NCBI RefSeq assembly: GCF_019923565.1
Contig: NZ_CP074435.1
Coordinates: forward strand, 157,089 to 221,088
Direction of reading: 5' to 3'
DNA length: 64,000 nt
Source of the DNA: Candidatus Schneideria nysicola
Lineage (GTDB): Bacteria; Pseudomonadota; Gammaproteobacteria; Enterobacterales; Enterobacteriaceae
Shown here: piece after piece, positions 1 through 64,000 of the stretch
How the letters are laid out: each line of letters starts with the position of its first letter
How positions within the stretch are numbered: the stretch's first letter is position 1
The notes under the pieces: model-generated
The model's database searches: none
Told to the model about the DNA's origin: nothing
Seen by the model: only the letters and a program-made list of their open reading frames with translations
Position numbers and translations under genes: made by a program

Positions 1-34
1 CACCACGATTCGCGATTACAACCTTATCTAACAT
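1..34 (-). CDS. accC: Biotin carboxylase subunit of acetyl-CoA carboxylase, N-terminal fragment cut by window edge
   Basis: Only the first eleven codons lie in the window, reading M-L-D-K-V-V-I-A-N-R-G on the minus strand. This matches the conserved start of biotin carboxylase, which carboxylates the biotin carried by AccB for malonyl-CoA synthesis. The start codon is 17 nt downstream of the accB stop, so aroQ-accB-accC reads as one transcription unit. The rest of the gene continues past position 1, so its integrity cannot be judged. Confidence 0.85.
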   Translation of the reverse strand, partial: MLDKVVIANRG

Positions 35-51
35 CTTTTTATAATCCCTTA

Positions 52-480
52 TTATTCAATAATAATTAATGGTTCATCAAATTCAACAGGTTGTCCATTC
101 TCTGGTAAAATGGCTTTGATAATACCATTTTTATCTGATTCAATTTGATTGATCATTTTCATTGCTTCAATAACACATAATATATCTCCTACTTTAACTT
201 TTTTTCCTACTTCTACAAGAGGTTTAGAATCACATCCTAAAGAACGATAAAATATTCCAACTATTGGAGAACGAATGATATGTCTTTTTTCTTCTTTAGT
301 TTCTGAATAATCTGGAAAAGATATTTTAGAAGATTCTTCTTTTTTTTCTTTCTTTTTTATATCATATTGTTGTACAGTATGACTAATACGTATTGATACT
401 TTATTTCCAGTAATTTCTAATTCTGAAATACCAGATTCTTTGACTAATTTAATTAGTTTTTTAATTTTTCTAATATCCAT
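52..480 (-). CDS. accB: Biotin carboxyl carrier protein of acetyl-CoA carboxylase
   Basis: AccB carries the biotin that shuttles CO2 from AccC to the carboxyltransferase in the first step of fatty acid synthesis. The 142-residue product starts M-D-I-R-K-I-K-K as in E. coli. It ends in a biotinyl domain whose E-A-M-K-M motif places the biotinylated lysine near residue 108. The Ala/Pro-rich linker of E. coli AccB (156 aa) is replaced by a shorter Lys/Glu-rich stretch, around residues 40-65. I chose the ATG at 480 rather than an in-frame ATG five codons upstream because it matches the family start and has GGAA about 10 nt before it. It lies between aroQ and accC. Confidence 0.93.
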
Positions 481-516
481 TGGAAAATATTCCATATTTT
501 ACTCTACGAATTCGAA

Positions 517-969
517 TTAATTGAAAGAAGTTAATTGCTTAACAGCCGCTTGTAAAGCAAAAAGATAACCATCATATCCCAATCCACAAATAGTTCCGAC
601 TGCAATATCTGAGAAATATGAATGATGACGATATTTTTCTCTTGCATATATATTAGAGAGATGAATTTCAATAAATGGAATATTTACAGCTAATAATGCA
701 TCACGTAAAGCTATACTAGTATGGGTAAATGCTGCAGGATTAATTAAAATAAAATCTACCATATTAATTTTTGCTTGGTGAATATATTCAATTAAAATAT
801 GTTCTGCATTAGACTGAATATGATTTAAGGTAATTTTCATTTTTTTAGCTAATTCATCTAAATTCATCTGGATTGTATTAAGATCAAGAGAACCATATTT
901 CTCAATTTCACGAGTACCTAGTAAATTTAAATTGGGTCCATTAAGAATAGAAATTTGAAATTTATTCAT
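517..969 (-). CDS. aroQ: Type II 3-dehydroquinate dehydratase
   Basis: This 150-aa protein dehydrates 3-dehydroquinate to 3-dehydroshikimate in the shikimate pathway, leading to chorismate and aromatic amino acids. The family signature [11 protein letters not shown] lies near residues 11-21, followed by the catalytic tyrosine near residue 25. The I-E-I-H-L-S-N segment near residue 100 carries the catalytic histidine. The type II enzyme is unrelated to E. coli AroD. Its position upstream of accB-accC is a common arrangement in other gammaproteobacteria. The start ATG at 969 faces the long spacer that precedes hslV. Retention suits a symbiont that makes aromatic amino acids for its host. Confidence 0.93.
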
Positions 970-1551
970 TAATTCTCTCCATGAAATATCAATATTTATT
1001 AAAATAAATTATTCTATATTATAAAATATAGATAGAAATATAATTTAAAAATATATTCTTTCTTATGTAGAAAGATTTTATTTTTTAATAATTTACTATA
1101 GCATTTATTAATACGCATGATATACTTATAGTAGTAATAACTATAGTTAATAAATTTAATTAATAATTATAATTATTAATATTTTTTATAAATGATTTAG
1201 AAATATCTTTATTGAAAGAGAAAATCATTCTTTATAAAAGAAAGAATCATTTCAAAATAATATTTTTACAAAAAAATAATTTATAATCATTATTATATAT
1301 ATTAGTTATTTTTATATTAGAAATATACTGATAATAAATTCAAAAATAAAAAAATATATCAATAAATAATATAAAGTAATTTTTGAATCAAAATCAAGAT
1401 ATATAAAATTCAGTATATACTCTTTACTAATGTATAATTAATAAAAAAATAGAATATTTCCCCATTCTAGTTATTATAAAAAATTCAGTCTAATGAATGA
1501 TAAATATAAAAGATTAAATTTACTCTTTATCTTATTGAAAGGGGGTTGTAT
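970..1551. other. Long A/T-only divergent spacer between aroQ and hslV
   Basis: About 580 bases with no recognisable protein or RNA gene; stops are dense in all frames I followed. It must hold the promoters for aroQ-accBC (leftward) and hslVU (rightward). The only visibly non-A/T islands are CCCCAT at 1460-1465 and the GGGGG ribosome-binding site at 1541-1545. A small inverted repeat (ATTCTTT / AAAGAAT, 1227-1247) is within what such composition gives by chance. It may be the remains of one or more deleted genes, but I see no homology. Confidence 0.6.
1460..1465 (+). promoter_or_regulatory. Candidate heat-shock (sigma-32) -10 element upstream of hslVU
   Basis: CCCCAT, the core of the sigma-32 -10 element, sits about 90 nt upstream of hslV in an otherwise almost G/C-free spacer. 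hslVU is a sigma-32 operon in E. coli. No convincing CTTGAA-type -35 element lies 13-17 nt upstream, so this may be a decayed or chance site. Confidence 0.3.
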
Positions 1552-2082
1552 TTGACTACTATTATAAGTGTACGCCGTAGTGGTTATGTTGTTATTGGTG
1601 GTGATGGACAAGCTACTTTAGGTAACACTGTTATGAAATGTAATGTACGAAAAGTTCGTCGTCTACATAATAGACAGGTTATTGCAGGATTTGCTGGAGG
1701 AACTGCTGATGCTTTTACACTTTTTGAATTATTTGAACAAAAATTAGAAGTACATCAAGGTCATTTAGCTAAATCTGCAGTTGAGTTAGCTAAAGATTGG
1801 CGTACTGATCGTATATTAAGACGACTAGAAGCTCTTTTAGCAGTAGCAGATGAAAATATTTCTCTTATTATTACTGGTAATGGAGATGTAGTAAGACCTG
1901 AAAATGATTTAATTGCTGTTGGTTCTGGTGGTCCATATGCTCAATCTGCTGCTCGTGCTCTACTAGAAAACACTGAATTTAGTGCAAAAGAGATTGTGAA
2001 AAAATCTTTGGAGATTGCAGGAGATATTTGTATCTATACTAATCAGTTTCATACTATTGAAGAATTAACATCCAAAGTATAA
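1552..2082 (+). CDS. hslV: ATP-dependent protease HslVU, peptidase subunit
   Basis: HslV is the N-terminal-threonine peptidase of the cytoplasmic HslVU (ClpYQ) protease. Read from the TTG at 1552 it is 176 aa, the E. coli length, beginning M-T-T-I-I-S-V-R-R. Met removal exposes the catalytic Thr1. An in-frame TTG six bases earlier (1546) would put Y-L before the threonine and block that processing, so it is rejected. GGGGG at 1541-1545 is correctly spaced for 1552. The G-D-G-Q and G-S-G-G-P-Y-A motifs are intact. hslU follows after 19 nt. Confidence 0.95.
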
Positions 2083-2101
2083 GTATAAGGATTTTTTTAA
2101 A

Positions 2102-3439
2102 ATGTCTGAAATGACACCACGTGAAATTGTTGTTGAACTTGACAAATATATTATTGGTCAATATAAAGCTAAAAGAGCAGTAGCTATTGCACTACGTAAT
2201 CGTTGGAGACGTATGCAACTAGAAGAAACATTACGTTATGAAGTCACACCTAAAAATATTCTTATGATTGGTCCTACTGGAGTTGGTAAGACAGAAATAG
2301 CTAGAAGATTAGCTAAATTAGCACATGCTCCCTTTATTAAAGTGGAAGCTACAAAATTTACTGAAGTAGGTTATGTAGGTAAAGAAGTAGATTCTATTAT
2401 TCGTGATATTACTGATACTGCTGTAAAAATGGTACGTCTTTCTTCAATGGAGAAAAATCATTTCCGTGCAGAAGAATTAGCTGAAGAACGTATATTAGAT
2501 GTATTAATTCCTACTGCTAAAGATGTTTGGGGTCAAAAAGAAGAAAATAGTACAGAATCTAATAATAATACACGTCAATACTTTAGAAAAAAGTTACGAG
2601 AAGGAGAATTAGATGATAAAGAGATTGAAATTAGCTTATCTTCTCCTTCAATAGGTGTTGAAATTATGGCTCCTCCTGGGATGGAGGAAATGACTAATCA
2701 ATTACAATCATTATTTAAAAATTTAGCAGGTCAAAAGCAAAAAATTAGAAAAGTTAAAATAAAAGAAGCTATGAAGCTTTTAATAGAGGAAGAAGCATCT
2801 AAATTAATAAATTTAGAAGAAATTAAGGAAAAAGCTATTGAGTCTGTTGAACAAAATGGTATTGTTTTTATTGACGAAATTGATAAAATTTGTAAGAGAA
2901 ATGAAGTTTCTGGTCCAGATGTCTCTCGTGAAGGAGTACAACGAGATTTACTTCCTTTAGTAGAAGGTTGTACTGTTTCGACTAAATATGGTGTTGTTAG
3001 AACAGATCATATTTTATTTATTGCTTCAGGTGCTTTTCAGATTTCTAGTCCATCAGATTTAATTCCAGAATTACAAGGTCGTTTACCTATTCGCGTAGAA
3101 CTAAAAGCATTAACAACAGAAGATTTTAGACGTATATTAGTTGAACCCAATGCTTCATTAACAACTCAATATATAGCATTAATGGCAACAGAAGGAGTAA
3201 ATATTAGTTTTTCAGAAGATGGAATTAAATGTATTGCTGAGGTAGCTTGGAAAGTAAACGAGAGAACCGAAAATATCGGAGCTCGTCGTTTACATACCGT
3301 TTTAGAACGTTTAATGGAAGATATTTCTTATGATGCTAGTGAATGGACAGGAAAATCTATTATAATAGATGCTGAATATGTTTCTAATCATTTAGATGAA
3401 TTAGTATCTGATGAAGATTTAAGTCGTTTTATACTATAA
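2102..3439 (+). CDS. hslU: ATP-dependent protease HslVU, AAA+ unfoldase subunit
   Basis: HslU unfolds substrates and feeds them to HslV. At 445 aa it is two residues longer than the E. coli protein. Walker A (G-P-T-G-V-G-K-T, residues 57-64), Walker B (I-V-F-I-D-E-I-D, about 254-261) and a G-A-R-R-L sensor-2 region are present, with a variable I domain between the Walker motifs (roughly 110-240). The C-terminus ends S-R-F-I-L, the tail that inserts into HslV to activate it, so the complex looks functional. It is co-transcribed with hslV and converges on dapB with a 17-nt gap and no visible terminator. Confidence 0.96.
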
Positions 3440-3456
3440 AATTTAATATTATATTA

Positions 3457-4272
3457 TTACTCTTTATATAGATTTAATACTTTAGACATATCAAATAATC
3501 CGTTATCTTTATCCGATATCCAAATAGCCGCTTTAATAGCTCCATTAGCAAATGTTGAACGGCTAGATGCTTTGTGTGTAATTTCAATCCTTTCCCCATC
3601 ATTTGCAAAAATAACCGTATGTTCTCCAACAATATCGCCTGCACGGATACTAGAAAACCCAATAGTATTATTTTTTCTTATAGTTGTTTCTTGTCCATTT
3701 CTTCCATAAATTGCACAATCATTAAAATTTAAATTTAAAGTATCGGCAATAGTTTTACCCATAGTTAATGCTGTACCTGAAGGAGCATCTATTTTTTTTC
3801 TATGATGTATTTCTATAATTTCAATATCACATTGTTTACCCATAATTTTAGCAGTTTGTTCTAAAAGTCTTAACATGACATTTACTCCAATACTAAAATT
3901 GGCAGATAATACAATACTTATATTCTCGGATACTGATTTTATAGAGGAAATTTGTTCATTATTAAATCCAGTTGTTCCTATAATCATCTTTTTTTTATTT
4001 TTTAAACAAAAATCTAAATAAAACATCGTTGATTCTGGATTACTAAAATCAATCAATACATCAAAATCATTTTTTATTTCATTAATTTCACTCGTAATTT
4101 TTATATTAGATTCGGATGAAATGATACTACCAATTAAATGAGAATGACGATTTTCTAAAGCTCCTCCTAAAATAACGTTTTCTGATTTTTTTATCTCGCT
4201 TAATAATTGACAACCCATTCTTCCTCCAGCTCCGGTTATGGCAACACGAATAGGTAAATTTTGTACCGACAT
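3457..4272 (-). CDS. dapB: 4-hydroxy-tetrahydrodipicolinate reductase
   Basis: DapB reduces hydroxy-tetrahydrodipicolinate with NAD(P)H in the diaminopimelate/lysine pathway, feeding both lysine and peptidoglycan. The 271-aa protein has the nucleotide-binding G-A-G-G-R-M-G at 14-20. It also has the active-site segment H-H-R-K-K-I-D-A-P-S-G-T-A at about 156-168, containing the catalytic histidine and lysine. That segment contains an A8 run on the coding strand that is read in frame. The length matches E. coli (273 aa). It lies downstream of lolCDE on the same strand, 46 nt after lolE. Confidence 0.95.
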   Translation of the reverse strand: MSVQNLPIRVAITGAGGRMGCQLLSEIKKSENVILGGALENRHSHLIGSIISSESNIKITSEINEIKNDFDVLIDFSNPESTMFYLDFCLKNKKKMIIGTTGFNNEQISSIKSVSENISIVLSANFSIGVNVMLRLLEQTAKIMGKQCDIEIIEIHHRKKIDAPSGTALTMGKTIADTLNLNFNDCAIYGRNGQETTIRKNNTIGFSSIRAGDIVGEHTVIFANDGERIEITHKASSRSTFANGAIKAAIWISDKDNGLFDMSKVLNLYKE

Positions 4273-4318
4273 ATCTTCCTTCCTTAAATATTTTATTGAA
4301 TTATTTTTGTTAGTATAT

Positions 4319-5524
4319 TTATAGATTTATTTTAAAACGAATAGCACGTCGAGCGGGATACCAACTAGCTAATATACTTAATACTAATCCAATTAGTAAT
4401 AAATTTACTATAGATATCCAGCATAATTTCACGGGAATAAAATTAACAAAGTAAATATCATTGGGTAATAGATTACGATTCAGAATGAATTCTATCCATT
4501 CTCGTAATATATTTAAATTAAGAGTAAAAGTTACACCTAATAGTATACCTATTATACTTCCTATTATTCCAATGATAAATCCATACCAAATGAAAATAAT
4601 AGATATTAATTTATGCGTAGTACCTAAAATATGTAATATAGCTATATCTTTTGCTCGAACTTTAACGATTAACATTAAGGTAGAGGTAATACTAAAAAAA
4701 GCAAGAACTATCATAAAAATAGCGGTAATATAAAGAACTATCCGCATAGTTTGAATATCATAATACATATAACCATAATTTGATATCCAACTATTAATAT
4801 ATACAGGTTTATTGATTATATTTCCAATATCTTTTCCAATAAGATATAATATCTTATCGATATGATAAGCATCATATACTTTAATAGCAATACCTGTAAC
4901 ATCATTATATCCTATATTTAAATAATATTGAGCATCTGATAAAGGAACTAATAATAAATTATTATCTATATAACTACCTAGAGAGATAATCTTTATTATC
5001 TTAAGATAAATACGTTTAAAAGATAAACAATTACTATCATAATCAGGAATTATAACACTTAAATAATCATTTAGATTAACCTGCAAAATATTAGCAAGTC
5101 CTTCTCCAATAAGAGCTTGTTGCTTACCTATAGAAAAATCCCATTGAAGATTACGAGTGAGATTATGAATGTGTGTGATACCTTTGATTTGTATATTATG
5201 CCATTTATCCCCTCTTTCTATTAAACCAGTAAAATTTATATAAGGAAAAACAGTAATAATATCTGGTACTTTTGTAATTTTATTGATTATATCTTTCCAG
5301 TTATTGATATATGGAGTAACTGGTTCAATCTCTCCATGAGGAATTACTGCTAAAATACGTTCATGTAATTCTAAATCAAAACCATTTATAGTACTAAGAC
5401 AAACAATAATTACTATCATACTTAAACTAATACTAACAATTGCGAGAGATAAAATTAATAAGGATATAGATTCTCGTTTCTGACCTTGAATAAAACGTAA
5501 TGCGATATTTAATGTCCATCTCAT
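4319..5524 (-). CDS. lolE: Lipoprotein-releasing ABC transporter, permease LolE
   Basis: LolE is one of two inner-membrane permeases of LolCDE, which extracts outer-membrane lipoproteins and hands them to LolA. This 401-aa protein has an N-terminal membrane segment at about 20-45, a large periplasmic domain (about 50-260), and three C-terminal segments (about 270-290, 312-335 and 370-392). R-I-L-A-V-I-P-H-G-E-I-E-P-V and P-Y-I-N-F-T-G-L are LolE-specific matches that separate it from LolC. It ends slightly early: the motif A-S-W-Y-P-A-R-R-A is followed by only six residues. Last gene of lolC-lolD-lolE. Confidence 0.92.
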   Translation of the reverse strand: MRWTLNIALRFIQGQKRESISLLILSLAIVSISLSMIVIIVCLSTINGFDLELHERILAVIPHGEIEPVTPYINNWKDIINKITKVPDIITVFPYINFTGLIERGDKWHNIQIKGITHIHNLTRNLQWDFSIGKQQALIGEGLANILQVNLNDYLSVIIPDYDSNCLSFKRIYLKIIKIISLGSYIDNNLLLVPLSDAQYYLNIGYNDVTGIAIKVYDAYHIDKILYLIGKDIGNIINKPVYINSWISNYGYMYYDIQTMRIVLYITAIFMIVLAFFSITSTLMLIVKVRAKDIAILHILGTTHKLISIIFIWYGFIIGIIGSIIGILLGVTFTLNLNILREWIEFILNRNLLPNDIYFVNFIPVKLCWISIVNLLLIGLVLSILASWYPARRAIRFKINL

Positions 5525-5542
5525 AATATTATAATTTATTTA

Positions 5543-6247
5543 TTAATTAGGATTATAAATATTTAACCTTCCATTACGCATTTCAAATTGACGATTTAAA
5601 CGATTAGCTAATGTTAAATCATGAGTTACCATAATTAAAGCTGTATTGTAATTTTTATTAAATTCCATTAATAATTGAAAGATATTCTCGGAATTTTTAT
5701 AATCTAAATTACCAGTAGGTTCATCTGCTAAAATAAGTTTAGGATGATTTACTAATGCTCTTGCTATAGCAACACGTTGACGTTCTCCACCTGATAATTC
5801 ATATGGATATCTTTCTATATATTTCTTACTTAATCCCACTAAATTTAGCATTTCATAAGCGGAATGATTTGCCAATTTAGATTGAATACCACCTATCATC
5901 AATGGCATTGCTATATTTTCTAATACGGTAAAATCTAATAAAAGATGATGAAATTGATAAATAAACCCAATATTACGATTTCTTAAATTTGCACAAGCAT
6001 CAGAAGACATATCATTTAAATTTTTCTCTTCAAATATAATGCTCCCGTCATTAGGAGTTTCTAATCCACTCATTAAATGAAGTAAAGTACTTTTACCAGA
6101 ACCAGAATGTCCAACTATAGAAACTGTTTCACCTGATCTAATTGAAAAATTAATATCATGTAGAATTTCTATATTTGAATTCTTAATTTGATAAAATTTC
6201 TTTATATGAATACATTGTAATAAAAAAGAATTGTTTATCTTAAACAT
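5543..6247 (-). CDS. lolD: Lipoprotein-releasing ABC transporter, ATPase LolD
   Basis: LolD is the ATPase that powers lipoprotein release by LolC/LolE. The 234-aa protein has Walker A G-H-S-G-S-G-K-S at 46-53, Q-loop Y-Q-F-H-H at about 97-101, signature L-S-G-G-E-R-Q at 151-157, Walker B L-I-L-A-D-E-P-T-G at 171-179 and switch histidine near 209. This is a complete ABC subunit of normal length. Its start overlaps the end of lolC by 13 nt, suggesting translational coupling, and lolE follows after 18 nt. Confidence 0.95.
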   Translation of the reverse strand: MFKINNSFLLQCIHIKKFYQIKNSNIEILHDINFSIRSGETVSIVGHSGSGKSTLLHLMSGLETPNDGSIIFEEKNLNDMSSDACANLRNRNIGFIYQFHHLLLDFTVLENIAMPLMIGGIQSKLANHSAYEMLNLVGLSKKYIERYPYELSGGERQRVAIARALVNHPKLILADEPTGNLDYKNSENIFQLLMEFNKNYNTALIMVTHDLTLANRLNRQFEMRNGRLNIYNPN

Positions 6248-7440
6248 TTAGAAGGTTTAATAGTAGTGGCATACCAAGAAGGATAAATTCCTATAATAAA
6301 AGTGAGCGATATTATTATCATAATTAAAAAAATAATCTGTGAAATATTAATACTAACTGGTATAATAATATTGGTTGTTTTTGAAACAATTCCTATTAAT
6401 TTCATTAATACTAGTAATATTTCAATATTTTTTAGTAAAAATATTCCAAAAATTAAACCCAAAATAATCCCAATAATACTTATTATAATACCATAAATTA
6501 TGAAAATCATCATAATGCTTTTATTTTTTAAACCTTGAGCTTTTAATATTGCAATTTCATTTTTTTTATCTATGATAAACATAATTAATATTATAATTAT
6601 ATTAAAAATAGCTATTAAAATAATAAAAAATATAATTATCATTATTATTTTCTTTTCCATTTGTATGGCCTGAATTAACATTAATTTATTTGTACGAAAG
6701 TCTTTACAAATTAAATTGGGGGGAATAGAAAAAAAATATCTTGGATTTATTGGATTCTTCAACCACAAACGCCAACCTGTTACACATCCATTAGGATAAT
6801 GCATTAATGCGGCTGCATCGTTAATATGAAGAAGTAATTGATAAGAGTCTACCTCAGTATTGGTATAATATATTCCCGCTACAGTAAATATCTTTTGTAA
6901 AAAAATAGATCCAATAGGAGTATATTGTTTAATAGAAGTAATTAATTTAACTTTATCGCCTTTTTTCAGATCAAGACGATTAGCAAGTTCAGATCCTAAA
7001 AATACTTTATATTCACCGGATACTAACTGTTTTATACAAGCATTAATTAAATAATTAGAAATAGGTTCTGGATCAGAAGTATTAATTCCTACTAATGTTC
7101 CATTAGTAATATTTTTTTGATTTTGCAAAAGAACATCACCAGTAATGAAAGGTGTAATATATAATATATTTTTACAACCAATCAAAGATGAAATAGATAT
7201 TTCTTGAGTATTTAACCAACCTTTTTTAGTTGTAATTACTATATGAGGAATAAATCTCATATTATGAATTTTAAATTCATTCTCTAACCCATTCATTACT
7301 GATATTACAATAGTTAATACCATCACACCTATTGCTATACCAGATATTGAAAAACATTTAATAAAAAGATAAAAACGATTGGAATAACTTTGAACATAAC
7401 GAAGACTTATATAAAACAATAAAAAATTCATTTTAGACAA
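6235..7440 (-). CDS. lolC: Lipoprotein-releasing ABC transporter, permease LolC
   Basis: First gene of the lolCDE operon and the second permease of the complex; in E. coli LolC recruits LolA. At 401 aa it matches the family (399 aa). An N-terminal transmembrane helix lies around residues 25-50, then a periplasmic domain, then three very Ile-rich C-terminal helices (about 262-290, 308-335 and 360-385). I-G-V-M-V-L-T-I-V-I-S-V-M-N-G-L-E matches the LolC/LolE core. An ATG three codons downstream (7431) is an alternative start. Base bias has made the helices almost pure isoleucine. Confidence 0.88.
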   Translation of the reverse strand: MSKMNFLLFYISLRYVQSYSNRFYLFIKCFSISGIAIGVMVLTIVISVMNGLENEFKIHNMRFIPHIVITTKKGWLNTQEISISSLIGCKNILYITPFITGDVLLQNQKNITNGTLVGINTSDPEPISNYLINACIKQLVSGEYKVFLGSELANRLDLKKGDKVKLITSIKQYTPIGSIFLQKIFTVAGIYYTNTEVDSYQLLLHINDAAALMHYPNGCVTGWRLWLKNPINPRYFFSIPPNLICKDFRTNKLMLIQAIQMEKKIIMIIIFFIILIAIFNIIIILIMFIIDKKNEIAILKAQGLKNKSIMMIFIIYGIIISIIGIILGLIFGIFLLKNIEILLVLMKLIGIVSKTTNIIIPVSINISQIIFLIMIIISLTFIIGIYPSWYATTIKPSKCLR

Positions 7441-7564
7441 TTAATATTAGATTTAATCATATTATCCTAGCTAGATATTTTATCGAAATATAGGTATAAT
7501 TACTAATAATCAATATGAAAAAATTTTTGAGTTTCTTATAAGAGAACAAACATTAGAGAACATT

Positions 7565-8314
7565 ATGAATAATTTTAAATTAGAAAATATTATTAATCAG
7601 AAATTAAATAGTCAAACGATACAAGATTTTGTTCCTAATGGTTTACAAGTAGAAGGAAAGGAAGAAGTAAATAATATCATACTTGGTGTAACTGCCTGTC
7701 AAAAATTATTAAATTATGCATTAGAAAAAAACGCTGATGCAATAATAGTGCATCATGGATTCTTTTGGAAAAAAGAATCCCCTGTTATTCATAATATGAA
7801 ACGTCAAAGATTAAAAACAATATTATGTAATGATATTAATCTATATGCTTGGCATTTACCTTTAGATATACATCCGTCACTTGGTAATAATATTACATTA
7901 GCCAATATACTTAATATCAAACCAATAAGTACCAACTTTTCCTTCCCTTTCTTTTTAGGAAATTTTGAAAAACCTATCATAGGAGAAGTTTTACGTAGCA
8001 AACTAACACAGATACTAAATCGTAATGTATTATATTATCATGGTGATCATGCATTAGATTCCATAAAAACCATAGCTTTATGTTCAGGAAGCGGACAACA
8101 ATTTATAGAACAAGCAGTAAAATTAGGTATTGATGCATTTATTAGTGGAGAATTATCAGAACCAACTATTCATATTGTTAGAGAAATGAATATACACTTT
8201 TATGTTGCAGGCCATCATGCTACTGAAAGAGGAGGAATTCAATCTCTTGGAGATTGGTTAAATAAAAAATTTAATCTTAATACTCATTTTATAGATATTG
8301 ACAATCCGGCTTAA
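7565..8314 (+). CDS. ybgI: NIF3/DUF34 family metal-binding protein YbgI
   Basis: The 249-aa product aligns along its whole length with E. coli YbgI (247 aa), a widely conserved dinuclear-metal protein of uncertain biochemical role. Metal-ligand motifs are visible: V-H-H-G at residues 62-65 and G-H-H-A-T-E-R-G-G near the C-terminus. W-H-L-P-L-D-I-H-P-S-L-G-N-N in the middle is a family hallmark. It stands alone on the plus strand between divergent lolC and convergent fmt. Its survival in a reduced genome argues for a housekeeping role that the sequence does not reveal. Confidence 0.9.
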   Translation: MNNFKLENIINQKLNSQTIQDFVPNGLQVEGKEEVNNIILGVTACQKLLNYALEKNADAIIVHHGFFWKKESPVIHNMKRQRLKTILCNDINLYAWHLPLDIHPSLGNNITLANILNIKPISTNFSFPFFLGNFEKPIIGEVLRSKLTQILNRNVLYYHGDHALDSIKTIALCSGSGQQFIEQAVKLGIDAFISGELSEPTIHIVREMNIHFYVAGHHATERGGIQSLGDWLNKKFNLNTHFIDIDNPA

Positions 8315-8359
8315 TAAATAAACTCATATATGAGTAGGTAGATAGAGACTTATTTTATA

Positions 8360-9334
8360 TTAATTCAAAATAATACCAGGATTGAACCAATCTTTCTTTG
8401 AATTAAGCATATCTTTAGCAGAGACTACTTTTTTTCCAGGTTGTTGTAGTAACGTTAAATTTAATATACCATCACCTGTTACAACTTGAATCCCATCTTC
8501 ATTAGTAGCTGATATCGTTCCAGGTTTAGAGAATCTATTTCTAATAGAAGTATTAACGGATAGTATCTGCGCATCTATAACTTTTATATTCATATTCTTA
8601 TCATTTAATGTAAAAAAACTAATAGGCCAGGGATTAAAAGCACGTACATAACGTACTATCTGTTTTGCAGATAATGTCCAGTTTATTTTAGCTTCTTTCT
8701 TACTTATTTTTTTGGCGTAAGTAGATAAAATTTCATTTTGTGAATGGCTAATCATAGAATTTCCTTTTGATATATTATCTAATACTTCTAAAAGAGCATT
8801 AGCACCTATATAAGCCAACCTATCATATAATTTTTTGCTTGTATCATTTTGAAAGATATTACAACGAACTTGATATATAATATCACCAGAATCGATTTCT
8901 GAATTCATTTGAATAATAGAAATACCCGTTTCACTATCACCTGCAATAATTGCTCTTTGAATAGGAGCCGCTCCTCTCCATCTAGGTAAAAGAGAAGCAT
9001 GTACATTAATACAACCAAATTTGGGTAAATCTAATATGATTTTAGGAATAAGTAATCCATAAGCAACTACTACTATAATATCTGGATTAAATTCTGCTAT
9101 TTGATGGATTGTTTCAGAGGTATTTAGAGATAAAGGTTGAAATATTGCTAATTTTTTTTCCAATGCAAAACTTTTTACCGAGCTCATAATCAAATGTTTT
9201 CCTCTTCCAGAGAAGCTATCTGGTTTAGTAAAAACAGCAATGATTTTATGATGAGAATAATGAAATAAAGTATATAAATGCTGAGTAGCAAACTCTGGAG
9301 TACCAGCAAAAATAATACGTAATGAACTCAACAT
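8360..9334 (-). CDS. fmt: Methionyl-tRNA formyltransferase
   Basis: Fmt formylates initiator Met-tRNA using 10-formyl-tetrahydrofolate. The open frame extends 14 codons further upstream, but the family begins S-L-R-I-I-F-A-G-T-P. I therefore chose the ATG at 9334, giving 324 aa (E. coli 315) and a 13-nt gap from def instead of an overlap into it. The catalytic segment I-N-V-H-x-S-L-L-P-R-W-R-G-A-A-P lies at about 109-124, with Asn110 and His112. The C-terminal domain ends as in E. coli (L-N-S-K-K-D-W-F-N-P-G). def-fmt is the usual operon pair. Confidence 0.94.
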   Translation of the reverse strand: MLSSLRIIFAGTPEFATQHLYTLFHYSHHKIIAVFTKPDSFSGRGKHLIMSSVKSFALEKKLAIFQPLSLNTSETIHQIAEFNPDIIVVVAYGLLIPKIILDLPKFGCINVHASLLPRWRGAAPIQRAIIAGDSETGISIIQMNSEIDSGDIIYQVRCNIFQNDTSKKLYDRLAYIGANALLEVLDNISKGNSMISHSQNEILSTYAKKISKKEAKINWTLSAKQIVRYVRAFNPWPISFFTLNDKNMNIKVIDAQILSVNTSIRNRFSKPGTISATNEDGIQVVTGDGILNLTLLQQPGKKVVSAKDMLNSKKDWFNPGIILN

Positions 9335-9347
9335 CCCTAATTTTACT

Positions 9348-9806
9348 CTAATTATAAGTTTCTGAGAGAGAATCAATAAAAAGTTTACCTATTAAATGAT
9401 CCATTTCATGTTGAATACAAACTGCTAATAGATTTTTCGCATTAAATAAGATATTTTTTCCATTTTGATCAAGTGCTTGAACTCTAATTATTCTTGATCT
9501 AGATACAAACCCTCTATATTGAGGAATGGATAAACATCCTTCTTGAATACAAATTTTTCCACTTTTTTTTAAAATTTTAGGATTAATTAATACCAAACGT
9601 TGATTCTTATTCTCAGATATATCGATGACGATAATCTGTTTATGAATATTTACTTGAGTGGAAGCTAATCCAATTCCTTTTTCTGCATACATAGTTTCAA
9701 ACATATCATTAATGATAGATTTAATCTCTTCATTAATATGCTCCACTCTATGAGCAATTTGACGTAATCTATTATCTGGATAATAGAGTAAATTTAATCT
9801 TGACAT
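9348..9806 (-). CDS. def: Peptide deformylase
   Basis: Def removes the formyl group from nascent proteins, reversing Fmt's reaction. All three deformylase motifs are present: G-I-G-L-A-S-T-Q (44-51), E-G-C-L-S-I-P (89-95, metal-binding Cys91) and Q-H-E-M-D-H (132-137, two metal histidines plus catalytic Glu). At 152 aa it is about 17 residues shorter than E. coli Def, because the C-terminal helix after S-L-S is lost. That helix is outside the catalytic core, so activity is expected. It precedes fmt on the same strand. Confidence 0.94.
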
Positions 9807-9840
9807 TAATTTTTATTTTTTAATAGAATCATTAATTTAT

Positions 9841-11067
9841 TTATTGTTTTCTCCAAATAGATAAAACTTGTTCTCTTCTTTTATGAATTTCTCTATTAAT
9901 AGCCGATCCTATAAATCCATCTTCTATTACTTTTCTTACATGTATATTTTTTACTAAACGATAAGCTTTACGAATAAAATCAGCCTGTGGATAAGATATT
10001 TTTTTTGATGAATTATCTCTTACTCTAAAGTCAGATTCTGCTATTAGAATGAGTTGTTCTAAACGTTCTGGACGTCGCCAAACATCTATTTTATCAAATA
10101 ATGTAATTATTGAATATGATGATAGAATCAAAATATTATGTAATACTTCATGATATTTCACTGCAATTTGAGTTAGTTGACTAACTAAATTAGGAATACG
10201 TAAGCGTTTACACATAGTTTCTACTAATTTTACTCCTAATTTTTTAGAATGATTTTTACGTAAACATACGTTGTTATTATCACAATAGTTAATACCTTTA
10301 TCTAAATCATGGCATAGAGCTGCAAAACGTAATCCAATATTATCAGTAAACTTTGATATCTCTGATAATGTCATAAGAGCATGTATCCCCATATTTATTT
10401 TCGTATCCCCATTGATAAAATAAGGAATATTAAATAAAATATCAATTTCTTTAAATAAAATTTTTAGAGCTCCACATTGTCGTAATACTTGAAAATATAT
10501 TTCTGGATTAAACGTCTTTAATGCTCTTTCTGTTTCTTTCCAAATTCTTTCTGGAGATAAAAATTTTATTTCATTTGTCATGTTTTGCATAATTAACATC
10601 GTTTCTGATGCAATTTTAAAATTGAGATAAGCAAATCTAGCCGCAAATCTAGCTACACGTAATAAACGAAGTGGATCTTCAATAAAAGCATCTGATACAT
10701 GACGCAATAAACGATCATTTATATCTTCTTGACCATGATATGGATCAATTAACTTCCCATTTTTATCAATTGCTATAGCATTAATTGTTAAATCACGTCT
10801 ACCCAAATCTTCCTCTAAAGTAACATTTGGAGAAGTATGACAGACAAAGCCATGATATCCTTTCCCAGATTTTAATTCTACTCTAGCAAGAGCATGTTCT
10901 TCAGAAGTATTAGGATCTAAAAAAACTGGAAAATCTTTTCCTACTTGTTGATAACCTGCTTTTAACATTTCTTCTGGTGTTTTTCCAATAACTACCCAAT
11001 CTTTTTCTTTAACAGGAAGGTTTAATAGCGTATCACGTACTGCTCCACCTACTAAATATCTTTCCAA
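9841..11067 (-). CDS. cca: CCA-adding tRNA nucleotidyltransferase
   Basis: Cca adds or repairs the 3' CCA of tRNAs. The 408-aa protein has the class II head domain (L-V-G-G-A-V-R-D-T-L-L near residue 5, D-W-V-V-I-G, and R-R-D-L-T-I-N-A-I-A) and an HD-type domain with C-H-D-L-D-K-G near 250-256. Compared with E. coli, the H-H-G-H stretch after the HD motif is replaced by K-N-H-S-K-K, so the phosphohydrolase activity of the E. coli enzyme may be weakened. The enzyme is needed here: three of the four tRNA genes in this window do not encode CCA. Confidence 0.94.
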   Translation of the reverse strand: MERYLVGGAVRDTLLNLPVKEKDWVVIGKTPEEMLKAGYQQVGKDFPVFLDPNTSEEHALARVELKSGKGYHGFVCHTSPNVTLEEDLGRRDLTINAIAIDKNGKLIDPYHGQEDINDRLLRHVSDAFIEDPLRLLRVARFAARFAYLNFKIASETMLIMQNMTNEIKFLSPERIWKETERALKTFNPEIYFQVLRQCGALKILFKEIDILFNIPYFINGDTKINMGIHALMTLSEISKFTDNIGLRFAALCHDLDKGINYCDNNNVCLRKNHSKKLGVKLVETMCKRLRIPNLVSQLTQIAVKYHEVLHNILILSSYSIITLFDKIDVWRRPERLEQLILIAESDFRVRDNSSKKISYPQADFIRKAYRLVKNIHVRKVIEDGFIGSAINREIHKRREQVLSIWRKQ

Positions 11068-11082
11068 TATATTACTCCTTAT

Positions 11083-12933
11083 CTACATAATTTTATAATA
11101 TTGAAAGCAAGTAACACACAAGGCATATCGGTTTCTTGGATCATTCCATATAATCTGTTTATTAGAAACTACTGATATAATTTGATTTAAAATATTATTA
11201 TCTTTTTTAGCATCATCTATAATATTAGAAATATTAAGATAATTACTAAATTGATTTACTATTTTATATAGTAATGTAGGTTTATCTATATACCAGTATA
11301 ATGTATATTTTTTCAAATTAGCTAATTTAGCTGCTTCTTTAACAGCATCATCAAAATCTCCTAATTGATCAATTAATCCTTGCTCAAAAGCATCTTTCCC
11401 AGTCCATATTCTTCCCTGACTTAATTTTTCAATATCTTCAATAGTTTTATTTCTATTTTGAGATACTAATTTTATAAATGTATTATAACCATTTTCTACA
11501 CTAAGTTGCATAAAATCTGCAAATTCTTTAGGTAATGCTTTAGACACCGATATATTTGCTAAAGTAGAAGTAGAGACCCCATCTTCATGAATACCTATAG
11601 CGTGGAGTGAATTTTCAAGAGTATGAATTATTCCAAAGATACCTATAGATCCCGTCAAAGTTACAGGACTCGCTATAATTGTATTAGCTGACATAGATAT
11701 CCAATATCCTCCAGAGGCAGCTAATCCTCCCATAGAAATTATAATGGGTTTGCCAAATTTCCTTACTGTCATAATTTCTGATCGAATCATTTCAGACGCA
11801 TGAAGACTTCCTCCTGGACTATTAACACGAATAATAATCGCTTTAATTTCTGGATTAAAACGCGCTAATCGAATTTGATTGATAATGGTATCACTACCTG
11901 CATAACCTGATATTTCTTGTCCATTAAAAATAATTCCATTTACAAAAATAATAGCTATTTTATTCTCTTTTTTTCCTTTATGATAAAATAATCTTTTTTC
12001 ATATTCATGAAGATAAATTTTATTAAAAGATCTATTTTTTTTGTCAAAACCAAATATTTTTATCATTTCTTCTTCAATATCAGCATCTGTTGCTATTACA
12101 TCTACCCACTTATTTTCTAATGCAAATTTAGCTGTATCCCCATTAAGTTCATGTAATTTTTTTAACAGATCTTTAGTATCTGGAAAAAATTTTTCTAAAT
12201 CAATGTTCCTATTATAGGCAACAATTGAGAGATAGTGTTGCCACATTTGTTTTATCCAATGGGTATTAACTTTTCTAACAGCATCTGACATATTATCTAA
12301 TAAAAAAGGCTCAACAGCAGATTTATAAGAACCTACACGAAAAATGTGAGTATTAATTTTTAAATTTTTAAAAAAAGTATTATAATATAAACTATTAGTA
12401 GCCATACCCCGTATATCCACCATACCTTGCGGATTTAAATAAATTTTATTAGCATAACTAGCTAAGAAATATTGATTTTGACTATATTGAGAACCAATAG
12501 CATAAATAGGTTTCCCAGTTTTTTTGAAATCATTTAAAACTTTTCCTATATAATGAAGAGTAGCTTGATCAGTTCCACTAAAGTTTTTTAATGATAGAAT
12601 TAATCCCTGAATTAAGGGATCAGATTTTGCTTGATATAAAATCTGGATAATTTTAAATAGTGAATTTTCTTGTAAATTATTATTTTGATAAAAATTAATT
12701 TGATTTAATTGAGATAATTTTTTATGTACGGATTTATCAACTATTATACCTGCGATATCAATTACTAAAGCGCCTTGTCTTATTTTTTGATTATTAGAAT
12801 TTTTTAAATAAGTCATTGTAATTATAAGAATTATTCCTATAGTGAGTAGGCTTAAAATCATTTTATTAATAAAACCTATTACATACCCAAAGAAAATAAA
12901 AAATCTAAAAAATTTTTTAATAATACTCTGCAT
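11083..12933 (-). CDS. sppA: Signal peptide peptidase SppA (protease IV)
   Basis: SppA is an inner-membrane serine protease that degrades cleaved signal peptides. At 616 aa it has full E. coli-type length (618). An N-terminal hydrophobic anchor lies at about 10-42, followed by two tandem S49 domains. The dyad lysine is in R-V-G-S-Y-K-S-A-V-E-P-F (Lys204) and the nucleophile in G-G-L-A-A-S-G-G-Y-W (Ser407). N-S-P-G-G-S near 371-376 is the second conserved block. It is 15 nt upstream of cca. Retention of a 1.85-kb non-essential protease is unusual for such a small genome. Confidence 0.94.
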   Translation of the reverse strand: MQSIIKKFFRFFIFFGYVIGFINKMILSLLTIGIILIITMTYLKNSNNQKIRQGALVIDIAGIIVDKSVHKKLSQLNQINFYQNNNLQENSLFKIIQILYQAKSDPLIQGLILSLKNFSGTDQATLHYIGKVLNDFKKTGKPIYAIGSQYSQNQYFLASYANKIYLNPQGMVDIRGMATNSLYYNTFFKNLKINTHIFRVGSYKSAVEPFLLDNMSDAVRKVNTHWIKQMWQHYLSIVAYNRNIDLEKFFPDTKDLLKKLHELNGDTAKFALENKWVDVIATDADIEEEMIKIFGFDKKNRSFNKIYLHEYEKRLFYHKGKKENKIAIIFVNGIIFNGQEISGYAGSDTIINQIRLARFNPEIKAIIIRVNSPGGSLHASEMIRSEIMTVRKFGKPIIISMGGLAASGGYWISMSANTIIASPVTLTGSIGIFGIIHTLENSLHAIGIHEDGVSTSTLANISVSKALPKEFADFMQLSVENGYNTFIKLVSQNRNKTIEDIEKLSQGRIWTGKDAFEQGLIDQLGDFDDAVKEAAKLANLKKYTLYWYIDKPTLLYKIVNQFSNYLNISNIIDDAKKDNNILNQIISVVSNKQIIWNDPRNRYALCVTCFQYYKIM

Positions 12934-13084
12934 TTATTCTCCAATATTAATGTAGTAGTTTATAAGAGTAAGAGATTGAAAGAAAAACTTCTTTTATAAC
13001 TTTTTATTTAAAAATATTTCGCAATCATAAACTAATTTTATTATTATTTGTTATAATAACTATTATAGATATAGAGGAAATTTT

Positions 13085-13303
13085 ATGACTAAAGAAGATA
13101 ATATTGAGATACAAGGAACTGTATTAGATACATTACCTAATACTATGTTCCGAGTTGAATTGGAAAATGGACATATAGTAACAGCACATATATCAGGTCG
13201 AATGCGTAAAAATTATATTAAGATTTTAACAGGAGACAAAGTTACTATAGAACTCACTCCATATGATTTAAGTAAGGGACGTATTATCTTCCGTAGTAGA
13301 TGA
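13085..13303 (+). CDS. infA: Translation initiation factor IF-1
   Basis: IF-1 binds the ribosomal A site during initiation. The 72-aa product is nearly identical to E. coli IF-1, including [14 protein letters not shown] and the C-terminal G-R-I-I-F-R-S-R. An OB-fold fills the protein. The start ATG at 13085 follows GAGG with 6 nt spacing. It converges with nadK across 27 A/T-rich bases that contain no clear terminator. A TATAAT at 13052-13057 could be its -10 element, but I see no matching -35. Confidence 0.97.
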
Positions 13304-13330
13304 ATCTATTATATATATATAGAACATGAT

Positions 13331-14212
13331 TTAAAATAATTTTTTAGACCAACCTAACTTACTGCTCAATGTATTAAAATAATTATAATTATGAGGATGA
13401 ATAAGATTTAAAGAACATTTACTTCGTTTTATGAAAATTTCCTCCTCTTTTTTTATGGGTAAAGTAATTTGATTATCACATGTTATTCTTAAATCTAATT
13501 TTTTTTTAATAAACTTTAATTGAATGGTACTAGTACTATTAACTACTAATGGCCTAGATGATAAAGTATGAGGAAACATTGGGACTAAAACAATAGCATC
13601 TAAAGTTGGTATAAGAATTGGTCCCCCAGCCGATAGTGAATAAGCAGTAGATCCAGTCGGAGTAGAAATAATTAAACCATCTGATCTTTGAGAAAAAGCA
13701 AATAATTTATCAATATATACTTCAAATTCGATCATTTGTGCTATTTTTGCAGAATGTAATACTATTTCATTTATAACGGTCTTAATTTTATTAAGTTTTG
13801 TATCTCTTCTACAAACTTCTACTTCTAACAAAAATCTTTTTTCATTATAATATTTACCTAATAGTACATTAGATAATTGTTTCTTTAAAGAAAAAGGATC
13901 TAAATCTGTAAGAAAACCTAAATTACCACGATTTACACCAATAATCTTAGCATCATACAATGCTAATTTACGTGCAGCGCTTAGCATATTTCCATCACCT
14001 CCTATAATAATAGCTAAATCTGCATGTTGTCCAATTTTAGATACATTTCCTATATTTGCTCGCATTAAATTTAAATTTTTAGCAATATTATGTTCGATAA
14101 TAACATTCATACCTTTTTTAATAAGCCAGTGATATAAAATTTTATGAGTAGATAAAATTTTAGGATGGGATAAATGACCAATGATACCAATAGTACGAAA
14201 CAAAGTAGTCAT
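13331..14212 (-). CDS. nadK: NAD kinase
   Basis: NadK phosphorylates NAD to NADP. The 293-aa protein has the G-G-D-G-N-M motif at 71-76 (catalytic Asp73), N-E-I-V-L-H near 150, and the long conserved block [21 protein letters not shown] around 185-205. The C-terminus ends G-W-S-K-K-L-F exactly as in E. coli. A coding-strand A9 tract (13499-13507) is read in frame. It is divergent from grpE, as in E. coli, but recN, which follows nadK in E. coli, is absent. Confidence 0.96.
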
Positions 14213-14331
14213 TTTTATTTAATTCCTTACTTGATTTTTTTAAAATTACATATTAAAATTTCTTTTTATTTTTTAATTTCTAATAATACCTTCCTTGTTT
14301 TAGTACGAAACTAAATACGTGGAGAATGAGA

Positions 14332-14940
14332 ATGCCTAATACAGAAAAAGAAATTACTGATGATTCAATTATACAAGAAAATACAATACAAAATAATCAA
14401 ATCGATCAAAAAGACAAACAAAAAGATAAACAATATTCTGATAAAGATAGAATTGCTGAATTAGAAAAAGAAATTCATGAAATTCAAAAACGTGAACATG
14501 AGAGTCTATTAAGAACAAGAGCAGAATTAGAAAATATTAGAAAAAGAAGTCTACTTGAAATAGAAAAGGTGCATAAATTTTCTCTAGAACGCTTTATTAG
14601 TGAATTATTGCCTGTTATTGATAGCTTAGAACGTACATTAGAAATATCTAATAAAATGGAAAATAATAAACAATCATCTATTATTGAAGGTATAGAACTG
14701 ACTCTAAAATCTTTTTTAGATACGATGAAAAAATTTGGTCTAGATATAATTGATAAAGTTAATATTCCATTTAATCCTCAAATTCATGAAGCTATAAATA
14801 CTATAGAATCAAAAGAATATCAACCTAATTCTGTGATAAAAATGATACAAAAAGGATATCTTCTACATAATCGCCTTATACGACCTGCAATGGTTACAGT
14901 ATCTAAATCCATAGAAATAGATCAAGATAATAATAAATAA
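14332..14940 (+). CDS. grpE: Nucleotide exchange factor GrpE for DnaK
   Basis: GrpE releases ADP from DnaK. I use the ATG at 14332 (202 aa) rather than the one at 14326: the GGAG at 14321-14324 is 7 nt from the former and only 1 nt from the latter. The N-terminal 45 residues are charged and variable, followed by a long coiled coil (about 45-85). The conserved dimer/beta domain contains L-L-P-V-I-D-S-L-E-R and G-I-E-L-T-L-K-S-F. No sigma-32-like CCCCAT is visible upstream. Divergent from nadK. Confidence 0.95.
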   Translation: MPNTEKEITDDSIIQENTIQNNQIDQKDKQKDKQYSDKDRIAELEKEIHEIQKREHESLLRTRAELENIRKRSLLEIEKVHKFSLERFISELLPVIDSLERTLEISNKMENNKQSSIIEGIELTLKSFLDTMKKFGLDIIDKVNIPFNPQIHEAINTIESKEYQPNSVIKMIQKGYLLHNRLIRPAMVTVSKSIEIDQDNNK

Positions 14941-14951
14941 AAATAATTTAT

Positions 14952-15620
14952 TTAATATATAGACCAATCTATTATAGATTTCTTTCTTGTAAGTAAAATT
15001 TTATTAACAGTAGAAAAATGATGTGATCCTAAAAAACTACGATTAGAAAGAGGGGAAGGATGAGCGGCATTCAAAACAATATGTTTTTTTCTATTGATAA
15101 TTCTTCCTTTTTTTTGCGCATAACTTCCCCATAGTAAAAAAATAATATCTTCTAAGTAGTAATTAATTATATCTATCACTTTATCAGTAAAGGTTAGCCA
15201 TCCTAAGTTAGCGTGGGAGCCAGCTTTACCTGATTCAACGGTAAGTATAGAATTTAATAACATTACACCTTGTTTAGACCAACTATATAAACATCCATGA
15301 TTAGGCCTAATAAAATTAGGTACATCTTGAGACAATTCTTTATAAATATTTCTTAATGAAGGAGGGATGGGAACCCCATGTCTAACAGAAAAAGCTAATC
15401 CATCCGCTTGATGGGGACCATGATAAGGATCTTGTCCAATAATAACTACTTTAACTTCGTGTAATTCGGTATAATGAAAAGCATTAAATATATCTTGTTG
15501 TCGAGGATATATTTTTATTCCTAAAGAACGCGCTCTAATAATATTATCTAATATATTTTTAAAATAATTTAATTTTTTTTCTTCCTCAAAAAAATCTTTC
15601 CAAGATAATTTTTCCTTCAT
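14952..15620 (-). CDS. ung: Uracil-DNA glycosylase
   Basis: Ung excises uracil from DNA, starting base excision repair of deaminated cytosine. The 222-aa product has the water-activating motif G-Q-D-P-Y-H-G (62-68, Asp64), the uracil-binding L-L-L-W-G-S region and the DNA-intercalating H-P-S-P-L-S (187-192, His187). It is 7 residues shorter than the E. coli enzyme at the C-terminus. It is 11 nt from convergent grpE and 8 nt downstream of ychF. Keeping Ung fits a genome under strong C-to-T pressure. Confidence 0.95.
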   Translation of the reverse strand: MKEKLSWKDFFEEEKKLNYFKNILDNIIRARSLGIKIYPRQQDIFNAFHYTELHEVKVVIIGQDPYHGPHQADGLAFSVRHGVPIPPSLRNIYKELSQDVPNFIRPNHGCLYSWSKQGVMLLNSILTVESGKAGSHANLGWLTFTDKVIDIINYYLEDIIFLLWGSYAQKKGRIINRKKHIVLNAAHPSPLSNRSFLGSHHFSTVNKILLTRKKSIIDWSIY

Positions 15621-15628
15621 ATCTAACC

Positions 15629-16711
15629 CTATTTACTAAGTAAAAATTGAATGATATCTCCATCTTTCACTGTATAATTCTTACTTTCTATACGTACTTT
15701 ACCCATTACTCTTGCATTTTTTTTTCCTTTACACAAAATATAATCATCAAAATTAATAATTTGAGCACGTATAAATCTTTTTTCAAAACTACTATGGATA
15801 AGACGAGCTGCTTGTAAAGCAATAGTCCCAATAGGTATAGTCCAAGCACGTACCTCATTATTATTATAAGTAAAAAAAGTACATAATTTTAGTAAAGTAT
15901 AAATAGATTGAATTAAATAATATAAAGAGGATTTTTTTTGTGAAATCAAAGAAAAAAAATTTAAATTTTCTTTTCTAGACTGAGAATATTCCTGTTCTTT
16001 TTCTATACAAATTGGAATGACGATAGATTGAGTAAATTTTTTTATTATATTTAAATACTGATCACTTTTTTTTGTAGAAATTCTCCCTATATTAGCTATA
16101 TATACAATAGGTTTAAGAGTTAAAAAATTTAGACTTTGAATAAAAAGATTTTCCTCTTTGTTCCATTTTACAGTATTTAATAATATACCTTTATTAAAAA
16201 GATACAAACATCTTTCTAAAACTGATAATTTAAAATTATCAAACTTATTAAAATTTTTACTAGTATTTTTTATTTTTAAAATGATTTTTTCACAAAAATC
16301 TATATCGGCTAATAAAAGTTCAGTATTAACAATATTAATATCCTCTAATGGATCAATCCTATTATTTACATGAATAATATCTTGATTGTCGAAACATCGG
16401 ACTACATGACAAATCATGTGATTTTCACGAATTTTTGATAAAAATAGATTACCTAATCCTTGTCCATATGCCGAGCCTTTTATTAAACCAGCTATATCAA
16501 TAAATTCTATATATGAAAAAAAAATTTTTTTAACTTCTATAATCTTAGAAATCTCATAAGCTCGAGAATCAAATAAGAATATTTTTCCAATATTGGGATG
16601 AATAGTACAAAAAGGAAAATTTCCCACTTTTGCATATGAATCTGTTAAAATATTAAAAAGAGTAGATTTACCTACATTTGGTAATCCAATAATCCCACAT
16701 TTCCATACCAT
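15629..16711 (-). CDS. ychF: Obg-family ATPase YchF/OLA1, divergent nucleotide-specificity motif
   Basis: YchF is a ribosome-associated ATPase with an N-terminal G domain and a C-terminal TGS domain. The 360-aa protein has a P-loop G-L-P-N-V-G-K-S-T at 9-17, D-I-A-G at 72-75 and a TGS-like end (Y-T-V-K-D-G-D-I-I-Q-F-L). Two normally invariant spots differ. The ATP-selecting N-V-N-E motif reads N-I-G-R (207-210), and G-E-G-L-G-N reads G-Q-G-L-G-N (83-88). The acidic helical region is also degenerate. It may be losing function. It lies downstream of pth, as in E. coli. Confidence 0.92.
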   Translation of the reverse strand: MVWKCGIIGLPNVGKSTLFNILTDSYAKVGNFPFCTIHPNIGKIFLFDSRAYEISKIIEVKKIFFSYIEFIDIAGLIKGSAYGQGLGNLFLSKIRENHMICHVVRCFDNQDIIHVNNRIDPLEDINIVNTELLLADIDFCEKIILKIKNTSKNFNKFDNFKLSVLERCLYLFNKGILLNTVKWNKEENLFIQSLNFLTLKPIVYIANIGRISTKKSDQYLNIIKKFTQSIVIPICIEKEQEYSQSRKENLNFFSLISQKKSSLYYLIQSIYTLLKLCTFFTYNNNEVRAWTIPIGTIALQAARLIHSSFEKRFIRAQIINFDDYILCKGKKNARVMGKVRIESKNYTVKDGDIIQFLLSK

Positions 16712-16752
16712 AAAAATATCATTTTTTTATTAGACTAATTTTCACTTTTTTC

Positions 16753-17361
16753 TTAAAGAGAATAATTATTTTTTTTATTTAATCTTTGCATTGCCTTTTC
16801 TATCCCATCTTTGACTAGTATATAAGTACAATTTATAGCTCTATGAATAGCTTCTTCAATTAAAATTTTTTCTGATAATAATGGGGTTCCAAGTACAAAA
16901 CTAGCAATATTCTTTTTATTTTTTTTATCAGGACGACCTATACCAATTCTTAAACGATAAAAATTCATTTCATATCCTAAATATTGAATAATACTTTTCA
17001 ATCCATTATGTCCTCCATGACTCCCTCCTAATTGTAATTTAACAATACCTGGTAATAAATCTAAATCATCATGTACTATTAAAATCTCTTGTGATAAAAT
17101 TCTATAAAAATTTTTAACTGCTAAAACAGATTGTCCACTGATATTCATTGAGGTCATAGGTAATAATAGATATATAATTTTATCATATAAAATCATATGA
17201 TTTATACAAGCTAAAAGATGCTTTTTCTCTTCAAAAATACGTTTTTTAATAGAACCATTTAATTCAACTAATTTTTTTAGATACCAAGCACCAGCATTAT
17301 GACGTGTAAAAGTATATTGATTTCCGTAATTTGATAATCCTACAATCAATTTTATAGTCAT
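16753..17361 (-). CDS. pth: Peptidyl-tRNA hydrolase
   Basis: Pth recycles peptidyl-tRNAs that drop off ribosomes. The 202-aa product has the conserved catalytic set: Asn11 in G-L-S-N-Y-G, His21 in T-R-H-N-A-G, Asp98 in V-H-D-D-L-D and Asn119 in G-G-H-N-G-L-K-S-I. It has about 8 extra residues, mostly at a Lys/Asn-rich C-terminus (about 190-202). It precedes ychF by 41 nt on the same strand, the standard pth-ychF pair, and is divergent from folK. Confidence 0.95.
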   Translation of the reverse strand: MTIKLIVGLSNYGNQYTFTRHNAGAWYLKKLVELNGSIKKRIFEEKKHLLACINHMILYDKIIYLLLPMTSMNISGQSVLAVKNFYRILSQEILIVHDDLDLLPGIVKLQLGGSHGGHNGLKSIIQYLGYEMNFYRLRIGIGRPDKKNKKNIASFVLGTPLLSEKILIEEAIHRAINCTYILVKDGIEKAMQRLNKKNNYSL

Positions 17362-17413
17362 AATATTATTTTTTTAAATTTTCTACAATAATAAAATTTT
17401 GGATCATAAAATA

Positions 17414-17914
17414 ATGAAACGTATCTATTTATCTCTTGGTAGCAATATAGCTAATCCTGAATATCAGATCAACACTGCTCTAAAAGCAATTAGTGATTTA
17501 CCTAATACTAATTTAATCGCTTCTTCTTCTTGGTATCGTAGTCGTCCAATGGGACCTCAAAATCAACCGGATTTTCTTAATATAGTTGTCATGTTAGATA
17601 CCTCTCTTAATCCTCAAATTCTACTATATTATATTCAAAAAATTGAAAATCAACAAGGACGTATTAGACAACAACGTTGGGGTCCTCGTTCAATAGATAT
17701 AGATATTTTATTATTTGGAGAAGATAGAATAAAAAATTCTCGATTAATCATACCACACTATGATATCTATAATCGTTTATTTGTACTATATCCATTGTAT
17801 GAATTAGATTATCCAATGAATTTATTACAAAAAGAAAAAATAAAAAAGAGATTGATTCAAGATTTTAATACTTTACAATATTGGGATAATATACATAGAT
17901 TATGTTACTACTAA
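17414..17914 (+). CDS. folK: 6-hydroxymethyl-7,8-dihydropterin pyrophosphokinase
   Basis: FolK transfers pyrophosphate to hydroxymethyl-dihydropterin in folate synthesis. From the ATG at 17414 it is 166 aa and starts M-K-R-I-Y-L-S-L-G-S-N, matching the family; a TTG five codons earlier is rejected. The signature R-W-G-P-R-S-I-D-I-D-I-L-L-F-G near residues 87-101 carries the metal-binding aspartates, and V-P-H-Y-D-like I-P-H-Y-D follows. The C-terminus is slightly longer than in E. coli (159 aa). It begins folK-panB-panC; pcnB (before) and panD (after) of the E. coli cluster are missing. Confidence 0.94.
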   Translation: MKRIYLSLGSNIANPEYQINTALKAISDLPNTNLIASSSWYRSRPMGPQNQPDFLNIVVMLDTSLNPQILLYYIQKIENQQGRIRQQRWGPRSIDIDILLFGEDRIKNSRLIIPHYDIYNRLFVLYPLYELDYPMNLLQKEKIKKRLIQDFNTLQYWDNIHRLCYY

Positions 17915-17987
17915 TTAATATTTCATTATTTTATATAATGTTATATTAAAAATAATTTATTTGAAAATATATAGAAAGAGATTTCAT

Positions 17988-18785
17988 ATGAAGAAAAGTA
18001 TTACTATTTCGAATGTGCAAAGTTGGAAACAAAAAAGAAAATTTGCTGTAATTACTGCATATGATGCTAGCTTTGCTCATTTATTTGCACTCAATGGCAT
18101 TGAGGTAATACTGGTAGGAGATTCATTAGGGATGACTATACAAGGTCATAATTCCACTATACCAGTTACATTAAAAGAGATGATTTATCATACCCGTTGT
18201 GTTAGAAGAGGAGCTCCAAGCTGTTTTTTATTAGCTGACTTACCATTTATGACTTATACTACTTGGAGTCAAGCTTGTGATAGTGCTGCAAAATTAATGC
18301 GTGTAGGTGCTAATATGATTAAATTAGAAGGAGGAAGTAGATTGACTGGTATTATAAAAAAACTTACTATACAATCAATTCCCGTTTGTGGTCATATTGG
18401 ATTAACTCCTCAATCCGTTAATATTTTAGGTGGTTATAAAATTCAAGGACGTGATAAAGATAGTGCTGAAATATTATTAAATGATGCTATAGCTTTAGAA
18501 AAAGCAGGAATTCAACTATTAGTTTTAGAATGTGTCCCCATAGAATTAGCAAAAAATATTACTCAATCCTTAAAAATTCCAGTAATTGGTATAGGATCAG
18601 GTTCGTATACTGATGGACAAATTTTAGTTATGCAAGATATTCTTGGAATTACTGATAAGCATGCTCCTTCTTTTGCTAAAAATTTTCTATTACAACAAGG
18701 TGGAAGTATTGCTATGGCTATTCAACTTTATATAAAAGAAGTAGAAACGGGCCTCTTTCCTTCTATACAACATAGTTTTCATTAA
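17988..18785 (+). CDS. panB: 3-methyl-2-oxobutanoate hydroxymethyltransferase
   Basis: PanB makes ketopantoate from ketoisovalerate, the first committed step to pantothenate. The 265-aa protein starts at the ATG at 17988, with AAGAG 7 nt upstream; the in-frame TTG at 17961 is rejected. Metal- and substrate-binding blocks [12 protein letters not shown] and V-L-E-C-V-P are intact, and the C-terminus H-S-F-H equals that of E. coli. With panC it supplies the B5 vitamin branch. The ketoisovalerate source (valine pathway) is outside the window. Confidence 0.96.
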
Positions 18786-18806
18786 GTCAGAGCAGAGAGG
18801 AATAGT

Positions 18807-19673
18807 GTGATTATTATTGATCATCCTAATATTTTATCTCAAATATTAAAAAAATTACATCAGAAAAATAAATGTATCGCTCTAGTTCCTACTATGGGAA
18901 ATTTACACGCAGGACACATGTCTTTAGTAAAATCCGCAAAAGCACAAGCAGATATTGTCATAGTGAGTATTTTTATTAATCCTATGCAATTTAATTGTAA
19001 GAATGATTTAGAATCTTATCCTCGTACCTTACAAGAAGATTATGAAAAATTATTAAGTCATAATATTGATATAGTTTTTTCTCCAATAGAGAATAAAGTT
19101 ATGTATCCCAAAGGACTAGAAACTCAAAGTTTTATAGAAGTACCTAATATTACTTCTATACTAGAAGGAAAAAGTAGACCAGGTCATTTTAGAGGGGTGG
19201 CTACAATTATAAGTAAATTGTTTAATTTAATAAAACCTAATATAGTTTTTTTCGGAGAAAAAGATTTTCAACAACTTTTTTTAATCCGTCAATTAGTTCA
19301 AGATCTAAATTATGATATTCAAGTTATTGGTATACCTACAGTCAGAGCTAATGATGGATTAGCACTAAGTTCTAGGAATCGTTTTCTTAGTCAATCCCAA
19401 CGTAATAAAGCACCAATATTGTATAAAGTAATGTTATATCTTGCAAAAAGAATAAAAAAGGGTGAAATGAGATACGATCTTTTATTAAAAGAAGCCGCGT
19501 TACAACTAAATAAACAAGGACTAATACCAGATTCTTTAGAAATATGTGATGCTGATACATTAACACTTCCTACATCTACTACTCAAAGATTAGTAATATT
19601 ATTCTCTGTTTGGATAGAGAAAACTAGATTAATTGATAATATACAAGTGAATTTATATCATTATCATTCATAA
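18807..19673 (+). CDS. panC: Pantothenate synthetase (pantoate-beta-alanine ligase)
   Basis: PanC condenses pantoate with beta-alanine using ATP. Translation starts at GTG 18807, six bases after GAGAGG; no in-frame ATG suits the family start M-x-I-I. The 288-aa protein shows P-T-M-G-N-L-H-A-G-H (nucleotidyltransferase HxGH-type motif), F-V/I-N-P-M-Q-F and R-D-G/A-L-A-L-S-S-R-N. It is 21 nt downstream of panB. No panD is adjacent, so beta-alanine must come from a distant gene or the host. Confidence 0.96.
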   Translation: MIIIDHPNILSQILKKLHQKNKCIALVPTMGNLHAGHMSLVKSAKAQADIVIVSIFINPMQFNCKNDLESYPRTLQEDYEKLLSHNIDIVFSPIENKVMYPKGLETQSFIEVPNITSILEGKSRPGHFRGVATIISKLFNLIKPNIVFFGEKDFQQLFLIRQLVQDLNYDIQVIGIPTVRANDGLALSSRNRFLSQSQRNKAPILYKVMLYLAKRIKKGEMRYDLLLKEAALQLNKQGLIPDSLEICDADTLTLPTSTTQRLVILFSVWIEKTRLIDNIQVNLYHYHS

Positions 19674-19732
19674 TGATTAAAAATAACATAATATATAAAA
19701 ATTTACCTATCTAATAAAAAGAATGTAGTAGT

Positions 19733-20617
19733 ATGAATCAATCTAAAAAAGTGCAGACTTTTCAAGAAATTATTTTTAACCTTCAGCAATATTGGAAAAA
19801 TCAGGGTTGTACAATTATCCAACCATTGGATATCGAAGTTGGTGCAGGGACCTCACATCCTATGACATTTTTAAAAGCATTAGGTTCAAAACCTATTGCA
19901 TTTGCTTATGTACAAGCATCAAGACGTCCAACAGACGGTAGATATGGAAAAAATCCTAATCGATTACAACATTATTACCAATTTCAAGTTGTTATCAAAC
20001 CCTCGCCTATAAATATACAAAAATTATATCTCGACTCTTTAGTAGCAATTGGATTAGATTTACAAATACACGATATTCGTTTTATTGAAGATAATTGGGA
20101 AAATCCTACACTAGGTGCATGGGGAATAGGATGGGAAGTATGGCTTGATGGAATGGAAATAACCCAATTTACTTATTTTCAACAAATGGGAGGATTAGAG
20201 TGTAATCCCATAACAGGTGAAATTACTTACGGTCTTGAAAGATTAGCTATGTATTTACAGAATATAGATTCTATTTATGATGTAGTATGGAATAATATTT
20301 CTGATATCGGTAAAATTACTTATGGTGATATATTCTTTCAAAAAGAAGTAGAATATTCCGCCTATAATTTTAAGTATGCAGATATCCATTTTTTATTAGC
20401 TTCTTTTAATCACTATGAGAAAGAATCCATGAATTTATTAAAATTAAATCCTCCTCTTCTTTTCCCTGCTTATGAATATCTTCTTAAAGCGATTCATTGC
20501 TTTAATTTATTAGAATCCCGTAAGGCTATATCCGTTACAGAAAGACAAAATTATGTATTACGCCTTTGTACGTTAACAAAGATAATAGCGAAAACATATT
20601 ATTCTACTTCAATATAG
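19733..20617 (+). CDS. glyQ: Glycyl-tRNA synthetase alpha subunit
   Basis: GlyQ is the catalytic subunit of the heterotetrameric glycyl-tRNA synthetase. The 294-aa protein has the class II segments [18 protein letters not shown] and [15 protein letters not shown], plus Y-G-L-E-R-L-A-M-Y. It lacks about nine residues at the C-terminus relative to E. coli (303 aa). glyS follows after 25 nt, as expected. Confidence 0.97.
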
Positions 20618-20642
20618 TAGTACTATAAATTCTTTTTATGTT

Positions 20643-22697
20643 ATGAATAAATATACTTTTTTAATAGAAATCGGTACAGAAGAATTACCTCCTAAATTAG
20701 CATATTCTCTATCAAAAGATTTTGCTAATCATCTTAGTATTGCATTAACTGATTATCGAATCGGTTATGAAAAAATTCATTATTTTTCTACGCCTCGTCG
20801 TTTAGCACTACAAGTATCTAACTTAAATGAAAAACAAGAAGATATTTATCTTGAAAAAATTAGTCCGAGATTGTCAAATCTTAAATTCAATCCATCTATA
20901 ATAAAATGGGGAAGAAATTTAGGACTAACAATAGATCAACTTCATCAACTGCCTACTAATAATGGAAAATTAATTTATAAATTTTTATCTAAGGGACAAT
21001 TAGTAAAATTTTTACTATTAGATATAGTGAAAAATACCATCAAAAAATTATCGATTTCCAAATCCATGAGATGGGGTATGGGCAATATCAAATTTATTCG
21101 TCCAGTTCATACTATTACTTTGTTATTAGATAATCAAATTATTCCAGGAACCATTTTAGGTATCCCTTCGGATAGAATATTACAAGGTCATCGTTTCATC
21201 GGAAAAGAAAATATTATATTAGATCATGCAAATAATTATATACCTCTCTTATTTAAAGAGGGAAAAGTGATAGCAGATCATACACATCGAAAAAATATCA
21301 TTCTTGATGAAATTGAAATACAAGTGAAAAAAATTGGAGGAATGGTAAATATTACAGATGAAGATTTTATTGACGAAATTACTTCATTAGTGGAATGGCC
21401 TGTAGTTTTACTAGGTCATTTTCATAAAAAATTTTTAAAAATACCGGTCGAAGTGTTAATTTTCATTATGAAAAATGAAAAAAAATATTTTCCAATTTAT
21501 AATAAAAATGGAACACTTCTGCCCTATTTTATATTGGTATCTAATATTAAATCTTTGAATCCAGAACAGGTTATTTCTGGGAATGAAAAAACATTACATT
21601 ATAGGCTCATAGATACTGAATTTTTTATAAAAAAGGATACTAATCAACGTTTAGAAGAATACTTATTAAAATTAAATAATATTATATTTCATGAAAATCT
21701 AGGTTCTCTCTATGAAAAAAGTATTCGTATTAAACATTTATCAGTTTGGATTGGAAAAAAAATTCATGCTAATATTCAGGAAACAAAAAGAGCAGGACTA
21801 CTCTCTAAATGTGATTTAGTTACTCATATGGTAACCGAATTTCCTAGTATGCAAGGTATTATAGGAATGCATTATGCTATTCAAGATGGAGAATCTTATT
21901 CTATAGCTTTAGCACAAAAAGAACAATATTATCCTAGATTTTTTAACGATATTTTACCTACCACACTAATCTCATCTGCAGTTTCATTGGCAGATAAGAT
22001 AGATAATATAGTAGGTATATTAGGAATATATAAGAATCCGAGAGGAGAAAGCGATCCTTTTGCGATTCGTAGAGCCGCTATTGGAGTATTGCGTATAATT
22101 ATAGAAAAAGGTTTGCTACTAGATTTAGAATCTATGATAAAAAAAACAGTCAGTTTATATAAAACTAAATTAATTAATACAAATGTAACAGATGAAACTG
22201 TTAATTTTATATTAAATAGATTTTTTAATTTATATCCAAAAGGAGAACATAATATTATTAAAGCAGTACTTGCTTGCCATACTTCTTATATTTTACCATT
22301 TCATTTTAATGCCAAAATACAAGCAATTCAATTTTTTATCAGAAAAAAAGAATTTACGGTTATTTTAATCGTATATAAAAGAATAGCTAATATTCTAAAT
22401 AAATCTCATAATATACTTAATACAGATTTTTCTTTTTCTTTACTACAAGAAAAATACGAGATAGAATTAGCAAACGCTTTAATTACACTTCAAGAAAAAT
22501 TACCATTTTATTTTAAAAATGCTCAATATAAAGAACTATTACAGCAAATAATATCAATGCAAGACGTTATTGAGTCTTTCTTTAAAAGTGTCTTTATTTT
22601 CACAGAAGATAAGATGATACAAAACAATCGATTAACTTTACTTAAAAAACTACATACAATATTATTACAAATAGCAGATATATCACTATTACTTTAA
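20643..22697 (+). CDS. glyS: Glycyl-tRNA synthetase beta subunit
   Basis: GlyS binds tRNA-Gly for the alpha2beta2 enzyme. At 684 aa it is close to E. coli (689). It opens with the typical F-L-I-E-I-G-T-E-E-L-P-P-K, contains S-M-R-W-G and R-F-I-G near 140-190, and the D-K-I-D-N-I-V-G-I-L-G block, an HD-like core around 450-460. The C-terminal anticodon-binding region is divergent but present, including V-M-V-x-x-like F-I-F-T-E-D-K. It terminates about 210 nt before rpmF. Confidence 0.96.
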   Translation: MNKYTFLIEIGTEELPPKLAYSLSKDFANHLSIALTDYRIGYEKIHYFSTPRRLALQVSNLNEKQEDIYLEKISPRLSNLKFNPSIIKWGRNLGLTIDQLHQLPTNNGKLIYKFLSKGQLVKFLLLDIVKNTIKKLSISKSMRWGMGNIKFIRPVHTITLLLDNQIIPGTILGIPSDRILQGHRFIGKENIILDHANNYIPLLFKEGKVIADHTHRKNIILDEIEIQVKKIGGMVNITDEDFIDEITSLVEWPVVLLGHFHKKFLKIPVEVLIFIMKNEKKYFPIYNKNGTLLPYFILVSNIKSLNPEQVISGNEKTLHYRLIDTEFFIKKDTNQRLEEYLLKLNNIIFHENLGSLYEKSIRIKHLSVWIGKKIHANIQETKRAGLLSKCDLVTHMVTEFPSMQGIIGMHYAIQDGESYSIALAQKEQYYPRFFNDILPTTLISSAVSLADKIDNIVGILGIYKNPRGESDPFAIRRAAIGVLRIIIEKGLLLDLESMIKKTVSLYKTKLINTNVTDETVNFILNRFFNLYPKGEHNIIKAVLACHTSYILPFHFNAKIQAIQFFIRKKEFTVILIVYKRIANILNKSHNILNTDFSFSLLQEKYEIELANALITLQEKLPFYFKNAQYKELLQQIISMQDVIESFFKSVFIFTEDKMIQNNRLTLLKKLHTILLQIADISLLL

Positions 22698-22779
22698 TAA
22701 TGTTTAATTTTTTACTATTCTAATAGTAGAATATTGTTTGTATTGATTAATACGGCGAATTGATATTTTTATTTATTTT

Positions 22780-22808
22780 TTAACATCTTATAATTTAGCA
22801 TATATAAA
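22780..22808 (+). promoter_or_regulatory. Candidate sigma-70 promoter for rpmF-plsX-fab operon
   Basis: TTAACA (22780-22785) and TATAAA (22803-22808) are separated by 17 nt, with a predicted start near 22815 and a leader of about 95 nt to rpmF. In E. coli rpmF is preceded by yceD; no yceD remains here, so a promoter in this 212-nt gap is needed unless the operon reads through from glyS. A/T-rich DNA gives chance matches. Confidence 0.4.
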
Positions 22809-22909
22809 TATTATTATAAAGCTACAGTAAATGTATTTTAACAAAACTTTTATAAGTTTAAAAAGAATATGCTCTATTGAGAGATATTTTAATAGGAGGG
22901 TTTTTCTTC

Positions 22910-23080
22910 ATGGCAGTACCAAAAAAAAAATCGAGTCGATCAAAACGTGGAATGCGTAGATCTCATGATATTCTTACTATCCCTACTTTATCTATAGATA
23001 AAATTTCCGGTTTAGTTCATCGCCGCCATCATCTTACAAAAGATGGGTTTTATAGAGGTCATAAAATTAATATTAAATAA
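22910..23080 (+). CDS. rpmF: 50S ribosomal protein L32
   Basis: The 56-aa product matches E. coli L32 (57 aa) through [11 protein letters not shown] and [12 protein letters not shown]. The ATG at 22910 has AGGAGGG nine bases upstream; an in-frame ATG-like extension 11 codons earlier is rejected. Codons 4-7 are written as an unbroken run of ten A residues (22921-22930, encoding K-K-K after P), a potential polymerase slippage site in an essential gene. It leads the lipid operon rpmF-plsX-fabHDG-acpP, as in E. coli. Confidence 0.96.
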
Positions 23081-23105
23081 ATCATTACGGACGGACAATA
23101 ATATA

Positions 23106-24137
23106 TTGAGAATATTATCTCTTTCATTAGATGCAATGGGGGGGGATTTTGGTCCTGCTGTAACCGTCCCCGCCGCATTACAAGCATTAATATCATATCC
23201 CAAACTTGAAATTATACTCGTTGGTGATCCTATAACAATTAATACATATTTAAAAAAATATCATGCTATTCTTTCTGAAAGATTAACAATATTTCCAGCT
23301 CATGCTGTTATTGCTAATGATGTTAAACCATCACAAGCAATACGTGCCAGTAAAGGAACATCTATGCGATTAGCAATTGAATTAATACAATCTGGACGTG
23401 TGCAAGCATGTGTTAGTGCAGGAAATACTGGATCTTTAATGGGATTAGCAACTTTAATACTAAAACCTTTAAATGGGATCAATCGTCCAGCTTTAATGGT
23501 AGTTTTACCCCATAAAAAAAAGGGTAAAACTATTTTATTAGATCTAGGTGCGAATGCTGTATGTGACGGTACGATGCTTGTACAATTTGCTTTAATGGGA
23601 TCGGTTGTTGCAGAACAAATTATTGGAGTACATACTCCAAGAGTAGCTTTATTAAATATAGGAGAAGAAGAAAATAAAGGACCGGATCATATTCAACAAG
23701 CAGCTAAAAAATTAAAACAGATTCAATCTATTAATTATATAGGATATCTCGAAGCTAATGATTTATTAACCGGAAAGACAGATGTGATGGTCTGTGACGG
23801 ATTTTCTGGAAATATTACCTTAAAAACGATGGAAGGTGTAATAAGATTTTGTCTATCCTTTATACAATCCACCTCCAATCAAAGTTCTATAATAGAAAAA
23901 AAAATAAAATCTCTAATAAAAAATTTCTTTGTAAATCGTCAAATTTCTCAACTGAATCCTGATCAGTACAATGGTGCTTATTTAGTAGGATTAAGAGGGA
24001 CTGTTATAAAAAGTCATGGCGCTGCTAATCAACATGCATTTACTGCTGCTATTGAACAAGCAATTCAAGCAGTAGAAAAAAATGTTCCAGAACGTATAGC
24101 AGCACGATTGAGTACAGTACTTTTACAAAGTACATAA
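23106..24137 (+). CDS. plsX: Phosphate acyltransferase PlsX
   Basis: PlsX converts acyl-ACP to acyl-phosphate for phospholipid synthesis. I start it at TTG 23106 ([17 protein letters not shown]), which matches the family N-terminus, with GGA about 10 nt before. The longer frame from 23043 would overlap rpmF and add 21 unrelated residues. The result is 343 aa (E. coli 356). [17 protein letters not shown] and [13 protein letters not shown] are conserved. A coding A9 tract sits at 23896-23904. Confidence 0.95.
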
Positions 24138-24143
24138 TTATAC

Positions 24144-25097
24144 ATGTTTAGTAAAATTCTTGGAACTGGAAGTTATCTTCCCCAAAAAATCCGATCTAAT
24201 TTTGATTTAGAAAAAATGGTGAATACTTCAGATGAGTGGATTGTTGCTCGTACGGGTATACGTGAACGCCGTATAGCCGGTGCGCATGAGACTGTTTCTA
24301 ATATGGGATTCTATGCCGCGGAAGCGGCATTAGATATGGCTGGAATTCAAGCAAACCAGGTAGGAATGATTATTGTCGCAACCACTTCTTCTAGTCACGC
24401 TTTCCCAAGTTCTGCTTGCCAATTACAAAGAGATTTAGGAAGTATTGATACCATTGCTTTTGATTTATCTGCGGCTTGTTCTGGATTTATTTATTCTTTA
24501 AGTATAGCTGATCAATATATTAAACATGGATTGATAAATTATGCATTAGTCATCGGTTCTGATACTTTAACCCATACCTTAAATCCTAATGATAGGGGGA
24601 CTTTAATTCTATTTGGAGATGGTGCAGGTGCAGTATTACTAGGTCAATCAGACAATCCAGGTATTATTTCTACTCATTTACATGCAGATGGATGCTATGG
24701 AAATTTACTGACGTTACCTTATCAAAATCGTATTGATCCTTCTTCTATTTCTTATTTAGAAATGTCAGGAAATGATGTATTTAAAGTAGCGGTGATGGAA
24801 TTAACTCAAGTTATCAGTGAGACTCTTATTGCTAATAATTTAGATTGTAGTGCATTAGATTGGTTAATTCCTCATCAAGCTAATTTACGTATAATTACAG
24901 CTACTACCAAACGGATGGCTATTCCTATGGAAAAGGTTATAGTTACACTCGATAGACACGGTAATACTTCTGCTGCTTCAGTTCCATTGGCTTTAGATGA
25001 GGCAGTCAGAGATGGTCGTATTCAATCGGGTCAACTAATTTTATTAGAAGCATTTGGTGGGGGATTTACGTGGGGTTCAGCACTTCTTCGATATTAA
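24144..25097 (+). CDS. fabH: Beta-ketoacyl-ACP synthase III
   Basis: FabH condenses acetyl-CoA with malonyl-ACP to start fatty acid synthesis. It is 317 aa, the same as E. coli. The catalytic cysteine is in L-S-A-A-C-S-G-F (Cys112). The histidine is in L-I-P-H-Q-A-N and the asparagine in R-H-G-N-T-S-A-A-S, positions 244 and 274 by family numbering. It is packed 6 nt after plsX. This is the only condensing enzyme in the operon, because fabF does not follow acpP. Confidence 0.97.
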
Positions 25098-25115
25098 ACA
25101 AGGTAAGGTATGATT

Positions 25116-26057
25116 ATGAATCGATTTGCTATGTTATTTCCAGGACAGGGTTCTCAAAAAATTGGGATGTTATCAGAATTGGCCCAAAAATATTCCATTA
25201 TAAAATCTACCTTTGATGAAGCATCATTAGTTCTAGATTATGATTTATGGAATCTGGTACAACATGGTCCAAGTGAAAAATTAAACCAAACTTGTCAATC
25301 TCAACCTGCTATACTGACAGCATCAGTAGCTATTTGGCGATTATGGAAAAATTTTAGTAAAAAAAATCCCGATATAATCGCAGGACATAGTCTAGGTGAA
25401 TATTCTGCATTAGTATGTGCGGAGGTATTAAGTTTTACTGATGCTATCAAATTAGTAGCATTACGAGGTTCACTTATGCAATGTGCGGTTTCCAAGAATG
25501 TTGGTACTATGTCTGCAATTTTAGGTCTGGATAGTAAGATTATTGAAAAAATTTGTAGAAAATTGTGTTATGAACAGATTGTGGAAATAGCTAGTTATAA
25601 TGCTCCAGAACAAACCGTAATTTCTGGACATAAAGAGGCCGTCGAACGTGTAAATATAGCTTGTAAAAAAGCTGGCGCTAAAAGAACGATAGAATTACCT
25701 ATTAGTGTACCAAGTCATTGTACATTAATGAAATCTATATCCAAAGAACTCGATACTGCCATGGATGGAATCTGTTTTTCTTCCCCTACCTTACCTATAA
25801 TTAATAATGTGAATGTAAAAATTTTGACTCATCCAGACGCAATTCGTCAATCTTTAATACAACAATTATACAGACCAGTGCGCTGGACTGAAATAATTAG
25901 ATATATTGCTAATCAAGGGATTACGTTTTTTATAGAGGTAGGTCCTGGACAGATATTGAAAAATTTAATTCCATATATTCTTGATAATCTCTCTTGTGAG
26001 ACAATTAATAATCCCATCAATTTGAAAAAAATGGTGAAACGGTTTTATTTCTATTGA
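25116..26057 (+). CDS. fabD: Malonyl-CoA-ACP transacylase
   Basis: FabD loads malonyl onto ACP. The ATG at 25116 gives M-N-R-F-A-M-L-F-P-G-Q-G-S-Q, matching the E. coli start, and has AAGG 7 nt upstream. The ATG at 25110 is nearer that AAGG but also follows AGG at 25101-25103. The 313-aa protein carries the nucleophile in A-G-H-S-L-G-E-Y (Ser92) and the catalytic histidine in S-V-P-S-H-C near residue 200. The C-terminus is slightly longer than E. coli (309 aa). Confidence 0.96.
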   Translation: MNRFAMLFPGQGSQKIGMLSELAQKYSIIKSTFDEASLVLDYDLWNLVQHGPSEKLNQTCQSQPAILTASVAIWRLWKNFSKKNPDIIAGHSLGEYSALVCAEVLSFTDAIKLVALRGSLMQCAVSKNVGTMSAILGLDSKIIEKICRKLCYEQIVEIASYNAPEQTVISGHKEAVERVNIACKKAGAKRTIELPISVPSHCTLMKSISKELDTAMDGICFSSPTLPIINNVNVKILTHPDAIRQSLIQQLYRPVRWTEIIRYIANQGITFFIEVGPGQILKNLIPYILDNLSCETINNPINLKKMVKRFYFY

Positions 26058-26108
26058 AATATATGTTATTACTGATTGAAGAAACTTTATTTAATATTAG
26101 GTTTGAAT

Positions 26109-26849
26109 ATGTCTTTACAGGGTAGGTTTGCATTGGTAACAGGTGCTAGTAGAGGTATAGGTCGTGCAATAGCAGAAGTTATGGTAGAAAAAGGAGCGGT
26201 AGTTATTGGTACATCTACTAGTAAACAAGGAGTAGAGAGTATCAATCATTTTTTAGAGAAACAAGGAAAAGGAATAGAATTAAATCTTTCTCATCGTAGT
26301 TCTGTAGATGCTTTTTTAACAACAATACAAAAAGAATTGAATCATATTGATATATTGGTAAATAATGCTGGTATTACTCAGGATAAATTATTAGTACGGA
26401 TGAAAGAAGAAGAATGGCAATCTGTTCTGGATATTAATTTAACCTCTATATTTCGTCTTTCAAAGGAAGTCGTGCGTCTCATGATGAAAAGACGATATGG
26501 TAGAATTCTTACTATTGGCTCTGTTATAGGTTCAATGGGAAATATTGGACAAACAAATTACGCAGCGGCTAAAGCCGGTCTCATTGGCTTCAGTAAATCT
26601 CTCGCAAGAGAAGTTGCTGCTTGGGGTATTACAGTCAACGTAATATCACCTGGTTTTATTACCACCGATATGAGTAAAAAATTAATATATGAGAAAGAAG
26701 AATTGAAAAAGATACTTTCTAGAATACCTATAAAACGTTTTGGAAGCCCTAAAGAAGTTGCTAATATTGTGGCTTTTTTTGCTTCTGAAGAAGCCTCATA
26801 TATTACTGGAGAAACAATACATATTAATGGTGGAATGTATATGTTATAA
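26109..26849 (+). CDS. fabG: 3-oxoacyl-ACP reductase
   Basis: FabG reduces beta-ketoacyl-ACP with NADPH. The ATG at 26109 yields 246 aa starting M-S-L-Q-G-R-F-A-L-V-T-G; TTAGG lies 7 nt upstream, and an in-frame TTG at 26076 is rejected. The short-chain dehydrogenase motifs fall at E. coli positions: T-G-A-S-R-G-I-G (11-18), N-N-A-G (85-88), and Ser138, Tyr151 and Lys155 of the catalytic triad. The C-terminus G-G-M-Y-M-L is typical. Confidence 0.97.
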   Translation: MSLQGRFALVTGASRGIGRAIAEVMVEKGAVVIGTSTSKQGVESINHFLEKQGKGIELNLSHRSSVDAFLTTIQKELNHIDILVNNAGITQDKLLVRMKEEEWQSVLDINLTSIFRLSKEVVRLMMKRRYGRILTIGSVIGSMGNIGQTNYAAAKAGLIGFSKSLAREVAAWGITVNVISPGFITTDMSKKLIYEKEELKKILSRIPIKRFGSPKEVANIVAFFASEEASYITGETIHINGGMYML

Positions 26850-26919
26850 TACAGTGAGTGATTGTATAATTTATGATATATTGTTGTAATTAATCTAATT
26901 ATTATTATAGGAAAAGGAT

Positions 26920-27183
26920 ATGAGTACCATCGAAGATAGAGTAAAATCCATTATTGCAGAACAATTAGGTGTAAAAAAAGACGAGGTTATAAATAGTGCG
27001 TCTTTTGTTGATGATCTAGGGGCTGATTCACTTGACACTGTTGAATTAGTAATGGCACTAGAAGAAGAATTTAATATAGAAATTCCCGACGAAGAAGCTG
27101 AAAAAATTACTACTGTACAAGCCGCCATCGATTTTATACAAGTAGAAAAGAAATCTAATAATAACAATTTAACTATAAAATAA
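26920..27183 (+). CDS. acpP: Acyl carrier protein
   Basis: AcpP carries growing acyl chains on phosphopantetheine attached to the serine of D-S-L (Ser37, counting Met). The acidic four-helix protein is nearly identical to E. coli through residue 75 ([14 protein letters not shown]). It then gains a Lys/Asn tail, reaching 87 aa against 78. AGGAAAAGGA precedes the start. In E. coli fabF follows; here a structured spacer and then speG on the other strand follow, so fabF has been lost or moved. Confidence 0.97.
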
Positions 27184-27223
27184 AAATGTATATATAATAG
27201 AGCAAATTTATTCTCTAATATTT

Positions 27224-27280
27224 ATTTATAGATAGAACTATTCGGTGTAGTATAACTTCTTCTACAATCTATCTATAAAT
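27224..27280. terminator. Long imperfect hairpin downstream of acpP
   Basis: Two 13-nt arms, ATTTATAGATAGA (27224-27236) and TCTATCTATAAAT (27268-27280), are perfect inverted repeats. The 31-nt interior can form a second stem, TGTAG / CTACA (27246-27250 with 27262-27266). It sits between convergent acpP and speG and could end either transcript, although there is no long T-tract and the stem is A/T-rich. Confidence 0.4.
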
Positions 27281-27287
27281 TCAAGAT

Positions 27288-27321
27288 AGTATTCTACCAT
27301 AATTTGAGGTAGAAAGATACT
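27288..27321. terminator. Second hairpin in the acpP-speG spacer
   Basis: TCTACC (27293-27298) pairs with GGTAGA (27308-27313). The stem extends through AGTAT (27288-27292) with ATACT (27317-27321) across a 3-nt bulge. CTTTATTTT follows on the plus strand. It may act as the real acpP terminator. Confidence 0.4.
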
Positions 27322-27370
27322 CTTTATTTTAAATCATGTGAAAGATTACTTTTATGAATAGATTTAATAT

Positions 27371-27925
27371 TTATTCTCCCATTTTGTTATAAAAAGAATG
27401 ATACTCTCTTTGAAAAATACACATTCGTAACGTATCACGATATTGACCATTGACAAAAAACTCCTGTAATAAAACCCCTTCTTGTTTAAATCCTAATTTA
27501 TTATAAATATGAATGGCTTTAATATTATCTTTATCCACGATTAAATATAATTTATGTAAATTCAGTACCATAAAACTAAAATTTAATGCGAGATGAGTTG
27601 CAGTACTAGCATAACCTTTGCCCTGATGTTCAGGTACTATTAAAATAGAAAACTCAGCACGTCTATGAATATGATCAATATCTACCAGTTCTACTAATCC
27701 AATATTAATTCCCGTTTTATCAATGATAAAACGTCTCTCATTTATATTGTGAATATTTTTATTGTAAATATCCTTCAATTCTACGTAAGCTTCATGTGGC
27801 TCTTCAAACCAGTATTTCATCATCATTTTATTATTATTAAGCTGATGAATAAAATGTAAATCTTCTCTTTCTAAGGGTCGTAGTCGGATCGTTTTATTTA
27901 TTTTAGAAAATTTGTTTTCTTGCAT
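27371..27925 (-). CDS. speG: Spermidine N1-acetyltransferase
   Basis: SpeG acetylates spermidine and spermine with acetyl-CoA to detoxify polyamines. The 184-aa GNAT protein aligns along its length with E. coli SpeG (186 aa): [20 protein letters not shown], acetyl-CoA loop [14 protein letters not shown] and I-H-I-Y-N-K-L-G-F with the catalytic tyrosine. A good AAGGGG site precedes the ATG. RimJ-type acetyltransferases are the alternative, but the match to SpeG is much closer. Divergent from nadE. Confidence 0.92.
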
Positions 27926-28113
27926 TCAAAATGTTCCCCTTGACAGGAATAAAAGTGGATTGATGTGGAATGATTATTAATTTAAAAATAGAGTCGTACT
28001 CTTCTTGCATATTTCTTCCAAACTATAATAGAATGCTGATTGGCAAATCAATCTATTTTTATCGTATGAACACTCTATAATGAAACTATCCGCTATTATC
28101 CCAATAATTTTTC

Positions 28114-28917
28114 ATGAAACAAAAAGAAATTAATTCTATATTGAGAGTGAAATCTGAGATAAATTCAGAAGAAGAAATTCGAAGAATTGTGATGTTTATC
28201 AAAAAATATCTGCAAAAACATATTACTATACGTAGTTTAATTGTGGGGATTAGTGGAGGACAAGATTCAACTTTAGCTGGAAAGCTATGTCAAATTGCTA
28301 TAAATGAAATACGCCAAAAATATTATAAATTTATCGCTATACGGTTACCTTACGGTAAACAACGAGATGAAAAAGATTGTCAAGATGCACTGAAATTTAT
28401 TCAACCTGATATTATATTAAAAATTAATATCAAACGTGCTATTCAAGCCAGTGAAGCGACATTGAGAAATCGTGGTATTCTATTAAATGATTTTATTAAG
28501 GGTAATGAGAAAGCACGCGAACGGATGAAAATCCAATATAGTATTGCTGGAATGAATGCAGGTTTGGTTGTGGGTAGTACTAATGCTTCCGAAATGTTGA
28601 CGGGATTTTTTACTAAATATGGGGATGGAGCCACCGATATTACGCCATTATTACACTTAAATAAACGACAAATACGTCAATTACTCGAATATTTGCATTG
28701 TCCAAAGCATTTATATTTAAAAACACCAACAGCAGACTTAGAAGAAGATAGACCAGCTTTCCCAGACGAAGACGCTCTTGGTGTAAGTTATGATAGGATT
28801 GATGATTATCTAGAAGGTAAAATCATTGATGAAAAATCGGCGCAAATAATTGAGAATTGGTATAAAATTACGTCACATAAAAGACGACCTCCTATTAAGA
28901 TAGGAGATGAATTTTAA
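28114..28917 (+). CDS. nadE: NH3-dependent NAD synthetase
   Basis: NadE amidates deamido-NAD using ammonia and ATP, the last step of NAD synthesis. The 267-aa protein has the PP-loop S-G-G-Q-D-S at 47-52 and matches E. coli (275 aa) throughout, including N-E-K-A-R-E-R-M and [10 protein letters not shown]. The usual V-G-T-D-H-A-A-E reads V-G-S-T-N-A-S-E (152-159): the D-H pair is replaced while the metal-binding glutamate remains. It lacks the F-W-K-K end. The start has no obvious ribosome-binding site. Confidence 0.94.
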
Positions 28918-28931
28918 GGTAAGGATATCCT

Positions 28932-28997
28932 ATGAATTATTTTCAATACAAATTTTCTTTCCTTTTTTCTCTTCTTGTAAAGAGTAATTTCCTATGA
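28932..28997 (+). CDS. Possible 21-codon Phe/Leu-rich leader-like peptide
   Basis: A 21-residue open frame starts at ATG 28932, six bases after AAGGA and 14 nt beyond the nadE stop. It has six Phe, four Leu and an F-S-F-L-F-S-L-L core. It contains no Thr or Ile codons, so it is not the expected thr leader. It could be chance; the good ribosome-binding site is the main reason to list it. It has no recognised homolog. Confidence 0.2.
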   Translation: MNYFQYKFSFLFSLLVKSNFL

Positions 28998-29062
28998 TAG
29001 ACTATATAGTTCTACAAAGAATAGCCCTTACAATCTGAATTTCTTTCCTAATTGAATTTTAA

Positions 29063-29090
29063 TTTTATATGTATGGTATAAAGATATAAT
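29063..29090 (+). promoter_or_regulatory. Candidate thr operon promoter
   Basis: A consensus TATAAT (29085-29090) follows a weak TTTTAT (29063-29068) with a 16-nt spacer. Transcription would start near 29097, giving an 80-nt leader that contains the hairpin at 29119-29149 and no ATG. Confidence 0.4.
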
Positions 29091-29118
29091 ATAGGTTTTA
29101 TAATAATAGTAATTTAAT

Positions 29119-29154
29119 AAGCCCACACTGAATCGAACAGTAGGGGCTTTTTTT
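29119..29154 (+). terminator. Attenuator-type terminator upstream of thrA
   Basis: Arms 29119-29130 and 29138-29149 form six outer pairs (AAGCCC/GGGCTT), a 2x2 mismatch and four inner pairs around a 7-nt loop, then T7 (29148-29154). It starts AAGCCC, ends GGGCTTTTTTT and sits just before the thrA ribosome-binding site, closely resembling the E. coli thr attenuator terminator. No Thr/Ile-rich leader frame is visible upstream. It could also serve as terminator for nadE. Confidence 0.7.
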
Positions 29155-29178
29155 AAATTCTAATTTCAGGAGAAAAAA

Positions 29179-31650
29179 ATGAGAGTACTGAAATTCGGTG
29201 GCACTTCAGTTGCCGATGCCAAACACTTCCTCTATGTTGCTGATATTATCGAGCAAAAGAAACGTCAGGAACAAGTAGCCGTCGTGTTATCAGCTCCAGC
29301 CAAAATTACTAATCATTTAGTTAATATGGTAGAATATACACTTAATGGCATTAATATTGAATCGAATATTAATGATGCAGAAAGAATTTTTATAGAATTA
29401 CTCAATGGTATAGCTCATGTTCAGCCTGGTTTTAATGATGTAGCCCTTCGTAATATAGTTCAAAAGGAATTTTTTAAACTTAAACAGCTTCTCTATGGTA
29501 TTGCGTTATTACAATATTGTCCCGATAGAGTCCATGCTACTATTATATGTTTAGGAGAAAAGCTGGCTATTGCTTTTATGGAAGAGCTATTAATTGCACG
29601 AGGTTGTAATGTAACGGTGGTGAATCCAGTAGAAAAATTATTAGCTCAAGGGGGATATTTAGAATCCACAGTTAATATCCCTGAATCGACATGGCGTATA
29701 AGACGTTCTTCTATTCCCAATGATCATATTATTCTTATGGCCGGATTTACTGCTGGAAATGAAAAAAGTGAATTAGTGGTTCTAGGACGTAATGGTTCGG
29801 ACTATTCTGCAGCCGTATTAGCGGCTTGTTTACGTGCAAATTATTGTGAAATATGGACAGACGTTGATGGAGTCTATACCTGTGATCCTCGTAAAGTACC
29901 AGAAGCACAATTACTTAAATCCATTTCCTATCAAGAGGCAATGGAACTCTCTTACTTTGGTGCAAAAGTATTACATCCTCGTACTATTTCTCCCATTGCA
30001 CAATTTAAAATACCGTGTTTAATTAAAAATACTAATAACCCTAATGGACCTGGTACTTTAATTTCTCATATAGAAGTTGATGAAGCAAATCCAGTTAAAG
30101 GGATCACTCATTTAAATAATATGGCAATGATTAATGTATCAGGACCAGGAATGCAAGGGATGCTTGGTATGGCAGCACGCATTTTTGCTTCTATATCAAG
30201 AGCAGGAATTTCTGTGGTATTAATTACTCAATCCTCTTCGGAATATAGTATTAGCTTCTGTATATCACAATCCGATGTATTAAATGCTTGTAAAGTTTTA
30301 GAGGAAGAATTTCATCTGGAATTAAAAAATGGACTTTTAGAACCTATTGATGTAATAAAAGATTTAGCCATCATTTCAGTAATAGGTGATGGGATGCGTA
30401 CACAAAGAGGTCTATCTGCTAAATTATTTTCGGCATTAGCAAGTGCTAAGATTAATATTATTGCTATTGCTCAAGGTTCCTCTGAACGTTCGATTTCAGT
30501 AGTAGTAGAAGATCATATGACTACAATGGGCATACGAGTAGCACACAATATGCTTTTTAATATCAATCAGATTATAGAGGTATTTATTATTGGCATAGGA
30601 GGAGTTGGACAGGCACTTATTGACCAAATACATAGACAACAGAAATGGCTTAAAAATCAAAATATTGAAATATGTATTTGTGGTCTTGCTAATTCAAGGG
30701 TATCGTTAACTAATGCTAATGGGATTAATCTCGATAATTGGAGAACGGAATTAATTCAAGGCAAAGAAAAATTTCATTTAGAATCTTTAGTAAATTTGGT
30801 TCAAAAAAATCATTTATTAAATCCTGTTATTGTAGATTGTACGAATAGTCTATCAATAGCAAAGCAATATGCAGATTTTTTAGCAAATGGGTTTCATATA
30901 GTTACATCCAATAAAAAAGCTAATACAGCATCAATGACCTATTATCAAAAAATTAGGATGATAGCAAAAAAATCAAGAAAAAAATTTTTATATGATACTA
31001 ATGTGGGTGCAGGACTACCAGTCATTGAAAATTTACAAAATCTATTAAATGCTGGTGATGAATTAATTCAATTTTCTGGCATTCTTTCTGGATCGTTGTC
31101 ATTCATTTTTGGAAAACTAGATGAAGGTATGTCACTATCAGAAGCAACTATTGCAGCTCGTATTCATGGTTATACCGAACCGGATCCCCGAGATGATCTT
31201 TCCGGAAAGGATGTAGCACGTAAATTATTAATTCTAGCTCGTGAAGTTGGATATGAATTGGAGTTACAGGATATTCATATCGAATCCATTTTACCGGAAG
31301 ATCTCAATGTAACAGAGAAAAAAGTTGAGGATTTTCTGCTGAAGCAACTGCCTACTATTGATCATATTTTTGATACTAAAATTAGGAACGCACATAAAGA
31401 GGGAAAAGTACTAAGATATATCGGAGAAATAAGAAATAATGGATGTTGTAAAGTAACCATTAAAAGTCTTGATAAGACTCATCCATTATTTAGTGTTAAA
31501 GACGGAGAAAACGCATTAGCATTTTATACTCGTTATTATCAACCTATCCCCTTAGTACTGCGTGGATATGGAGCTGGACATAATGTAACTGCAGCAGGTA
31601 TATTTGCTGATATTTTACGCACGGTTACATGGAAGACAAGAGATTATTAA
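29179..31650 (+). CDS. thrA: Bifunctional aspartokinase I / homoserine dehydrogenase I
   Basis: ThrA phosphorylates aspartate and reduces aspartate semialdehyde to homoserine, the first and third steps of threonine synthesis. At 823 aa it matches E. coli (820). The kinase domain begins [10 protein letters not shown]. Two ACT regulatory segments in the middle contain [10 protein letters not shown] and [10 protein letters not shown]. The dehydrogenase domain opens with G-I-G-G-V-G at about 472 and holds [12 protein letters not shown]. Both allosteric segments are conserved, so threonine feedback may persist. AGGAG precedes the ATG. Confidence 0.97.
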
Positions 31651-31651
31651 T

Positions 31652-32587
31652 ATGATTAAAGTATATGCACCGGCTTCTATTGCCAATGTTAAAGTCGGAT
31701 TTGATATATTAGGAACCGCGATATCTCCAATAGATCAAACCACATATTTAGGTGATTGTATTACCATAAAGAAGTCTGATACATTTGAGTTATATTCTTC
31801 CGGTCGTTTCGTTGATGACTTACCTAAAGTAAGAGAACAAAACATCGTTTTTCAATGTTGGCAACATTTTTGTAAAAAAATAGACGACACAATCCCAATG
31901 GCTTTAACATTAGAAAAAAATATGCCCATTAGATCCGGATTAGGTTCTAGTGCTTGTTCCATCGTCGCAGCGCTTGTGGCAATGAATGCGTATTGTTCAT
32001 ATCCACTTGATAATAATAGTCTGTTACGATTGATGGGTGAAATGGAAGGGAGAATTTCTGGTGAAATTCATTTTGATAACGTTGCACCTTGTTTTCTTGG
32101 AGGGATGCAATTGATTTTAGACGCAAACGAAATAATCAGTCAAAGTCTACCAATATTTGATAAATGGCTCTGGATTATAGCCTATCCCGGTATTGCAATT
32201 TCTACAGTAGAGGCTAGAAAACTTTTACCAGATTGGTATAATCGTAAAGATTGTATTAATCATAGTCGTTATATTGCAGGATTTATACATGCTTGTCATA
32301 GTAAACAATCTCATTTAGCCATAAAATTAATGAAAGATACTATTGCAGAACCTTATAGGAAGAAACTCATCCCACATTTATTTCAAATATATAATGCGGT
32401 TATCAAAATAGGTGCGCTTATTTGTGGAATTTCTGGATCTGGACCTACATTATTTGCTATCTGTGATAAATCGGATATTGCTATAAATGTAGCTCAATGG
32501 TTCAAAGATTATTATTTATATAATGATACCGGTTTTATTCAAATCTGTCGTATTGATATAAAAGGTGCACAAATTTTAAAGGAATAA
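31652..32587 (+). CDS. thrB: Homoserine kinase
   Basis: ThrB phosphorylates homoserine. The ATG at 31652 lies 2 nt after the thrA stop, so translational coupling is likely; an in-frame extension into thrA is rejected. The 311-aa GHMP kinase shows [15 protein letters not shown] at the start. The ATP loop [12 protein letters not shown] (consensus G-S-G-L-G-S-S-A, with Gly to Arg at one place) lies near 90-101. [11 protein letters not shown] is near the end. Confidence 0.96.
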
Positions 32588-32612
32588 ATAGAAATAAGGA
32601 ATAAATAGAAAT
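32579..32612 (+). repeat. Perfect 17-bp tandem duplication at the thrB-thrC junction
   Basis: AAGGAATAAATAGAAAT occurs twice in a row (32579-32595 and 32596-32612). The first copy contains the thrB stop codon. The second supplies the thrC ribosome-binding site (GGA ten bases before ATG) and the first two bases of the thrC start codon. Confidence 0.9.
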
Positions 32613-33927
32613 GAGGCTATATAACATAAAGGATTATAATGAGCAAGTTGACTTTGCGGAAGCGATACAAAGGGGATTAGGATCTAATAAAGGATTATTT
32701 TTTCCTGTAGAATTACCCCATTTTAATAGTAGAGAAATTGATGAGCTATTAAAGATGGATTTTATTACTCGTAGCGCACATATTCTCTCTACTTATATTA
32801 ATGAAGATACAGAAGAGATCCCTTTTCAACAAATAGTAAAGTGTGTAAAAAATGCTTTTACATTCTCTATTCCATTGAAATATCTTAGTCATAATATAGC
32901 TATATTAGAACTCTTTCATGGACCAACTTTATCGTTTAAAGATTTTGGTATTTGTTTGATGGCACAAATTTTGATGGCCATTGCTCAGAAGCCTTATAAT
33001 AAACCTTTCATCATCCTCACTGCTACTTCAGGAGATACTGGTGCAGCAGTAGCACATGCTTTTTATGGTATTGATTCTATCAAAATTATTATTCTTTATC
33101 CTAAAAATAAAATTAGTGTTTTACAAGAAAAAATGTTTTGTACATTGGGTAAGAATATTTCTACTTTCTCAGTAGATGGTCAATTTGATATCTGTCAATC
33201 TTTAGTTAAAGAGGCTTTTGATGATAAGGAAATAAATCAAAAATTTACTATAAATTCTGCTAATTCAATTAACATTAGCCGTTTATTAGCACAAATTTGT
33301 TATTATTTTGAAGCTGTCGCACAGATTCCTCCTGTTTTACGTGATAAGCTCGTTATTTCTGTACCAAGTGGCAATTTTGGCAATTTAACAGCCGGACTAT
33401 TGGCTCAATCCATGGGATTACCGATAAAAAGATTTATTGCCGCAACCAATGTAAATGATACTGTACCCCGTTTTCTTAAAGATGGAAAATGGAACCCTTA
33501 TCCTACTATCTCTACTTTGTCTAATGCAATGGATGTGAGTCAACCCAATAATTGGCCTCGTATTGAAGAACTATTTTCAAGAAAAAATTGGTCATTTAGT
33601 ACCTTAGCTTATGGTTCGGTTGATGATGAAACCACGCGTCATACTCTATATGAGATGAAAAAAGAAATAAATTATATTTCTGAGCCACATACGGCTATTG
33701 CTTATCGTCTATTACGAGATCAAATCCAACCAGGAGAATACGGTATAGTTATTGGAACCGCTCATCCGGCCAAATTCCAGAATGTAGTAGAAACAATCTT
33801 GGATACCCATATAATATTACCCCCTACTTTGCAAAGTAGATCGAAACTACCTATCCTATCTAAAGATATGAAAGCCGATTATGGGATATTTCGAGATATT
33901 ATACTCAAATATTCTATTGATAGATAA
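32611..33927 (+). CDS. thrC: Threonine synthase
   Basis: ThrC makes threonine from phosphohomoserine with PLP. The 438-aa protein is about ten residues longer than E. coli (428). The PLP lysine is in L-S-F-K-D-F-G (Lys110); T-A-T-S-G-D-T-G-A-A-V and S-V-P-S-G-N-F-G-N-L are the other cofactor-binding blocks. N-D-T-V-P-R-F-L and S-Q-P-N-N-W-P-R are conserved. Its start region was created or shifted by a 17-bp tandem duplication. hldD follows after 12 nt. Confidence 0.97.
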   Translation: MRLYNIKDYNEQVDFAEAIQRGLGSNKGLFFPVELPHFNSREIDELLKMDFITRSAHILSTYINEDTEEIPFQQIVKCVKNAFTFSIPLKYLSHNIAILELFHGPTLSFKDFGICLMAQILMAIAQKPYNKPFIILTATSGDTGAAVAHAFYGIDSIKIIILYPKNKISVLQEKMFCTLGKNISTFSVDGQFDICQSLVKEAFDDKEINQKFTINSANSINISRLLAQICYYFEAVAQIPPVLRDKLVISVPSGNFGNLTAGLLAQSMGLPIKRFIAATNVNDTVPRFLKDGKWNPYPTISTLSNAMDVSQPNNWPRIEELFSRKNWSFSTLAYGSVDDETTRHTLYEMKKEINYISEPHTAIAYRLLRDQIQPGEYGIVIGTAHPAKFQNVVETILDTHIILPPTLQSRSKLPILSKDMKADYGIFRDIILKYSIDR

Positions 33928-33939
33928 GGAAGATGATTG

Positions 33940-34896
33940 ATGATTGTTGTAACTGGTGGAGCAGGGTTTATTGGTAGTAATATCATTGCGACTTTAAATA
34001 CAATGGGATATAGCGATATCTTAGTAGTAGATAATCTGAAACATGGCATCAAATATTTAAATCTTGTAGATTTAAATATTACAGATTTTTTAGATAAATG
34101 GGATTTTTTCAATCGTATTGTTTATAAAAATATTTTTAGAAAAATCGACGTAGTATTTCATGAGGGTGCCTGTTCGGTTACAAATGAATGGAATGGCAGA
34201 TATATGATGAAAAACAATTATCAATTTTCTAAAAATTTATTACATTTCTGTGTGAAATACCGCATCCCCTTTATATATGCTTCCTCTGCTGCTATATACG
34301 GGAATGGTAGTAAGGATTTTATTGAGGAGCCACAACATGAAAGACCATTGAATATTTATGGATATTCCAAATATTTATTTGATCAATATGTTCGAGTCAT
34401 CTTACCCAAGGTACGATCACAAATTTGTGGTCTACGTTATTTTAACGTTTATGGACCGAGAGAAAGCCATAAATCTACTATGGCAAGTATAATATATCAT
34501 ATTTATAAAAAAATGATATCTAATCAAGATATCCAATTATTCATTGGCAGCGAAAATTTTCAAAGAGATTTCATACACGTAAGTGATATAGTATCTATCA
34601 ATATTTTTTGCTGGATAAATAATATCTCTGGAATATTTAATTGTGGAACGGGTATAGCGGAATCCTTCCAAAATGTAGCGGAGATCATTTTAAAAAATTT
34701 TAATAGATCGATAGATACTATTCGTTTTATTCCATTTTCAAAAAATATGTCACGTAAACATTATCAAACTTTTACAAAAGCCAATTTAAATAAATTAAAA
34801 GAAACGGGGTATAATAAACCGTTTAAAACAATTAAAGAGGGAATTCCTCTTTACACAACGTGGTTAAATCAAAATAAAGACATATTATTCGATTGA
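33940..34896 (+). CDS. hldD: ADP-L-glycero-D-manno-heptose 6-epimerase
   Basis: HldD (RfaD) epimerises ADP-D-glycero to ADP-L-glycero-manno-heptose, the donor for the LPS inner core. From ATG 33940 (AAGGA upstream) it is 318 aa. The NADP fold shows V-T-G-G-A-G-F-I-G-S-N. The catalytic triad lies in Y-A-S-S-A-A-I-Y-G and Y-G-Y-S-K-Y-L-F-D. It follows thrC by 12 nt and is therefore probably read with the thr operon, a link absent in E. coli, where it sits with waa genes. gmhA and lpxH nearby support a retained LPS. Confidence 0.95.
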   Translation: MIVVTGGAGFIGSNIIATLNTMGYSDILVVDNLKHGIKYLNLVDLNITDFLDKWDFFNRIVYKNIFRKIDVVFHEGACSVTNEWNGRYMMKNNYQFSKNLLHFCVKYRIPFIYASSAAIYGNGSKDFIEEPQHERPLNIYGYSKYLFDQYVRVILPKVRSQICGLRYFNVYGPRESHKSTMASIIYHIYKKMISNQDIQLFIGSENFQRDFIHVSDIVSINIFCWINNISGIFNCGTGIAESFQNVAEIILKNFNRSIDTIRFIPFSKNMSRKHYQTFTKANLNKLKETGYNKPFKTIKEGIPLYTTWLNQNKDILFD

Positions 34897-34904
34897 ATCG
34901 AATT

Positions 34905-34938
34905 GTTGAGAGGAACAACCACAACCAACCCTCTTAAC
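34905..34938. terminator. Weak hairpin between convergent hldD and cysS
   Basis: GTTGAGAGG (34905-34913) pairs with CCTCTTAAC (34930-34938) with one G-U wobble around a 16-nt loop. There is no T-tract on either strand. The spacer from 34914 to 34955 contains no G, which is unusual; this could be a decayed terminator. Confidence 0.3.
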
Positions 34939-34960
34939 TAACTCTAACTTAACTTGCCGC

Positions 34961-36355
34961 CTATATGTCTATCCAACGCCACGTAGTGGCTTCTAATCCA
35001 TCTTCTAATATCACCCCTCTCTCTAAAAGCTGATCTCTTAAATTGTCTGCTACATTCCACTCTTTATTTTTACGAGCAATATTTCTTTTTTGAATGATTT
35101 TTTCAATGAGGGTTATATCACAATTTTGGGTATTCTGTTTTTGCAAGAAGGAATCAGGATCTTTTTTTAAAATGCCGATAATATTGGCTAAATATCGTAA
35201 TATAGTAGCTATATCATGCATTTTTGTAGAACGTTCTGATTTCAGTTTATTTACTTCGTGCGCTAATTCAAATAGTACTAAATAAGCTTTTGGAGTATTA
35301 AAGTCATCATTCATTGCTTTATTGAACTTATCAATAAATACTTTACCTTCATTTATTGGAAAAGTAGTAGGATGTGTTCCTCTTAAAGCTATATAAAGAT
35401 TTTTAAGTGCTTCTTGTGATTTTTTTATATTCTCTTCTTTATAATGGATTGGACTACGATAATGACTAGACATCAGAAAGTAACGGATCACTTCAGATTC
35501 ATATTTACTCAGAATGTCTCGTACAAAAAAAATATTATTAAGTGATTTAGATATTTTTTTCTTATCTATCATTACCATCCCAGAATGCATCCAAATATTT
35601 ACATATGGACTATTATGAGCACAAACAGATTGAGCTATTTCATTCTCATGATGCGGAAAGATTAAATCAGAACCTCCACCATGTATATCAAAATAGTTAC
35701 CTAATTCTTTGCAACTTATTGCAGAACATTCTATGTGCCATCCGGGACGACCTAATCCCCATGGAGAGGGCCAATTTGGTTGATTAGGTTTGGCCATTTT
35801 CCATAATACAAAATCTAATGGATTTTCTTTGATCTGATCGTTGTTTGAGGTACGAGATTGAGTACGAAGTTTTTCAATTTTTTGATGTGATAATATCCCA
35901 TAATTTTTATAACTACTAACAGAGAACATAATATCTCCATTAGAGGCTATATAAGCATGTCCTTTATTGATCAATTGCTTAATGAATATTATAATATCTG
36001 ATATATGTTGAGTTACACGAGGCTCATAATTTGGACGGATTATATCTAATGCATCTAAATCCAGATGCATTGCATTAATCATTCTATCAACCAATTGATA
36101 GGGATTTTCACCGTTTTGCGTAGCACGTAAAATGATTTTATCATCAATATCAGTTATATTGCGAACATAATTCACTTGATAACCGCAATATTTCAGATAT
36201 CTTATTACAATATCGAAAGTTAAAAATGTTCGAATATGTCCTATATGACATAAATCATAGGCCGTAACTCCACATACATAAATATTAACATGATTGAAAT
36301 GAATCGGGTAAAAAATTTCTTTTCTCTTAGTTAATGTATTAAAAATACTTAGCAT
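34961..36355 (-). CDS. cysS: Cysteinyl-tRNA synthetase
   Basis: CysS charges tRNA-Cys. The 464-aa class I enzyme has the zinc cysteine C-G-V-T near residue 28, the HIGH-type C-H-I-G-H, W-H-I-E-C-S and G-G-G-S-D-L-I-F-P-H-H-E-N-E zinc-binding block, and a KMSKS loop written K-I-S-K-S. The C-terminus ends T-T-W-R-W as in E. coli. It is divergent from lpxH; in E. coli ppiB lies between them and has been lost here. Confidence 0.96.
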   Translation of the reverse strand: MLSIFNTLTKRKEIFYPIHFNHVNIYVCGVTAYDLCHIGHIRTFLTFDIVIRYLKYCGYQVNYVRNITDIDDKIILRATQNGENPYQLVDRMINAMHLDLDALDIIRPNYEPRVTQHISDIIIFIKQLINKGHAYIASNGDIMFSVSSYKNYGILSHQKIEKLRTQSRTSNNDQIKENPLDFVLWKMAKPNQPNWPSPWGLGRPGWHIECSAISCKELGNYFDIHGGGSDLIFPHHENEIAQSVCAHNSPYVNIWMHSGMVMIDKKKISKSLNNIFFVRDILSKYESEVIRYFLMSSHYRSPIHYKEENIKKSQEALKNLYIALRGTHPTTFPINEGKVFIDKFNKAMNDDFNTPKAYLVLFELAHEVNKLKSERSTKMHDIATILRYLANIIGILKKDPDSFLQKQNTQNCDITLIEKIIQKRNIARKNKEWNVADNLRDQLLERGVILEDGLEATTWRWIDI

Positions 36356-36426
36356 ATTATTATCCTATCTATGCAATATTCGATTAATATTTATATACTA
36401 CTCCATCGATCGGTCCATTCTATAGT

Positions 36427-37155
36427 ATGAGTGTATTTTTTGTCTCAGACGTTCATCTTTGTACAAAAGAATCAGATACTGTATCTATATTTCTTAATTT
36501 TTTAAGATATTGTTCAAAAAAAGCTAATTCATTATATATTCTTGGTGATCTATTTGACCAATGGGTTGGTGATGATGAGATGGATGCTCTTCATCAAGAG
36601 ATTGCTATAGGTATTAGAAAATTAAGTCAGCAACATGGTATTCCTTGTTATTTTATTCATGGAAATCGGGATTTCTTACTAGGAGAAAATTATGCAATAA
36701 ACTGCGGTATGACTTTACTACCAACACAACAAATATTAACTTTATTTGGATATAAAGTGATTATTTTACATGGAGATATCCTTTGTACAGCAGATACTAT
36801 TTATCAATTATTTAGAAAATATACTCGTAAACAATGGGTAAAAAAAGCTTTCTTATCTTTACCATTATCTATTAGAAAATCTATTGTTAATAGCATACGT
36901 CAATATAGTAGTAATCATATACCTTATATTCACAAGAATCATAGTGAGGTCAATTTAAATTTAGTTCTACAGATTATGCAACAAACAGGGGCAATGATAA
37001 TGATTCATGGTCATACACATCAACCAGCTATTCATACTATGAATAATTTATCCAATCAACATAAAAGAGTAGTATTAGGACATTGGGATAAGTATGGATC
37101 TATAATAGAATTTAATCAATATGGGATACATCTATTTCCATTTCCTTTAAAATAA
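36427..37155 (+). CDS. lpxH: UDP-2,3-diacylglucosamine diphosphatase
   Basis: LpxH cleaves UDP-diacylglucosamine to lipid X in lipid A synthesis at the inner membrane. The 242-aa metallophosphoesterase shows S-D-V-H-L near residue 7, G-D-L-F-D, G-N-R-D-F, a H-G-D block and H-G-H-T-H near the end, the five metal-binding motifs. Length matches E. coli (240). It implies that lipid A is still made. It starts 71 nt from cysS on the opposite strand. Confidence 0.95.
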   Translation: MSVFFVSDVHLCTKESDTVSIFLNFLRYCSKKANSLYILGDLFDQWVGDDEMDALHQEIAIGIRKLSQQHGIPCYFIHGNRDFLLGENYAINCGMTLLPTQQILTLFGYKVIILHGDILCTADTIYQLFRKYTRKQWVKKAFLSLPLSIRKSIVNSIRQYSSNHIPYIHKNHSEVNLNLVLQIMQQTGAMIMIHGHTHQPAIHTMNNLSNQHKRVVLGHWDKYGSIIEFNQYGIHLFPFPLK

Positions 37156-37185
37156 TCAATCCTATTAGGATATACTCTATGCATC

Positions 37186-37221
37186 ATACTCATTATATTC
37201 ATTATACTCATTATATTCATT
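37186..37221. repeat. Perfect 18-bp tandem duplication in the lpxH-gmhA spacer
   Basis: ATACTCATTATATTCATT occurs twice back to back (37186-37203, 37204-37221) in a 150-nt intergenic gap. The short CATTATA-type units suggest replication slippage. I see no functional site in it. Confidence 0.9.
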
Positions 37222-37305
37222 TGTATTTTATTAACCATGATTAATTGTTATCATTGTTATTATTTTAAATAAAATAAATAATACCGTTTCTTTTGAGGAA
37301 AAATT

Positions 37306-37890
37306 ATGTATCAATCTTTAATTTATAATCACTTTAATGAAAGTATACAAGTATTAAAAGCTTTTCTTAAAGAAATCGATCATATTCAATCCATTGAAAA
37401 TGCAGCAAAATTAATCGCCGATACTTTTAAATCGGAAGGTAAATTATTTTCTTGTGGAAACGGAGGCTCTCATTGTAATGCTATGCATCTTTCTGAAGAA
37501 TTAACTGGAAGATACAGAAAGAAGCGATCTGGTTATCCTGCAATTGCTATATCCGATCCTAGTCATATATCCTGTGTAGGGAACGATTTTGGATATGATA
37601 AAATATTTTCACGTTATATCGAATCTCTTGGAAAAAAGGGAGATATTTTATTTGGGATTTCAACTTCAGGAAATTCATCGAATATTATAGATGTTATAAA
37701 AACAGCGCGTCAAAAGAAAATGGCCGTCATTTTACTAACTGGAAAAGATGGTGGAAAAATTTCCGGTAGTGCGGATGTAGAAATTAATGTACCCCATATT
37801 GGTTATGCTGATCGTATTCAAGAAATTCATATGAAGATAATTCATATTATTATATTTTTAATAGAAATGGAAATGTTATCATCAGTCTAA
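37306..37890 (+). CDS. gmhA: Sedoheptulose-7-phosphate isomerase
   Basis: GmhA converts sedoheptulose 7-phosphate to D-glycero-D-manno-heptose 7-phosphate, the first step of ADP-heptose synthesis. The 194-aa SIS-domain protein shows C-G-N-G-G-S, the E-E-L-T-G-R-Y segment with the catalytic glutamate, [10 protein letters not shown] and the C-terminal catalytic histidine block Q-E-I-H-M-K-I-I-H. Transketolase and transaldolase elsewhere in the window provide sedoheptulose 7-phosphate. It works with hldD at 33940-34896. Confidence 0.96.
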
Positions 37891-37928
37891 TTTTATTAGA
37901 GCAGGAATATGCTTCTTGCACTTATACC

Positions 37929-38001
37929 TGGAGTCAATCGGATTTGAACCGACAACCTTTTGCATGCCATGCAACTGCTCTACCAACTGAGCTATGACCC
38001 C
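37929..38001 (-). tRNA. tRNA-Ala (anticodon GGC)
   Basis: The reverse strand folds as a 73-nt cloverleaf: acceptor GGGGTCA with TGACTCC, including the G3-U70 pair that identifies alanine tRNAs, D-arm GCTC/GAGC, anticodon loop ATGGCAT and T-arm GTCGG/CCGAT. The top pair of the anticodon stem is a G-A mismatch. CCA is not encoded (GGT follows the discriminator A). It starts 14 nt after gltX on the same strand and is probably processed from the gltX transcript; E. coli alaXW lie close to gltX. Confidence 0.95.
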
Positions 38002-38015
38002 ATATAGAAATAAAA

Positions 38016-39425
38016 TCAAGAATTTTCAGATAAATATAGAATAATCTTATCGATACGTGATAGAACGCGTTTTTTTCCTACTATATATAAAATTTTATCA
38101 ATAGGTGGTGAACTATTAACACTAGTTATAACTATACGTAACATCATATTTATAATATTTTTTTCCAATTTAAATTGTTTTGATGTTACTTCTATAAGAC
38201 TACGTATAGATTCTATCGACCATTTCAATAAATTCTCTAAATCTTTACGAATAAAAATAAGAATTGGAATTGAGGATTTCTGTAAATATTTATTAACTAT
38301 TGTTAAATCATATTCAAGATAATCTTCATAAATATACGAGCAATTTTGAACGATATCTTTTAAAGTCTTATAACGTTTCCCAAATAAGGGAATTAATTCT
38401 TCTACAGGTGGACCATTTTTTATAGAAATATTTTCCTTATGAAATTGCCATGTCAAATGATTAGCTATATAATGAACTGGTAAATGATTAATATAATAAT
38501 GATTTAACCATACTAATTTTTTAGTATTAAAAATACTTGGAGATTTATTAATACCGGAAAAATCAAATAGTGTTATCATTTCCTCTCTATTAAAAATTTC
38601 CTTATTTTTATAAGACCATCCTAAACGTACTAAATGATTTAATAGTGCATCTGGAAGAAAGCCATCATCTTTATATTTTAGAATACTATCAGAATTTTGT
38701 CTTTTAGATAATCTTTGTCCATTATCACTTAAAATCATTGGAATGTGAGCATATTGAGGAATTTTTACATTTAAACATTTAAAGATATTAATTTGACGAG
38801 GAGTATTACTTATATGATCTTCTCCACGAATAACATGAGTAATATCCATATCTATATCATCAATTACTACACAAAAATTATAGGTTGGAGTCCCATCTGT
38901 ACGTCTAATAATGAAATCATCTAATTCTAGATTATCAAATTTAATATATCCTCTAACTTTATCTGTAAAAGAGACAGAACCTTTAGAAGGATTACAAAAT
39001 CTTATTACATGTGCTTTATTTAAATGAAGATATTGTTTATTATTACGACAGTAACCATCATATCTAGGTTTATTACCGTTATTTATCTGGATTTTACGAA
39101 TATTATTTAAACGTTCTTGAGAACAATAACATCTATAAGCCAGATTTTTATTTAACATATCATCTATAATTGAATTATATCGATCGAATCTTTGACTTTG
39201 AAAATATGGTCCTTCATCCCAATTAATATTAAGCCATTGCATACTTTCTATAATATTTTTAACTGCAATTTTTTTTGATCGATTGAAATCCGTATCTTCT
39301 ATTCTTAATAAAAATTTTCCTTCTTTTTTTCTAGCAAATAACCATGAAAAGAGAGCAGTTCTAATACTACCAACATGTAATAACCCCGTTGGACTAGGAG
39401 AAAAACGAGTTCTAATTTGCTGCAT
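38016..39425 (-). CDS. gltX: Glutamyl-tRNA synthetase
   Basis: GltX charges tRNA-Glu. The 469-aa class I enzyme has F-S-P-S-P-T-G-L-L-H-V-G-S (HIGH region), R-L-S-K-R (KMSKS) and E. coli-like length (471). The zinc module keeps C-Y-C and a third cysteine 24 residues later, but the fourth ligand (C-R-H in E. coli) reads C-R-N. Zinc binding may therefore be weakened. glnS is present too, so no transamidation route is needed for glutamine. Confidence 0.95.
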   Translation of the reverse strand: MQQIRTRFSPSPTGLLHVGSIRTALFSWLFARKKEGKFLLRIEDTDFNRSKKIAVKNIIESMQWLNINWDEGPYFQSQRFDRYNSIIDDMLNKNLAYRCYCSQERLNNIRKIQINNGNKPRYDGYCRNNKQYLHLNKAHVIRFCNPSKGSVSFTDKVRGYIKFDNLELDDFIIRRTDGTPTYNFCVVIDDIDMDITHVIRGEDHISNTPRQINIFKCLNVKIPQYAHIPMILSDNGQRLSKRQNSDSILKYKDDGFLPDALLNHLVRLGWSYKNKEIFNREEMITLFDFSGINKSPSIFNTKKLVWLNHYYINHLPVHYIANHLTWQFHKENISIKNGPPVEELIPLFGKRYKTLKDIVQNCSYIYEDYLEYDLTIVNKYLQKSSIPILIFIRKDLENLLKWSIESIRSLIEVTSKQFKLEKNIINMMLRIVITSVNSSPPIDKILYIVGKKRVLSRIDKIILYLSENS

Positions 39426-39488
39426 ATATATATAATTTCATTAATAAAATTATATTTTATAACATTTTTATTTATAAATAAAAAGTCA

Positions 39489-39517
39489 TTGACTCATTTT
39501 TTTTAAATCTTTATACT
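39489..39517 (+). promoter_or_regulatory. Sigma-70 promoter of the tRNA-Val/tRNA-Lys operon
   Basis: TTGACT (39489-39494), a 17-nt spacer and TATACT (39512-39517) place the start near 39524, eleven bases before tRNA-Val. This is the best consensus promoter in the window, as expected for a stable RNA operon. Confidence 0.75.
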
Positions 39518-39534
39518 ATTCTTTATAAATAAGC

Positions 39535-39610
39535 AGGTGATTAGCTCAGTGGGTAGAGCATCTCCCTTACAAGGAGGGGGTCGGCGGTTCAAATCCGCCA
39601 TCACCTACCA
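39535..39610 (+). tRNA. tRNA-Val (anticodon TAC), CCA encoded
   Basis: Complete cloverleaf closely matching E. coli valUXY: D-arm GCTC/GAGC, anticodon stem TCTCC/GGAGG with loop CTTACAA, T-arm GGCGG/CCGCC. The acceptor begins AGGTGAT and ends ATCACCT, so pair 1-72 is A-U rather than G-C. The discriminator A is at 39607 and CCA at 39608-39610 is encoded, unlike the other tRNAs here. The UAC anticodon can read all valine codons. Confidence 0.96.
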
Positions 39611-39630
39611 TATAAAATAGTAATAATTCA

Positions 39631-39703
39631 GGGTCGTTAGCTCAGTTGGTAGAGCAGTTGACTTTTAATCAATTGGTCGCAGGTTCGAATCCTGTACGAC
39701 CCA
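39631..39703 (+). tRNA. tRNA-Lys (anticodon TTT)
   Basis: A 73-nt cloverleaf almost identical to E. coli tRNA-Lys: acceptor GGGTCGT/ACGACCC, anticodon loop CTTTTAA, T-arm GCAGG/CCTGT. CCA is not encoded (TTT follows). It is 20 nt behind tRNA-Val and shares its promoter. The convergent ligA stop is 21 nt beyond it. Confidence 0.97.
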
Positions 39704-39724
39704 TTTTCAATGTTTTTTTCTATT

Positions 39725-41494
39725 TTATAAAGGAGCGTGAATTTGAATACCAATTGAAGAATGTAAACATTCTTCAATAAATCTAATATTACTCTCATTT
39801 TTAAAAAACTTATATATATAAACAGCAGTCTTTTCTCCTACATCTTTGACATTATTTAGTGAATCTAAATCAGCATTAATAATATTTTCTAATGTACCAT
39901 AAGTCTTGGCAAGATTCCTTGCTGTTGTCAATCCTACTTCTCTAATACCTAAAGCATATAAAAATTTATCTAATGTAGTAGATTTAGATTTTTCTATAGA
40001 AAGAATTATCTTTCTTGATAAAATCGGTCCAATATTATCTATTTGACAAAGTATTTTATGATTTAGTTTAAATAGATCCGATGGAAAATGAATTAAATTA
40101 TTATCAACTAGTTTATCAATGATTTTACTACCAATTCCTTGAATATTCATTCCTTGATAGGAAACAAAATGTTTAATAGACTCTTTTTTCTGTGCTATAC
40201 ATATAATCCCTCCTGTACATTTCGCTATTTTATTCTTACTGATTTCAATAACAGAATTACATAATGGACAATGAGTTGGTAATATAATTTTTTTGACTTT
40301 ATTTAATCTTCTTTTATATAAAACTACACTAATAACTCTAGGTATAACATCACCTATACGCTGCACAATAATGGTGTCACCTAACATTAGACCCAATCTT
40401 TCAATTTCATTAAAATTATATAAACTAGCATTTTTAATTTTAGCACCAGAAATTTCAATTTTTTTAAAACAAGCAATAGGTGTAATTATCCCCGTTCTTC
40501 CTACTTGAAATTTAACGTCATATAAATCTGTTATTTTTTCTTTAGATTGAAATTTATAAGCAATAGCCCAACGAGGGGCACGAATAGTAGAACCAAGTTT
40601 TTTCTGTAGTTTTAATTGATCTACTTTTATAACCATACCATCAATATTAAAATTTAAATTTGATCTGATTTTACATGCTTTATAATAAATATCCAAAATA
40701 TCTTTAATATTATTAGATAGATATCTAAAATTATGTACCGGTATACCCCATAATATTAATTGTTGTAAACACTGCCAGTGACTATTAAAAGAAATAGTAC
40801 GACTTTCTAAAGAACCTACCCCATAACTAAAAAAAGCTAAATATTTTTTAGATATTATGTCTGAATTTATACTACGTATTGATCCAGCAGCAGCATTACG
40901 TGGATTAGAAAATAACCTTTTTCCTTCTTGAAAATTAATCTGATTTAATTCAGTAAATTTATTGTTTAACATTAATACTTCACCACGAATTTCTAACATA
41001 TCTGGTATATTATCTGTATTTAAATATTTGGGAATCGATTTAACCATACGAACATTGTCAGTAATATCTTCTCCAATCAGACCATTTCCACGAGTAGCAG
41101 CTTGTATTAAACTGCCATTTTTATATATAAGATTAATAGCTATTCCATCAAATTTTAATTCACAACAATATAAAATTTTATCAGTATTAAATAGATTATT
41201 AATTTTTTTATCAAAATCTATTAATTCTAATTCATTAAAAATACTATTTAATGATAACATCGGAGTAAGATGATGAACTTTTTTGAAATATTTTTTAAAA
41301 GAAGTACCAATTGTTTGAGTAGGTGAATCTATAGTTAATAAATCTGGTCTTTTCTCTTCTAATAAACGTAATTCTTCCATTGCTTCATCAAATTCCATAT
41401 CAGAAACTTCGGGATTATTTTTAACATAATAAAGAAATGCCCAGTGGTGTAGTTTTTTTCGTAGATTATTAATATATGATTTTATATCATCCAT
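39725..41494 (-). CDS. ligA: NAD-dependent DNA ligase lacking the BRCT domain
   Basis: LigA seals nicks during replication and repair. The catalytic lysine is in C-E-L-K-F-D-G (Lys114). Adenylation, OB, four-cysteine zinc (C-P-L-C plus two later cysteines near 410-435) and helix-hairpin-helix regions are present. The protein stops at 589 aa, against 671 in E. coli, just where the C-terminal BRCT domain would begin. The next feature downstream is tRNA-Lys only 21 nt away, so no BRCT remnant exists. BRCT is reported as dispensable for nick sealing in vitro. zipA, the E. coli neighbour, is absent. Confidence 0.96.
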   Translation of the reverse strand: MDDIKSYINNLRKKLHHWAFLYYVKNNPEVSDMEFDEAMEELRLLEEKRPDLLTIDSPTQTIGTSFKKYFKKVHHLTPMLSLNSIFNELELIDFDKKINNLFNTDKILYCCELKFDGIAINLIYKNGSLIQAATRGNGLIGEDITDNVRMVKSIPKYLNTDNIPDMLEIRGEVLMLNNKFTELNQINFQEGKRLFSNPRNAAAGSIRSINSDIISKKYLAFFSYGVGSLESRTISFNSHWQCLQQLILWGIPVHNFRYLSNNIKDILDIYYKACKIRSNLNFNIDGMVIKVDQLKLQKKLGSTIRAPRWAIAYKFQSKEKITDLYDVKFQVGRTGIITPIACFKKIEISGAKIKNASLYNFNEIERLGLMLGDTIIVQRIGDVIPRVISVVLYKRRLNKVKKIILPTHCPLCNSVIEISKNKIAKCTGGIICIAQKKESIKHFVSYQGMNIQGIGSKIIDKLVDNNLIHFPSDLFKLNHKILCQIDNIGPILSRKIILSIEKSKSTTLDKFLYALGIREVGLTTARNLAKTYGTLENIINADLDSLNNVKDVGEKTAVYIYKFFKNESNIRFIEECLHSSIGIQIHAPL

Positions 41495-41641
41495 AAAAAA
41501 TTTTTCTTTATAAAAAGAAAGATGTTTTTCATATTTTCATATATATTCATTAATATGAAAAAATAAAATATTTAATAATCTTATATTATATTGTATAAAT
41601 ATATTTTATTCAAAATATAGTGAAAATTTTCATATAAAAAA

Positions 41642-41730
41642 GGAGAGATGCCGGAGCGGTTAAACGGAGCGGTCTCGAAAATCGCTAGCGACTATCAGTC
41701 ACTTCAAGGGTTCGAATCCCTTTCTCTCCG
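41642..41730 (+). tRNA. tRNA-Ser (anticodon CGA)
   Basis: An 89-nt type II tRNA: acceptor GGAGAGA/TCTCTCC, discriminator G typical of serine, anticodon stem GCGGT/ATCGC around loop CTCGAAA, a long variable arm with GACT/AGTC stem, and T-arm AAGGG/CCCTT. It resembles E. coli serU and reads only UCG. CCA is not encoded. A weak TTGTAT / TATAGT pair (41591-41596, 41616-41621, spacer 19) may be its promoter. Confidence 0.95.
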
Positions 41731-41865
41731 TAAAGATAGATATAATATTTTTTATTAATTTATTCTTATAAATCAATCTATTATTAGAATAATTTATAGA
41801 TAATTATTAATAAATTTAATATTATTAATATAGAGATTGGATTGATTAATCTATTTAACATAAAA

Positions 41866-42429
41866 ATGAATTTACAGCACCATTTTCTTATTGCTATGCC
41901 TTCATTACAAGATCCGATATTTAGAAAATCGGTTGTATATATTTGTGAACATAACAAAAATGGAGCTATTGGGCTTGTTATTAATAAGCCAGTATATAAA
42001 TTTACTTTTAAGAATGTTTTAAATAAATTACAAATTGCTTCTGATGATACAATCCCTTCTGTCTATTTAGATAAACCTGTCTTTTCAGGTGGACCAATTG
42101 CGGATGATCATGGTTTTATTTTACATACTCCTCAAGAAGGATTTGGATCCAGTGTAAATATTTCTCCTCAAACTATGATTACGACTTCGAAAGATATTTT
42201 AGAAAATTTAGGAACTATTAATCAACCTAATGAAATACTTCTTATTTTTGGTTATTCTGGTTGGAAGCAAGGTCAACTTGAAAAAGAAATTTTAGAAAAC
42301 ACTTGGCTTATTGCTCCTGCTAATAATGAAATTTTATTCCATACTCCTATTTCATCACGTTGGAGAGAAGCGGCAAAAACTATTAAAATAGATATTTATA
42401 ATATCGCTAATCAAATAGGTCATGCTTAA
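41866..42429 (+). CDS. yqgE: YqgE/AlgH family protein
   Basis: The 187-aa product from ATG 41866 begins [12 protein letters not shown] and equals E. coli YqgE in length; a TTG eight codons upstream is rejected. Conserved blocks include [33 protein letters not shown]-x-G-Q-L-E-x-E and W-L-I-A-P-A. The biochemical function is unknown (AlgH of Pseudomonas is a regulator). It overlaps or abuts ruvX, the conserved yqgE-yqgF pair; gshB, which precedes it in E. coli, is replaced by tRNA-Ser. Confidence 0.92.
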
Positions 42430-42430
42430 A

Positions 42431-42892
42431 ATGATTCGTCATAACATTATTGCATTTGATTTTGGAATGAGAAATATAGGAGTAGCGGTTGGTCAATATA
42501 TTACTTGTACGGCTCAACCTCTTAAATCTTGTATAGCGAAAAAAGGAATTCCAAACTGGACACAAATAGAAAAGATTATTATGGAGTGGCTTCCAACTAT
42601 TATTATAGTTGGTTTACCATTAAATATGGATGGGAGTGAACAATTCATTTCTATAAAATCACGTCTATTCGCTAATCAATTATATATACTATTTAAAATT
42701 AAAGTAATATTATATGATGAACGTCTTACTACTGTTGAAGCTAAAAATAATCTATTTTTAATGGGTGGGTATCGTGCTCTAAAAAAAAATAAAATAGATT
42801 CTCTATCTGCAGTCGTTCTCTTAGAAAGTTGGCTTTCCAATAGAGATCAAAGAGACATCTTTTCTAAAACTTTTAATTCATCTACTAACTGA
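42431..42892 (+). CDS. ruvX: Holliday junction resolvase-like / pre-16S rRNA nuclease RuvX (YqgF)
   Basis: YqgF trims the 5' end of pre-16S rRNA and has an RNase H-like fold. Motifs are A-F-D-F-G near the start, [10 protein letters not shown] and D-E-R-L-T-T-V-E-A. Two starts are possible, 42422 (overlapping yqgE by 8 nt) and 42431; I prefer 42431, which resembles the E. coli length at the N-terminus. The C-terminus runs about 15 residues beyond E. coli YqgF (138 aa) and overlaps the 3' end of purB antisense by 46 nt. An A9 tract lies at 42781-42789. Confidence 0.92.
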
Positions 42893-44250
42893 ATTGCATA
42901 ACCAATATAACTACAAGGTAACATCTCTTTCAAACGAATTTTCTCTTTTTCTGGTAACGGAAGTAAATCTATAAATTCATGTATATCTACAGCATTTAAA
43001 TATTTACCTCTACTAAATTTTTTTAGTTTTTCATAAGCATTGTTAATTCCATATCGACGCATTACCATTTGGATAGGTTCTGTTAATATTTGCCAATTTT
43101 GATTTAATTCCTTTAAAACATAATTTTTATTAATGATTAGTTTTTCTATACCGTTTAATAAAGCAAAATAAGCTATCAGTGAATATCCTATAGCTAATCC
43201 AACATTACGTAATACAGTAGAATCTGTTAAATCTCTTTGCCACCGAGAAATAGGTAATTTGGCTGAAAAATGTTTCATTATAACATTTGCTAAACCAAGA
43301 TTACCTTCAGAGTGCTCAAAATCAATAGGATTAACTTTATGAGGCATAATTGAGGAACCAATTTCGGAAGAAATTGTACATGGTGTAAAAATTCCTCTAG
43401 CAATATATCCCCACATATCTCTATTGAAATCAATTAAAATTGTATTAAAACGATTTATACAATCAAAAAATTCCGCCATATAATCATGAGGTTCTATTTG
43501 AGTCGTATAAGGATTCCAATGAATACCAAGAGACTTAACAAACTCTTTACTAAGAAGAATCCAATTTATATTAGGATAAGCTATTCTATGTGCATTATAA
43601 TTTCCTACGGTACCATTCATTTTTCCTAATATTTTTACTAATTTTAATTGATGGTATTGTCTTATTAAACGATAGGAGAAATTCGCCATTTCTTTCCCAA
43701 TAGTAGAAGGTGTGGCTGGTTGTCCATGAGTACGAGAAAGTATAGGAATTTTTTTATATTTTATAGCAAGATTTTTTATTAGATTGATAATCTTAGACCA
43801 TGTCGGTAATATAACTTCTTGACGAGCTTTTTTAAGCATTAATGCATAAGAAAGATTATTAATATCTTCGGATGTACAACCAAAATGAATAAAACTAATA
43901 ATATTACTTATTTTAGATATATCTCTTACTCTTATTTTTTCTATTAAAAAATATTCTATTGCTTTAACATCATGTTTAATTGTCTTTTCTATAGATTTTA
44001 TACGTTTAGCATCTTTTATATTAAAGTTATAAATAATATTATTAAGAGATTTCTCTATATAATGATTAAAAGGCAATAATTCGGTAATTTCATTACAAGA
44101 TGATAATTTTTTTAACCAATATATTTCTATTTTTAAACGAAATTTTATTAAAGCAAATTCACTAAAAATTGGACGTAATATATTAGTTTGTTTTTGATAT
44201 CGACCATCTAATGGAGATAGAGCAAAGAGAGAGACAGAAGAAATCTTCAT
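42847..44250 (-). CDS. purB: Adenylosuccinate lyase
   Basis: PurB cleaves SAICAR and adenylosuccinate in purine synthesis. The ATG at 44250 with GGAGA 8 nt upstream gives 467 aa starting [18 protein letters not shown]; the frame's 30-codon extension is rejected. The fumarase-family signature [11 protein letters not shown] and the catalytic T-S-E-D and H-G-Q-P-A-T-P blocks are intact. After V-D-E-L-K, where E. coli PurB stops, seven more residues follow, all inside the overlap with ruvX. hflD, normally between mnmA and purB, is missing. Confidence 0.95.
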
Positions 44251-44288
44251 TAATAATTCTCCATTTTTAATATAATAAATAGAATAAA

Positions 44289-45392
44289 TTAAAAGGATAA
44301 AGTTTGATGAGATTCTATAATACCTCCACCAAGGCAACATTCGTCTAGATAAAATACTGCGGACTGTCCTGGAGTCACCGCTGCTATTGGATCATCGAAT
44401 ATCACTTTTATACGATTTTCATTAATAGGTTGAATTATACAACCGGTTTCTCTTTGTCGGTAACGAGTTTTTACTGTACAACGAAAAGATTTATTGATCG
44501 GTATTCCATTAATCCAATTAACTGATTTAGCTATAAGATTGGTAGACATTAATCTTGGATTTTGAGAACCCTGTGCTACAATTAATTGATTTAATAATAA
44601 ATTCTTTTCTACCACATACCATGGATCTCCATTATATTGAGCAAGTCCTCCAATACCTATTCCTTTTCTTTGACCTAAAGTATAATGAATTAACCCATGA
44701 TGTTTTCCTATAACATGACCTTCTGTAGTAACAATCGGTCCATGTTTATTTGGTAAATAAATACTTAAAAAATCTCTAAATTTACGTTTACCAATGAAGC
44801 AAATACCTGTAGAATCTTTTTTATTAGCATTGATAAATTTTAATTCTTGAGCAATTTTTCGTACTTCTTTCTTATTCAAATGTCCTATAGGAAATAAACA
44901 CTGTGCTATTTGTTTATAATGTAATGAATATAAAAAATAACTTTGGTCTTTATTTTTATCAATACCTTTTAATAGTCGAGTTTCTTTTTTTAAATCTAAA
45001 CGACGTACATAATGACCAGTAGCAATATAATCCGCTCCAATATCTTCTTTAGCAAGTTCTAAAAAATATTTAAATTTTATTTCTTTATTACATAATATAT
45101 CAGGATTAGGAGTATATCCTAATTGATATTGTAATAAAAATGGTTTAAAAACATTATCCCAATATTCAGCAGAAAAATTTATAATATGTAATTTTATATT
45201 TAGTATATCACAAATAGCTTCTGAATCAGCTAAATCTTTTTTTGCAAAACATTCCGTTTGATTATCTTCTTCCCAATTTTTCATAAATACGCATTCTACT
45301 TTATAACCCTGTTTTTTTAATAACCATGCAGAAACAGAAGAATCTACTCCTCCCGATAAGGCAACAATTACTTTTTTTTTATTATTTATCAT
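44289..45392 (-). CDS. mnmA: tRNA-specific 2-thiouridylase MnmA
   Basis: MnmA inserts sulfur at C2 of wobble uridine in Lys, Glu and Gln tRNAs. The 367-aa protein has the PP-loop A-L-S-G-G-V-D-S-S (11-19), the catalytic cysteines in [12 protein letters not shown] (Cys101) and T-G-I-C-F-I-G (Cys198), and the family length (E. coli 368). The tRNA-Lys(TTT) in this window is a likely substrate. It lies 38 nt upstream of purB and is divergent from cspC. Confidence 0.96.
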
Positions 45393-45691
45393 AAAACTCT
45401 CCTTCTTTTAGAGAAGATAAATTTTATTAAGAATAAATGAAAAAAAATGATTATAATAAAATCTTTGTTATAAAAGTAAAAAAATATAAAATTTATAGAA
45501 AATATATTGCTATATTTTAGAATATATATAATAATAATTTATTGTAGATTAGAATATACGATTCATATATTAAAGAATATTGATTATTTTCATTTAATTA
45601 TAAAATGTTATTTACAAGAAATTTCTTTTTTTAATTGAATTTTGTTCTACTTTTATATTATGATTTTAATACTCCAAAGGAAATATGTATC

Positions 45692-45901
45692 ATGGCAAAG
45701 ATAAAAGGCCAAGTGAAATGGTTTAACGAATCTAAAGGTTTTGGATTCATCACTCCGGCTGATGGTAGTAAAGATGTTTTTGTACATTTCTCTGCTATTC
45801 AAGGAAATGGATTTAAAACGTTATCTGAAGGACAAGATGTAGAATTTGAAGTTCAAGATGGACAAAAAGGACCTTCCGCAGTTAATGTAGTAGCCTTATA
45901 G
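45692..45901 (+). CDS. cspC: Cold shock-like protein CspC
   Basis: This 69-aa single-stranded nucleic acid-binding protein is almost identical to E. coli CspC: RNP1 K-G-F-G-F-I-T, RNP2 V-F-V-H-F, and [10 protein letters not shown] at the start. AAAGGA precedes the ATG at 45692. The frame is open 19 codons further upstream, but that part resembles nothing. A 299-nt A/T-rich gap separates it from divergent mnmA and may hold a long leader, typical of csp genes. A strong terminator follows. Confidence 0.95.
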
Positions 45902-45930
45902 TTGTTCTCTGTAGTTATCTATCAAATAAG

Positions 45931-45972
45931 AATAAAAACTAAATCTCCTAATAGGGAGATTTAGTTTTTATT
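45931..45972. terminator. Bidirectional terminator between cspC and ybeY
   Basis: Arms 45931-45948 and 45955-45972 are perfect 18-nt inverted repeats around a 6-nt loop, with a CTCC/GGAG tip. T-runs sit in the base of the stem on both strands (TTTTT at 45965-45969 on the plus strand). It lies exactly between the ends of convergent cspC and ybeY and is the strongest hairpin in the window. Confidence 0.88.
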
Positions 45973-45977
45973 AAATC

Positions 45978-46435
45978 TCAATCATTATAAGGATCTGGAT
46001 AACCAAATTTCTTCATAATTTTTTTTTCTAAATTTTCCATTATTTTAGCATTATTTTCTGTATCATGTATATATCCTAGTAAATGTAATACTCCATGTAT
46101 AAATATATGTGCCCAATGAAATTCACAATTTTTATTATATTTTTTCGCTTCACTTTCAATTATTTTTCTACAGATCACTAAATCACCTATAAGAGGTAAA
46201 TTCATTTCTTTTGGATATTCAAATAAAAAAGTGATAATATTGGTAGGACAATCTTTTCCACGATATTTTTTATTTAACATTTGACTTTCTTGTTCATCAA
46301 CTATACGAATAGTGATTATAGTTGGTCTTCTAAAAAAGTGTTTGATTCCATTTAACCAATATAAAAATTTTTTTTAATTGGTAATCCTATAGTATTTTTA
46401 CAAGATATTTGTAAATTTAGTTGAATTTTATTCAT
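45978..46435 (-). pseudogene. ybeY: Endoribonuclease YbeY with a one-base frameshift in an A8 tract (possibly rescued)
   Basis: YbeY matures the 3' end of 16S rRNA and takes part in ribosome quality control. The locus is split. From ATG 46435 the frame reads M-N-K-I-Q-L-N-L-Q-I-S-C-K and stops soon after eight A residues (coding strand; 46368-46375). The remaining protein, from W-L-N-G-I-K onward, is in the -1 frame. Adding one A restores 152 residues that align without gaps to E. coli YbeY (155 aa), including Y-R-G-K-D, G-D-L-V-I-C-R and the zinc motif H-G-V-L-H-L-L-G-Y-I-H. Only the last 100 residues remain as an ATG-started frame. No other lesion is visible, so the loss is recent, rescued by transcriptional slippage, or a sequencing error. 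Confidence 0.85.
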
Positions 46436-46438
46436 AAT

Positions 46439-48121
46439 TTATTTCCAATTACTACGTAGTTTTACGGTACGATTAAATATTAATTTTTCTGAGCTAGAAC
46501 AATTAATATCAATACAAAAATATCCTACTCTTTCAAATTGATATATCGCACCAGGCTTAGTCGATATGAGACTATTTTCAACATATCCATACTGAGATAA
46601 AAGAGAATTAGGATTGATAAGATGAGAAATAGACTCTATAGAAGACTCTTTTGAGTTATCAGGATCAGGATTAGGATGAAGAAAAAGATTATTATAGAGT
46701 CTAAATTCGGCTGAAATCGATTTTTTAGCTGAAACCCAGTGGATTATACCTCTTACTTCTTTTATATCTCTAATAGATTTATTTAAGGAATTCATATCAC
46801 ATGTACAATAAATAAGAGAAATATTGCCATTTTTATCTTTTTTAACAGAATTGGCTTGAATTATATAAGCATGACGTAATTTAATTTTTTCTCCTAACAC
46901 TAATCTTTTATAGTTTTTATTTGCTTTTTCAAGAAAATCAGAACGATCAATATAAATTGATTGACTAAACATTACTAAACGGTGACCCATATCTGGTTTA
47001 GTAGGATGATTAAACATTGTAATATATTCTTCATAATGAAGAGGTAAATTTTCAAAAACTATTTGAATAGGATTGAGTACAGCTAGGGCACGCGGGGCTG
47101 TTTCATTCAATTCATCTCTAATACATGCTTCTAAAGCAGCTATTTCTAAATAATTCTCTTGTTTAGTTACTCCTATACGATGACAAAACTTACGTATTGA
47201 AGAAGCAGTATACCCTTTTCGTCTAAAACCAGATATAGTTGGCATACGAGGATCATCCCATCCATCAACCACTTTCTCTGTTACTAATAAATTTAATGTA
47301 CGTTTAGACATAACACAATATTTAATATTTAAACGAGAAAATTCATATTGTTTAGGATGAGAAGAAGATCTATGAAGACTAATATGTCTTAATATCCAAT
47401 CATATAAACGTCGATTATCGGCAAATTCTAACGTACATAAAGAATGTGTAATATTTTCTATTGCGTCTGAAATACAATGAGCAAAATCGTATGTAGGATA
47501 AATACACCATTCGTTACCTGTATTATAGTGATGAGAAAATTTTATTCTATAAAGGACTGGATCTCGCAAAATTATAAAAGGAGATGTCATATCAATTTTT
47601 GCTCTTAAACAAGCACTTCCTTCAGAGAATTTTCCTTCTCTCATTTTTGAAAAATAATATAAGTTCTTTTTAATACTACGCTCTCTATAAGGACTATTTT
47701 TTCCCGGAGAAAAAAAATTTCCTCTATATTTACGTATATCTTCTAGAGAGAGTTCATCTACATAAGCTAATCCTTGATGAATAAGTTCAAGTGCATAATC
47801 ATATAGTTTTTTAAAATAATTAGATGTATAACAAATAGAATCTTCATCCAAATCAAAACCTAACCATTTTATATCATGTTGAATAGCATTAACATATTCT
47901 ATATTTTCTTTTTCTGGATTAGTATCATCAAAACGTAAATTACATTTACCTTGATAATCTCTTGCAATTTCGAAATTTAAAAAAATAGATTTTGCATGAC
48001 CAATATGTAAATATCCGTTTGGTTCAGGTGAAAATCGCGTACGAATTACCATATGCGGATTTAAATTTAGATCTTCGTTAATAATATTACAAATAAAATT
48101 TGTTAGAGATTCTTTTTTCAT
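46439..48121 (-). CDS. glnS: Glutaminyl-tRNA synthetase
   Basis: GlnS charges tRNA-Gln directly. The 560-aa class I enzyme has [14 protein letters not shown] (HIGH), V-M-S-K-R (KMSKS) and F-D-D-T-N-P near residue 65, as in E. coli (554 aa). W-D-D-P-R-M-P-T and the two C-terminal beta-barrel domains that read the anticodon are present. It ends 3 nt before the broken ybeY start, so the two are probably co-transcribed. Confidence 0.96.
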
Positions 48122-48170
48122 TAGACTTATTGTTTCCTCACTTTTTTTAAAATTTTACTAAAATATTTGA

Positions 48171-48524
<354 letters not shown>

Positions 48525-48540
48525 TCTATAAAATAGTAAA

Positions 48541-48560
48541 AATTTTTATATATAAAAATT
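48541..48560. repeat. Perfect 20-bp A/T palindrome between rpsU and dnaG
   Basis: AATTTTTATATATAAAAATT is fully palindromic and lies in the 70-nt rpsU-dnaG gap, where E. coli has the T1 terminator. With no G/C pairs it would make a weak hairpin, so it may be a decayed T1 or chance. Confidence 0.5.
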
Positions 48561-48594
48561 CTTAGTTTATATTTTTATATATATAAGTAGTCAA

Positions 48595-50358
48595 ATGAAT
48601 CAATGGATTCCTCGTACATTTATTAATGATTTACTTTCGCGTACTGATATTAGTACTCTAATTAATTCACGAATAAATTTAAAAAAGATAGGTAAAAATT
48701 ATCAAGCTTATTGTCCCTTTCATAATGAAAAAAATCCATCTTTTATTGTCTATAATGAAAAACAATGTTATCACTGTTTTGGATGTGGAGTACATGGTAA
48801 TGCAATAGATTTTTTAATGAACTATGAACAACTTCAATTTATTGAGACTATTGAAGCATTAGCTATGTTTCATGGATTAACAATTCCTTATAATCATGTA
48901 AAGTATAAAAATACGATAATATCTAAACGATTTGAATTGTATCAATTCATGAGAAAATTAAATTCTTTTTATAAAAAAAATATAAAATTAAAAAAAGCTC
49001 ATATATTTTTAAAAAAACGTGGAATTAATCAAGAAATTATTGATACATTTTCACTTGGATTTGCTTTACCTACATGGAATAGTTTATTAAAAAAATTCGG
49101 TGATTATAATCAAAATTTTAATTTTCTTAAAAAACTAGGAATGATTATAAATTCTAATATAGACGACGATAAACATATCTATGATAGATTTCGTAATAGA
49201 ATCATGTTTCCTCTTCGAGATAAATATGGAAACATTATAGCTTTTGGAGGTAGAATTATAGATATAGATGAGAATAATAGTAGTACACCCAAATATCTTC
49301 ATTCTCCTAATACCGAAATTTTTCATAAAAATCGCTATATATACGGTATCTTTGAAATAAAAAAACAACAACATATAATCCCGCAAATTCTAGTAGTAGA
49401 AGGATATATAGATGTATTAACATTAGTACAATTTGGTATTAACTATGTAGTTGCTTCTCTGGGCAATGCGATTACAAAAGAACAAATAAAAAATTTATAT
49501 CAAATAACAGATAAAATTATATTTTGTTATGATGGAGATATATCTGGAAGAAAAGCATCTTGGAGAGCGTTAAAAATTGCTCTATCATCTTTAACAGATG
49601 AACGTCAGTTATTCTTTATATTTCTGCCTGAAGGAGAAGATCCAGACTCATTAATTAGAAAAATAGGGAAACATGCATTTGAAAGATTAATTAATAATGC
49701 AGAATCGGTATCAAATGTCCTTGTCGATAAATTAATGTTAAAGGCAGATTTGAATAATCCTGAAGGATATATAAAATTAAGTAAAATTGCATTTCCATTA
49801 ATTAATAAAATTCCTGGAGATATTTTTCGTCTATATTTACGTAAAAAATTAGCTAATAAACTTGGTATTATTGATGATAATCAACTTGAAAAATTTATAT
49901 TTAAAATGAATAATAATAAATTATTTCATATTGAAATAAAACATACTACAATGCGTATTTTAATAGGATTATTAATACAATATCCAAATTTATCTATATT
50001 TATATCTGATCTAAAAGATATAGAAAAATTTAGGAATCCTGGTATTCCTTTATTTGTTCATTTGATAAAGTTATGTCATAAGAATCCTAAATTAAATACC
50101 AATCAATTACTAGAATATTATAGAAACCATTCTTTTTATCAAAATTTAAAAATGTTAGCAATATGGGATCATAAAATTCCAGAAGATATGATTAAACTTA
50201 CATTTATTGATACTTTAATAAAAGTATATGATTCGATATTAGAACAATATCAAAATATTTTAATTGCTCATGATAGAAAATATGGACTCTCAGAGAAAGA
50301 AAGGAGAGAACTTTGGATATTAAATCAGAATTTATCAAAATATCATCATGAAAATTAG
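48595..50358 (+). CDS. dnaG: DNA primase
   Basis: DnaG makes RNA primers at the replication fork. The 587-aa protein has the N-terminal zinc finger (Cys40, His43, Cys61, Cys64). The TOPRIM core has V-V-E-G-Y-I-D-V near 265-275 and C-Y-D-G-D-I-S-G-R-K-A near 305-315, and a variable helical C-terminal DnaB-binding domain extends from about 440. It is far more A/T-biased in amino acid content (Ile/Asn/Lys) than rpoD next door, especially in the C-terminal third. Confidence 0.96.
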   Translation: MNQWIPRTFINDLLSRTDISTLINSRINLKKIGKNYQAYCPFHNEKNPSFIVYNEKQCYHCFGCGVHGNAIDFLMNYEQLQFIETIEALAMFHGLTIPYNHVKYKNTIISKRFELYQFMRKLNSFYKKNIKLKKAHIFLKKRGINQEIIDTFSLGFALPTWNSLLKKFGDYNQNFNFLKKLGMIINSNIDDDKHIYDRFRNRIMFPLRDKYGNIIAFGGRIIDIDENNSSTPKYLHSPNTEIFHKNRYIYGIFEIKKQQHIIPQILVVEGYIDVLTLVQFGINYVVASLGNAITKEQIKNLYQITDKIIFCYDGDISGRKASWRALKIALSSLTDERQLFFIFLPEGEDPDSLIRKIGKHAFERLINNAESVSNVLVDKLMLKADLNNPEGYIKLSKIAFPLINKIPGDIFRLYLRKKLANKLGIIDDNQLEKFIFKMNNNKLFHIEIKHTTMRILIGLLIQYPNLSIFISDLKDIEKFRNPGIPLFVHLIKLCHKNPKLNTNQLLEYYRNHSFYQNLKMLAIWDHKIPEDMIKLTFIDTLIKVYDSILEQYQNILIAHDRKYGLSEKERRELWILNQNLSKYHHEN

Positions 50359-50440
50359 ATTCCAAACCATATTTTTTATATAATACCGTAAATAAAATTT
50401 AATTATTATAATTTTTCTTTTTGCATTACGGAAATTACCT

Positions 50441-52312
50441 ATGGAACACAATTCCCAATCACAATTTAAATTACTTGTTACACGTGGTAAAGAACAAGGA
50501 TATTTAACATTTTCAGAAGTAAGTGATCATCTTCCAGATGATGTTGTGGATAGTGATCAAATTGAAGATATTATTCAAATGATCAATGATATGGGTATTC
50601 AAGTCATGGAAAAAACTCCAGATACTACTGATCATTTATTATTAGCAAATGAAGATGCTGATCCTACCGATGAAGAAGAAACAGAAGTAGCCGTACAACA
50701 AGTTTTATCCGGTGTTAGTACTGAAATAGGTCGTACTACTGATCCTATACGTATGTATATGCGTGAAATGGGTACTGTGGAATTGTTAACACGGAAAGGG
50801 GAAATTGATATAGCAAAACGTATAGAAGACGGTATTAATGAAGTACAATCTTCAGTTGCTGAGTATCCTGAAGCTATTGGATACTTATTAGAACAATATG
50901 ACAAGGTTGAAGAAGGTGAAGTACGTTTATCTGATATAATTAGTGGTTTCATTGATATGAATATAGAAGCAGACAATAATATAATAGAAAATATTAACTT
51001 ACCACCAACTCATATTAATTCTAGTTTTACTTGTCCCGAAATTGCCGATGACGATCATATCACCGATGATGAGAACAATGATAATACTGAGGATGATAGT
51101 CATGTTGATCCTGAATTAGCAAGAATAAAATTTATAGAATTACGCAAACAATATGAAATTACTCGAAATACCATCAAAAAAAATGGACGTAATCATATTA
51201 AATCAATGAAAGAAATTATCAGATTATCTGAAATATTTAAATTGTTTCGTCTTGTTCCGAAACAATTCGATTATTTAGTAAATAAAATGCATAAAATGAT
51301 GGAAAGAGTACGAAATCAAGAACGTTTAATTATGAAATTATGTGTTGAAGTTAGTAAAATGCCGAAAAATACTTTTATTTTATTGTTTTCAGGAAATGAA
51401 TCTAACGATATTTGGTTAAAAAATGCCCTAACTATGAATAAAAAGTGGTCGGAAAAACTCCGTGAAGTAGATAAAGATATTATACATAGTTTAAAAAAAC
51501 TTCGTGAAATAGAAGAAGAAACAGGATTAACTATTGAACAAGTAAAAGATATTAACCGCCGTATGTCTATTGGAGAAGCTAAGGCGCGTCGTGCTAAGAA
51601 AGAGATGGTTGAAGCTAATTTACGTTTAGTGATTTCTATTGCGAAAAAATATACAAATAGAGGCTTACAATTTTTAGATCTTATTCAAGAAGGGAATATA
51701 GGATTGATGAAAGCAGTAGATAAATTCGAATACAGACGAGGATATAAATTTTCTACATATGCTACATGGTGGATACGTCAAGCTATTACACGTTCTATCG
51801 CTGATCAAGCTCGTACTATTCGTATTCCTGTACATATGATTGAAACTATTAATAAATTAAATCGTATATCTAGAAAGATGCTACAGGAAACAGGACGTGA
51901 ACCAACTCCAGAAGAACTTTCTGAAAAAATGCTAATACCAGAGGATAAAATTCGAAAAGTCTTAAAAATTGCTAAAGAACCTATTTCTATGGAAACCCCG
52001 ATTGGAGATGATGAAGATTCACATCTTGGAGATTTTATAGAAGATACTAACTTAGAATTACCATTAGAATCAGCAACATCCGAGAGTTTGCGTTCAGCAA
52101 CTCATGAAGTATTAGAAAGTCTTACCACACGTGAAGCCAAAGTATTGAAAATGCGTTTTGGTATTGATATGAATACCGATCATACATTGGAAGAAGTAGG
52201 TAAACAATTTGATGTAACACGTGAAAGAATAAGACAGATAGAAGCAAAAGCACTAAGAAAACTACGACACCCAAGTCGTTCAGAATTATTACGTAGTTTT
52301 TTAGATGATTAA
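50441..52312 (+). CDS. rpoD: RNA polymerase primary sigma factor (sigma-70)
   Basis: The 623-aa housekeeping sigma factor is the best conserved large protein here. Region 1.1 (residues 1-80) and 1.2 ([14 protein letters not shown]) are followed by an acidic non-conserved insert (about 195-225). Region 2 contains [10 protein letters not shown], region 3 follows, and region 4 ends [16 protein letters not shown]. Last gene of rpsU-dnaG-rpoD. A partial copy of its last codons and stop recurs just downstream (52329-52345). Confidence 0.98.
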
Positions 52313-52345
52313 ATTAATTACTATGATGGATGATTAAATTACTAT

Positions 52346-53140
52346 CTATATAGCTACTTTAGCCTTAATAGGTGGATGAGGATCATAATTATATAATTCA
52401 AAATCTTCGATACAATAATCGAATAAAGATTTTGGTCTTCTATTGATTACTATCCTTGGTAAGATACGTGGTTTCCTATTTAACTGTAAGTGAGCTTGTT
52501 TTACATGATTGACATAAAGATGTACATCTCCTCCAGTCCATATAAATTCTCCTAGTTGTAAATCACACTGTTGTGTAATCATCTGAATTAATAGTGCATA
52601 ACTAGCTATATTAAATGGTAAACCAATAAAAACATCACAAGATCTTTGATACAATTGACAAGAAAGAGTATTCTCAGCAATATAAAATTGAAACAAAACA
52701 TGACAAGGTGCTAAAGCCATTTCATCAATATCACTCACATTCCAAGCAGATACAATAATACGACGAGAATGAGGATCACTTTTAATTTGTTCAATTACTT
52801 TACTTATTTGATCAATAGGTTTCTCGTTGTTAGAGCTCCATGCACGCCATTGCTTTCCATATATGGGTCCTAAATCTCCTTGACTATCTGCCCAAGCATT
52901 CCAGATAGAAACATTATTCTTTTTTAAGAAAGAAATATTGGTATCTCCATTAAGAAACCATAATAGTTCATATATTATCGATCGTAAATTACAACGTTTC
53001 GTAGTAATCAGGGGAAATCCTTCTTGTAGATTAAATCGCATTTGATAACCGAAAATCGATAGAGTTCCCGTTCCTGTTCTATCTAATTTATAAATACCTT
53101 TCATGAGAATGGTATTCATTAAATTTAAATATTGTTTCAT
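52346..53140 (-). CDS. thyA: Thymidylate synthase
   Basis: ThyA methylates dUMP to dTMP with methylene-tetrahydrofolate. It is 264 aa, identical in length to E. coli. The nucleophile is in [11 protein letters not shown] (Cys146). [16 protein letters not shown] and the C-terminal [12 protein letters not shown] are conserved. It follows lgt on the minus strand, as in E. coli, and converges with rpoD. Confidence 0.97.
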
Positions 53141-53165
53141 AATATTTAATAAAATTTATTATATT

Positions 53166-54026
53166 TTATTGAATGTAGGTAGATCTTCTTCTTCTATAAG
53201 AAAAGAATATTATTACTATTCCTATCCCAATCATTGGTAAGGATAGAATTTGTCCCATACTAATAATATTATTAGATATATAAAAATAAATTTCGGGTTG
53301 ACGAAAATATTCCCCTATTATACGAAATATCCCGTATAATATTAAGAATATTCCCGATATACTTCCAACTGGAAGAGATTTATTATAAAAATAATTTAAT
53401 ATGATAAATAATATTAAACCTTCTAATATCATTTCATATATTTGAGAAGGATGTCTTGGTAAAACACCATATTTATTAAATATTAAATACCATTCTGGAT
53501 TATGAAATATATATGTTATATCCAATTCTCTTGTAGAAGGAAATAATATTGCCCAAGGTATATTTATAGCTACTTTACCATATAATTCACCATTAATAAA
53601 ATTTGCTATTCTTCCTATTCCAAGACCAAATGGTATTGATGGTACTATTATATCAGTAATTTTAAAAAAGTTAAAATTATTATATTTAGTATATAGTAAT
53701 AATACTAAAGATGCACCAATTAAACCTCCATGAAAAGACATTCCTCCTTCCCAAAATTTAAAAATACAGATAGGATTTTTAATAAAAAAATATAAATTAT
53801 AAAATAAAAAATAACCTATTCTTCCACCAAAAACCACACCAAAAAAACTATAATAAAGTAATTCTTCCAAATTTTTTTCATTTAAAAAATGACATTTATT
53901 TAATCTTTTTTTAGTAGTTTGTATAGTAAATATAAATCCTAAAATATACATGAGTCCATACCAATGAAAAGAAAATGGACCAATAGAAAAAATAACTGGA
54001 TCAATTTGAGGAAAAGATAAATACAT
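53166..54026 (-). CDS. lgt: Prolipoprotein diacylglyceryl transferase
   Basis: Lgt attaches diacylglycerol to the lipobox cysteine of prolipoproteins in the inner membrane. The 286-aa polytopic protein has about seven transmembrane segments. It shows the signature G-R-I-A-N-F-I-N-G-E-L-Y-G with the essential Arg and Asn, S-F-H-G-G with the key histidine, and P-R-H-P-S-Q-I-Y-E. Together with lolCDE it shows that lipoprotein biogenesis is retained. thyA follows after 25 nt. Confidence 0.95.
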   Translation of the reverse strand: MYLSFPQIDPVIFSIGPFSFHWYGLMYILGFIFTIQTTKKRLNKCHFLNEKNLEELLYYSFFGVVFGGRIGYFLFYNLYFFIKNPICIFKFWEGGMSFHGGLIGASLVLLLYTKYNNFNFFKITDIIVPSIPFGLGIGRIANFINGELYGKVAINIPWAILFPSTRELDITYIFHNPEWYLIFNKYGVLPRHPSQIYEMILEGLILFIILNYFYNKSLPVGSISGIFLILYGIFRIIGEYFRQPEIYFYISNNIISMGQILSLPMIGIGIVIIFFSYRRRRSTYIQ

Positions 54027-54112
54027 TATATTTCTCTTTCATACATAAAAGAAAAATAATCATTGCTTTATTACTTTAATAAATAAGCATACTATTTTTT
54101 TCTATATCTAAA

Positions 54113-54430
54113 TTAATTTTTTAATCTAGGTATTTTTAATTGTATGCGAATAGATTGAGCTAATTCATCTAATTTAGGTTGTTCTGGATGTTCTAAAGTA
54201 CTTTCATAACTTAATTGAGCTTCAGCTAAATAAGTATGTATTGGTTTCCCCTCCTCATCTTCCATAACAACATGATACCAAGGAGCAGTTCTCAAAGTAT
54301 CATCCGATGCAATTTCATCTAAGGCGGGTTTTCCTAAAGAATACTCAGGATCTATATCAATAATTACACCTAAGTATCCAAGTAATTTATGTCGAACTTG
54401 TTGTCCTATTCCAAATTTACTGAAAATCAT
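54113..54430 (-). CDS. hspQ: Heat shock protein HspQ
   Basis: HspQ is a small protein that binds hemimethylated oriC DNA and stimulates Lon degradation in E. coli. The 105-aa product equals E. coli in length: [31 protein letters not shown] and H-T-Y-L-A-E-A-Q-L. It stands alone, divergent from gloC, separated by a 176-nt A/T-rich spacer with an A/T-only hairpin (54495-54520). Retention in a reduced genome is a little surprising. Confidence 0.94.
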
Positions 54431-54606
54431 AGAAAAATCCTAAATATAATTCTAAAATTTAATGTCTACGAGAAAAATAAAATTACATTGAATAAAAAAA
54501 ATAATCAATATTATTTTTTTATAATATGAAATGGATTTATTTTTAATAATATCAAATATATAATAAATTACTACTAATTATTTAATTAATATTCTCTATT
54601 ATACTT

Positions 54607-55275
54607 ATGATGAAATATCGTATCATTCCAGTTACTAATTTTTACCAAAATTGTTCATTAATTTGGTGTGAAAAAACTCAAGAAGGTGCATTATTTGATC
54701 CGGGTGGAGAAATTAATCGCATTAAAAAAGAAATAGAAAAGATCAAAATAAGAATAACAAAAATTCTTCTTACTCACGGTCATATTGATCATATTGGTGG
54801 TGCATTAGAATTATCTAATTATTATTCTATACCTATTATTGGACCACATATAGATGATAGAATATTATTTGATCAAATATCTACACAATGTAATTTTTTT
54901 GGTTGGCATCCTCTTCCTACTTTTATTCCTAATAGATGGTTATATCACGAAGATCAAATAAAAATAGGATGTGAAAATTTTACTATATTACATTGTCCAG
55001 GACATTCACCTGGACATATCGTATTTTGGAATAAAAATTATAAATTAATAATTATGGGGGATGTACTTTTTAAAGAAAGTATTGGACGTACTGATTTACC
55101 TGGTGGTGATAAACAATCACTACTACAATCAATTTCTTATCTCTTATCTCTAGAAGATAATATTACATTTCTACCTGGACATGGAGAAAAATCTACTTTA
55201 AATCATGAACGTTATAATAATCCATTTGTTATAAATTTTTTAAAAAATACAATAAATAATCCCGCCAATAATTAA
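54607..55275 (+). CDS. gloC: Type II glyoxalase GloC (YcbL)
   Basis: This metallo-beta-lactamase-fold hydrolase splits S-lactoylglutathione in methylglyoxal detoxification. The 222-aa protein has T-H-G-H-I-D-H (metal-binding residues at 57, 59, 61 and 62), L-H-C-P-G-H-S-P-G-H, G-D-V-L-F and L-P-G-H-G, in the YcbL rather than GloB arrangement (start Y-R-I-I-P-V-T). Two adjacent ATGs (54607, 54610) are possible starts. The last codons lie inside an inverted repeat (AATCCCGCC). Confidence 0.93.
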   Translation: MMKYRIIPVTNFYQNCSLIWCEKTQEGALFDPGGEINRIKKEIEKIKIRITKILLTHGHIDHIGGALELSNYYSIPIIGPHIDDRILFDQISTQCNFFGWHPLPTFIPNRWLYHEDQIKIGCENFTILHCPGHSPGHIVFWNKNYKLIIMGDVLFKESIGRTDLPGGDKQSLLQSISYLLSLEDNITFLPGHGEKSTLNHERYNNPFVINFLKNTINNPANN

Positions 55276-55321
55276 ATGAAAGTTAATGATTAAATTTTTC
55301 TAAATAAAAAAAGGCGGGATT
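55258..55321. repeat. G/C-rich 9-bp inverted repeat between convergent gloC and yhgN
   Basis: AATCCCGCC (55258-55266, inside the gloC 3' end) and GGCGGGATT (55313-55321) are perfect inverted repeats with a 46-nt A/T-rich interval. Just beyond, ATTCA-CTC-TGAAT plus TTTTT (55319-55335) could form a small plus-strand terminator. Six consecutive G/C pairs are exceptional in this DNA. Confidence 0.6.
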
Positions 55322-55352
55322 CACTCTGAATTTTTTCTTTGAATAATATTAT

Positions 55353-55946
55353 TTAGTTTTGTAAATATCCTTGTACTCCATCAAGTGACATTTGAATAGA
55401 AATCATTACTAAAATTAAACCCATCAATCTTTCTAATGCACTCACTCCTTTATCTCCTAAAAAATATAAAAATAAATTTGATAACATCAAAATTAACACG
55501 GATAAACCCCAAGCAATTAATAATGCAATAGTTAGATGATTTATACGATCAGGATATTGATGAGATAGTAACATTAATGCGGCTAATACAGAGGGACCAG
55601 CTACTAATGGAATTGCTAATGGAACTAAAAATGGTTCTTCTCCTGAAGATAAACCTACACTATTTCCTTCTTGAGGAGGAAAGATCATTTTAACAGCGAT
55701 TAAAAATAGGATAATGCCTCCAGATATTGAAACAGTTTCTGTACGTAAATTAAGGAAGGATAAAATATGTTCACCTACAAAAAGAAAAATAAGCATTAAT
55801 AATAATGCTATTAACATTTCTCTAATTACAATAGATCGTCTTCTTTTTGGATCTAAATCTTTTAATACAGACATAAAAATTGGTAAATTTCCAAGTGGAT
55901 CCATTATTAAAAATAATAATACAGTGGCGGATATCATCTCTTTCAT
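55353..55946 (-). CDS. yhgN: MarC-family inner-membrane protein YhgN
   Basis: The 197-aa protein aligns end to end with E. coli YhgN, a six-helix MarC-family membrane protein of unknown function. It shows L-I-M-D-P-L-G-N-L-P-I-F, S-I-S-G-G-I-I-L-F-L-I-A-V-K-M-I-F and L-E-R-L-M-G-L-I-L-V-M. The ATG at 55946 with AAGGG about 7 nt upstream is chosen over an extension of 15 codons. It is divergent from asd, as in E. coli. Confidence 0.93.
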   Translation of the reverse strand: MKEMISATVLLFLIMDPLGNLPIFMSVLKDLDPKRRRSIVIREMLIALLLMLIFLFVGEHILSFLNLRTETVSISGGIILFLIAVKMIFPPQEGNSVGLSSGEEPFLVPLAIPLVAGPSVLAALMLLSHQYPDRINHLTIALLIAWGLSVLILMLSNLFLYFLGDKGVSALERLMGLILVMISIQMSLDGVQGYLQN

Positions 55947-56159
55947 TATAATTCCCTTCTGTTCTCTTTTCATTGTTATAATTACAATCAATATGTTAAA
56001 TAATTTAACTTATTGAGTTCGATCAAACTTTTAATTTTTAATCAGCATTATTTATAATCCTTATTTTTACAATTATTTGATTACATTATATAATAATTTA
56101 ATTTTCAATCTGTATTGAATACTAGAATTTTTATTATCATATCTTATAGGAATTGTAAC

Positions 56160-57260
56160 ATGAAAAAAGTTGGTTTTGTTGGATGGCGTGGTATGGTAGG
56201 TTCCGTACTTATGCAACGCATGTTAGAAGAACATGATTTAGACTATATTCAATTAATTTTTCTTTCTACTTCTCAATATGATCAAAACATCACACTAGAT
56301 TCTAATCAATATAATATAAAAGATGCAAAAAATTTAGATCTTTTAAGAGAGATGGATATTATTATAACTTGTCAAGGTACAAATTATACAAAAGAAATTT
56401 ATCCAAAATTAAGAGAAATAAATTGGCAAGGTTATTGGATAGATGCTTCTTCATATTTACGTATGCAAGATGATGCTATTATCGTTTTAGATCCAATTAA
56501 TCATAGATTGATAGAAGATGGGATAAATAAAGGTATTAAAAATTTTATAGGAGGAAATTGTACTGTTAGCCTTATGTTAATGGCATTAGGAGGATTATTT
56601 CAGTATGATTGTATAGAATGGGTAATTGTATCTACATACCAAGCGGCATCTGGAGGAGGTGCTCGTTATATGAAAGCATTAATAACACAAATGCTCTCTT
56701 TATATAATTTATCAAAATCTATCTTAAAAAATGATACTGCAACTATCTTAGATATAGAACATCATATTACGAATTTAATACGTAGTGGTAAATTATCAAC
56801 AGATGAGTTTGAGGTACCATTAATTGGAAATATTATTCCATGGATTGATGAACAATTAGCAAATGGTCAAAGTAGAGAAGAAGCAAAAGGTCAAATGGAA
56901 ACTAATAAAATTCTGAATAGCTCTCATACCATTCCAATAGATGGTATATGTGTAAGGGTAGGATCACTTCGATGTCATAGTCAAGCTTTTACTATTAAAT
57001 TAAAAAAAGATATTTCTCTAAAAGAAATAGAAGATATAATATCTAATCATAACAATTGGGTGAAGATTATTCCTAATGATCGTGAAATAGTAACGAAAGA
57101 GTTGACTCCTGTCACAGTAACAGGTACGTTAAGTATTCCAATAGGTCGTTTACGTAAACTTCATATAGGAAAAAAATATCTTTCGGCATTTAGCGTAGGA
57201 GATCAACTATTATGGGGTGCGGCCGAACCTCTAAGACGAATATTAAAATACTTAATATAA
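56160..57260 (+). CDS. asd: Aspartate-semialdehyde dehydrogenase
   Basis: Asd makes aspartate semialdehyde, the branch point between DapB-type lysine synthesis and ThrA-type homoserine synthesis, both in this window. From ATG 56160 (AGGA 8 nt upstream) it is 366 aa (E. coli 367). The nucleotide motif G-W-R-G-M-V-G-S opens the protein, the nucleophile is in G-G-N-C-T-V-S-L-M (Cys134), and [10 protein letters not shown] contains the catalytic histidine. The upstream 15-codon extension is rejected. Confidence 0.96.
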
Positions 57261-57324
57261 AAAATTGATTAATATCTTTCTATTCGATATTTAAACATTT
57301 TTTATTATTGATCTTAGCAAAACG

Positions 57325-58986
57325 ATGAAAAATATTAACCCTACTCAAACACAATCTTGGAAAGAATTACAAAAACATTTTCATAGTATAAAAAATTTAC
57401 ATATGAAAGATCTATTTGAACAAGATCCACATCGATTTAATAATTTTTCACTCACATTTGAAAATAAAATACTAATAGATTTTTCTAAAAATAGAATTAC
57501 ATATGATACTTTGAGATATTTATTCAATTTAGCTAAAGAGTGTAATTTACAACATGCTATTTCTTCTATGTTCCGTGGAGAAAAAATTAATCGTACTGAA
57601 AATCGTGCCGTATTACATGTTGCGTTACGTAATAGAACAAATCAATCCATTTTAGTTGATGGTAAAAATGTTATGCCAATAGTCAATACCAACTTGGAAA
57701 AAATGAAAAATTTTTGCGAAAAAGTAATTAATGGTGAATGGAAAGGATATAATAAAGATAATATTACGGATATTGTCAATATTGGAATCGGCGGTTCTCA
57801 TCTTGGTCCTTATATGGTTACGGAGGCGCTTCGACCTTATAAAAATCATCTCAATATTCATTTTATCTCTAATATTGATGCGACACATCTTACTGAAACT
57901 CTTAAAAAAATTCAGCCAGAAACTACTCTCTTTTTAATTGCATCCAAAACTTTCACTACTCAAGAAACGATGCAAAATGCGTATAGTGTTAAAGATTGGT
58001 TTTTAAAAATAACAAAATATGAAAAATATATTGCTAAGCATTTTATTGCTATTTCTTCTAACATAGAAGCGATTTTAAATTTTGGTATTAGTTCAAATAA
58101 TATATTTGAATGTTGGGATTGGGTAGGTGGGCGTTTTTCACTTTGGTCTAGTGTTGGATTATCAATTGCTTTATCCTTAGGTTTTGATAATTTTGAAAAA
58201 CTTTTGGAAGGAGCTCACTCTATGGACCATATTTTTAAAAACAATCCAATAGATCAAAATATTCCTATAATATTAGCTTTAATAGGAATTTGGTATAATA
58301 ATTTTTTTGAAACTGAAACAGAATCTATTTTACCTTATGATCAATATATGTATCTTTTACCTACATATCTTCAACAAAGTAATATGGAATCTAACGGAAA
58401 AAATATAGATCGTCATGGGAATACCGTGGAATATCAAACTGGACCAATTATTTGGGGAGGAACAGGAACAAGTGCACAACATGCATTTTATCAACTTCTG
58501 CATCAAGGAACCAAAATAGTTCCTTGTGATTTTATCGCCACAGCAATTAGCCATAATCCACTTTTAGAGCATCATAATAAATTGCTTGCGAATTGTTTTG
58601 CTCAAACTGAAGCATTAGCATTTGGGCAAAAGATGGAACAAGATATAGGAAATGGGATTCGTTCTGATATAGATGAAGATGAAAGAGATAGAAGAAAATA
58701 TGTATCATATTTTAAAAGATTCGCAGGAAATCGTCCAAGCAACACTATCTTAATAAAAAAAATTACTCCTTATACATTAGGTGCACTTATTGCGTTATAC
58801 GAACATAAAATTTTTACTCAAGGCGTAATTCTAAATATTCATACATTTGATCAGTGGGGAGTAGAATTAGGAAAAATATTATCTGAAAAAATTATTGAGG
58901 AATTAAACGATAATCACCGTATATATTCTCATGATAGTTCTACTAATGGTTTAATTAACTGTTATAAAAATTGGCGTATTAATTAA
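57325..58986 (+). CDS. pgi: Glucose-6-phosphate isomerase
   Basis: Pgi interconverts glucose 6-phosphate and fructose 6-phosphate. The 553-aa protein (E. coli 549) shows [32 protein letters not shown], the catalytic histidine segment [11 protein letters not shown] and [10 protein letters not shown] near the C-terminus with the catalytic lysine. It leads a run of central sugar-phosphate genes followed by talA and tktB. Confidence 0.97.
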
Positions 58987-59101
58987 AAAAAAGAATCATG
59001 TAAAATTTCATGTATATGTATAAATAAAAGCTGCATATCCTAAATAAAGATATACTTATTTTTGCAGTTTGCTTTATACTGCATTTTTATGGAGTATAAA
59101 A

Positions 59102-60055
59102 ATGAATCAATTAGAAAGTCTAAAAAAATTTACTAAAGTTGTAGCTGATACTGGAGATATTAATGCCATTATTCAGTATCATCCACAAGATGCTACTACC
59201 AATCCTTCTCTTATATTAAAAGCAGCAAAATTAAGCGTCTATCGATCTTTATTTAAGGATGCATTAATATATGCTAGAAAAATAAGTGGTGATAAAATTA
59301 CCAAATTATCTCATGCTAGTGATAAATTAGCCATAAATATTGGAATAGAGATTTTAAAATATATACCTGGCAGAGTTTCGACTGAAATTGATGCTCGTTT
59401 GTCTTTTAATAAAGAACAATGTATTGAAAAAGCCAAAAATTTAGTCGCTTTATATCAAAAGCATGATATTGACACATCACGTATTCTTATTAAATTAGCA
59501 GCAACTTGGGAAGGAATTAAAGCAGCAGAAGAGTTAAAAAAAGAAGGGATACAATCTAATCTGACTTTATTATTTTCTTTTGCTCAGGCTCGTGTTTGTG
59601 CGGAAGCTAATATTTATTTAATTTCACCTTTTGTTGGACGTATTTACGATTGGTATAAAAAAACACTTCCTTTGAATCATCTCTATGATATAGAGAAGGA
59701 TCCTGGTGTAAAATCAGTAAAAAATATTTTCAATTATTATAAACAACATCGCTATCAGACGATAATAATGGGAGCAAGTTTCCGGAATAAAGAACAAATT
59801 CTTGCACTTGCAGGTTGTGACTGTTTAACTATTGCACCTATTTTATTATCCGAACTATCTAATAGTAATCAACCTATTGAACAAAAATTATTTCATCCTT
59901 CTACATATTTACCTCAACCAACTTCTTTAACCGAATCCGAATTTAGATGGGAGCATAATAAAGATACAATGGCTGTTGAGAAATTATCAGAAGGAATTAG
60001 ACAGTTTACAAAAGATCAAGAACAACTAGAAGCTATTTTAGCACAAGAATTATAA
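59102..60055 (+). CDS. talA: Transaldolase A
   Basis: Transaldolase moves a three-carbon unit between sedoheptulose 7-phosphate and glyceraldehyde 3-phosphate. From ATG 59102 it is 317 aa. The Schiff-base lysine is in [10 protein letters not shown] (Lys131); D-A-T-T-N-P-S-L and G-A-S-F-R-N are conserved. [14 protein letters not shown] and S-E-F-R-W-E-H-N match TalA better than TalB, and the talA-tktB order is that of E. coli. An upstream 11-codon extension is rejected. Confidence 0.95.
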
Positions 60056-60069
60056 AATAGGATAATTTA

Positions 60070-62103
60070 ATGATATTACAACACCAACAAAAGATTCATT
60101 CAAGAAGAACACTTGCTAATGCCATCCGTATATTAAGTATAGATGCAATTCAAAGAGCCAATTCTGGACATCCCGGAGCGCCTATGGGTATGGCAGATAT
60201 TGCTGAAGTTTTATGGCGAGATTATATGAATCATAATCCCAATAATCCCAAATGGATAAATCGTGATAGATTTATTCTATCGAATGGACATGGATCCATG
60301 TTAATTTATAGTTTATTACATTTAACTGGCTATGATCTTTCTATAGAAGATATTAAAAATTTTAGAAAGCTATATTCTAAAACTCCTGGTCATCCTGAAT
60401 ATGGTCATACAATGGGGATAGAAACGACAACAGGACCTCTTGGTCAAGGTTTAGCAAATGCAGTAGGTTTTGCTATTAGTGAACGTACTTTATCAACCCA
60501 ATTTAATAGACCAAACTATGATATTATTAATCACTATACCTATGTATTTTTAGGAGATGGATGTTTAATGGAAGGAATTTCTCATGAAACCTGTTCCTTA
60601 GCTGGACATCTGAAATTAGGAAAATTAATTGCTTTTTATGATGATAATGGTATATCTATTGATGGAAATGTGAAAAATTGGTTCAGTGATGATACTGCAT
60701 CACGTTTTGAATCTTACGGATGGCATGTTATACGTAATGTTGATGGTCACGATAGTAATTCTATCAAATTAGGGATAGAAAATGCTAAAGCTGTTACATG
60801 TAAACCCTCACTAATCATATGTAAAACAGTGATAGCATTTGGATCTCCCAATAAAGCTGGACATCATAATACACATGGTTCTCCTTTAGGAGAAGAAGAA
60901 ATTTCCTGTACTAGACAATACTTAGGATGGAAAGAACCACCTTTTATCATTCCTCAAGAGATATATCAGGCTTGGAACGCAAAAGCAATAGGACAGCAAA
61001 AAGAAGAAAATTGGAAAAAAATATTCTCAGAATATGAAGCGGTATATCCTGAATTATCTCAAGAATTTAAACGTCGTATATACGGTAAACTACCTACATA
61101 TTGGCACAAAAATAGCAATACAATTATTGAAAAATTTCAATCTAATCCCGTTGATATCGCAACTCGACAAGCTTCTTCTAATACACTAGAAGCATTTGGA
61201 CCTATGCTACCAGAACTTATTGGTGGTTCTGCAGACCTCACACCTAGTAATTTAACTTTTTGGTCACAGTCTAATCCTATACATAAAAATAAGGGGGGTA
61301 ACTATATACATTATGGGGTTCGTGAATTCGGTATGACGGCGATTGGTAATGGTATAGCTAATTATGGAGGATTTTTACCCTATACTGCAACTTTTCTTAT
61401 ATTTGTAGAATATGCACGTAATGCCGTACGAATGGCAGCGATGATGAAAACCAAACATATTATGATTTATACTCATGATTCTATTGGTTTAGGTGAAGAT
61501 GGTCCCACTCATCAGCCTATAGAACAATTAGCTAGTTTACGTATGACCCCTAATTTAAGTAATTGGCGTCCTTGTGATCAAGTAGAAACAGCCGTTGCTT
61601 GGAAAGCAGCGATTGAACGGAATGGTCCAACAACATTAATTCTTTCTCGTCAAAAACTAGTACAGCAAACACGTACAAAAGAACAATTACAAAATATTGA
61701 AAAAGGTGGATATATTTTGAAGGATTCAGTACCAACACAGATTCCAGATTTAATTTTAATCGCGACGGGATCCGAAGTAAACTTAGCCGTTTCTATCTAT
61801 ACCATTCTAGAGCAAGAGGGCTATAATATACGCGTAATCTCTATGCCTTCAACGGATATATTTGATTCACAGGACTTAGCATATCGTGAATCCGTGTTGC
61901 CTAAATCAGTAAAATTACGTATTGCTATTGAAGCAGGGATTACCGATTATTGGTATAAATATGTTGGTCTAGATGGATTCATTATCGGAATGAACAGATT
62001 TGGAGAATCCGCCCCATCAGAACAATTATTTGAAGTATTTGGTTTCACGATTAAGAATATAATAAATAAAGCACGTGCTTTATTAAAGAAGTCCAATCTT
62101 TAG
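60070..62103 (+). CDS. tktB: Transketolase (tktB position)
   Basis: Transketolase transfers two-carbon units with thiamine diphosphate and also produces sedoheptulose 7-phosphate for gmhA. The 677-aa enzyme has H-P-G-A-P-M-G-M, the cofactor motif [21 protein letters not shown] and R-E-F-G-M with the catalytic glutamate. It has about ten extra N-terminal residues compared with E. coli, but AGGA at the right distance supports this start. The neighbour talA points to the tktB ortholog; tktA is the alternative name. Confidence 0.93.
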
Positions 62104-62178
62104 ATTGTTGGTGAAAGAGAATGAAAAGTCAACATTCTTCATTCCTATTCATTGATCTTCTTAGCTATTAGATACTCT

Positions 62179-63666
62179 ATGTCTTCCTTATATTTCTGTT
62201 TACATCCTCATCATCGGATATGGATATTTTGGGCATGTATGTTAGCAACCTTTATGGCTGCAGTTGAAGTCACTATTGTAGCAACTGCTATGCCCAATAT
62301 TATTGCTGATTTGGGAGGATTTCACTACTTTGGTTGGATTTTTTCTATCTATTTACTGATTCAATCAATTACTATTCCTATTTACGGTCGATTAGCAGAT
62401 TTATTAGGACGTAAGCTAATATTTTTTATTGGAACCACATTGTTCTTAATTGGTTCTATGATGTGTGGATTTGCTAAGAGTATATTATGGCTGATTATTT
62501 TTCGTGCTATTCAAGCATTTGGGGCAGGATCGATTGTTCCGTTAGCGTCTACCATTCTTGCTGATATATATAAACAAGAAGAAAGAGCTAATATACAAGG
62601 TTATCTTTCTAGTGTTTGGGCAATATCTGCGATTATGGGACCATTGATAGGGGGAATGATAGTCAAATATTATCATTGGTCAGGAATTTTTTGGATTAAT
62701 ATTCCATTAGGTTTAATATCTATAATATTACTCATGAGATTTTTACCCTCTATGCCTAATAAAAATCATAACTATACCTATTCCGATTTAGATATAGCTG
62801 GAATAAGTTATTTAACCTTAGCTATAAGTAGTTTATTACTTCTTCTTCTACCAGGAACTAATCTAGGAAATTGGAACATATGCTTATTAATACTAACATT
62901 AATAAGTAGTATATTACTAATCAGAGAACAACGAATAAGTACATATCCACTATTTCCATTAGCATTATGGAAAAATAAAGTAATTATTGCGAGTAATATT
63001 GGTAGTTTAATTATTGGAGCATCAATGATGGGTATTGCTGCTTTTTTGCCTACCTATATACAAGCAATTATTAGTGGTAGTCCATTTCAAGCCGGATGGA
63101 CATTAGCAGTAATGTCTATAGGTTGGACATTGGCTAGCACTCTTAGCGGTCGTTTAATGCTTCAAACTTCTTATCGATTTGTAGCGTTACTTGGTGCAAG
63201 TTTGTTATTTTTTGGAAGTGTTATGTTACTTCATATCAATATATATTGTAGCATAACTTATGCTCAATTATCCGCTTTTGTTATTGGGATAGGAACAGGT
63301 ATGTGTAATACTACATTTCTTGTTTCTGTACAAAATGAATCCACTTATTCGATTCGAGGTATTGCGACCGCTTCAACACTCTTCACTCGTATGTTAGGTT
63401 CCGCTTTTGGAACCGCCATATTAAGTGCTGTTTTAAACCTTAACTTAAAGTGGAGATTACCATTAGTACGTGATCCTTTACAAATATTGATTGCTACCGA
63501 TCATAATTTTTTTAGTAATGATTATTTAGAGGTAATCACATCTCAAGTAAAATTATCAATGTACTGGATGTATTTTTTTGCCGTATTGATAGCCTTATTT
63601 GCCTTTTTTTCTGCCGTATTAATACCAAGAGGTCTACGTCCTAGTAAAAATTATTCTAATAAATAG
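62179..63666 (+). CDS. MFS transporter, DHA2 (EmrB/QacA-like) 14-TM drug:H+ antiporter family
   Basis: The 495-aa protein from ATG 62179 has the 14-helix pattern of DHA2 exporters. Motif A appears as G-R-L-A-D-L-L-G-R-K after helix 2, the motif B region is R-A-I-Q-A-F-G-A-G, and motif C is G-P-L-I-G-G. An acidic residue pair in helix 1 (V-E-V-T-I-V) fits proton coupling. The substrate cannot be told. An in-frame TTG at 62152 is less likely as the start. There is no adjacent EmrA-type adaptor gene; the neighbours are tktB and proS. Confidence 0.85.
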   Translation: MSSLYFCLHPHHRIWIFWACMLATFMAAVEVTIVATAMPNIIADLGGFHYFGWIFSIYLLIQSITIPIYGRLADLLGRKLIFFIGTTLFLIGSMMCGFAKSILWLIIFRAIQAFGAGSIVPLASTILADIYKQEERANIQGYLSSVWAISAIMGPLIGGMIVKYYHWSGIFWINIPLGLISIILLMRFLPSMPNKNHNYTYSDLDIAGISYLTLAISSLLLLLLPGTNLGNWNICLLILTLISSILLIREQRISTYPLFPLALWKNKVIIASNIGSLIIGASMMGIAAFLPTYIQAIISGSPFQAGWTLAVMSIGWTLASTLSGRLMLQTSYRFVALLGASLLFFGSVMLLHINIYCSITYAQLSAFVIGIGTGMCNTTFLVSVQNESTYSIRGIATASTLFTRMLGSAFGTAILSAVLNLNLKWRLPLVRDPLQILIATDHNFFSNDYLEVITSQVKLSMYWMYFFAVLIALFAFFSAVLIPRGLRPSKNYSNK

Positions 63667-63679
63667 ATAGATCTATTGC

Positions 63680-64000
63680 CTATTCCAAATTAGATAATAA
63701 AAAATGGACAAGATCTGCAATTTTTATATTTTGACGTATTTTTTTTCTTCTATGATTATATTCAATTTCTCCTTTTTTTAAATTAATATAGCTGATAATA
63801 AGAATATGTGGAATCCCTATTAATTCCATATCTGTAAACATTACTCCTATATGTTCCTCCCTATCATCTAACAATACCTCAATATCATGAAATACTAGTT
63901 GATTATAGATATGATTTACCGTTTCTTGAATTAGAGTATGATGATGCATACCAACAGGTAATATTGCTACTCTGAAAGGGGCTAACATTTCTGGCCACAG
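63680..64000 (-). CDS. proS: Prolyl-tRNA synthetase, C-terminal part cut by window edge
   Basis: The frame is open to the window edge and encodes the last 107 residues of a bacterial-type ProRS anticodon-binding domain: L-W-P-E-M-L-A-P-F, V-L-L-D-D-R-E-E, G-V-M-F-T-D-M-E-L-I-G-I-P-H and L-V-H-F-L-L. These match the C-terminus of E. coli ProS. The catalytic and editing domains lie outside the window. An internal ATG at 63988 is not a start. It converges with the MFS gene across 13 nt. Confidence 0.93.
   Translation of the reverse strand: MWPEMLAPFRVAILPVGMHHHTLIQETVNHIYNQLVFHDIEVLLDDREEHIGVMFTDMELIGIPHILIISYINLKKGEIEYNHRRKKIRQNIKIADLVHFLLSNLE

Follow-up and report, generated by a model that had tools for sequence, protein, structure and literature searches.

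RNA polymerase slippage at poly(A) tracts of frameshifted genes in Buchnera and Blochmannia was reportedly described by Tamas et al. in 2008 and by Wernegreen et al. in 2010, the latter under a title said to claim purifying selection on such genes in Blochmannia. Both bacteria are relatives of Candidatus Schneideria nysicola. The available text of one article gives 12–50% corrected transcripts at long poly(A) runs in aphid and ant endosymbiont genes (PMC5009743), and an excerpt of another quotes 30% (PMC3017870). In the accessible part of a transcriptome-wide survey of Buchnera, no frame-restored transcript was found (PMC5574713). With the E. coli polymerase, runs shorter than seven Ts or eight As gave no detected slippage, and rescue by insertion is described as weak (PMC6260861). 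Recoding on A runs is also described for dnaX, with slippage on A9 in Thermus and with A_AAA_AAG as the site in E. coli (PMC3711429). Furthermore, ybeY itself is named as frameshifted in Blochmannia turneri, in a passage that gives only the name (PMC4389277).

The ybeY gene of Schneideria lies in the window, that is, the whole stretch of 64,000 nucleotides analysed here. It resembles the slippage genes of Buchnera and Blochmannia in its one-base break within an A/T run, its otherwise intact sequence and its residence in an AT-rich insect symbiont. In those genes, however, the frame is restored by polymerase slippage at long runs, with transcript data, whereas the Schneideria break is in an A8 run. 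As far as the brief published mention allows, the Blochmannia turneri copy (presumably genome G154 of the survey below) shares both the gene and the direction of the break with Schneideria, but its run is longer (A11) and lies near reference residue 65 instead of residue 23. The likeness to dnaX, judged from the excerpt available, is that of A-run recoding in a housekeeping gene; the dnaX shift yields two useful subunits, whereas the short ybeY product is a fragment of 27 residues and no stimulator is seen. Slippage rescue itself is already known and, as the earlier note had pointed out, is documented in related symbionts; its operation on Schneideria ybeY is plausible. The features of the locus are the following.

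45978-46435, minus strand: ybeY, the whole broken gene.
46352..46435, minus strand: upstream piece of ybeY, from the ATG to the frame-0 TAA, 27 codons.
46352-46354, minus strand: frame-0 stop TAA.
46368-46375, minus strand: A8 tract, the point of frame loss, where a frameshift-aware alignment places the shift.
45978..46367, minus strand: remainder of ybeY past the tract, open in the -1 frame for 129 codons and followed by the stop.
46364..46373, minus strand: overlapping -1 slippery heptamers A_AAA_AAT (46373-46367) and A_AAT_TTT (46370-46364), in frame-0 phase.
46385..46388, minus strand: AGGA, a weak Shine-Dalgarno-like word, 11 nt upstream of the first heptamer.
46278..46280, minus strand: first ATG/GTG/TTG of the -1 frame, from which only an N-truncated product of 100 residues would result.
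46019..46027, minus strand: A9 run towards the 3' end of the gene, in frame.
46439..48121, minus strand: glnS, directly upstream of ybeY.

The frame-0 codons over the tract are AAA AAA AAT TTT, and the -1 frame is open from the TTT at 46367 to the stop ending at 45978. The earlier note had described ybeY as one base short in an A8 run with the remainder intact, and the start at 46435, the tract, the stop and the open -1 frame are all as it stated. It was also right that the downstream piece is conserved, although its length is 129 codons and not about 115, and that one added A gives a protein of 152 residues (20 + KKK + 129). Taken alone, the downstream piece scores 107.5 bits against the PF02130 profile (cut-off 25) and matches E. 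coli YbeY (1xm5_A) with an E-value of 5.6e-40, and this match is not due to chance. The first residue after the tract pairs with residue 24 of 1xm5_A, and from that point the alignment is continuous up to residue 150; with the tract read as three Lys, the next residue is number 24 in the Schneideria protein too, so that the alignment is gapless over the tract, as had been claimed. The motifs YRGKD and HGxxHxxGYxH (here HGVLHLLGYIH) are kept in the -1 frame. The latter is the metal site of the YbeY family. The 152 codons contain no further lesion. The identity of this YbeY to its orthologues is ordinary: the share of orthologues with a lower identity is 42% for G173, 28% for G107 and 44% for G071.

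A genome-wide PF02130 search returned this single match and hence no second intact ybeY. Internal re-initiation at 46280 was considered and set aside, since a product of 100 residues without the N-terminal third would be unlikely to function. The AGGA word may be incidental, since GGA is a conserved Gly codon, and glnS and ybeY are probably co-transcribed. The longest run within the gene is the in-frame A9, not the broken A8.

Schneideria, a genus with a single species in the NCBI taxonomy, lives in Nysius seed bugs. Its genome is a single contig (G000) of 572,184 bp with 28.8% GC. Its A/T runs comprise 344 of eight, 96 of nine, 11 of ten and one of eleven bases, and 235 sense-strand A8 runs fall within open frames whose length is about 100 codons or more. 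A screen for broken genes set the whole genome against reference open reading frames from G173, from G107 and from a portion of G071; it covers the genes present in those three and is not exhaustive. Besides the A8 break in ybeY, it yielded homopolymer breaks in three otherwise readable genes, together with an apparent gene fission.

G000:C1:407177-407186, outside the window: tmk, broken at A10, with the frame moving as it does in ybeY.
G000:C1:234777-234787, outside the window: pgpA, broken by -1 at a T11 that is longer than any other A/T run of this genome.
G000:C1 near 49403, outside the window: nlpD, broken at A6 by one surplus base, the reverse of the ybeY break.
G000:C1 near 337190, outside the window: hldE, an apparent fission into kinase and transferase frames with overlapping stop and start.

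The names NlpD, PgpA and HldE come from NCBIfam matches of the reference proteins (four were named), and tmk from PF02223. The nlpD break looks more like plain decay, and the screen also turned up an arabinose-5-phosphate isomerase gene that looks decayed. Four further weak candidates looked like reference start or gene-end calls and not breaks, many others were set aside as mostly lying in the same frame or at short ends, and prfB was discounted because of its natural frameshift. For tmk, an essential gene, the protein database holds a fragment of 148 residues, without a source label, that begins where this genome has ATT just past the A10; it differs from the Schneideria piece at two inner residues. 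Six Blochmannia genomes have 4–8 frameshifted genes each, according to the passage available (PMC4389277); the four breaks found here fall within that range, which argues that the assembly is not noisy.

Other Schneideria strains were sought through their proteins. A search with a downstream piece of 130 residues gave 4303 YbeY matches, of which the best 120 were examined. The top match among these is from Photorhabdus at 55% identity, and none of the best 120 of 4303 exceeds 61%, a value reached by a match spanning 86% of the query. The same database contains Schneideria GlnS, 99% identical to the copy studied here (8/560 residues differ; four members), so that an intact YbeY is probably unannotated in the other strains. 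Apparently, neither an intact nor even a truncated Schneideria YbeY has been annotated, as if the break were shared and the gene called a pseudogene. Genome contigs searched with GlnS gave one match, at 51%, from an Anaerolineae MAG, and close records of this genome were possibly left out of that collection. No report of a Schneideria genome was found among the titles and abstract openings of the literature searched.

The comparison with related symbionts that the earlier note had called for was made across the family. From 295 genomes, the 82 whose sizes round to at most 900,000 bases were taken, G101, G221 and G295 were removed and the Schneideria genome was added, giving 80. A PF02130 match above the cut-off is present in 80/80, in line with the suggestion in that note that ybeY is worth keeping. 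The DNA of the gene was read in 32 of the 80 (the Schneideria locus plus 20 and 11 others), chosen for a short open frame or an internal stop, or as sister genomes for comparison; the remaining 48 were judged from the table by an open frame of at least 148 residues without a stop, and G071, G107 and G173 among them were also seen as open reference frames. Homopolymer frame breaks occur in ybeY of 19 genomes, representing 12 of 40 genera. An in-frame TGA at a Trp position was found in G139 and G308, G123 and G201 (masked stretch) were left unclassified, and the gene appears open in another 56 of the 80. Outside this sample, G013 (1.1 Mb) has a break at A9 in the same direction. The runs at the 19 breaks are listed by length.

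A8: Schneideria.
A9: G124, G307 and G182; T9: G268.
A10: G292, G097, G217, G282, G301 and G018.
A11: G154, G240, G312, G133, G184 and G187.
A12: G205 and G076.

The Schneideria run is therefore the shortest of the 19, the others being A9–A12 or T9. A longer unbroken run is present elsewhere in the gene or at its start in four (Schneideria, G268, G182 and G124), and the least certain case is G182, broken only some ten codons into the gene, where a T8 comes after the A9. Six breaks lie near reference residues 21–25, just past the conserved N-terminal Pro (Schneideria, G187, G205, G076, G124 and G307), with those of G018 at residue 19 and G182 at residue 13. A second cluster occupies residues 34–41 (G292, G097, G217, G240, G312, G133, G282 and G268), and single breaks fall at about residues 65 (G154), 78 (G301) and 103 (G184); these numbers vary with the reference used. 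Such scattered sites point to repeated origin and not to one ancient programmed site.

Two side observations were made in the same survey. In G284 (L193), ybeY has an open frame from which HGxxHxxGYxH has been lost, and the product may thus be inactive although the frame is unbroken. In G125, G235 and G308 (about 300 kb, genus g126), TGA codons occur inside SmpB, Pth and release-factor matches, and a prfB search in G125 and G235 gave a single match below the cut-off in each. UGA may be read as Trp in these tiny Enterobacterales symbionts, that is, in the g126 genomes and at the conserved Trp of YbeY in G139 and G308.

The direction of the breaks is strongly one-sided. In 18/19 broken ybeY genes the frame past the break is shifted by -1 from that before it, the exception being G133, and each of these 18 would be repaired by one extra base in the RNA or by one -1 step of the ribosome. 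The same direction holds for all broken copies of pth (8/8) and tmk (2/2), so that 28/29 breaks agree over the three genes, or 18/19 when counted as genus-by-gene events. Within the Schneideria genome, pgpA is broken in the same direction as ybeY and nlpD in the opposite one, both genes lying outside the survey. In the accessible part of the Buchnera study, 151/157 insertions fall in homopolymers, and insertion in A/T runs is the common form of polymerase insertion error (PMC5574713); on that basis, the bias is what a filter for rescue would leave. Deletion-biased replication slippage also predicts a one-sided direction, with P = 0.08 for at least 18/19 genus-by-gene events at an assumed 80:20 bias.

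Control genes were broken less often in the same 80 genomes. Matches in two pieces were found for SmpB in 0/79, for deformylase (Def) in 0/80, for Tmk in 2/69, with one further decayed copy, and for Pth in 8/77. Compared with ybeY at 19/80, Fisher tests against SmpB, Def, Tmk and Pth give P = 1e-6, 1e-6, 2e-4 and 0.03, uncorrected and with the genomes related. By genus, ybeY is broken in 12/40, against 0/39, 0/40, 2/35 and 4/39 in the same order (P = 2e-4, 2e-4, 0.008 and 0.048, uncorrected). The control counts were read from tables, except for the DNA of the eight pth loci, one tmk locus and Schneideria tmk, and they include rows with an internal stop as tabulated (13 deformylase, 7 single-piece pth, 3 SmpB and 2 single-piece tmk). 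The SmpB match of G279 ends early, and 11 genomes had no Tmk match. Several of the broken ybeY genes carry many runs of at least eight bases, so ybeY may simply be run-rich; its excess over the control genes is uncorrected for A runs per gene. As a second recurrent target, pth (L214-L221) is split at A9–A11 at a near-identical protein position in the 8/77 genomes, always by -1, and a frameshifted pth is mentioned for Blochmannia vafer in the excerpt available (PMC3017870).

In eight same-genus pairs broken in the same tract, the downstream piece of ybeY has a dN/dS of 0.20–0.46 at dS 0.32–0.81, two of the pairs including G133; for six pth pairs, dN/dS is 0.27–0.71. Should the breaks date back to the ancestors of those genera, these values would reflect purifying selection after the break, whereas if each tip was broken recently, dN/dS is uninformative.

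How the Schneideria locus should be read follows from weighing these observations together. We consider it quite unlikely that the break is a sequencing or assembly error, or a mixture of A8 and A9 within the symbiont population; homopolymers are the usual site of error, but four homopolymer breaks were found against the 235 sense-strand A8 runs inside open frames, the same class of break occurs in separate genomes of many lineages, one of them in print, and no close YbeY appears among the best 120 of 4303 matches although that database contains Schneideria GlnS. It is rather unlikely that ybeY is an early pseudogene, on its way out after a recent or tolerated break and yielding little or no YbeY. 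The retention of a YbeY match in every reduced genome, the open downstream frames in eight species pairs with their low dN/dS and the one-sided direction all speak against it, whereas it would account for a gene broken more often than those of SmpB, Def and Tmk, as expected of a semi-dispensable one, fits a genome in which nlpD and the arabinose-5-phosphate isomerase gene look broken or decayed, and agrees with the poor quality of A8 as a slippage site.

A purely translational rescue, with -1 shifting of the ribosome on A_AAA_AAT or A_AAT_TTT and uniformly A8 mRNA, appears improbable. The phase of both heptamers suits such a shift, as in programmed -1 frameshifting, AGGA stands 11 nt upstream and the one-sided direction is equally consistent with a -1 shift. 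In addition, A_AA.U_UU.U belongs to the class H_HH.U_UU.Y, named in the available text among the most efficient -1 heptamers in E. coli (PMC4066793). The same text puts the best motifs without a stimulator at about 0.3%, and the two ybeY heptamers are absent from its 18 under-represented patterns exceeding 0.10% without stimulation (PMC4066793). A downstream stem-loop as stimulator was rejected, as no stimulatory structure was found downstream of the tract with a folding model that leaves pseudoknots aside (z = -0.47; 63/200 shuffles fold at least as well). Moreover, the shift site differs between lineages (residues 13, 19–25, 34–41, 65, 78 and 103), unlike that of a programmed frameshift.

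The reading we favour, to which we give about an even chance, is a real, inherited one-base break in a ybeY still under selection, with a minority of full-length YbeY obtained through misreading of the tract by the polymerase and possibly also by the ribosome. The recurrence of this class of break in ybeY of other insect symbionts suggests that, instead of having lost the gene, the cell may be reading through the break. RNA polymerase would slip back on the A8 and add an A, giving A9 transcripts; ribosomes stepping back one base on A_AAA_AAT and A_AAT_TTT might help; and a minority of full-length YbeY would result. Weak polymerase slippage with a possible ribosomal contribution is preferred, and rescue may be weak, as the tract is at the detection limit for slippage by the E. 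coli polymerase. The two routes would give nearly identical proteins of 152 residues, in which residue 23 would be either Lys or Asn, and sequence cannot separate them.

A broader interpretation, which we regard as a long shot, is that ybeY, and pth to a lesser degree, is a convergent target. The recurrence and the direction bias are observed; beyond them, separate lineages would have placed a translation-quality enzyme behind a repairable A run, kept there by selection. YbeY output would then be set by the error rate of expression. As both YbeY and Pth act in the service of the ribosome, a shortage of either might raise frameshifting and thereby replenish it, in a crude feedback that recalls release factor 2. 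No YbeY paper was among the best 10 of 81 literature matches for a feedback of YbeY on fidelity. Nor did the parts of the open-licence full-text literature that were available describe ybeY breaks that recur in 12 genera and share one direction.

If full-length YbeY is made from these genes, a near-universal nuclease of ribosome maturation would depend on errors of expression in roughly one in four of the reduced genomes examined, and for a predictable class of genes in such genomes the label 'pseudogene' would be wrong. The 19 genomes, whose mapped runs span 8–12 bases, form a length series for the rescue threshold, and Schneideria marks its lower edge.
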